Source: a virus
Direction: 5' to 3' (one strand)
DNA length: 22,551 bases
Virus record (IMG/VR): IMGVR_UViG_3300011116_000850
Span: 1-22,551 of that record
Shown: piece after piece, positions 1 to 22,551 of the stretch
Layout of the letters: the number at the start of each line of letters is the position of its first letter
How positions within the stretch are numbered: the stretch's first letter is position 1
Program-made: the position numbers and the translations under genes
The notes under the pieces: model-generated
What the model was told of the DNA's origin: nothing
What the model saw: only the letters and a program-made list of their open reading frames with translations
Database searches by the model: none

Positions 1-3000
1 GTTGATTTTCCAATACCAAGATTGAATGGTCCAGAAGTAACAATCCCAATAACATTTAAATCTGAAAATTCTTTAAATCCGGATGGGTGTACAATTGATT
101 TTACTGATTCTTTCCAAATATCGTATGGCACTTCGCCTTTGATTGAATAAGCAAATTTCTGGTAATAGTTATTATCAGAAATTCTTTGCTGAGAATCATT
201 TAAAAATCCAACTTTATCGCCAAAATCATTAATTTTTTCCCTAAAAACATTTAAATTAGCATCTAAAGAAAATTCAGTTATATATTTAACTGTTCCATTT
301 AGTTTAGATTTTTCGCCATAGAGTTTATCTCCAATATTCAAAGACCCTTGAATATCAATTAATCTCAGTTGATTCGTATCATTATCCCATCCATTTTCCA
401 TAACCTTTGCAGAAAATGTAGATCCAGAAACAACTCGTTCTCCTGAATAATAAGTTGCATCATCAATCAAAATCATTTGAAACTCGGGCATATCATTTTT
501 ATTCACAACATACCCAAGAGTTAATATATTGTTATAATTTCCAAATGTTCCTGTCTGTAAACCAGACATGGTATAGTTTACGACAAAATTAGTAGTGTTT
601 ATGCCAGTTACAGTGAAAAAATTATACCCATAATCTTTTGAATTATAATTTGATAATCCAGAAGTCGAAGAAGTTAATCTACATTTTTCAATAAAGATTT
701 TATCTCCTACTGAAAATGGAAAACTAATCTCTGTAGTGCCATATCCAGTTGTTATATATGGATATAATATAGGATCATTAACTAATTCAATTGTACCTAT
801 ACCAGTAACAGCATCAGCATAAATTGCATCTATTTCATAACCATTTGAATTGTTATATGGAACAATTCTTAATGGTTCTTTTAATCCGAAGTCATTTTTT
901 GAAATATTTACAGAAACAACAGATCCACCTTGAATTCCTGCATATATTTCAATATTATCATTTCCTATTATTTTTAATTTAGGAGGAGTATTATAATTTC
1001 TTCCAGATGTCAATATTCCAACATAATCAATTCTAGAAATATCTTTAATTATGCATACTGCAGGAATACTCAACTGTGGTATAATTGTGGGATCTGTTGG
1101 ATAATCAAATCCATCTTTAATTCTATCAATTGATATTATTTTTCCAATTTCATCAGAAATTGGATATAAAATTGCACCACTTCCCGTCGTACTTGCAATT
1201 GAAGCAATTGGAGGATTTTTTGAATAAGATTTTCCTTTAGAATTGATTCTTATTTTTGATATTGAACCAGTGGTAGTAGTTGAATCCGTATCATAAAAAA
1301 CTGAAGAGATTCCTGATATTTGTGTATATGAAACATATTCTGGTTTCTGGTCTAAATTAAATTTAAATGAATCTGAACCAATTCCTATGATTGATTGATT
1401 ATTAGATAATAAACTTTGTCTAATGTCAATTTTATTATTTCCAAGTACTTCAGCATCATAAGATATACGAAGATCATCAATATCAAAATATGAGGTTGGA
1501 ACAAAATTATAATAAAGTAAATTTGGAATATCTCTTTGATTAGTTGTTATTGTAACTGCAATACCAGTTCTATTGATAGCTAATGTATTTGATTCTTTTT
1601 TGTCAATTTCAAATCTTTTTTGGAAGTTTTGGTCTTTATAAAATTCTAATCTTAAATTAGATAAAGATGAATCCGATACGTCAAAAGTAATTATATTTCC
1701 TTTAGAAAAAGATAAAGGTGGATTTATAAGTGCGATACTATGAGTACCTATACCAGCAGAAGTGAATGTAATTGCGATTCCTACAGATGCATCATATGCA
1801 TATCTTGATAACTGTATTTTGTCTGGATTTTGCTTAAGTACATAATAAATTGATTTATCTACTAATCCTCCAATATTTGTGATTCCAGAATAATATATTA
1901 CTTTATCACCTGTTTTTAAATTATTATTTGGAAGATTGATTGTTGAAGTTGTCCCTATAGAAATAAAATTAGTAGAGAAACCAATCAAATCTGTTATTAT
2001 TTTTTTATTTTTTTTATCAAATCTGAATTTAATGTTTTCTTCTCTTGATGGAATTATTGTAAATTTAATTTTATCACCACCAACAAGATTGTGAGGTTCA
2101 GAAGTTGTTACAATTCCTGAATAATTTTCGACTTTTCCGGTAATTATTGGATAATATGTTGTTAGTGAATGAGAATAACCAACAGCAACATCATAGACAA
2201 ACATTAAACAATTTAATGTCGTTCCAATACCAACAGAAGTAGTAAATCCTAAAGTTGAAATGCCAAGTAAATTGTCTCCAAAATTCACAGCATACACGAT
2301 TTGTTTGTTGTTTAATTTTATAAGTGATGATGTTGATTCTGAATATGCACTAATTCCAGCACCAGCAGAATAGTTATATACCAAAGGTTGCCCGGTATAA
2401 TATTTGTGATTTGGAATATAAATGGATCTTGATGGAACAAATCTAGTGTTTATTGTACTTGTTCCAATACCTACAATAGAATAAGTGGATCCAGATTGTC
2501 CATATCCAATAGTATTTGTTGGATCAAAGTAAATAGTTTTATTTTCTGGAATTACAAAACCAATTGTTTTTGGTTCAAAAAATTCAAATTTATTTGTAAG
2601 AAGTTTTACACTCTCAATTCCTACTGTATGAATTCCTCCATTTGATGGTCTACTGACTAAAATTTGAGATTTTTCTGCAACAATTCCAATAACCGTCATA
2701 TATTCTGTACCAATTCCAACAGAATCATTTACTTCAAATCCAGAAGTATCTCTGACTGAAATGTATGTCAATATTCCAGTCAGAGATGCACTCTGAAGTG
2801 TTTCCAATAAACCTGTTGTTTTTTGATTTACAGAAATAATTTTAGTTCCTTCTATCTGTGAAAGTCCAATTGTTGATATGCCAGATACTATAATTTTATC
2901 TCCATTCACAAAATTATGAATAGAAGATGTTATTCCTACAATTTGATTTGAATTATTTTCCTTTAAGTAAAAAATAGTATCAGAAAAAGTTGTTACTCCA

Positions 3001-6000
3001 ACGGTAAGGTTTGAAATATTTTTTCCATTTACTCTTGAAATTTGAGCACTTACTCCTGTTCCATCTATTGTATCGGCAAATTGAATTACATCGTTTACTG
3101 AATAATTTGAACCAGAACTATCAATAAAAATAGAAGAAATACCAGATTTTTTGATATCTTTTACAATAAAATCTTGCTTTAAATTTGAAGAAATTTTTTC
3201 AAGAATTTCATAACCTGAATTTACAGAATCTATGTAGTAATTGCTAAAATTTCTAATCAAGTTGTATTTTGATATGTTTTTGTTTTGTGAAAAATTTGGA
3301 TCAAAGTTTTCAAAAACTGGAGTATCTTTAAACCTTTGACCAATAATATATGGATATAATGGTCTTAAAATGTTTGATACTATCTCAAATGTAGTAAAAT
3401 ATGCATATGTTCCATATGGATATTCTGGTGTAACACAAAATCTTCCATTATATTCATCTAGGTCTCCAGATGCGTCATATTCATGATCATTAATAAAAAA
3501 TCCATTTGAAAAGTTATTTGGCCTAATGTCACCAGTGGGTAATGATTTTTTATTATAACTAGATGCAATTAGTTTAATGGTAGTATCAGTTAAACTTGCA
3601 TATCCATAAGGTCCATAAATTGGATTTCCGTCGTATGCCCAACCTACAATTGGAGAATGTCTAAGTGGTGCATCTTTCTCTTGACTGTTATCTAAAATAT
3701 TATCTGAAAGATTTTTTCTAAACTGTCTTGGTAAATAAAAATTTATTGGTTGTAAATTTAAACTTAAATCTGGAGATGGATATGCAATCGTTTCATCATC
3801 TCCACCATTAGATGCAATTAAATTTTTATTTCTTTCAATTTGATCAATTTTCCATTCAAAAACATTTGCTACAAACTTTAAGTCGGTTCCTCTTCTTATT
3901 GCAGTTAATATTGTATTTGATGTTGCATATCCAACTCCACCATCTACAATGGAAAAATTTGCAATTGATCCATTTTCAATTATTGGCTTTAAATCTGCAT
4001 ATTTTCCTTTGCCATATACTATGACCTTTGTTCCATTATCATAACCACTTCCACCAAAAATAATTTGAACATCAGTAATTGTTCCATTTACAATTACTGG
4101 CTTTAATAATGCCTGACTAATTGTAGATAATCCAACATTAGGTCTTCTGTGAAAATTAATAATGTCTGGACTTCCATAGTAATATCCTCCGTTCTCAATA
4201 TAAACACTTTCTGCAGACCCTAAAACAACAGGCGTCAATATTGGAGTAACAATGTTAGTAGATCCAATGCTAGAAATTGTTTCTATATTAATTTCAATTG
4301 GAGGATAATAAAAAGTATGAGTTCCTATGCCTAATGAATCAAAATGAATATATTTTTTATTTAAATAATTTTGATTAGTGGATGTAGTTCCTATTCCTGA
4401 TTCAGAAAGTTTAAATTTATTTTGATCAACTACTGTAACAAGATATTCTGTTGTTGATACTAAACCAATAATTGGAGTATTTGTATAAGAATATCTTACA
4501 TAGTCTCCATTTTTAAATCCATGATTTTTGGAAAAAATATAACTATCTTCTGTATTGATTCCAGATATTCCCATTCCAAAATTAGGATAAAGATCAGAAG
4601 AAACTTTAACAAATCTATTTGAATAGTTTTCTCCTTCATTTTTTACATAAATTTTAGTAATTGTATTTTTTGAATTTAAAGTAGAAAATTCATGGAATCC
4701 AGAACTAATACCAGTTATATTAACTGTATTGATGCCAACTATAGAATCATTTTTGGTTTTATGTAATTTTATTGATTTTAAATTTATAATTTTTACAAAA
4801 TAATTAGATTTATCAATTAAACCAGGAATAGTTGCGTTCTCATTTGATGAATAAGTTACCTCTTCATTGTCGTCAAAATTATGATTATCTAAAAATGTAA
4901 TTGTTTCGTTACTTGGGTCTATTGATGCACTATTAGATTTAAATTTAGAAATGATTTTTGACTTGACTAGATTTGTTTCTAATACGGCACCTTGTCCATT
5001 TCCACCAGAGATTGTTATATTTGGTTTTTTTTCATATCCAATTCCAGGAGAATTGATTTTTATTTCTTTAATTGATCCGGAAAGAATTAAATGTGCTTTA
5101 CACCCATATCCAGATGAATCTGAAATGACAAGATTTGGTGCATTTATGACATCATAATCTTTTCCTGGATTTGTGACCACAATAGAATCTAACATTCCAT
5201 AATAAATGTTTTCATCAAATAAAGTAGGAGAGTATATTTCTACTCCATTTGCAAGAACTCCTATTTGTCTATTAAATGTAGTTCTATTTTTTGGATCATC
5301 AAAATATTCAATATTATCATTTAATCTAAATTTCTTTAATAATTTTTGGTCTTTAATGATTTTATTTTCAAAACCAAGTTTATAAACTTCATCAGATACG
5401 ATTTGGTTATTGATTTGAATATATTTTTGCGAAAAGACATCACTATTGCTATATGATAATTTAATACTATTATCATCTACTTTTGTTGCAAAATAGATTC
5501 CACTTGAAATACCTATAGAATTTGATTTATAGAAAATCTTATCCCCTGTTAAAAAGTTATGACTATTCAAATTTAAAATAGATGTTCCAGCCCCAATAGA
5601 TGTTACAATTCCAATCGTAGAAGTGCAAGTAATTTCATAATCCGGTAATCCAGAAAAAGCAATATACAAATTTTCTTCTTGTTTATCAATATAAGTATTT
5701 TGAATAGATGCAACTATAGATGAAACATTTGAAAAATTAGTTGAACTTGCTTTTACTAATGATCTCTTAATTTGATTTGTATTATTTAAGTTTAAACTTT
5801 TTGTTGTTGATATTACAAATCTATTTTTAATTTTTCTCTCGTTTCCATCTTCAACATCAATCACTGTTGCTTCAACTTGATCTTCTCCATCAATTGCATA
5901 TATTTTTTGATTTTTATAAACAGTTAGATTGTCTTTTAGTTGTATTCTATATGTGTTGCTTGTGAGAATTTCAATAGTTTTGATATTATGATATGTTGGT

Positions 6001-7313
6001 ATATTATAAATCCAACTTGTAAATTTATAATTATTTGAAATATTTTTTCCAAAAGAACTTAAAGATATTTTATCTCCTTTTCTAAGATTTGATGATTTTT
6101 CAAAATCAACATCTCCAATTAAATTAATAACTCTAAAATTAACTAAAGATGTTTCTTCTGGACCAACGTAAGAATAAGCTAATTTGTCTTCATAAATCAA
6201 ATCACCAAATTGCAAATCATAAATAAGACCCGTAACATTCAATAATTGAGTGTTTGTTTTGTCAGTATATTGTAATTCAATATTTCCAAAACTTGTTTTT
6301 GCAATTAAAATGCCAGAATATGAAAATCCAATCGTAGAATCAACATCAATTACTGTTGATTCTTTTGGAGTATATTCAATTACTTTTGTGATTCCAGTAA
6401 ACTCGAAATTATTAATAAAAGAAGTAGTATCTAAAGAAACTTCATATAAATTTTTACCTTGAACAGGTCTATATTCAACATTATAAATTGATGCAGAAGC
6501 AGTTCCACTAGAAACTTTTTGATATAAAGTTGACCCAGGAAGCAAAAGAGGATCATCCCCAGAAATTTTCTCTACTAATATATTTTTTGTAATAAAATAA
6601 TTATTATCAGAGGGCCTCAACATATATTCTTGAGGTTTGATTATTTCAATTTCTTCACCAAAAAGAACTTTAAATAAAATTTTGAAAGAAGCGTCTGTTC
6701 CTTTTGCAGTATAAAAATCTTTTGCTTTTGATAAAATATTTTGCAGAGAAATTTTAGAAGTAAAGTTTCTTTCTTCGAATCCTGGTAAAAACTGATATTT
6801 GAATTTTTTAAAAAATTCAAAAAAGAAAAGATAATTTAAATTATTGATTATTGTTCCAGCAGAATGAACTTCTGCCGAAGTTTTTGTAAAAGTTAAAAAC
6901 TCAGGATGATTATTTTTTCGAAAACTTTCAATTCCACTAAAACCACGAATACATCCTAGAAAAGAATTTTGTGTCTTTGTGTTGTAAGTGATAATTTCAT
7001 CATCAATTTTTAATAAACCATACTTATCTGGATATCCAATTGTATGAGAAACATAAATGATATCATCAAATGATAAAATGTCCGAAACTAATTGAGATGG
7101 CAACTGGGCATCAATTAAAGTTTCATTATTAAAATTTTCAATACTTTTATATTTTGCCAAATTATCAGACAAATCAACAACACCAGTTTGATGTTCTTGC
7201 GAAATATAATACTGATTTAAGAACTCTTTAAATAAAGGAGATTCTTCATTTAGAAACTCTGGAATTTGAGAATCTAAAATATGATTGATTTTAACTCTTT
7301 TGATCTCAGACAT
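1..7313 (-). CDS. Giant YHYH-domain virion structural protein (baseplate-associated), 3' end cut by window edge
   Basis: The frame starts at the ATG at 7313, directly after the gp6 stop (TAA then ATG, no gap). I checked it at several points across the region and it still reads sensible protein at base 3, so at least about 2437 codons are present and the C-terminus is missing. The N-terminus reads MSEIKRVKINHILDSQIPEF. Residues near 110-150 contain YGLLKIDDEIITY and FLGCIRGFSGIESF, phrases I associate with the large structural protein downstream of gp6 in cyanomyoviruses. Near residues 1218-1237 lies GWAYDGNPIYGPYG, the signature of a YHYH domain. The rest is built of many degenerate beta-rich repeats of the type HNFVNGDKI or HGFKNGDYV alternating with S/T/G/I-rich stretches such as SIGIGT, suggesting an elongated fibrous or wedge-like structure. 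Position next to gp6 and gp25 suggests a baseplate or tail-fibre-network role (gp7/gp8-like), which is inference. I did not check every codon for stops. Confidence 0.82.
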   Translation of the reverse strand, partial: MSEIKRVKINHILDSQIPEFLNEESPLFKEFLNQYYISQEHQTGVVDLSDNLAKYKSIENFNNETLIDAQLPSQLVSDILSFDDIIYVSHTIGYPDKYGLLKIDDEIITYNTKTQNSFLGCIRGFSGIESFRKNNHPEFLTFTKTSAEVHSAGTIINNLNYLFFFEFFKKFKYQFLPGFEERNFTSKISLQNILSKAKDFYTAKGTDASFKILFKVLFGEEIEIIKPQEYMLRPSDNNYFITKNILVEKISGDDPLLLPGSTLYQKVSSGTASASIYNVEYRPVQGKNLYEVSLDTTSFINNFEFTGITKVIEYTPKESTVIDVDSTIGFSYSGILIAKTSFGNIELQYTDKTNTQLLNVTGLIYDLQFGDLIYEDKLAYSYVGPEETSLVNFRVINLIGDVDFEKSSNLRKGDKISLSSFGKNISNNYKFTSWIYNIPTYHNIKTIEILTSNTYRIQLKDNLTVYKNQKIYAIDGEDQVEATVIDVEDGNERKIKNRFVISTTKSLNLNNTNQIKRSLVKASSTNFSNVSSIVASIQNTYIDKQEENLYIAFSGLPDYEITCTSTIGIVTSIGAGTSILNLNSHNFLTGDKIFYKSNSIGISSGIYFATKVDDNSIKLSYSNSDVFSQKYIQINNQIVSDEVYKLGFENKIIKDQKLLKKFRLNDNIEYFDDPKNRTTFNRQIGVLANGVEIYSPTLFDENIYYGMLDSIVVTNPGKDYDVINAPNLVISDSSGYGCKAHLILSGSIKEIKINSPGIGYEKKPNITISGGNGQGAVLETNLVKSKIISKFKSNSASIDPSNETITFLDNHNFDDNEEVTYSSNENATIPGLIDKSNYFVKIINLKSIKLHKTKNDSIVGINTVNITGISSGFHEFSTLNSKNTITKIYVKNEGENYSNRFVKVSSDLYPNFGMGISGINTEDSYIFSKNHGFKNGDYVRYSYTNTPIIGLVSTTEYLVTVVDQNKFKLSESGIGTTSTNQNYLNKKYIHFDSLGIGTHTFYYPPIEINIETISSIGSTNIVTPILTPVVLGSAESVYIENGGYYYGSPDIINFHRRPNVGLSTISQALLKPVIVNGTITDVQIIFGGSGYDNGTKVIVYGKGKYADLKPIIENGSIANFSIVDGGVGYATSNTILTAIRRGTDLKFVANVFEWKIDQIERNKNLIASNGGDDETIAYPSPDLSLNLQPINFYLPRQFRKNLSDNILDNSQEKDAPLRHSPIVGWAYDGNPIYGPYGYASLTDTTIKLIASSYNKKSLPTGDIRPNNFSNGFFINDHEYDASGDLDEYNGRFCVTPEYPYGTYAYFTTFEIVSNILRPLYPYIIGQRFKDTPVFENFDPNFSQNKNISKYNLIRNFSNYYIDSVNSGYEILEKISSNLKQDFIVKDIKKSGISSIFIDSSGSNYSVNDVIQFADTIDGTGVSAQISRVNGKNISNLTVGVTTFSDTIFYLKENNSNQIVGITSSIHNFVNGDKIIVSGISTIGLSQIEGTKIISVNQKTTGLLETLQSASLTGILTYISVRDTSGFEVNDSVGIGTEYMTVIGIVAEKSQILVSRPSNGGIHTVGIESVKLLTNKFEFFEPKTIGFVIPENKTIYFDPTNTIGYGQSGSTYSIVGIGTSTINTRFVPSRSIYIPNHKYYTGQPLVYNYSAGAGISAYSESTSSLIKLNNKQIVYAVNFGDNLLGISTLGFTTSVGIGTTLNCLMFVYDVAVGYSHSLTTYYPIITGKVENYSGIVTTSEPHNLVGGDKIKFTIIPSREENIKFRFDKKNKKIITDLIGFSTNFISIGTTSTINLPNNNLKTGDKVIYYSGITNIGGLVDKSIYYVLKQNPDKIQLSRYAYDASVGIAITFTSAGIGTHSIALINPPLSFSKGNIITFDVSDSSLSNLRLEFYKDQNFQKRFEIDKKESNTLAINRTGIAVTITTNQRDIPNLLYYNFVPTSYFDIDDLRISYDAEVLGNNKIDIRQSLLSNNQSIIGIGSDSFKFNLDQKPEYVSYTQISGISSVFYDTDSTTTTGSISKIRINSKGKSYSKNPPIASIASTTGSGAILYPISDEIGKIISIDRIKDGFDYPTDPTIIPQLSIPAVCIIKDISRIDYVGILTSGRNYNTPPKLKIIGNDNIEIYAGIQGGSVVSVNISKNDFGLKEPLRIVPYNNSNGYEIDAIYADAVTGIGTIELVNDPILYPYITTGYGTTEISFPFSVGDKIFIEKCRLTSSTSGLSNYNSKDYGYNFFTVTGINTTNFVVNYTMSGLQTGTFGNYNNILTLGYVVNKNDMPEFQMILIDDATYYSGERVVSGSTFSAKVMENGWDNDTNQLRLIDIQGSLNIGDKLYGEKSKLNGTVKYITEFSLDANLNVFREKINDFGDKVGFLNDSQQRISDNNYYQKFAYSIKGEVPYDIWKESVKSIVHPSGFKEFSDLNVIGIVTSGPFNLGIGKS

Positions 7314-9182
7314 TTATCTTGTGTAGGGTCCATTTAAGTAACTTGAAGTTGAAGTATATTGAGTAGCTGAAGTATTTTCTCCAGATTCAATAATATCTTC
7401 TATAGTATTTACCACACTATTTGAAATATCTATTTGAAGGTATATATCTTTTAGTGCAATTATATCATTTGATTCTGGAGATGCTTCAATTTGAATAACA
7501 CCAGATTCAAGAGATGTCGAAACAATATTAATTACATCCAATATAATTTCTCCATTTATATAATCAACCTTTCCAGCATTGCTTTTTACAATTACTGGAA
7601 GATTGTCTACAAGTTTGAATAAAACAAGTTTTCCAGAAGAGGTTGAAGTTGGAGAATCCGTAATATATAAAGTTTCTGTGAATTCATTAGTCTTAAATCC
7701 AGAAGATTTAATACTATAGTTATTTGTTTTCTGATGAAATTTATTACCAAAACATAATTCATAAGTTGCAAATGTATTAAATGCTGGTTGCAAATCTCTT
7801 CTCATTTTAACTTTTGTAATATTAGATGTAATTGCTTTATTTGTATTATCAATTAGTGTATTTACTTTGCTATATTTAAATCTTCCACCAAAACTGTTTA
7901 CATCTGTAGATTTTGAATATGTAGTTAAAGTATTAATAACTTGATTGCGAAGTAAACTTGAATCTGCAGTAAATGACTTATTGTAATAAATTGTTGTGTC
8001 TATTTCCACATAAAGATATTTCAAATCAATAATTTCTGGTTTAATTCCAGCAATGCTATATTGTTTTAATTTTTTCTTAATATCATTTTTGGTGATCTGA
8101 GATAAAAAACTTCCATTTCTTGGTTTGATTGAAATGAAGACCTTTCCATATTCTGGTGGATCTAACTCATCTCCACCATATGCAGTTACTGAATCTACAT
8201 TAGTGTAAAGATAAGGAATTAATGATTTATAATCATTTGCTGTGACCGCTCTATATTGTGATGCATAAACTCTTGGGGCAAGATATTTGACAGAATCTAC
8301 TGATTCGATGTCATCTCCATTCTGAGACGACATTTCGGTGGATAGAAGAGAAATTCCAGAAGTAATATCATTTCCATTATTGTCTACAAGAGATCCAGAA
8401 AAAGTAAAATTGGATGCTCCATTTGCATTTTTTCCGTTAGTTACAATATATGAAATAGTTATAGTGCTACCGTTTTCCGGTTTTTTCCCAAGTAAATTAT
8501 CACCAAAAAGAATTTCATATTTTTCGTCGTTTATTTCCTGAATTAAAAATATTTTAGAATTCTTATCAATATTTAAAATATTATCATACAGTGAATATTT
8601 TTCGGTTGAAGTTAGAGTTACCTTTACATTAATTGTAGAAGTATCAATATCAGAGTTATTTAAAATATATCTTTGATTTGGTTGACTATAATCAATTATA
8701 AAACTTTTAGTTAGATATGATCCTTCATAGATCGATAAACTATTAAAATATGCAATACCAGAGTTGTCAACCGTAACTGTTATGTCTGAAGGAATTGAAA
8801 ATATATAATTGCCCGATTGAACAGCACCTAAAGCAACAATTCCTGCATTAAGTGTTACTGTTCTTGAATTTAAATTTCCAGTATCTACTGCAAACGAAAT
8901 CTTCGATTCTGCTGATCTTTTTGATCGTGGAATATAACCAATATTTCTTACAAGAGAAACAACATTTTCTCTTAATGTTGCTGAATCAATGAATGATTCA
9001 TTCACCTGCATATTCGTATTATATGCAGTAATATAACTATTATAAGCTAAAATATCTATTAAAATTGAAAAGTTAGATCCCTCAAAATCGAAATCAGTAA
9101 AATTTGAATCAGATCTCAAATAATCTTTAATCTGAGATTTTAAATCGTTAAAATCTAAATTTGTAAATTGATTGAAGGACAT
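7314..9182 (-). CDS. 6: Baseplate wedge protein gp6
   Basis: This 622-residue protein is close in size to T4 gp6 (about 660 residues) and to cyanophage homologues. The N-terminus (NFTDFDFEGSNFSILIDILA, then YNSYITAYNTNMQVNESFID) is the recognisable gp6/baseplate-J-like opening. A middle segment reads APRVYASQYRAVTANDYKSL, a hallmark of the family. The protein forms the dimeric wedge subunit of the T4-type baseplate inner ring and changes conformation during sheath contraction. Its ATG overlaps the gp25 stop by one base (TAATG), and its own TAA abuts the ATG of the giant structural protein, so the three genes form one late operon. Codon use is AT-rich like that of its neighbours. I am confident of the family; the C-terminal third is less conserved and was assigned by continuity of the frame. 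Confidence 0.93.
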   Translation of the reverse strand: MSFNQFTNLDFNDLKSQIKDYLRSDSNFTDFDFEGSNFSILIDILAYNSYITAYNTNMQVNESFIDSATLRENVVSLVRNIGYIPRSKRSAESKISFAVDTGNLNSRTVTLNAGIVALGAVQSGNYIFSIPSDITVTVDNSGIAYFNSLSIYEGSYLTKSFIIDYSQPNQRYILNNSDIDTSTINVKVTLTSTEKYSLYDNILNIDKNSKIFLIQEINDEKYEILFGDNLLGKKPENGSTITISYIVTNGKNANGASNFTFSGSLVDNNGNDITSGISLLSTEMSSQNGDDIESVDSVKYLAPRVYASQYRAVTANDYKSLIPYLYTNVDSVTAYGGDELDPPEYGKVFISIKPRNGSFLSQITKNDIKKKLKQYSIAGIKPEIIDLKYLYVEIDTTIYYNKSFTADSSLLRNQVINTLTTYSKSTDVNSFGGRFKYSKVNTLIDNTNKAITSNITKVKMRRDLQPAFNTFATYELCFGNKFHQKTNNYSIKSSGFKTNEFTETLYITDSPTSTSSGKLVLFKLVDNLPVIVKSNAGKVDYINGEIILDVINIVSTSLESGVIQIEASPESNDIIALKDIYLQIDISNSVVNTIEDIIESGENTSATQYTSTSSYLNGPYTR

Positions 9183-9583
9183 TATGCTCTTGTTGGTTGT
9201 AAAATAAATTCTATATTTTGTGTTGGAAATGGTAAACCAACAATATCATAGGATATACTAATATTTAAATCATTTGTATCTACTGGTTCATCAACATCAA
9301 CACTTCTTAATTTAATTCTAGGTTCAAAATTATTCAGTAATGATTTGATTTCTTCTTGAAGAAATGAACCCATGCCCGTGTTTTGCAATTCAAAAATCGA
9401 ATCTTCTATTGATGTTCCTAATAAATTATTAAAAAATCTCTCACCAATACGAGTTCTTACAAGATTCATTACAGACATTTTAATAGAATCCTCATTTCTG
9501 AGAACAGTCAGATCATTTGTAACTGGATGCCTCGTAAAAGACAAACTGATGTCCTTGAAACTACGAGAAATTGTTACTGCCAT
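9182..9583 (-). CDS. 25: Baseplate wedge protein gp25 (GPW/gp25 family)
   Basis: The 133-residue product is practically the length of T4 gp25 (132). It carries the family signatures: a segment around residues 41-59 (LVRTRIGERFFNNLLGTSI) and the conserved EPR core at residues 87-89 (NNFEPRIKL), followed by the beta-rich C-terminus. In T4-like phages gp25 is a wedge component that nucleates sheath assembly; the EPR motif sits in the lysozyme-like fold shared with type VI secretion TssE. The start is the ATG giving MAVTISRSFK. Upstream there is only an A/G-rich stretch (AAAGAGAAAAAAATGA), so the ribosome site is weak. It is the first gene of the gp25-gp6-structural-protein run and overlaps gp6 by one base. 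Confidence 0.94.
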   Translation of the reverse strand: MAVTISRSFKDISLSFTRHPVTNDLTVLRNEDSIKMSVMNLVRTRIGERFFNNLLGTSIEDSIFELQNTGMGSFLQEEIKSLLNNFEPRIKLRSVDVDEPVDTNDLNISISYDIVGLPFPTQNIEFILQPTRA

Positions 9584-9617
9584 TCATTTTTTTCTCTTTT
9601 ATATATCTATAATACTT

Positions 9618-9857
9618 TTACCAAATTTTTCCATAATTTGGTTCAGTTCCATATTCCCAATCATCATAGTCTTCATCATTACGAATTATTTCGTGAAGAT
9701 CAGTTTGCTTTTTTAAGTTATGTTTTGGTGCTTTATCGTGCATAACTTCTTGAATTACTCTTTCTGAAGGTTCTGAACGATAATCTGTAATCAAACTCGT
9801 GGTTCCCCACATTTGACGCATGTATTCTTTGTCTCTATCGACTGGTAAATTTGACAT
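9618..9857 (-). CDS. Conserved small acidic phage protein, unknown function
   Basis: This 79-residue protein (MSNLPVDRDKEYMRQMWGTT...) has no domain I can name. It is hydrophilic, with an acidic and aromatic tail (RNDEDYDDWEYGTEPNYGKIW), no signal peptide and no membrane segment. The start is well supported: CAGGAG lies just upstream of the ATG with ordinary spacing, one of the better ribosome sites in the window. The site directly follows an 8-bp hairpin (9867-9886), so folding of that hairpin might affect initiation (inference). It lies between speD and gp25 on the same strand. A small gene just upstream of gp25 is common in cyanomyoviruses, but I cannot assign a T4 homologue. Confidence 0.75.
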   Translation of the reverse strand: MSNLPVDRDKEYMRQMWGTTSLITDYRSEPSERVIQEVMHDKAPKHNLKKQTDLHEIIRNDEDYDDWEYGTEPNYGKIW

Positions 9858-9866
9858 TTTTGACTC

Positions 9867-9886
9867 CTGTTTTAAAAATAAAACAG
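9867..9886 (-). other. Hairpin abutting the ribosome-binding site of the 79-aa gene
   Basis: CTGTTTTA and TAAAACAG are perfect 8-bp arms around a 4-nt loop. On the minus strand the 3' arm ends at the bases that begin the AGGAG ribosome site of the gene starting at 9857. It could be a translational control hairpin or a processing site. It is not followed by a T-run as a terminator would be. Confidence 0.4.
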
Positions 9887-9914
9887 AACTTTTATAATGG
9901 AGGTTGCTATCTCC

Positions 9915-9926
9915 AAATTTATTTAA
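9915..9926 (-). promoter_or_regulatory. T4-type late-promoter-like motif (7 of 8 to NATAAATA)
   Basis: The minus strand reads TTAAATAAATTT, containing AATAAATT, one base off the cyanophage/T4 late -10 consensus NATAAATA. It lies about 60 bases upstream of the ATG at 9857, overlapping the speD stop. An almost identical motif precedes speD at 10281-10290. In AT-rich DNA this can arise by chance, so the call is tentative. Confidence 0.3.
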
Positions 9927-10249
9927 CGATTTAGACTTCTGATTTTATAATTATAAGAATCTAAGTATTTAAGTAATTCTAAAGCAACAATTTTTGGATT
10001 TCCTTCCCCACAAGTGTAAATATCTATCGCAATACATCCTTTTTCCGGCCATGTATGCGCTGAAAAATGACTTTCCGATAATGCAATCACAATCGTAAGA
10101 CCTTGTGGTTCAAATTTATGAGTAAAGATATTTAAAATAGTCATATTTGCACGAGAAATGCCCCTTTTGATTGTTTCCAAAAGGGGCATTTCGTTATTTA
10201 AAATATTATATTCGACATCATATACCTCTAATAAGAGGTGATTGCCCAT
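9923..10249 (-). CDS. speD: S-adenosylmethionine decarboxylase proenzyme (SpeD), phage type
   Basis: This 108-residue protein is a bacterial-type AdoMet decarboxylase proenzyme, which makes the aminopropyl donor for spermidine synthesis. It reads GNHLLLEVYD at the N-terminus. It then has the self-cleavage core LSESHFSAHTWPEKG (Ser60 as pyruvoyl precursor after Glu59, His65 for processing) and IDIYTCG (Cys80). Those three residues have the same spacing as Ser63/His68/Cys83 of the Thermotoga enzyme, so the protein should be active. speD is a known auxiliary metabolic gene of cyanophages. I chose the ATG at 10249 (MGNHLLLEV); a TTG five codons upstream keeps the frame but would add residues not usual for the family. 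A GGA lies about 10 bases upstream of the ATG. It lies between two unrelated small genes, with a late-promoter-like motif ahead of it. Polyamines could help DNA packaging or host physiology (inference). Confidence 0.93.
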   Translation of the reverse strand: MGNHLLLEVYDVEYNILNNEMPLLETIKRGISRANMTILNIFTHKFEPQGLTIVIALSESHFSAHTWPEKGCIAIDIYTCGEGNPKIVALELLKYLDSYNYKIRSLNR

Positions 10250-10280
10250 AGAAAACTGTTCCAATAATTATGAAAGTAAA

Positions 10281-10290
10281 AATTTATTTA
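10281..10290 (-). promoter_or_regulatory. Late-promoter-like motif upstream of speD
   Basis: The minus strand reads TAAATAAATT, containing AATAAATT, one mismatch to NATAAATA. It lies about 32 bases upstream of the speD ATG and overlaps the stop of the preceding gene. It repeats the arrangement at 9915-9926 (motif on the upstream gene's stop codon), which argues weakly against coincidence. Confidence 0.3.
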
Positions 10291-10499
10291 GTTTCTTTAA
10301 AATCTAAAATTGTATCTCGATGTAAAGTATGATTTTTTTGTATTCTTATATCAGAATTTTTAAAAGTCCAACAAATTCCTCCATCATCTAAAAAAACAAC
10401 CCATTCAAAATCATGTTCTTGAGAACGATCAATCAAAAAGAAAGCCCAACCTTTGCCTTTTGGTGTTAATAGTGGAATCGGAGGATTAAGTTGAAGCAT
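10284..10499 (-). CDS. Conserved cyanophage protein, unknown function (71 aa)
   Basis: The product begins MLQLNPPIPLLTPKGKGWAF and continues with EHDFEWVVFLDDGGICWTFK and NSDIRIQKNHTLHR. I recognise this pattern (LNPPIP.TPKGKG then a W.VF.DD..CWT stretch and a final DIR.QKN segment) as a protein recurrent in marine cyanomyoviruses, but no function is known to me. It looks like a small beta-rich cytosolic protein with no membrane segment. The start is the ATG at 10499, adjacent to the stop of the small basic gene upstream, so the two are probably co-transcribed. The G/W-rich beta pattern could reflect a ligand- or nucleic-acid-binding fold, but nothing in the sequence proves this. Confidence 0.8.
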   Translation of the reverse strand: MLQLNPPIPLLTPKGKGWAFFLIDRSQEHDFEWVVFLDDGGICWTFKNSDIRIQKNHTLHRDTILDFKETK

Positions 10500-10502
10500 A
10501 AA

Positions 10503-10637
10503 TCAGCGTCCTTGACCTCGATACTTTTTTCGAGCGGAATTCCGACTCGTTTTCGAATACTTTGTATTCTTTCCTTGTCCTTGAAGTGTATTCTTAGGTG
10601 TACTATCAATCTTTTGATCTTTCTTATTCAGTGCCAT
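10503..10637 (-). CDS. Very basic 44-aa protein, cyanophage-conserved type
   Basis: The peptide opens MALNKKDQKIDSTPKNTL and ends RNSARKKYRGQGR. It is rich in Lys, Arg, Ser, Gly and Gln, with no hydrophobic core, and is probably disordered and nucleic-acid binding (inference). I associate the GQGKNTKY...RKKYRGQG pattern with tiny cyanomyovirus proteins. The open frame continues upstream to a TTG at 10748, but the ATG at 10637 is chosen because AAGGAG lies about 11 bases before it. The upstream part overlaps a stem-loop region and reads as leader. It ends three bases before the next gene. Confidence 0.7.
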   Translation of the reverse strand: MALNKKDQKIDSTPKNTLQGQGKNTKYSKTSRNSARKKYRGQGR

Positions 10638-10736
10638 TTTCAATCTTCTCCTTTTTGGTTCAAAAAACGGTTTTTGACGGGATTTTTGCGCGAGTTTTAT
10701 AAGGACATCATAAGAAGTAGTTCCTATAACGTCTCT

Positions 10737-10787
10737 GAGGTATAACAAATACCTCTATAAGACTTGTTTAAATCTCATAGAGGTATT
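10737..10787 (-). terminator. Three-arm hairpin region, possible terminator or attenuator downstream of the glycosyltransferase gene
   Basis: On the minus strand three complementary arms occur in order: ATACCTCTAT (near 10787), ATAGAGGTAT (near 10757-10748) and ATACCTC (10743-10737). The first two form a stem of 11 perfect pairs, extendable to about 15 with a G-U pair, followed by TTTGTT. The second and third form an alternative 7-bp hairpin with a 5-nt loop. The first fold could be a weak terminator after the gene ending at 10835; the alternative fold would disrupt it. Confidence 0.5.
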
Positions 10788-10834
10788 CTAAGACAAACCA
10801 TTGAAAGAGTCAAGAAATGTCTGAGAGATATATC

Positions 10835-11587
10835 TCAGATCACTCTAGTCTTTTCATGTCCTACACGAATCTGAGGATCACACCAAATCTCAAATCCTGC
10901 TTCTTTTGCATCTAGACAGAATGAAACATCCTCTCCACACATATCTTGTACTTCACCAGATTCAAAGACTTGCATCTTCGGAGCAAACCAAGGATATTCA
11001 AGATTTTCAAATACTCCATTCTTAATCAGTACCCAACCAAATCCTGTATAATCAACTGTAAATGGTTTACGTCTCTTACTCATTGTATCTAATGTTTCAT
11101 GATTCATTACTCCCCCATTGCCTCTAAAATCCTCTTCATCCAACCAATGAGCAACTGAAGTAGTATGACCATCCTCTGTACAATACCACCCTGCTGCAAT
11201 GTCTTTATTCATTGCTACAAGACGATAGAACTTCTCTGTATCGAATACAATATCACTATCAATCCAAAGTTGATAATCATACTTTAGTTTTCCATCCCAG
11301 GGCACCTGCTTTGGACCTCTGAGAACATTTGCACCAAGAACCTTGCAACGTGCAAAGTTTACCATGGAAGAATAATCCTGTGATATTTGAATGCTTGCAC
11401 CAGATTGCACAAGATCAAAACATAACTGAACGAAATTCTTTAAAAATGTATATGATACTCCTCGACCTGGAAGACAAAATACAATCGATTTTCCTTGTAT
11501 TTCTCTTTTTGTTGCCGCAAGATCAAAAATATCTTCTGAAGTTGAACTTCTTGGCGCCGCTGCTTTTACCGTAAATCCTTTTGCCAT
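10835..11587 (-). CDS. GT-A-type glycosyltransferase-like protein
   Basis: The 250-residue product has a glycosyltransferase layout. A beta strand with IVFCLPGRGVSY lies near residues 35-46. YQLWIDSDIVF gives a DxD-type metal/nucleotide-sugar motif (Asp110-Ser-Asp112). A late GEDVSFCLDAKEAGFEIWCD leads into DPQIRVGHEKTRVI, the acidic and His-containing C-terminal signature of GT-A enzymes. It is close to a protein common in marine cyanomyoviruses that is usually annotated as a glycosyltransferase or hypothetical protein. Possible substrates are phage structural proteins, modified DNA bases or host surface sugars; the sequence does not decide. No signal peptide or membrane helix is visible. 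The start is the ATG giving MAKGFTVKAA, with no strong Shine-Dalgarno. It stands alone between a putative terminator and two tiny ORFs. Confidence 0.8.
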   Translation of the reverse strand: MAKGFTVKAAAPRSSTSEDIFDLAATKREIQGKSIVFCLPGRGVSYTFLKNFVQLCFDLVQSGASIQISQDYSSMVNFARCKVLGANVLRGPKQVPWDGKLKYDYQLWIDSDIVFDTEKFYRLVAMNKDIAAGWYCTEDGHTTSVAHWLDEEDFRGNGGVMNHETLDTMSKRRKPFTVDYTGFGWVLIKNGVFENLEYPWFAPKMQVFESGEVQDMCGEDVSFCLDAKEAGFEIWCDPQIRVGHEKTRVI

Positions 11588-11627
11588 AAAAATTGAAATA
11601 GTAACGTTTACATTCTACCACCGCAAA

Positions 11628-11798
11628 TCAAATTTTGCAAGGTGGATTTGTTTTATTTAGAGTAACTTCAATGTCGTTGTCATTTCCCCCAGAAGTCCAT
11701 ACAAGCCCTCTGATAAGTTTCAGATTCTCCTGTAAGTCATTCTGAGAAATATGACATAATACTTTTGTACCTTTTACATTGATGTTATAAGTATTCAT
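11628..11798 (-). CDS. Small 56-aa protein, unknown function
   Basis: The ORF reads MNTYNINVKGTKVLCHISQN, then LQENLKLIRGLVWTSGGNDN, ending NPPCKI. The regular alternation, the IRGLVWTSGG phrase and coding-like codon use suggest a real small beta/alpha protein; I cannot name a family. Its first 14 bases overlap the end of the 50-aa ORF upstream, which fits translational coupling. A GAAGAAG stretch just before the ATG could act as a weak ribosome site. Its stop lies about 40 bases before the glycosyltransferase start. Confidence 0.65.
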   Translation of the reverse strand: MNTYNINVKGTKVLCHISQNDLQENLKLIRGLVWTSGGNDNDIEVTLNKTNPPCKI

Positions 11799-11937
11799 CT
11801 TCTTCGATCTTTCGGAGCAATTCTGTCAGATCCTCTCTCATTCTATCATTAATTACTAATATCTTATCCGTATCCAATCTATGTTGAATCGTCTCAATTA
11901 ATATGTCCTTTTCAAATTCGTCAAACTCTAATTTCAT
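11785..11937 (-). CDS. Small charged helical 50-aa protein, unknown function
   Basis: The ORF reads MKLEFDEFEKDILIETIQHR followed by LDTDKILVINDRMREDLTEL and a short acidic tail. It is strongly amphipathic and probably all-helical, of the kind often seen among phage early inhibitors, but no function can be assigned. The start has only an A-rich leader (AAACAAGAAAAAAATG). It overlaps the following 56-aa ORF by 14 bases. It is the first reasonably convincing gene downstream of the non-coding origin-like region. Confidence 0.6.
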   Translation of the reverse strand: MKLEFDEFEKDILIETIQHRLDTDKILVINDRMREDLTELLRKIEEDEYL

Positions 11938-11974
11938 TTTTTTCTTGTTTTTTGTCTTCAAAAAATATATATGT

Positions 11975-12082
11975 CTAATGGATTTTTAAAATACTCACAG
12001 TCTCTCTCAAACATACCCATACATAAAAACACTCATCCCTTAAAGTAATTGTGCATCTCTCATATAATGACCTTTTTGACAT
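11975..12082 (-). CDS. Possible 35-aa ORF, perhaps frameshifted
   Basis: A GAGG ribosome site lies about 8 bases before an ATG giving MSKRSLYERCTITLRDECFY, ending after 35 codons. Its C-terminal part overlaps an 18-residue ATG-initiated frame (MFERDCEYFKNPLDIYIF) that also looks protein-like. This hints that the gene may be a frameshifted remnant, or that one of the two readings is accidental. Low confidence; the good ribosome site is the main support. Confidence 0.35.
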   Translation of the reverse strand: MSKRSLYERCTITLRDECFYVWVCLRETVSILKIH

Positions 12083-12252
12083 ATTTTTTTCCTCGGAAAT
12101 TTTTTTATATAACAGGTAAACCCCTCAACGATTTCAAATGGACTCGTAATCACTCACTCGTTTTTGGTCCGTTGTAGGTTAGGGTAGTTTGCCTTTTTTA
12201 TATCGGGGCATCGGTTTATAATAACAAACAAACAACGTTGAATATAACTGTC

Positions 12253-12269
12253 AAACAGTGCTGTATAAT
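12253..12269 (+). promoter_or_regulatory. ACAGTGCTGT element with TATAAT, left copy
   Basis: AAACAGTGCTGT at 12253-12264 is repeated exactly at 12823-12834, and both copies run into a TATAAT (here 12264-12269, overlapping by one base). The right copy belongs to a perfect sigma70-type promoter. The left copy has no good -35 at 17 bp. ACAG-TG-CTGT is itself a small inverted repeat and may be a regulator site placed on the promoter spacer. Confidence 0.35.
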
Positions 12270-12329
12270 AATATACACGAACAACAAAATGTTGTTTATT
12301 GTACTAAACTATTTGATATTATTAGAAAC

Positions 12330-12373
12330 TATACCCAGGGTATATAAAATAACTATACCGGGGGTATTATAAT
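12330..12373 (+). promoter_or_regulatory. Two operator-like palindromes with a TATAAT
   Basis: TATACCC-A-GGGTATA (12330-12344) is a perfect 7-bp inverted repeat. TATACC-GGG-GGTAT (12354-12367) is a second, similar one centred about 24 bp away. The second runs directly into TATAAT (12368-12373). Tandem palindromes over a -10 box look like a repressor operator, but no strong -35 hexamer is present, so promoter activity is uncertain. Confidence 0.4.
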
Positions 12374-12390
12374 TAGAAGAGCACGAAGAG

Positions 12391-12559
12391 TTTTCCACAG
12401 GACGATAGGGGTTTTCCACAGGTATTCCACAGGTTTATGAGGTTTTCCACAGGTTTATCAGAGTTTTCCACAGGACGACGAAGAGTTTTCCACAGGTTTA
12501 TGAGGTTTTCCACAGGACGACGAAGAGTTTTCCACAGGTTTATCAGAGTTTTCCACAGG
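12391..12559 (+). repeat. Phased array of nine DnaA-box-like iterons (TTTTCCACAGG)
   Basis: Boxes start at 12391, 12412, 12423, 12443, 12464, 12486, 12506, 12528 and 12549; eight are exact TTTTCCACAGG and the third is TATTCCACAGG. Intervals are 21, 11, 20, 21, 22, 20, 22 and 21 bp. That is 158 bp over 15 helical turns, or 10.5 bp per turn, so all boxes face the same side of the helix. Spacers alternate between ACGACGAAGAG and TTTATGAGG or TTTATCAGAG types. TTTTCCACA matches the DnaA-box consensus known from cyanobacteria (E. coli uses TTATCCACA). This fits cooperative loading of host DnaA; the functional reading is inference. Confidence 0.8.
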
Positions 12560-12561
12560 GC

Positions 12562-12587
12562 AAATCTTATAAACCCTTACAAACACT
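12562..12587 (+). repeat. 26-bp direct repeat, copy 1
   Basis: The sequence starting AAATCTTATAAACCCTT and ending AAACACT recurs at 12789-12814 with two differences (AC versus GG in the middle). The two copies bracket the distal DnaA-like boxes and the ACGAAGT repeats. Confidence 0.7.
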
Positions 12588-12602
12588 ACAATTAATTATA
12601 AA

Positions 12603-12683
12603 CCTGTGGAAAACTTTTACAACGAACAGTTCTTATACTCTATACTACCACGAACAACCTGTGGAAAACTATTTTTCCACAGG
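12603..12683. repeat. Three further DnaA-like boxes, two forming a perfect inverted repeat
   Basis: CCTGTGGAAAA (minus-strand box) occurs at 12603-12613 and 12658-12668, and TTTTCCACAGG at 12673-12683. The last two form CCTGTGGAAAA-CTAT-TTTTCCACAGG, an 11-bp perfect inverted repeat with a 4-bp centre. The change from direct to inverted orientation separates this part from the phased array and could allow bridging or hairpin formation. Confidence 0.75.
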
Positions 12684-12757
12684 ACGAAGTAGTATCATAC
12701 TCACAAATACACGAAGTTATTATCTCAGTCCACGAAGTCATTCTATCACACGAAGTC
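12684..12757 (+). repeat. Four ACGAAGT repeats
   Basis: ACGAAGT occurs at 12684, 12711, 12732 and 12750; the last three are preceded by C, giving CACGAAGT, and the last two read CACGAAGTC. Related ACGAAGAG words form the spacers of the DnaA-like array. They may be a second protein-binding iteron family. Confidence 0.45.
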
Positions 12758-12769
12758 GGGAGTTGTCAA
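12740..12769 (-). promoter_or_regulatory. Strong sigma70-type promoter reading left
   Basis: The minus strand has TTGACA (12769-12764), an 18-bp spacer and TAGAAT (12745-12740), with TGA before the -10 as in extended -10 promoters. Its -35 sits in an 11-bp inverted repeat shared with the opposing promoter at 12814-12842. It would transcribe through the box array toward the small genes at 12082-11628 and perhaps beyond. Confidence 0.55.
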
Positions 12770-12788
12770 GTGTCTCATAATGTGTTGG

Positions 12789-12814
12789 AAATCTTATAAA
12801 CCCTTGGAAACACT
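12789..12814 (+). repeat. 26-bp direct repeat, copy 2
   Basis: Second copy of the AAATCTTATAAACCCTT element at 12562-12587, with GG in place of AC in the middle. Its end overlaps the -35 of the rightward consensus promoter. Confidence 0.7.
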
Positions 12815-12842
12815 TGACAAATAAACAGTGCTGTCTTATAAT
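12814..12842 (+). promoter_or_regulatory. Perfect consensus sigma70 promoter reading right, with no sense gene downstream
   Basis: TTGACA (12814-12819), exactly 17 bp, then TATAAT (12837-12842): all 12 consensus bases at optimal spacing. The spacer holds ACAGTGCTGT. Every gene to the right is on the other strand, so a transcript would be an origin primer, a small RNA, or antisense to the genes from 13045 onward. Confidence 0.65.
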
Positions 12843-12880
12843 TAACAGGCTTAGAAGACTAAAAGAACTTATAATACTTC

Positions 12881-12934
12881 ATAATAACACACATTACTCT
12901 ATAAGATCTTATAATAACACACATTACTCTATAA
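12881..12934 (+). repeat. AT-rich 30-bp tandem repeat, possible unwinding element
   Basis: ATAATAACACACATTACTCT occurs exactly at 12881-12900 and 12911-12930, each followed by ATAA; a third partial ATAATAACACAT follows at 12931. The surrounding 12840-13040 is dominated by A/T with TTATAAT words. It could be the DNA-unwinding element of the putative origin. Confidence 0.6.
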
Positions 12935-13044
12935 TAACACATATAACATCATCATTATATCACATTATAACAATACTTAACAATTACTAACATACATTTT
13001 TAATCATATTTAATCATTACAAAATAGTAACGTATTATACAACA

Positions 13045-13251
13045 CTACGTTACATATATCTCATTCATTCGTATGAGTTGATTACGAATATCGAATACTT
13101 CCATATCATCCATATCAATCATTTCCATTTCTACAGGTAGAAACTCATTTAAATTGATTGAACCATTCTCATACAATGGAGCAAATGTAAGTTCATCATA
13201 TTCATCGAGTGAGAATACACAACCGTATCCTTCTTTGTAGATCATGTTCAT
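13045..13251 (-). CDS. Small acidic protein, unknown function (68 aa)
   Basis: The product opens MNMIYKEGYGCVFSLDEYDE and continues into a highly acidic, Met/Asp-rich stretch (VEMEMIDMDDMEVFDIRNQL). It is a soluble protein of unknown family; strong negative charge could mimic DNA or bind a basic partner, but this is speculation. The ATG overlaps the stop of the preceding gene in an ATGA, so it is translationally coupled. A second in-frame ATG two codons downstream could be used instead. It is the last gene of the operon running from 14287 and lies next to the origin-like region. Confidence 0.7.
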   Translation of the reverse strand: MNMIYKEGYGCVFSLDEYDELTFAPLYENGSINLNEFLPVEMEMIDMDDMEVFDIRNQLIRMNEIYVT

Positions 13252-13436
13252 TTAGTGTTTTCCAGTTCTTGTTTGATTTGTTTGAGGTTCATTCCTGCCC
13301 AAATATCAAGGGCAATATCTGCTTTTTGAATTGCAGTCCAAAGTTTAGGATGATCTCTCCAATCTACAACATCCTCATCAATTGCTATAAGCAAATCAAG
13401 AATACAGATTTTATAGAGTTTTTCTGTTTCAGTCAT
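13248..13436 (-). CDS. Small protein, unknown function (62 aa)
   Basis: MTETEKLYKICILDLLIAID starts a probably helical protein with DDVVDW-like acidic and DHPKLW segments and a C-terminal LKQIKQELENTK helix. There is no membrane segment or known motif. It overlaps both neighbours through ATGA junctions (13433-13436 and 13248-13251), which makes the start at 13436 convincing and places it in the middle of a coupled operon. Confidence 0.72.
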   Translation of the reverse strand: MTETEKLYKICILDLLIAIDEDVVDWRDHPKLWTAIQKADIALDIWAGMNLKQIKQELENTK

Positions 13437-13642
13437 TTGATAGTAATGATTTGATTTTTAATTTGACAAATGCGAGAAAGATTATTACCAGCAAGAGCAA
13501 CTTGAATGAAACTATAATTACTATTACATTCTTGATTAAGTGCTTGTTGTGTTACGATTACACGACTCACATCAACAATAGAAGCAACTAGAAGAATAAC
13601 ACATCCAACAATAGTAAGAATTTGAGTGGGATTGTTTTTCAT
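13433..13642 (-). CDS. Small single-pass membrane protein (69 aa)
   Basis: The protein begins MKNNPTQIL and has one hydrophobic segment near residues 8-24 (LTIVGCVILLVASIV), then a polar tail of about 45 residues with two Cys. It is probably anchored in the host membrane with the tail on one side; topology is uncertain. I chose the ATG at 13642 because GGAGG lies about 9 bases upstream. A TTG three codons earlier would overlap the ribosome site. It lies five bases after the preceding stop and ends in an ATGA overlap with the next gene. Confidence 0.7.
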   Translation of the reverse strand: MKNNPTQILTIVGCVILLVASIVDVSRVIVTQQALNQECNSNYSFIQVALAGNNLSRICQIKNQIITIK

Positions 13643-13647
13643 TTGAT

Positions 13648-13899
13648 TCAACCTCCACCATAAACATATTCTACAATACCTGCCTCATCAAGTCCTACAG
13701 ATTCGATGATAGTGACTTGGGCATTGTTGAACTGTTTTTGTATCTCTTCATCTTTCACAAGTTCACCATTGCAATCAAAAGAAACATACCCAAACTCTTG
13801 CATAAAGATCTGTTCACACTGAGGCATAGATTCTGCTGCGATGATACACATTCCAGGAGTGTAATCATACAGCACTTCTTTGAGAATGTAAAGTTTCAT
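13648..13899 (-). CDS. Small protein, unknown function (83 aa)
   Basis: MKLYILKEVLYDYTPGMCII begins a compact mixed alpha/beta protein that ends GIVEYVYGGG. The opening KLYILKEVLYDYTPGMCIIA followed by AAESMPQCEQIF resembles small phage proteins with a ferredoxin-like beta-alpha-beta plan, but I cannot name a family. No Shine-Dalgarno is visible before the ATG. The bases encoding its C-terminal Gly-rich end also provide the GGAGG ribosome site of the next gene, linking their translation. Confidence 0.72.
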   Translation of the reverse strand: MKLYILKEVLYDYTPGMCIIAAESMPQCEQIFMQEFGYVSFDCNGELVKDEEIQKQFNNAQVTIIESVGLDEAGIVEYVYGGG

Positions 13900-13954
13900 G
13901 ATCGCGATTAGTAGTTAGAAACAGAAGTACAGCGGACAGAAAGTTGCATTTGAT

Positions 13955-14287
13955 TCAAACTCCTTGAAGTTCTTTGATGATTTTATCAGCAGCAAGTGCA
14001 AGAGTATCTACTTTCTTCTTTGCAGGTAAGATTACATTTGCTTCAGGAACAACGTTATTCTCTTGTGATTGTGATTGAGTACCCATTGGGGCATTGGATT
14101 GTATTGTAGAAGGTGTGAGAGAGTTTAGAACTCGTTCTGCCCTTTCTTGTAGCATATCTTCTTTCTTCTGTTTGTTGCGAATTGAAAGTTGTTGAGCATT
14201 AGTCATCACTCGTCCTTGAACATTCAATTCAGCAATACGTGCCCAACGTTCTTGTTTCTGTTGAAGAGATTTTGTGATGATAGTCAT
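13955..14287 (-). CDS. Basic, helical/disordered protein, unknown function (110 aa)
   Basis: The N-terminal half (residues 1-55) is Lys/Arg/Gln-rich and probably coiled (KSLQQKQERWARIAELN, NKQKKEDMLQERAERVL). A Ser/Gln/Asn-rich linker near residues 60-80 (STIQSNAPMGTQSQSQENN) is followed by a short C-terminal helix (LALAADKIIKELQGV). No enzyme motif is visible; a nucleic-acid or protein adaptor is possible. It is the first gene after the cassette at 14311-14381, with a leader of roughly 25-30 bases lacking a clear ribosome site, and it starts the operon that ends at 13045. Confidence 0.7.
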   Translation of the reverse strand: MTIITKSLQQKQERWARIAELNVQGRVMTNAQQLSIRNKQKKEDMLQERAERVLNSLTPSTIQSNAPMGTQSQSQENNVVPEANVILPAKKKVDTLALAADKIIKELQGV

Positions 14288-14310
14288 TGAGGGGGGTTGC
14301 TTTTGGTTTC

Positions 14311-14381
14311 GATTACTCCGTAATCATAGCACGGCAAAGGGTGCTTTGGGAGTGTTATGTGCCAGAAGGATTACTGGCACA
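14311..14381 (-). promoter_or_regulatory. 71-bp intergenic promoter cassette, copy 1
   Basis: On the minus strand: TGTGCCAG-N8-CTGGCACA (14381-14358), then TAACACT, CCCAAA, 16 bp, TATGAT preceded by TGC (extended -10), then the palindrome GATTAC-GGA-GTAATC (14325-14311) over the predicted start point. It precedes the operon starting at 14287. The hairpin arms are perfect, and there is no T-run to make it a classic terminator. Confidence 0.7.
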
Positions 14382-14405
14382 AGTGTGTCTGTACTAGGAC
14401 AGATT
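14374..14405. repeat. 32-bp repeat extending cassette 1
   Basis: The plus strand from CTGGCACAAGTGTGTCTG to the end GGACAGATT is repeated exactly at 14949-14980. It contains a small hairpin TCTGT-N6-ACAGA. At the second site it forms the 3' end of a coding gene; here it lies just after one. Confidence 0.7.
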
Positions 14406-14421
14406 TAGAGGTGCCAGAGTT

Positions 14422-14631
14422 TTAATCTGTGATAAGATTGTCATAACCATAATCACCATAATCCTTCAGCAGTTCGGGATAGTATTCGCTAATCTCAGCG
14501 ATGATCTCTTCGTCACTATATCCAGAGAGATTTTCTTTGATCTGATCGCCTACAATACGCATCAAATCTTTGGTGCTCATGTCGTTAAGAACGCGGTCAA
14601 TATATGCGTCCAGAATGACTTGGCGGTTCAT
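14422..14631 (-). CDS. Conserved cyanophage-type small protein (69 aa), unknown function
   Basis: MNRQVILDAYIDRVLNDMST opens an all-helical acidic protein ending KDYGDYGYDNLITD. The pattern MNR.VIL.AY.DRV..DMS...L..IVGDQ...NL..YSDEE.. is one I recognise as a short protein recurrent in marine cyanomyoviruses; function unknown. There is no Shine-Dalgarno, and the ATG follows a C/T-rich leader. It is probably co-transcribed with the gene ending at 14672, from the cassette at 14886. Confidence 0.78.
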   Translation of the reverse strand: MNRQVILDAYIDRVLNDMSTKDLMRIVGDQIKENLSGYSDEEIIAEISEYYPELLKDYGDYGYDNLITD

Positions 14632-14671
14632 AGAGGTGAGTGTTATTTGGTTTGATTAGTGATTTTAAGTT

Positions 14672-14857
14672 CTAGGCAAAAATAGATGATAATGGATTAA
14701 ACTTATATCCACAATTATCCTCAACTGCTTCATATACAACTACATTCTCACCATTAAGTTGAACAGACCAATTAAGTGCATCATCCTTTGCATCCTCCAC
14801 ATCATCAAACCATTCGGCATCACACAAATCAAAAGAAACAGGACAGGTGATAAACAT
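14672..14857 (-). CDS. Small acidic protein, unknown function (61 aa)
   Basis: MFITCPVSFDLCDAEWFDDV opens a protein with a DVEDAKDDALNWS segment and a C-terminal YEAVEDNCGYKFNP stretch. Alternation of beta-like and acidic helical segments suggests a small folded domain with three Cys, family unknown. It is the first gene behind the cassette at 14886-14956, with a leader of about 35 bases. Many phage proteins share an EDA...DAL...-type helix of this sort. Confidence 0.7.
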   Translation of the reverse strand: MFITCPVSFDLCDAEWFDDVEDAKDDALNWSVQLNGENVVVYEAVEDNCGYKFNPLSSIFA

Positions 14858-14885
14858 TTCAGTTTGAGGGGTGTGCCCTTTGGTT

Positions 14886-14956
14886 GATTACTCCGTAATC
14901 ATAGCACGGCAAAGAGTGCTTTGGTCGATGTTATGGACAGTTGCACAACTGGCACA
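14886..14956 (-). promoter_or_regulatory. 71-bp promoter cassette, copy 2 (altered hairpin arm)
   Basis: The palindrome GATTAC-GGA-GTAATC (14900-14886), TGCTATGAT and CAAA at the usual spacing are intact, but the distal arm is changed. CTGGCACA remains at 14949-14956, while the partner is replaced, giving a new perfect hairpin CAGTTG-TG-CAACTG (14951-14938). The overall length is still 71 bp. It precedes the gene starting at 14857. Confidence 0.65.
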
Positions 14957-14980
14957 AGTGTGTCTGTACTAGGACAGATT
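14949..14980. repeat. 32-bp repeat, second copy, overlapping a gene end
   Basis: Exact copy of 14374-14405. Here its minus-strand AATCTGTCCTAG supplies the last codons and TAG stop of the gene at 14969-15133, which shows that the repeat can be recruited into coding sequence or was copied out of it. Confidence 0.7.
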
Positions 14981-15133
14981 AGAGATATACTTTCGCATCA
15001 AGTGAACTCCTTTTGTAGTATCAAATCTTGTATCATATACCTTCAATAACTCTTCTACTAATTCTGCATATACAATCGGAACTCGAATTAGTTTTGTATC
15101 ACCCGAGTTCTTGTATTTTGGTTGAAATACCAT
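14969..15133 (-). CDS. Small protein, unknown function (54 aa)
   Basis: MVFQPKYKNSGDTKLIRVPI opens a short protein with a helical middle (YAELVEELLKVYD) and a basic end (MRKYISNLS). The VPI.YAELVEELL pattern recalls small phage or plasmid proteins that follow a helicase or regulator gene, but I cannot assign it. I use the ATG at 15133; a longer TTG-initiated form would overlap the helicase gene and is less likely. It follows the helicase stop by 22 bases. Its last codons lie within the 32-bp repeat. Confidence 0.65.
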   Translation of the reverse strand: MVFQPKYKNSGDTKLIRVPIVYAELVEELLKVYDTRFDTTKGVHLMRKYISNLS

Positions 15134-15155
15134 AGTTTTATTTGTAACACATATA

Positions 15156-16370
15156 TTATGTAGTAACTGTCTCACCCTCAACAAAAACAGAATTCACAAG
15201 CATTTGAATCTTTTTTGCAATCTGATTACCATAACCTTGTGATATAGGAATGATAATCTTACCATATGGTTTCTTATAAAACTCAAACCGTCCGGATTGT
15301 AATTGATTGGTTTGAATCGCACTTCGATCTTCTTGTGACACTCGTATCACTCTACCAATCGTTTGAAGCATCTCAATCGTAGGAAGATTACGCAACATAA
15401 TACAATGAGTCAGTCCAGGTACATTGATACCCTCAGATAAAATTGAATAATGAAATACAATCATCTTTTGTGTGCTATTCTTACCTAGAAGTGTAAGTTG
15501 CTCAAAGAACTTTTCTCTTGTAACTTTCTTGCGATTGATATATGCACCGTGCTTGGATGTAATATGCATCACCACATAGTTCATATCAATCAATGATTGT
15601 AGAAGTGAAGTATGTGACAGTGTATCCCAGATTACTTTTGTAGAAGGAGCAGCAACCAATACCTTTGGTGCTGATTCATTCATATTATTCAGAATACTCA
15701 GAATATTCTCCGAATCCACAATCGCAGCATTTTCTTTTGTGCGAACTTCATCAAATTCATAGGTTTCTATCTGTGGTGAAAGAATAGTTCCAGCACTTAC
15801 AAGTTCCTTTGCACTAATCGAAATGATATTACTACCATACACACTACTATTGCTCATCGCAATTTTAGGAGTTGCGGTAAAGAAATAAGCAGCATTGGAT
15901 GATTCGGATGTACGAGCAACACCTACGCTATTCATCGGTTTGGTAGAATTATGTGCTTCATCAAAATATGCAACATCAATCACAATACCTGACTCATTTA
16001 CTCTTTCTAATGAGTGATAAGTAGTGAAAATCAAATGATGTTGATTAAGTGCTTTTGCTACAGCATTATATGCCGCAATCTTGTCTGATTGTGTACTACT
16101 AAAGTGATGAGTCTCTCCACTATGTACGTGAGCAATACAAATCTCTTCGCTCTTTAGATACTGCTCAAACTCATCGGAGAGTTGATTGGCAAGCAGAATA
16201 CGAGGAGCAACAACAACAATAGTTAGAGGAACATCAGACGCAGTAATTCGGTTCTTTGCATCCTGCATCATTACTATAGTTTTACCACCACCAGTAGGCA
16301 TAAACACCTTACCCTTTGAGTGTTTTGAGATCTCCCTCAAAGCACGTTGTTGATAATCAAGAAGTTGCAT
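15156..16370 (-). CDS. Superfamily 2 DEAH-type helicase
   Basis: The 404-residue protein is an SF2 ATPase. Motif Q-like DYQQRAL is at residues 5-11, Walker A MPTGGGKT at 24-31 and motif Ia VVAPRILLANQL near 53-64. DEAH is at 137-140 (motif II), TAT at 165-167 (motif III) and QTIGRVIR at 336-343 (motif VI). FHYSILSEGINVPG supplies motif V. The layout resembles the type I/III restriction-helicase (ResIII) and UvsW-like group, but it is shorter than T4 UvsW (about 500 residues), with no extra N-terminal domain and only about 60 residues after motif VI. It may remodel branched DNA or R-loops; substrate unknown. All catalytic motifs are intact. It starts at the ATG giving MQLLDYQQRA, without a clear ribosome site, just after the hairpin at 16407-16430. 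Confidence 0.9.
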   Translation of the reverse strand: MQLLDYQQRALREISKHSKGKVFMPTGGGKTIVMMQDAKNRITASDVPLTIVVVAPRILLANQLSDEFEQYLKSEEICIAHVHSGETHHFSSTQSDKIAAYNAVAKALNQHHLIFTTYHSLERVNESGIVIDVAYFDEAHNSTKPMNSVGVARTSESSNAAYFFTATPKIAMSNSSVYGSNIISISAKELVSAGTILSPQIETYEFDEVRTKENAAIVDSENILSILNNMNESAPKVLVAAPSTKVIWDTLSHTSLLQSLIDMNYVVMHITSKHGAYINRKKVTREKFFEQLTLLGKNSTQKMIVFHYSILSEGINVPGLTHCIMLRNLPTIEMLQTIGRVIRVSQEDRSAIQTNQLQSGRFEFYKKPYGKIIIPISQGYGNQIAKKIQMLVNSVFVEGETVTT

Positions 16371-16403
16371 AACATCAATGAAAGAAATGAATTGTAAATA
16401 TTG

Positions 16404-16580
16404 TTATGTGCCAGAAGGATTACTGGCACAAATGTAAGTAATTTCTTTCCACTCACGGGGAAAGATTTCATTAGCAATCTTATCGTTTAGTTTGACACAG
16501 TTGAGAGGTTTGATATTGCTTTTGCGTTGAAACTTCTCAACTGTTCCATCCTTAAACTCAATGCGGATGTTGTAAAGCAT
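16404..16580 (-). CDS. Small basic protein whose C-terminus is encoded by the cassette hairpin (58 aa)
   Basis: MLYNIRIEFKDGTVEKFQRK opens a short beta-rich protein with IEFKDGTVEKF-like strands and a C-terminal EITYICASNPSGT. The last eight codons plus TAA are the inverted repeat TGTGCCAG-N8-CTGGCACA read as CASNPSGT. I choose the ATG at 16580, which overlaps the preceding gene by 23 bases. A longer reading to 16673 would be wholly inside that gene. No ribosome site is evident, so coupling to the upstream gene is likely. Confidence 0.62.
   Translation of the reverse strand: MLYNIRIEFKDGTVEKFQRKSNIKPLNCVKLNDKIANEIFPREWKEITYICASNPSGT
16407..16430. repeat. Cassette hairpin alone, inside a gene end
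   Basis: TGTGCCAG-N8-CTGGCACA with the AAGGATTA loop, identical to the copy at 14358-14381, without the promoter and palindrome parts. It encodes the C-terminus of the 58-aa gene and lies 37 bases before the helicase start. Confidence 0.8.
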
Positions 16581-16803
16581 AATCAACAGGAACGTAAGCA
16601 GACCATTCCGCAACACGCACTTGTGCGTTATGAGAAGCAGTTTCGTCAGCATCATAGATGTAAGCACGGGCAATAATTTCCCAAGAGATTACACCATCTT
16701 CTGCAAGTTGCAGAAGATTAGCACCAGAACTACCAGCACATACATAATGGTCTTCAATCCACTGTCGTGCGAATTGATTAGGCAACAAAGAAACTTCAGT
16801 CAT
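16558..16803 (-). CDS. Small protein, unknown function (81 aa)
   Basis: MTEVSLLPNQFARQWIEDHY starts a protein with a VCAGSSGANLLQLAEDGVIS stretch and an acidic IYDADETASHN segment. The pattern is that of a small soluble alpha/beta protein; no family recognised. The ATG at 16803 is used; one TTG just upstream is not needed. It is the first gene after the cassette at 16815, with GGAG of the palindrome 16 bases before the ATG and no nearer ribosome site. Genes at 17134 and 19966 share comparable cassette placement. Confidence 0.7.
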   Translation of the reverse strand: MTEVSLLPNQFARQWIEDHYVCAGSSGANLLQLAEDGVISWEIIARAYIYDADETASHNAQVRVAEWSAYVPVDYALQHPH

Positions 16804-16814
16804 CAACTTTTTTT

Positions 16815-16869
16815 GATTACTCCGTAATCATAGCACGGGTCAGAGGGGTTTGGGAGTGTTATGTGCCAG
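16815..16869 (-). promoter_or_regulatory. Promoter cassette, copy with lost distal hairpin arm
   Basis: GATTAC-GGA-GTAATC (16829-16815), TGCTATGAT, 16 bp and CCCAAA are intact, as is the near arm CTGGCACA (16869-16862 on the minus strand). The far arm TGTGCCAG is absent and replaced by the end of the upstream gene. The near arm begins at the same 47-bp offset as in the full copies. Confidence 0.65.
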
Positions 16870-16873
16870 TTCC

Positions 16874-17134
16874 TCAAGTGTCCTCCACAATCAAGCAAAA
16901 ACGACACTGGAAGGCAAAAACATCCTTTTCGTAAGTGAATTTTTCACCATTCTTTTCCCAAGAATAGCCAACTTCAATCCAAGGGTCTGTACTTCCATAA
17001 GTATTGAGACCTTCAACAGTTACAATACTACCAGAAGAACAAATCCAACGAGAACCAACTTGGATTTCGTGTGGTTTGAAAAAATGACGGACAATATGTT
17101 TGTGTCCGTTAGTGATTTCGGTTTCGTAGTCCAT
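16874..17134 (-). CDS. Small protein, unknown function (86 aa)
   Basis: MDYETEITNGHKHIVRHFFK opens a soluble beta-rich protein with VGSRWICSSGSIVTVEGLNT and WIEVGYSWEKNGEKFTYEKD segments, then a short FQCRFCLIVEDT end. The strand/turn pattern and W/G content suggest a compact beta domain such as an SH3- or OB-like fold (inference). A longer frame begins at a TTG at 17191, but that part covers a 21-bp tandem repeat and is not protein-like, so I use the ATG at 17134. It follows the 60-aa gene in the same unit and ends at the truncated cassette. Confidence 0.68.
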   Translation of the reverse strand: MDYETEITNGHKHIVRHFFKPHEIQVGSRWICSSGSIVTVEGLNTYGSTDPWIEVGYSWEKNGEKFTYEKDVFAFQCRFCLIVEDT

Positions 17135-17143
17135 CAGGTGTTT

Positions 17144-17181
17144 TTGCGAGAGAGTTAAATTTGGTTGCGAGAGAGTTAAAT
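17144..17181. repeat. 21-bp tandem duplication between two genes
   Basis: TTGCGAGAGAGTTAAAT occurs at 17144-17160 and 17165-17181. The right copy contains the stop codon of the 60-aa gene, and the left copy repeats that stop in the intergenic space, so it looks like a small local duplication. Confidence 0.65.
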
Positions 17182-17358
17182 CAATTCCCAATGATAACCA
17201 ATAGCAAGACCATCTTTAGGATCTGTAATCACAGTCTGTGAAATGATATTCGCATCCAAAAGAGGTTGAATTGCTCTCATCCGTTGAGAATAATTATTAA
17301 CTTGATTGGTATTACCAATCTCTTCAAGAATATCAGATTGTGCTTTGGTGAATTTCAT
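17176..17358 (-). CDS. Small paralogous protein, copy A (60 aa)
   Basis: MKFTKAQSDILEEIGNTNQV continues with NNYSQRMRAIQPLLDANIIS and ends GYHWELI. It is clearly homologous along its whole length to the product of 19787-19966: the N-terminus, QRMRAIQPLLDANII and GYHWEL are shared. The helical layout (LEEIGN, QRMRAIQPLLDANII) followed by a short beta end resembles a winged-helix DNA-binding domain, but this is only inference. It stands directly behind a promoter cassette, with the start 16 bases after GGAG, exactly as for the paralogue. Confidence 0.8.
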   Translation of the reverse strand: MKFTKAQSDILEEIGNTNQVNNYSQRMRAIQPLLDANIISQTVITDPKDGLAIGYHWELI

Positions 17359-17369
17359 CTGTTTTTCTT

Positions 17370-17440
17370 GATTACTCCGTAATCATAGCACGGGAGAGGG
17401 TGCTTTGGGAGTGTTATGTGCCAGAAGGATTACTGGCACA
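17370..17440 (-). promoter_or_regulatory. 71-bp promoter cassette, copy 4
   Basis: Complete copy: TGTGCCAG-N8-CTGGCACA (17440-17417), CCCAAA-N16-TATGAT with TGC, and GATTAC-GGA-GTAATC (17384-17370). It drives the pair starting at 17358 and follows the stop of the DUF2786-type gene by 33 bases. Confidence 0.7.
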
Positions 17441-17473
17441 TGGTATCATCAAAAGAATCAGAAGGGGTGTAAG

Positions 17474-18148
17474 TTACACCCCACAAAGTTGTTTGGTTAC
17501 AGAACCAGTTGCCTGACGATTCAAAGAAACACCAGCACCAACAGTTGAACCAACAACTGCACCTTCACCACTTGCACCATTCATTTTCTTTGCACGTTCA
17601 AATCGCATTGTGGAGAGTTTATCACTCACTGCTTTTGCATCATCATGAACTCGGTTTTCTTCTTTTTTCATTTCAAACAATCGCAGTGCTACTTTATCAG
17701 CAAATGCCTTACGGAAATTAAGTTTGAAACTGCGAGAAATAGTTTTACCAGTCAGTTGAGAAAGAACTTTCTCTGCTGAATGTGCAATCTCTGCTTCTTT
17801 TTCCATCACCTGAACCAAGTAATCATAATAGAGACGCACTTGAATCTGTTGTGCCTCACTACCAATAATTTGAAGAGATTTGGTATCACCATTCTTCAAA
17901 TATGCTTTTGCATCATAGAACGTTGCAATCGCATTCAGAAGAGTCGTGAGTGCATAATTAGCACGTTTGAATGAGAAAAACTCTTCATCAGAAACTTGAG
18001 TTTCAGTTGCCTCACTGATTGTAATTCCATACTGTTTGCACAGTTTATCAATCAAATGAGCAGCAGCAGATGCTTCACCATCAAACGTGGTATTTTCTTG
18101 CAGTTTCAGCATTGACTGAATCTTTGCAATCACTTGTTGACGGTTCAT
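17474..18148 (-). CDS. DUF2786-family protein (224 aa)
   Basis: The N-terminal 40 residues (MNRQQVIAKIQSMLKLQENT, then EASAAAHLIDKLCKQYGITI) match the DUF2786 pattern of a short helical domain with I.KI..ML.L....EA..AA...I.KLC..YGI. A longer all-alpha C-terminal part follows, the layout usual for phage and bacterial members. The last 45 residues are Gly/Ala/Ser-rich (GASGEGAVVGSTVGAGVSLN), probably a flexible tail. Function is unknown for the family. There is no membrane segment. It is the only gene of its unit; the promoter-like stretch around 18200-18260 lies ahead of it, and a G/C-rich hairpin (about 18174-18196) lies in its leader. Confidence 0.85.
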   Translation of the reverse strand: MNRQQVIAKIQSMLKLQENTTFDGEASAAAHLIDKLCKQYGITISEATETQVSDEEFFSFKRANYALTTLLNAIATFYDAKAYLKNGDTKSLQIIGSEAQQIQVRLYYDYLVQVMEKEAEIAHSAEKVLSQLTGKTISRSFKLNFRKAFADKVALRLFEMKKEENRVHDDAKAVSDKLSTMRFERAKKMNGASGEGAVVGSTVGAGVSLNRQATGSVTKQLCGV

Positions 18149-18198
18149 AACAAAAAATAAAGAATGAGTGTCTGTGGGGGACCAACTCCCTCCACCCT

Positions 18199-18259
18199 TC
18201 TAATCTACCACAATTTGGGGTCTGTGCTCATTTAGTGTGCCAGTGCCACAAGTGGCACA
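18199..18259 (-). promoter_or_regulatory. Second-type promoter element with hairpin GTGCCAC-AA-GTGGCAC
   Basis: The region holds a perfect 7-bp hairpin GTGCCAC-AA-GTGGCAC (18243-18258) plus TGTGCCA/TGGCACA arms. Reading on the minus strand it continues AATGAGCACAGACC, CAAA and TGTGGTAGATT. The GAGCACAGACC...CAAA...TGTG.TA.ATT layout recurs at 20360-20422, so it seems a second promoter family for single genes. Confidence 0.45.
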
Positions 18260-18350
18260 TGATATAAAGAATTAAAATCCCTTATGTTATGAAAGATTTA
18301 CCCTTATATTCACCTTAAAATTTCGACCAACTAAGTCATAATTATAATAT

Positions 18351-18476
18351 TCAGTCAAGGATAAACTCTTGAATAATATAGTCACAAGTTACTTCAAAAG
18401 ATGCAGCAAGTTCCTCAATAGTAGCATCCTCACAATCAGGATGCTCACAAAACAAATCAAGAACGTCATCATTCAT
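18351..18476 (-). CDS. Acidic 41-aa protein with HTH-like segment
   Basis: MNDDVLDLFCEHPDCEDATI is followed by EELAASFEVTCDYIIQEFILD. The part from ATIEELAASF to CDYIIQEFI looks like a helix-turn-helix (T-x-E-E-L-A-x-x-F-x-V-T-x-x-Y-I). This is a type of tiny HTH protein seen in cyanophages; a full DNA-binding role is inference. The ATG lies one base after the stop of the membrane micropeptide, so it is the last member of the operon starting at 19966. Confidence 0.72.
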   Translation of the reverse strand: MNDDVLDLFCEHPDCEDATIEELAASFEVTCDYIIQEFILD

Positions 18477-18477
18477 T

Positions 18478-18555
18478 TTAGTTATAATAGTTGAGAATGT
18501 AGTTGAAGATAAGTGCCCCAATTAGAAGCATAAGATAAATCAGAAAATAAGTCAT
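18478..18555 (-). CDS. 25-aa membrane micropeptide
   Basis: The ORF encodes MTYFLIYLMLLIGALIFNYI ending LNYYN, almost entirely one membrane helix. Its ATG overlaps the previous gene's stop in an ATGA and its TAA is one base from the next ATG. Such tight packing is hard to explain if the ORF were accidental. Single-helix micropeptides often act on membrane complexes, but none is identifiable here. Confidence 0.6.
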   Translation of the reverse strand: MTYFLIYLMLLIGALIFNYILNYYN

Positions 18556-18887
18556 TCGCAGGCAATACCTAAAATATGAAACAACTCACGTTGAGTTGTT
18601 GTAAACAACGTAACAGATGGTGGATTATCATAAAGGTCCAGTAGATGTGACCTATAACCTTCTACCATTTGCCTGATAGAATCAAGTTGCTTATCTGTAA
18701 ACTGAAGTTGTTCTACTTCATAATAAGCATAAGAAACAGTAGAAGGAACACCAGCAATTTCTAAAGATCGGTTGATGCGATCTACTTCATCTTGTGCTTG
18801 GTCTTCATCTTCATACTCATAAAGATTAGTAATTTGTTGGATACCATTATTTTTGATGCGAGATTGATAAACAGTGAAGTGTGTCAT
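18552..18887 (-). CDS. Small protein, unknown function, with a truncated paralogue (111 aa)
   Basis: MTHFTVYQSRIKNNGIQQIT leads into ITNLYEYEDEDQAQDEVDRI, then a helical and aromatic middle and GYRSHLLDLYDNPPSVTLFT before a short end. The first half is related to the 55-aa product of 21358-21525 (NNIQITNLYEV.DE..AQDEVDR.NR.L..AGIPS.VS). No family is recognised. Starts and stops overlap neighbours by ATGA at both ends (18885-18887 side with the 47-aa ORF and 18552-18555 with the micropeptide), so the start is secure. Confidence 0.78.
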   Translation of the reverse strand: MTHFTVYQSRIKNNGIQQITNLYEYEDEDQAQDEVDRINRSLEIAGVPSTVSYAYYEVEQLQFTDKQLDSIRQMVEGYRSHLLDLYDNPPSVTLFTTTQRELFHILGIACE

Positions 18888-19027
18888 TTTGTTTCTTTTG
18901 GTTTGGTGTCAATTAGATTATCAAGTAATGTGCCTAATGTCTCTCTTACTTGTTCATTACAAAATGAGGCATAAGTGTATGCATCATAGATTCTGAGATA
19001 CAACTCATTCCAATCAGTGAGTGTCAC
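18884..19027 (-). CDS. GTG-started 47-aa protein
   Basis: GTG at 19027 overlaps the previous gene's TGA (GTGA) and the ORF ends in the ATGA shared with the 111-aa gene. The product (MTLTDWNELYLRIYDAYTYA, FCNEQVRETLGTLLDNLID) is helical and acidic with a Lys-rich tail. Unusual start codon and dual overlap make it easy to miss. Unknown function. Confidence 0.65.
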   Translation of the reverse strand: MTLTDWNELYLRIYDAYTYASFCNEQVRETLGTLLDNLIDTKPKETK

Positions 19028-19284
19028 TTTACACTCTCCCCAATGTAAACATCAATATAATCAGCAATACGATCAAATGCCTTCTCTAAAATGTAATCAG
19101 TCTCATCCAAATCGTTGAGAACTTTGTTAGTGATTTCCTCATCAAAATAGACCTGCTCACCAATATCATTCTCCACAAATACATCCTCCTTAGTGAAGAT
19201 GAGAGCAGCACAAGATGCTTCTGCTCCTTGTTGCTCAATCAGTTTTTCTATACTCTGTTTGAGTTGTTGAAGTGTGCGATTCAT
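19024..19284 (-). CDS. Small acidic protein, unknown function (86 aa)
   Basis: MNRTLQQLKQSIEKLIEQQG begins a helical N-terminus. A more beta-rich middle (AALIFTKEDVFVENDIGEQV) and an acidic helical end (LNDLDETDYILEKAFDRIAD) follow. It has no membrane segment and no family I can name. It overlaps the preceding stop through ATGA and is followed by a GTGA overlap, so it sits within a coupled chain of six genes. Confidence 0.75.
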   Translation of the reverse strand: MNRTLQQLKQSIEKLIEQQGAEASCAALIFTKEDVFVENDIGEQVYFDEEITNKVLNDLDETDYILEKAFDRIADYIDVYIGESVK

Positions 19285-19517
19285 TGATATTGAGGGAGAA
19301 TAGAAAAAGAACCACAGAACCTTTGAACCCAGTGTAAAGTATCAACATACCCACGAGGATTAGACATCACCATACTTGTATTCTTGCGAGGATTGTGAGC
19401 AACAGCAAAGTACCTATAAACATCAGGTGCTTCTTCAATCTCTTGAATCCACATTTGATTTACATTACCATCCTGCCAATCCCAACGAGAAGTAGTGTAG
19501 GAATAGATTTCGTTCAT
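19281..19517 (-). CDS. Small protein, unknown function (78 aa)
   Basis: MNEIYSYTTSRWDWQDGNVN opens a protein with W-rich and beta-like segments (WIQEIEEAPDVYRYFAVAHN, WVQRFCGSFSILPQYQ). I use the ATG at 19517, one base after the stop of the preceding gene; an upstream extension would enter that gene's frame. Its stop overlaps the next ATG. Trp and Tyr content suggests a small structured domain. No motif identified. Confidence 0.72.
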   Translation of the reverse strand: MNEIYSYTTSRWDWQDGNVNQMWIQEIEEAPDVYRYFAVAHNPRKNTSMVMSNPRGYVDTLHWVQRFCGSFSILPQYQ

Positions 19518-19518
19518 T

Positions 19519-19755
19519 TTAGTTAAACAGTTCAGAAAAGAAATCATTAAGTTCTTGATGGTCAAGTGCCATAGAATCAAAAGAAACACCATCAGGAGTT
19601 TCATAACCGTAAGGGAAAGAACTTGCAAACTTTGTGAAACTATCATAACGACGGGCACGATTATATAAACCCTCGTCATTTCCTATCCATAAAGCAACAT
19701 TCCAAGTTGGGTAGTTTGCCCAACCATTGTAAGTTTGTTGAAGAGTTTTAGTCAT
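19519..19755 (-). CDS. Small conserved phage protein (78 aa), DUF7249-like
   Basis: MTKTLQQTYNGWANYPTWNV begins the protein. The stretch TYNGWANYPTWNVALWIGND is close to a sequence I know from a widespread small protein of phages and bacteria (GWANYETWNV.LWI.ND, DUF7249-type); function unknown. The remainder is helical and acidic. The ATG at 19755 is chosen because an earlier TTG-initiated extension would overlap the gene ending at 19787. It lies in the operon behind the cassette at 19978. Confidence 0.85.
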   Translation of the reverse strand: MTKTLQQTYNGWANYPTWNVALWIGNDEGLYNRARRYDSFTKFASSFPYGYETPDGVSFDSMALDHQELNDFFSELFN

Positions 19756-19786
19756 TTGCTTTGGTTGATGTGTGTTTAGTATAAAG

Positions 19787-19966
19787 TTAAACCAGTTCCC
19801 AGTGATAACCAGTTGAAAGATTGTAATTATCAAAAATTACAGTGCGTTGAATGATATTAGCATCAAGCAAGGGTTGAATTGCTCTCATCCGTTGTGCGTA
19901 GTTATTCACAGAGTTCGTGTTTCCAATCTCATCAAGAATAACAGATTGTGCTTTAGTGAACTTCAT
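19787..19966 (-). CDS. Small paralogous protein, copy B (59 aa)
   Basis: The product starts MKFTKAQSVILDEIGNTNSV, has NNYAQRMRAIQPLLDANIIQ and ends TGYHWELV. It matches the 60-aa product at 17176-17358 along most of its length; the variable part is the loop before GYHWEL. It is the first gene behind the cassette at 19978-20048, with the ATG 16 bases after GGAG exactly as for copy A, so gene and promoter appear to have been duplicated together. It starts the operon ending at 18351. Confidence 0.82.
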   Translation of the reverse strand: MKFTKAQSVILDEIGNTNSVNNYAQRMRAIQPLLDANIIQRTVIFDNYNLSTGYHWELV

Positions 19967-19977
19967 CTGCTTTGGTT

Positions 19978-20048
19978 GATTACTCCGTAATCATAGCACG
20001 GATTGACAGGGTTTGGGGATGTTATGTGCCAGTAGGATTACTGGCACA
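19978..20048 (-). promoter_or_regulatory. 71-bp promoter cassette, copy 5
   Basis: Complete: TGTGCCAG-N8-CTGGCACA (20048-20025), CCCAAA-N16-TATGAT with TGC, and GATTAC-GGA-GTAATC (19992-19978). The N8 loop differs slightly from the other copies (TAGGATTA against AAGGATTA on the plus strand). It precedes an operon of eight small genes. Confidence 0.7.
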
Positions 20049-20057
20049 CCGTATCAC

Positions 20058-20318
20058 TTACTTAATGTATTCAGTATTAACAAAATCAATCACACGATTA
20101 GCATTAGTCTTCACAAACTCATAAGCATTTACAATCTTTTGCTTACCACCATCTTCATACCAATACTGAACACTAAAAGAAATATAACTCACAACACCTA
20201 CAACAATAGCACAGACAGTTGCAATAAAAGTTACAACCTGTGAAATCAGTTTCCTGTAATCAACATTAGAAAGAAACTTAATTGCATCATCCACAGGAGG
20301 AAAGTTAGCAGAAGTCAT
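20058..20318 (-). CDS. Small membrane protein (86 aa)
   Basis: MTSANFPPVDDAIKFLSNVD is followed by a hydrophobic segment near residues 25-45 (VVTFIATVCAIVVGVVSYIS) and a polar, slightly basic tail with YWYEDGGKQKIVNAYEFVKT. It probably spans the membrane once, with a short N-terminal helix at the surface. Proteins of this plan occur in cyanophages, with unknown role. I use the ATG at 20318 rather than an extension to 20366. The tail lies next to the cassette at 19978. Confidence 0.74.
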   Translation of the reverse strand: MTSANFPPVDDAIKFLSNVDYRKLISQVVTFIATVCAIVVGVVSYISFSVQYWYEDGGKQKIVNAYEFVKTNANRVIDFVNTEYIK

Positions 20319-20359
20319 TGTTATTAAAAATAAAAGATTTGTGTGGTCTCTCAACCACC

Positions 20360-20422
20360 ATACCAATATAGCACATTTTGAGGTCTGTGCTCATTGATTG
20401 TGCCAGTAGGATTACTGGCACA
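20360..20422 (-). promoter_or_regulatory. Hairpin plus second-type promoter element upstream of the membrane-protein gene
   Basis: TGTGCCAG-N8-CTGGCACA (20422-20399) is followed on the minus strand by GAGCACAGACC, CAAA and TGTGCTATATT (-10 TATATT with TGC). The GAGCACAGACC...CAAA...TGTG.TA.ATT layout repeats the element at 18199-18259. A small GTGGT-N6-ACCAC-type hairpin follows in the leader. Confidence 0.5.
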
Positions 20423-20426
20423 AGGG

Positions 20427-20693
20427 TTACCAATCATAAGATTTGTAAGCATCATCTACATTTGCATCAGGATCAAATAAAACATAAGCAACATCATCAT
20501 GTTGTTCTTTAACCAATTTCAGCAATTCTACCAAACAAGGTAGACTTTTTTCAATATAAAACTCATACATTCCTGGGTCAGTATTTACCAGAGCAGAAGT
20601 ATCACTAGCAATATAAGCATATTCATCAATCTTCTGTCCTTCCAAAGGATGAAGGTGTGCAGTAGAGAGTGTGAGAATTTGTGAGAGTTCCAT
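20427..20693 (-). CDS. DUF5983-like protein (88 aa)
   Basis: MELSQILTLSTAHLHPLEGQ leads on through a helical centre and ends VLFDPDANVDDAYKSYDW. The opening LSTAHL motif and the closing FD.DA......YDW motif match the pattern I associate with DUF5983, a short family found in phages and plasmids, function unknown. The protein is acidic and soluble. It follows the 149-aa gene by about 96 bases with no cassette between, so it is probably in the same unit. Confidence 0.72.
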   Translation of the reverse strand: MELSQILTLSTAHLHPLEGQKIDEYAYIASDTSALVNTDPGMYEFYIEKSLPCLVELLKLVKEQHDDVAYVLFDPDANVDDAYKSYDW

Positions 20694-20789
20694 TATTTTT
20701 GAGATTGTTTGAATAATGTGATAAATTGGTAGTTTTCAGGATATACAATCAAACAGACATTATGAATTTTACTATTACCTGGAGTAATA

Positions 20790-21239
20790 TTACCTGAGAT
20801 ACGATCCAACCCAGTCTGCCCTACGTAACATTTCTTCTCTTGAATTATCATCTAAGAGATTGTAACGAATACCCTTTGCAGGTGCTTTGGATGATGCTGG
20901 TTTGTAACAATCGCCAGTTACCATATCTATAAACATATGAACTGATTTTAAACCACCAGGATTAGTAATATGCAAAATCTTTGCATACTTTCTACCTTTC
21001 TCATACACAAACTTATCTACACCTTCACCTTCACACAGTTTCCGAATCTCTTCTTCATGCCAAGGAATATAGGTTTCATCTATGATCCCATTATTTTCAA
21101 TCGCACTTCGGTGCATTTGAATAGAAAATGATTGATAGTTAGTACGTAGAACCTGACAAAGAAGTTCTACATAATCCAAAACACTTTTTGCTTGTGCAGT
21201 TGCAGTGGGTTGCATTTGTTTGAAATCAGTGAAGGTCAT
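20790..21239 (-). CDS. Conserved phage protein, unknown function (149 aa)
   Basis: The second half reads GRKYAKILHITNPGGLKSVH, MFIDMVTGDCYKPASSKAPA and ends ADWVGSYLR. This combination (GRKY.K, S.H.F.D..TGD.YKPA...APAKG.RYNLLD, DW.G.YL) is one I know from many phages, usually annotated hypothetical. The fold is likely a small beta barrel with a helical N-terminus. The start overlaps the preceding 41-aa ORF's stop in an ATGA. It is the largest gene of its unit. Confidence 0.82.
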   Translation of the reverse strand: MTFTDFKQMQPTATAQAKSVLDYVELLCQVLRTNYQSFSIQMHRSAIENNGIIDETYIPWHEEEIRKLCEGEGVDKFVYEKGRKYAKILHITNPGGLKSVHMFIDMVTGDCYKPASSKAPAKGIRYNLLDDNSREEMLRRADWVGSYLR

Positions 21240-21361
21240 TTGAAAATCAGTTTGAGTTTGAGTGCTTGAAGTGCTTGCTTTCTTGCTTTAAGTTGTCCTT
21301 TGCAAGTGCCCTTAGTATTCTTTTGTTTTCCTGAGTTGTGAACCCAGTTTGGAACTTTCAT
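21236..21361 (-). CDS. Very basic 41-aa protein
   Basis: MKVPNWVHNSGKQKNTKGTC begins a Lys-rich peptide ending LKARKQALQALKLKLIFK. Both ends overlap neighbours through ATGA (21358-21361 and 21236-21239), giving a chain of three coupled ORFs. Its charge suggests nucleic-acid contact; no family is known. Confidence 0.62.
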   Translation of the reverse strand: MKVPNWVHNSGKQKNTKGTCKGQLKARKQALQALKLKLIFK

Positions 21362-21525
21362 TGGTAAAAATAGCAAGATACGGAGGAAGGAATACCTGCA
21401 AGTTGTAGATTACGATTATTACGATCAACTTCATCTTGTGCTACATTCTCATCACGAACTTCATAAAGATTAGTGATTTGAATGTTATCATTCTCATCAG
21501 TGACGGATTGAAAAACAAGATACAT
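21358..21525 (-). CDS. Truncated paralogue of the 111-aa gene (55 aa)
   Basis: MYLVFQSVTDENDNIQITNL continues into the AQDEVDR...AGIPSSVS region, which matches the first half of the gene at 18552-18887. The protein ends in YFYQ after 55 codons where the relative continues for another 56 residues, so it is a shortened copy. It starts 16 bases after the cassette palindrome at 21541. Its TGA overlaps the ATG of the next gene. Confidence 0.72.
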   Translation of the reverse strand: MYLVFQSVTDENDNIQITNLYEVRDENVAQDEVDRNNRNLQLAGIPSSVSCYFYQ

Positions 21526-21540
21526 CAGTTGTCTTTAGTT

Positions 21541-21611
21541 GATTACTCCGTAATCATAGCACGTCCAAGGTGCCTTTGGGAGTGTTATGTGCCAGTGCGA
21601 TTACTGGCACA
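21541..21611 (-). promoter_or_regulatory. 71-bp promoter cassette, copy 6
   Basis: Complete: TGTGCCAG-N8-CTGGCACA (21611-21588; the N8 differs: TGCGATTA on the plus strand), CCCAAA-N16-TATGAT with TGC, and GATTAC-GGA-GTAATC (21555-21541). It lies between the tRNA and the operon starting at 21525. Confidence 0.7.
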
Positions 21612-21622
21612 ATGATTATTAA

Positions 21623-21694
21623 CAGGCACACCTGGAATCGAACCAGGAACACAATTTTAGAAGAATCGGGTTATGTCCATTTAACTATGTGCCC
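21623..21694 (-). tRNA. tRNA-Arg (anticodon UCU)
   Basis: A 72-nt cloverleaf on the minus strand. The acceptor stem GGGCACA pairs with TGTGCCT (first pair G-U), and the D stem is GTTA/TAAC. The anticodon stem is CGATT/AATTG with loop CTTCTAA (U33, anticodon TCT, A37), and the T arm CCTGG-TTCGATT-CCAGG is standard. The discriminator is G and CCA is not encoded. It decodes AGA, a codon far more common in AT-rich phages than in many hosts; an Arg(UCU) tRNA is typical for cyanomyoviruses. Confidence 0.9.
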
Positions 21695-21696
21695 AT

Positions 21697-21724
21697 AAAA
21701 AAGGAAGAACCTATTAGTTCTTCC
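21697..21724 (-). terminator. Intrinsic terminator between a small gene and the tRNA
   Basis: On the minus strand GGAAGAAC-N6-GTTCTTCC forms an 8-bp perfect hairpin (21724-21703) followed by TTTTTT. It follows the stop of the 58-aa gene at 21734 by about ten bases and is the only textbook rho-independent terminator I find. Confidence 0.78.
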
Positions 21725-21733
21725 AATTATATA

Positions 21734-21910
21734 TCAGACAGAAACTACATTAGTATGAGCATCAAGAAGTTCTTGGTCATAAGCATCAATTGCATCAATC
21801 ATTTCAGCACCAGTTTGTGCTTCAGAGATACTAACAATAAACTTTGCAGCAACAGGGTTAGTATCAACTAAAGTAGCAGCAGTTTCAATCAGGGTAGAAC
21901 GAGCAGACAT
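21734..21910 (-). CDS. Small protein, unknown function (58 aa)
   Basis: MSARSTLIETAATLVDTNPV opens a small helical, Ala/Thr-rich protein ending AYDQELLDAHTNVVSV. It has no membrane segment and no motif I recognise. I use the ATG at 21910; a frame extending further upstream lacks protein character. A strong terminator directly follows its stop, so its transcript ends here and does not run into the tRNA. Confidence 0.68.
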   Translation of the reverse strand: MSARSTLIETAATLVDTNPVAAKFIVSISEAQTGAEMIDAIDAYDQELLDAHTNVVSV

Positions 21911-22009
21911 AATAATAAATGCAAAGATTAACAAATTGTGTGACTTTGGGGCACACATCCCAGAGACTATAGGGGCAACTACTATTCCCACAAAGAATTT
22001 GAAATGAAA

Positions 22010-22156
22010 TTAAATACTTAAAGCATATTCAATTTCAATCTCTTCTTCGGAGAGTTCAAAATCACCAATCAATTCTACATAATCATCATAATCCACACCA
22101 AGATAAGATGCGAAAAACTCATAATCATCGTGACGTACCAATTCATCAACAGACAT
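22010..22156 (-). CDS. Acidic 48-aa protein, unknown function
   Basis: MSVDELVRHDDYEFFASYLG is followed by VDYDDYVELIGDFELSEEEI and ends EYALSI. A GAGGT ribosome site lies seven bases before the ATG, one of the clearest in this part. The protein is strongly acidic (Asp/Glu/Tyr-rich) and helical, possibly a protein-binding or DNA-mimic type, unproven. It is the first gene after the variant cassette at 22171. Confidence 0.7.
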   Translation of the reverse strand: MSVDELVRHDDYEFFASYLGVDYDDYVELIGDFELSEEEIEIEYALSI

Positions 22157-22170
22157 TTGAGACCTCATGA

Positions 22171-22243
22171 ACTTGTATGCTACAAGTATAGCAGAAAAAA
22201 GGTGATTTAGGAAGTGTTATATGCCAGAAGGATTACTGGCACA
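22171..22243 (-). promoter_or_regulatory. Variant promoter cassette with a different palindrome
   Basis: TATGCCAG-N8-CTGGCACA (22243-22220; one arm base changed) and AACACTTCCTAA are followed by 16 bp and TATACT with TGC. Then comes ACTTGTA-GCA-TACAAGT (22187-22171), a 7-bp-arm palindrome at the place where the other copies have GATTAC-GGA-GTAATC. The sequence differs but dyad symmetry and position are kept to within one base. The hairpin lies about 20 bases downstream of the stop of the 35-aa gene. Confidence 0.6.
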
Positions 22244-22262
22244 AGACATCAACAATCATAAA

Positions 22263-22370
22263 TTATGTTTTTTCATATTCTTTCATACACCGATCAGCAA
22301 CATCTTGAAAGTTTTTCTTTTTTAATACCTCTAACTTTTCTTGTAACTCTTCTTTTGATGGTTCCGTCAT
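22263..22370 (-). CDS. Short charged 35-aa protein
   Basis: MTEPSKEELQEKLEVLKKKN begins a helical, highly charged peptide ending MKEYEKT. Its ATG overlaps the upstream gene's TGA in an ATGA, and a purine-rich GATGAGAGAAAA leader precedes it. The heptad-like KEELQEKLEVLKKK suggests a short coiled coil. Unknown function. Confidence 0.6.
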   Translation of the reverse strand: MTEPSKEELQEKLEVLKKKNFQDVADRCMKEYEKT

Positions 22371-22551
22371 TTTTTTTCTCTCATCATATAGGTGTAATAA
22401 GGGTCTCTGCCAGATAAGTTCCAGGGGTCTCTATCATCAAGAGAATCTGGATCATACGTATCATACCATCCTTTATTGAGTTCATAAAAGAATGCACAAC
22501 GATCTATATTATCTTGTAAATCAAAACGAAAATAGATTGCATTATAAATTG
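22367..22551 (-). CDS. Protein of unknown function, 5' end cut by window edge
   Basis: The frame is open from the right edge to a TGA at 22367, giving 60 residues that include YFRFDLQDNIDRCAFFYELN, then KGWYDTYDPDSLDDRDPWNL and a final YYTYMMREKK. It is acidic and aromatic-rich and resembles no family I can name. The stop overlaps the next ATG (ATGA). The true start is outside the window. Confidence 0.65.
   Translation of the reverse strand, partial: IYNAIYFRFDLQDNIDRCAFFYELNKGWYDTYDPDSLDDRDPWNLSGRDPYYTYMMREKK

Follow-up and report, generated by a model that had tools for sequence, protein, structure and literature searches.

On its minus strand, the window, which is the whole 22.5-kb fragment of viral DNA that was analysed, encodes gp6, gp25, SpeD, a glycosyltransferase (GT), and UvsW. 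GT is a phrog_1574 protein that is annotated as a glycosyltransferase in relatives. The matches to gp6, gp25, UvsW, and SpeD bear out the T4-like assignment made in a first-pass annotation of this DNA, and by its gene content the window is a fragment of a T4-like cyanophage (Kyanoviridae). A noncoding gap of 1.08 kb (11962-13044) contains a dense array of short repeats as well as the palindromes, promoters, and AT-rich tract listed in Table 1.

The repeats are copies of the 11-mer TTTTCCACAGG. Eleven exact copies and one variant lie within 293 bp, and the number of exact copies expected in the 22.5-kb record is 0.007. The exact boxes start at 12391, 12412, 12443, 12464, 12486, 12506, 12528, 12549, and 12673 on the plus strand and at 12603 and 12658 on the minus strand, while TATTCCACAGG at 12423 is a box with one mismatch. 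No further exact TTTTCCACAGG is present outside the array in the whole record. Both coordinates and counts agree with the first-pass annotation, which had reported eleven exact boxes and one single-base variant in 300 bp. It had also described the first nine boxes as helically phased in one orientation over 158 bp, and this holds: the successive start distances are 21, 11, 20, 21, 22, 20, 22, and 21 bp (158 bp in total), and at a period of 10.5 bp the resultant length is 0.966. A recent 42-bp tandem duplication (repeat family D2) accounts for part of this phasing. The preference for 21 or 22 bp persists in non-identical pairs of boxes across phages and in cyanobacterial genomes. Three further sites follow the phased boxes, and two of them form an inverted repeat (12658 minus and 12673 plus), again as first described. 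In five near relatives the boxes of this inverted pair are invariant and its loop is variable, and similar sequences occur in Syn1, S-RIM44, and ACG-2014e. The pair was considered as a terminator and rejected, with one terminator-like match against 0.6 expected by chance. Rfam likewise gave no known RNA element, only a sub-threshold match to DapZ (E 0.057). Three copies of CACGAAGT at 12710-12758 are about 21 bp apart and in register with the box spacing.

Table 1. Features of the array, its surroundings, and the flanking landmark genes (window coordinates).
Feature	Position	Strand	Remarks
gp25 baseplate wedge	9182..9583	-	left-hand flanking landmark
Two operator-like palindromes (TATACCC-A-GGGTAT; TATACCGGGGGTAT)	12327..12367	.	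repeat D11; kept in five relatives; beside array
Direct array, nine boxes (eight exact TTTTCCACAGG, TATTCCACAGG at 12423)	12391..12559	+	start spacing 20-22 or 11 bp
Core, convergent pair TTTTCCACAGG-N43-CCTGTGGAAAA	12549..12613	+	N43-44 in 60 other viral contigs
Conserved non-box spacer, consensus near GCAATTCTTATAAACCCTTGCAAACACTACAAATCATTATAA	12560..12602	+	column counts, 54 cores
Inverted box pair CCTGTGGAAAA-CTAT-TTTTCCACAGG	12658..12683	.	perfect 11-bp inverted repeat, 4-bp loop
Leftward sigma70-like promoter TTGACA-N18-TAGAAT	12740..12769	-	points through array to GT, speD, gp25
Second copy of core spacer element, without boxes (AAATCTTATAAACCCTTGGAAACACT)	12789..12814	+	repeat D6; kept in five relatives
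Rightward promoter TTGACA-N17-TATAAT	12814..12842	+	12/12 match; into AT-rich tract, against neighbouring genes
Putative DNA-unwinding element, AT-rich	12850..13040	.	GC 21%
UvsW-like helicase	15156..16370	-	right-hand flanking landmark

The core of the array is a pair of convergent boxes that is found with its spacer in other viruses. Among the near relatives of the window the number of boxes varies and the core is constant. The spacer is conserved in most of the 60 other contigs that have the core, and a 56-bp start-to-start peak is present also in contigs selected without that criterion (13 distinct pairs). The core-bearing contigs have uvsW on one side and GT or gp25 on the other; where the orientation of the core is clear, GT/gp25 lie to its left on the minus strand, with one exception. 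The host loci sampled have no convergent pairs at distances of 56, 77-79, or 23 bp, and by this comparison the convergent core and its spacer are phage-specific. In one contig (L132:6520-6640) all five boxes are TTCTCCACA, while the 56/21/11/11 spacing is the same and the core spacer is recognisable. That the boxes have all switched alike is as expected if a single trans-acting factor reads them all. Matching of this variant to a host is unsupported (such pairs occur in only five of 390 cyanobacteria). Cores made of TTATCCACAGG in 20 viral contigs were rejected as the same element; homologues of the window proteins are absent nearby, and these are other phages. Clusters of TTATCCACA with a 43/44-bp convergent pair were seen in 20 viral contigs without window-protein homologues (L450-L469), which are other phages whose DnaA boxes are of the E. 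coli type.

Comparison with other genomes indicates that the array is no local oddity and recurs in related viruses. Close tandem boxes are found in 119 viral contigs, 52 of which have homologues of gp25, gp6, GT, UvsW, tail, or SpeD proteins and 69 a homologue of any window protein. Tandem boxes alone are unspecific, because the remaining contigs belong to other viruses. A second sample was chosen by GT alone and comprises 36 loci that have 3 kb or more of upstream sequence. A cluster lies upstream of GT in eight of them (four within 3 kb, three farther away, and L132 with its variant box), and the density of boxes is well above that of control 9-mers. The first-pass annotation had proposed a search of other cyanomyoviruses at the same locus, and clusters do turn up in roughly half of the isolate genomes examined, at that locus wherever both flanking genes were located. 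Clustering exceeds chance in ten of 18 isolate genomes (p from <5e-5 to 0.007, assuming uniform placement, and the related genomes are not independent). The clusters are significant in S-PM2, S-CREM1, S-WAM1, S-SZBM1, DSL-LC03, Syn1, S-RIM44, and S-RIM8 and weaker in Syn9 and DSL-LC02. They lie between uvsW and gp25 in all eight clustered isolates in which both genes were located. Several isolates have just two or three boxes, S-SKS1 has TTTT/TTAT/TTAT boxes in 21-bp steps, and seven of the 18 genomes have no cluster. The element is not universal in the Kyanoviridae, because about half of the examined isolates are without a significant cluster.

Other arrangements were seen during these comparisons. 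The three boxes of S-PM2 are in the stretch annotated as tRNA-Asn and tRNA-Leu (L386:3178-3334, which is S-PM2 19177-19333), and a contig of 284,050 bp (L035) has two separate TTTTCCACA clusters, at 29.3 kb and 239.1 kb. Phages without DnaA boxes (L145, L192, L209, L160, L162, L172, L189, and L200) have other repeats upstream of GT, possibly alternative iterons; these are 22-bp and 25-bp tandem repeats and TCTCGACGAG palindromes.

The boxes match those of the cyanobacterial replication initiator. The 9-mer TTTTCCACA is the cyanobacterial DnaA box, and domain IV of Cyanothece DnaA binds paired boxes cooperatively in vitro, as seen in EMSA and footprints (PMC4674748). That report and the genome comparison bear out the earlier identification of the box as the cyanobacterial consensus. 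Tandem TTTTCCACA at 20-22 bp is found in 142 of 194 cyanobacterial genomes, and the reversed control in none. It is present in only one of 14 cyanobacterial genomes of up to 2.2 Mb, and a genome of 2.4 Mb has a ten-box cluster adjoining dnaN. A DnaA encoded by the phage was rejected: no DnaA domain IV is found in the window or in ten isolates by a search that detects it in hosts. This result also speaks against the idea that the boxes are sites for a protein of the phage itself and have come to look like DnaA boxes by convergence. L132, which has its variant box throughout, would fit that idea, but the 9-mer, the flanking bases, and the 21/22-bp spacing are identical with those of host oriC, and such convergence is very improbable.

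The promoters and the AT-rich tract lie to the right of the boxes. The leftward promoter has 11-12 of 12 positions matched in near relatives. The rightward promoter has the full sigma70 -35 and -10 hexamers, and no other site in the record matches at all 12 positions. The genes that follow to its right are encoded on the other strand. A 14-bp inverted repeat (TTGTCAAGTGTCTC / GAAACACTTGACAA, 12763-12820) links the -35 regions of these two divergent promoters. In the gap as a whole the promoter count is not above chance (8 vs 6.5), and the evidence is restricted to near-perfect matches that are conserved in position. Of 33 distinct loci, 22 have a promoter with at least 11 of 12 matches that is directed away from gp25 and lies no more than 400 bp to the right of the core; its spacer is 17 bp long in every case. 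The same test yields no promoter of this direction to the left of the core, and for the opposite direction it yields 11 to the right and 5 to the left. A nearest-neighbour stability profile places the least stable 100 bp of the record at 12930-13029 (GC 17%). Similarly, 30 of 43 core loci have, no more than 700 bp from the core, a stability minimum that ranks among the lowest 1% for that locus. The boxes of S-PM2, Syn9, S-RIM8, S-WAM1, S-CREM1, and DSL-LC03 have an AT-rich tract next to them, and the tract beside the boxes of Syn1 is weak. The window type and the Syn9 type arrange boxes, AT-rich tract, and promoters in different orders.

DnaA is also known to act as a transcription factor, and the locus could be a DnaA-responsive promoter region that starts no replication. 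DnaA on the boxes would then activate or repress the adjacent early promoters, to the left towards GT, speD, and gp25 and to the right towards uvsW. Strong sigma70-like promoters do lie 30-400 bp from the boxes in the window and its relatives, including TTGACA-N17-TATAAT-like sites downstream of the boxes in Syn9, S-WAM1, and S-SZBM1. However, the window boxes are 60-450 bp from the promoters and do not overlap them, the perfect promoter is directed against the neighbouring genes, and regulation needs neither adjacent AT-rich minima nor oriC-type spacings. This explanation is considered unlikely, though it is the strongest of the rivals.

The first-pass annotation had offered two readings of the boxes, an origin that recruits host DnaA and a decoy like datA of E. 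coli. A decoy would soak up host DnaA and halt host initiation while having no part in phage initiation. The window provides up to 12 strong sites for this, and datA, likewise a group of DnaA boxes at a distance from oriC, titrates strongly with two consensus and four one-misfit boxes (PMC5835720). The phage locus differs from datA in adding a fixed convergent 43/44-bp core, a conserved non-box spacer, and an adjacent promoter and AT-rich tract; its place and orientation between uvsW and gp25 are fixed too. None of this is required of a sink, which tells against a pure decoy. The isolates with so few boxes also count against it, and overall it is improbable. Titration may still be a consequence once the phage copy number rises, a side effect that is likely because the phage genome becomes multicopy.

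The preferred reading is that 12391-13040 is probably a T4-like cyanophage replication origin that recruits host DnaA, and that a T4-type promoter/R-loop module is probably part of it. The origin branch of the first-pass annotation gains strong comparative support from the box, its context and spacing, the fixed place, the AT-rich tracts, and the absence of a DnaA domain IV from the phages searched. That annotation had missed the wide spread of the element (S-PM2, Syn9), the T4 oriF position, and the module of promoter and AT-rich tract that flanks the boxes. In this reading, host DnaA would bind the phased boxes, which are cyanobacterial in sequence, context, and spacing, and an oriC-like DnaA complex would be built around the fixed convergent core. 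The complex would open the adjacent AT-rich tract or keep it open. The transcript from the consensus promoter, given its position, would probably prime the leading strand through an R-loop, as at T4 oriF. The T4-type helicase, primase, and polymerase of the phage would then take over, as the replisome genes of cyanomyoviruses suggest (PMC2984593). At this locus, other Kyanoviridae carry versions of the region that are reduced or rearranged. A more specific model, a hybrid origin, is put forward tentatively: host DnaA on the phage-specific array would melt or hold open the AT-rich tract, and a transcript from the counter-directed promoter would prime synthesis. As an origin signal, GC skew was rejected as uninformative; in the complete genomes of DSL-LC03 and S-CREM1 it is positive almost throughout and does not turn at the array.

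T4-type phages serve as the textbook example of replication that is independent of the host initiator. Searches of the open-access literature turned up neither a description of DnaA boxes in T4-like cyanophages nor an experimentally mapped origin for them; the only origin given in a 2010 review is a single theta origin predicted for Syn9 (PMC2984593). The conserved array of host-type DnaA boxes at the T4 oriF position would give an exact, testable origin in the laboratory models S-PM2, Syn9, and S-CREM1. It would also couple early infection to host DnaA and to the cell-cycle state, and it could bear on host range. If the hybrid model is true, a virus of the T4 family has its early replication linked to the host initiator DnaA.

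The locus shares features with cyanobacterial oriC and with the origins of T4. Like an oriC it has a cluster of host-type DnaA boxes, as compared with cyanobacteria at large, and in the window an adjacent AT-rich, easily melted tract. The 9-mer and its preferred flanks are the same, and in both, boxes on one strand are spaced at 21/22 and 12 bp and divergent boxes at 19 bp. In contrast to oriC, the phage locus has no dnaN nearby and has a promoter directed against the neighbouring genes. In the T4 record, oriF (also ori(uvsY)) at 115321 lies between uvsW (112677-114440) and gene 25 (115404-115802), and the phage array has this position too. At both loci a promoter also leads into an AT-rich tract, which is an unwinding element in T4 (PMC3016281) and a putative one here (12814-12842 on the plus strand and then 12850-13040). 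T4 oriF uses a MotA middle promoter; the promoter in the window matches the sigma70 hexamers and stands beside an array of host-type DnaA boxes. A review of T4 initiation makes no mention of DnaA (PMC3016281). The iterons of T4 oriE are likewise evenly spaced direct repeats at the origin of a T4-type phage, but they are 12-nt repeats with an ill-defined role (PMC3016281), while the repeats here are host DnaA boxes. The presence of host-type sites at the same place in many related viruses suggests that a start signal of the host has been borrowed. Overall, the best reading of these sequences is that the locus combines two known kinds of origin, the DnaA boxes of the oriC type and the promoter module of the T4 type.

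Follow-up and report, generated by a model that had tools for sequence, protein, structure and literature searches.

The window analysed here, that is, the whole 22,551-bp stretch taken from the IMG/VR virus record IMGVR_UViG_3300011116_000850, is by its sequence a fragment from the genome of a T4-like cyanophage. It encodes homologues of the baseplate proteins gp6 and gp25, SpeD, the phrog_1574 protein and a cyanophage helicase. Nearly all of its likely genes are carried on the minus strand, and no convincing gene is seen in the roughly 1.1 kb that separates two minus-strand ORFs, one of which starts at 11961 while the other ends at 13045. A tRNA gene was also found at 21623-21694 on the minus strand (Rfam RF00005, 56 bits).

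Two divergent promoters lie in this segment. The rightward one (TTGACA-17-TATAAT, plus strand, 12814-12842, with the -35 at 12814-12819 and the -10 at 12837-12842) matches the consensus at 12 of 12 bases, is directed against the neighbouring genes and has its predicted start near 12849. The leftward one (TTGACA-18-TAGAAT, minus strand, 12740-12769, with the -35 at 12769-12764 and the -10 at 12745-12740) matches 11 of 12 bases, presents an extended -10 (TG before the -10) and has its predicted start near 12733. Both -35 boxes are inside the arms of an 11-bp inverted repeat, where TTGTCAAGTGT (12763-12773) is the perfect reverse complement of ACACTTGACAA (12810-12820); the arms stretch to 14 nt at 93%. 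The repeat, the two opposite promoters and the full consensus match of the rightward one were all found exactly as a preliminary description of this DNA had reported them. These promoters were the only sites with at least 11/12 matches in the entire 22.5 kb, and a divergent pair of that quality within 100 bp appeared in none of 400 dinucleotide-preserving shuffles of the window. A lone 12/12 site, in contrast, was present in 41 of 400 dinucleotide shuffles (about 10%), so that a single perfect promoter is unremarkable by itself. Similarly, the 11-bp inverted repeat alone is weak evidence because about 1.2 are expected per shuffled window, and 6 of its 11 bases are forced by a perfect -35 in both promoters. 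Since it was limited to the window and the close relative L180, the repeat is not a conserved part of the locus. The weight therefore rests on the combination of promoters and repeat and on recurrence in relatives, not on single elements. As a separate observation, a unit of the ACAGTGCTGT-TATAAT-like type occurs twice in the window, in the spacer of the rightward promoter (12823-12847) and 570 bp leftward (12253-12277), and related ACTGTCAAACAGTGCTGT units are present in L017 and L180.

The array of boxes beside these promoters had been noticed in the preliminary description, but its identity was missed: TTTTCCACA is the published cyanobacterial DnaA box (PMC6323995, PMC4674748), and we identify the neighbouring boxes as cyanobacterial-type DnaA boxes. 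Eight exact direct copies (plus strand, starts at 12391, 12412, 12443, 12464, 12486, 12506, 12528 and 12549) form an array at 12391-12557, mostly 19-22 bp apart and with the near-match TATTCCACA (12423-12431, plus strand) inside it. After this array come a facing box across 56 bp (12605-12613, minus strand), the next box 55 bp on (12660-12668, minus strand) and then its partner in a 13-bp pair (12673-12681, plus strand). All 11 exact copies of TTTTCCACA in the window fall within 12391-12681 (about 290 bp), against 0.6 expected, and this number was reached in 0 of 100 shuffles, indicating that the cluster of host-type boxes is above chance. A core element, AAATCTTATAAACCCTTACAAACACT, is located between the facing boxes (12562-12587, plus strand). 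Its second copy, AAATCTTATAAACCCTTGGAAACACT (12789-12814, plus strand, 92% to the first), had gone unnoticed; it occupies the segment between the two -35s and runs into the rightward -35. The core at 12562-12587 was also found in seven relatives (L001, L003, L006, L011, L017, L129 and L184), and the gap between facing boxes holds in relatives a conserved core of the TTATAAACCCTTGCAAACACTA type; L003 and L017 agree with the window in the 55-56 bp separating facing boxes and in having a pair 13 bp apart. In blastn searches, the box-bounded core gave no match among isolated phages.

Downstream of the rightward promoter, the predicted non-coding transcript (12849-13029, plus strand) is AT-rich, contains imperfect repeats and coincides with a candidate DNA-unwinding region. 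The plus strand presents one G only at 12870-13020, and the 100-bp segment of lowest stability in the window, 12930-13029, falls inside the predicted transcript, as would be expected of an AT-rich unwinding element. A degenerate T-rich element, ACATACATTTTTAATCATATTTAATC, lies at 12990-13015 (plus strand) and is represented in relatives by the TATGTTTTTTTAACCATTTA type. Among the isolates that have this element, five out of six carry a single copy per genome; when three mismatches were allowed, it was missing from several well-studied phages.

Comparison with related phages places the rightward promoter within a conserved and previously unannotated non-coding module, whose order is TTGAC-17-TAnnnT, an unstructured, AT-rich and ORF-free stretch of about 50-200 nt and a T-rich element of the TATGTTTTTTTAACCATTTA type, with DnaA boxes, where present, before or after. 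In relatives, the T-rich element lies about 50-230 nt past the -35, and a scan revealed TTGAC-17-TATAAT-like sites followed by CTTAGAYnACAA, beside boxes, in dozens of fetched loci. The module was present in metagenomic relatives and in the isolates S-PM2, Syn1, Syn9, S-RIM2, S-RIM4, S-CREM1, S-WAM1, Sf-FS3, P-TIM40 and S-RSM4; it was not found in the examined stretch of ACG-2014d and S-SZBM1. It lies between annotated genes in most of the loci with fetched annotation, and in Syn9, at about 52.6 kb, it overlaps predicted small ORFs; in S-PM2 its position is about 19.2 kb. Its direction is against the main gene orientation (small loci were ambiguous), and it is kept while the flanking genes vary between phages. 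A shorter form (type B), found in S-PM2, Syn1, Syn9, S-RIM2, S-RIM4 and S-RSM4, carries no good -10, the -10 position being TAAGAC or TAAGCC. Because most of the search patterns included the promoter hexamers, hexamer conservation was partly selected for. The TG of the extended -10 was not a selection criterion, and it was conserved with 1.7 and 1.5 bits in 22 type A loci.

Boxes adjoin the module in most Synechococcus-type phages that were examined and, of the isolates listed above, in the first seven; they are lacking beside it in Sf-FS3, P-TIM40, S-RSM4, L026 and L056, while exact TTTTCCACA boxes are lacking in L002, L014, L026 and L056. Given these phages with a module but no boxes, a role of DnaA cannot be general. 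Among the loci sampled by the phrog_1574 protein only, the module was present in all 10 that combine a box cluster with sufficient flanking sequence (L001, L003, L004, L006, L007, L009, L011, L012, L017 and L022). In long records the boxes were clustered, with five out of six at one locus in S-CREM1 and six out of seven in a 250-kb record, and three out of five in S-RIM4 adjoin the T-rich element. L001 keeps the module although the boxes around its core (8120-8235, reverse complement) are TTCTCCACA and not TTTTCCACA, a concerted change that looks as if the specificity of the binding protein had shifted.

The leftward promoter also recurs. In L180 it is a perfect TTGACA-18-TATAAT (12/12) at the same position as in the window, and 13 out of 34 loci, against 0.2 expected, have a leftward promoter matching 11 or more of the 12 bases in the 300 bp to the left of the module. 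Syn9 and S-RIM4 have a 12/12 leftward promoter, with -35s about 40 bp apart, and in Sf-FS3, L056 and L230 the -35s are about 57-58 bp apart. Divergent promoters are therefore recurrent, and the leftward gene cluster is probably also driven by the leftward promoter. Recurrence in related phages strongly supports both promoters as real elements, as the preliminary description had proposed, although it missed the family-wide module and stressed an inverted repeat that is not widely kept.

Several other elements were observed around the module. In several relatives (L002 8240-8400, L001 8350-8470 and L006 6080-6180, all reverse complement, and L180 10070-10180), the rightward promoter is closely followed by tandem repeats of about 28-60 nt, whose sequence differs from one relative to the next. 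A near-perfect hairpin, AGACTCATA-AGATG-TATGAGTCT, is found in the interval separating box array and promoter in L017 (4315-4350, reverse complement) and in the same place in L003, L006 and L011; the window lacks it. Many module loci (for example, L150 4490-4525) conserve the sequence GTGCCAGTYCTnnnAGTGTC some 20-40 bp upstream of the -35; this possible activator site is also lacking in the window. A second conserved non-coding element is the 64-bp stretch at 12137-12200 of the window, which contains TTGTAGGTTAGGGTAGTT and shows 86% identity to an unannotated Sf-FS3 site about 560 bp from the module of that phage; L016, L056, L116, Syn9 and S-WAM2 have shorter matches to it (TGTAGGTTAGG) on the left side of their modules. 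The gut microvirus intergenic region of Microvirus mar31 (MZ089777.1, 1953-2077) matched the TTTTCCACAGG repeats of the window only and was set aside.

What the rightward RNA might do had been left in the preliminary description to three possibilities: a primer, a small regulatory RNA or control of the genes at 13.0-14.3 kb by antisense transcription. The 29 module transcripts examined contain no start (ATG or GTG) of an ORF longer than 27 aa, and thus the statement that the promoter has no sense gene downstream holds. A structured regulatory RNA found no support, as the region gave no Rfam family match and 22 transcripts analysed with RNAalifold and single-sequence folding showed no conserved structure (mean folding z of +0.38, alifold energy of 0). 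Antisense control is unlikely as a conserved function because the module is kept beside differing genes and ends at the T-rich element, which usually precedes the next ORF (70 aa or longer) by 30-250 bp. Of these three possibilities, a primer RNA is the one we favour.

On balance, we consider it somewhat probable that the site belongs to a candidate replication-origin-like locus in the T4-like cyanophages (Kyanoviridae). The simplest competing reading is a region that controls divergent transcription, in which the leftward promoter would serve the leftward genes, the rightward RNA would be antisense or regulatory and box-bound DnaA would time early expression. The recurrence of leftward promoters in the gene direction, the aim of the rightward promoter into oppositely oriented genes and the inverted repeat, which could serve both promoters as a common operator, are consistent with such a region. 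We nevertheless consider it unlikely, since the module persists although the flanking genes differ, its transcript has no conserved structure and would usually come to the T-rich element before it entered a gene, and the AT-rich region and the geometry of the boxes would be left unexplained. Still less convincing is a DnaA-titration site like datA, whose boxes would sequester host DnaA and block host replication, with the promoters being unrelated to them. The density of exact boxes, eleven over some 290 bp, would suit this function, but many phages have only 2-4 boxes, some carry the module without any, and the boxes adjoin the promoter and the T-rich element in each of the 10 array loci that were sampled independently, which makes titration improbable. 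We give even less credit to boxes acting as iterons for a phage initiator or a partition-like system, bound by a phage protein and not by DnaA, because, although GG is kept after many boxes, the boxes of L001 changed in concert to TTCTCCACA, pairs of which are rare in cyanobacteria (14 out of 242 genomes), and T4 oriE has iterons (PMC3016281), the 9-mer is identical to the DnaA box published for cyanobacteria, and pairs with a similar spacing, about 21-22 bp, occur in a cyanobacterial genome.

Returning to the origin-like locus, it would possibly be transcription-primed, by analogy with T4 oriF, and DnaA-assisted in Synechococcus phages; from the anatomy and conservation of the site we infer a transcription-assisted opening, possible priming and help from DnaA. 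Early in infection, host RNA polymerase would transcribe easily melted DNA, and the duplex would be opened either by an R-loop formed with the nascent RNA or by the negative supercoiling behind two divergent polymerases. Where boxes exist, bound host DnaA would aid the opening and the loading of the replisome. The first fork could be started by the RNA 3′ end or by primase on the displaced strand, and recombination-dependent replication would take over afterwards. In a more tentative extension, many T4-like cyanophages might share one conserved start locus, a T4-type transcription-primed origin at which host DnaA works together with a transcript made by the host polymerase. Within this extension, and with the same reserve, the host chromosome initiator may have been recruited, the boxes being gained, lost or retuned according to the host.

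In the complete genomes of S-CREM1, Syn9, Syn1, S-PM2 and S-RSM4, none of the GC3-skew change points fell on the module, and raw GC and AT skews were monotonic in S-CREM1 and a 182-kb record, with no strand-composition switch at the module. Although a clean switch of this type is not expected under recombination-dependent replication, the skews lend the origin reading no support. The phages that carry a module but no boxes, the poor -10 of type B, the degenerate T-rich element of the window and the phages in which the T-rich element or the module was not found also weigh against that reading. Among the open-access papers searched, we found none linking a cyanophage to a DnaA box or to an experimentally mapped origin. 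Synechococcus and Prochlorococcus are killed on a large scale by T4-like cyanophages, and a conserved candidate at a single locus with sharp boundaries makes the question of their origin directly testable in cultured phages. If the reading is true, a T4-like origin equipped with host DnaA boxes would couple the replication of the phage to the replication control of its host.

The locus recalls several known systems. It resembles the DnaA-box type of cyanobacterial oriC in the exact TTTTCCACA cluster beside AT-rich DNA (PMC4674748, PMC6323995), and differs from it in belonging to a phage genome, in having no adjacent dnaN and an outward promoter with a T-rich element, and in that its DnaA binding is putative. 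With T4 oriE it shares repeated short sites and an early-type promoter (PMC3016281), although the repeats are 12-nt phage iterons in T4 and host-type DnaA boxes here. For Syn9, from the same phage family, PMC2984593 mentions a predicted single theta origin, citing Weigele 2007. Synteny with the T4 uvsW-oriF-25 region, prompted by the helicase about 2 kb rightward of the locus, was dropped because this helicase represents a separate cyanophage family (418 phage records) with weak similarity to UvsW. The likeness to T4 oriF, also called ori(uvsY), and to oriG lies in the architecture, which in this T4-like setting consists of a promoter and then an AT-rich unwinding region; oriF forms R-loops, and its downstream unwinding element has no sequence-specific requirement (PMC3016281). 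At oriF the promoter is a MotA middle promoter and the use of DnaA is not described (PMC3016281), whereas the promoter found here is of the host sigma70 type, with a TTGACA -35, and cyanomyoviruses lack motA (PMC2984593). Unlike that of oriF, the cyanophage promoter opposes the surrounding genes and is flanked in many members by DnaA-box arrays.
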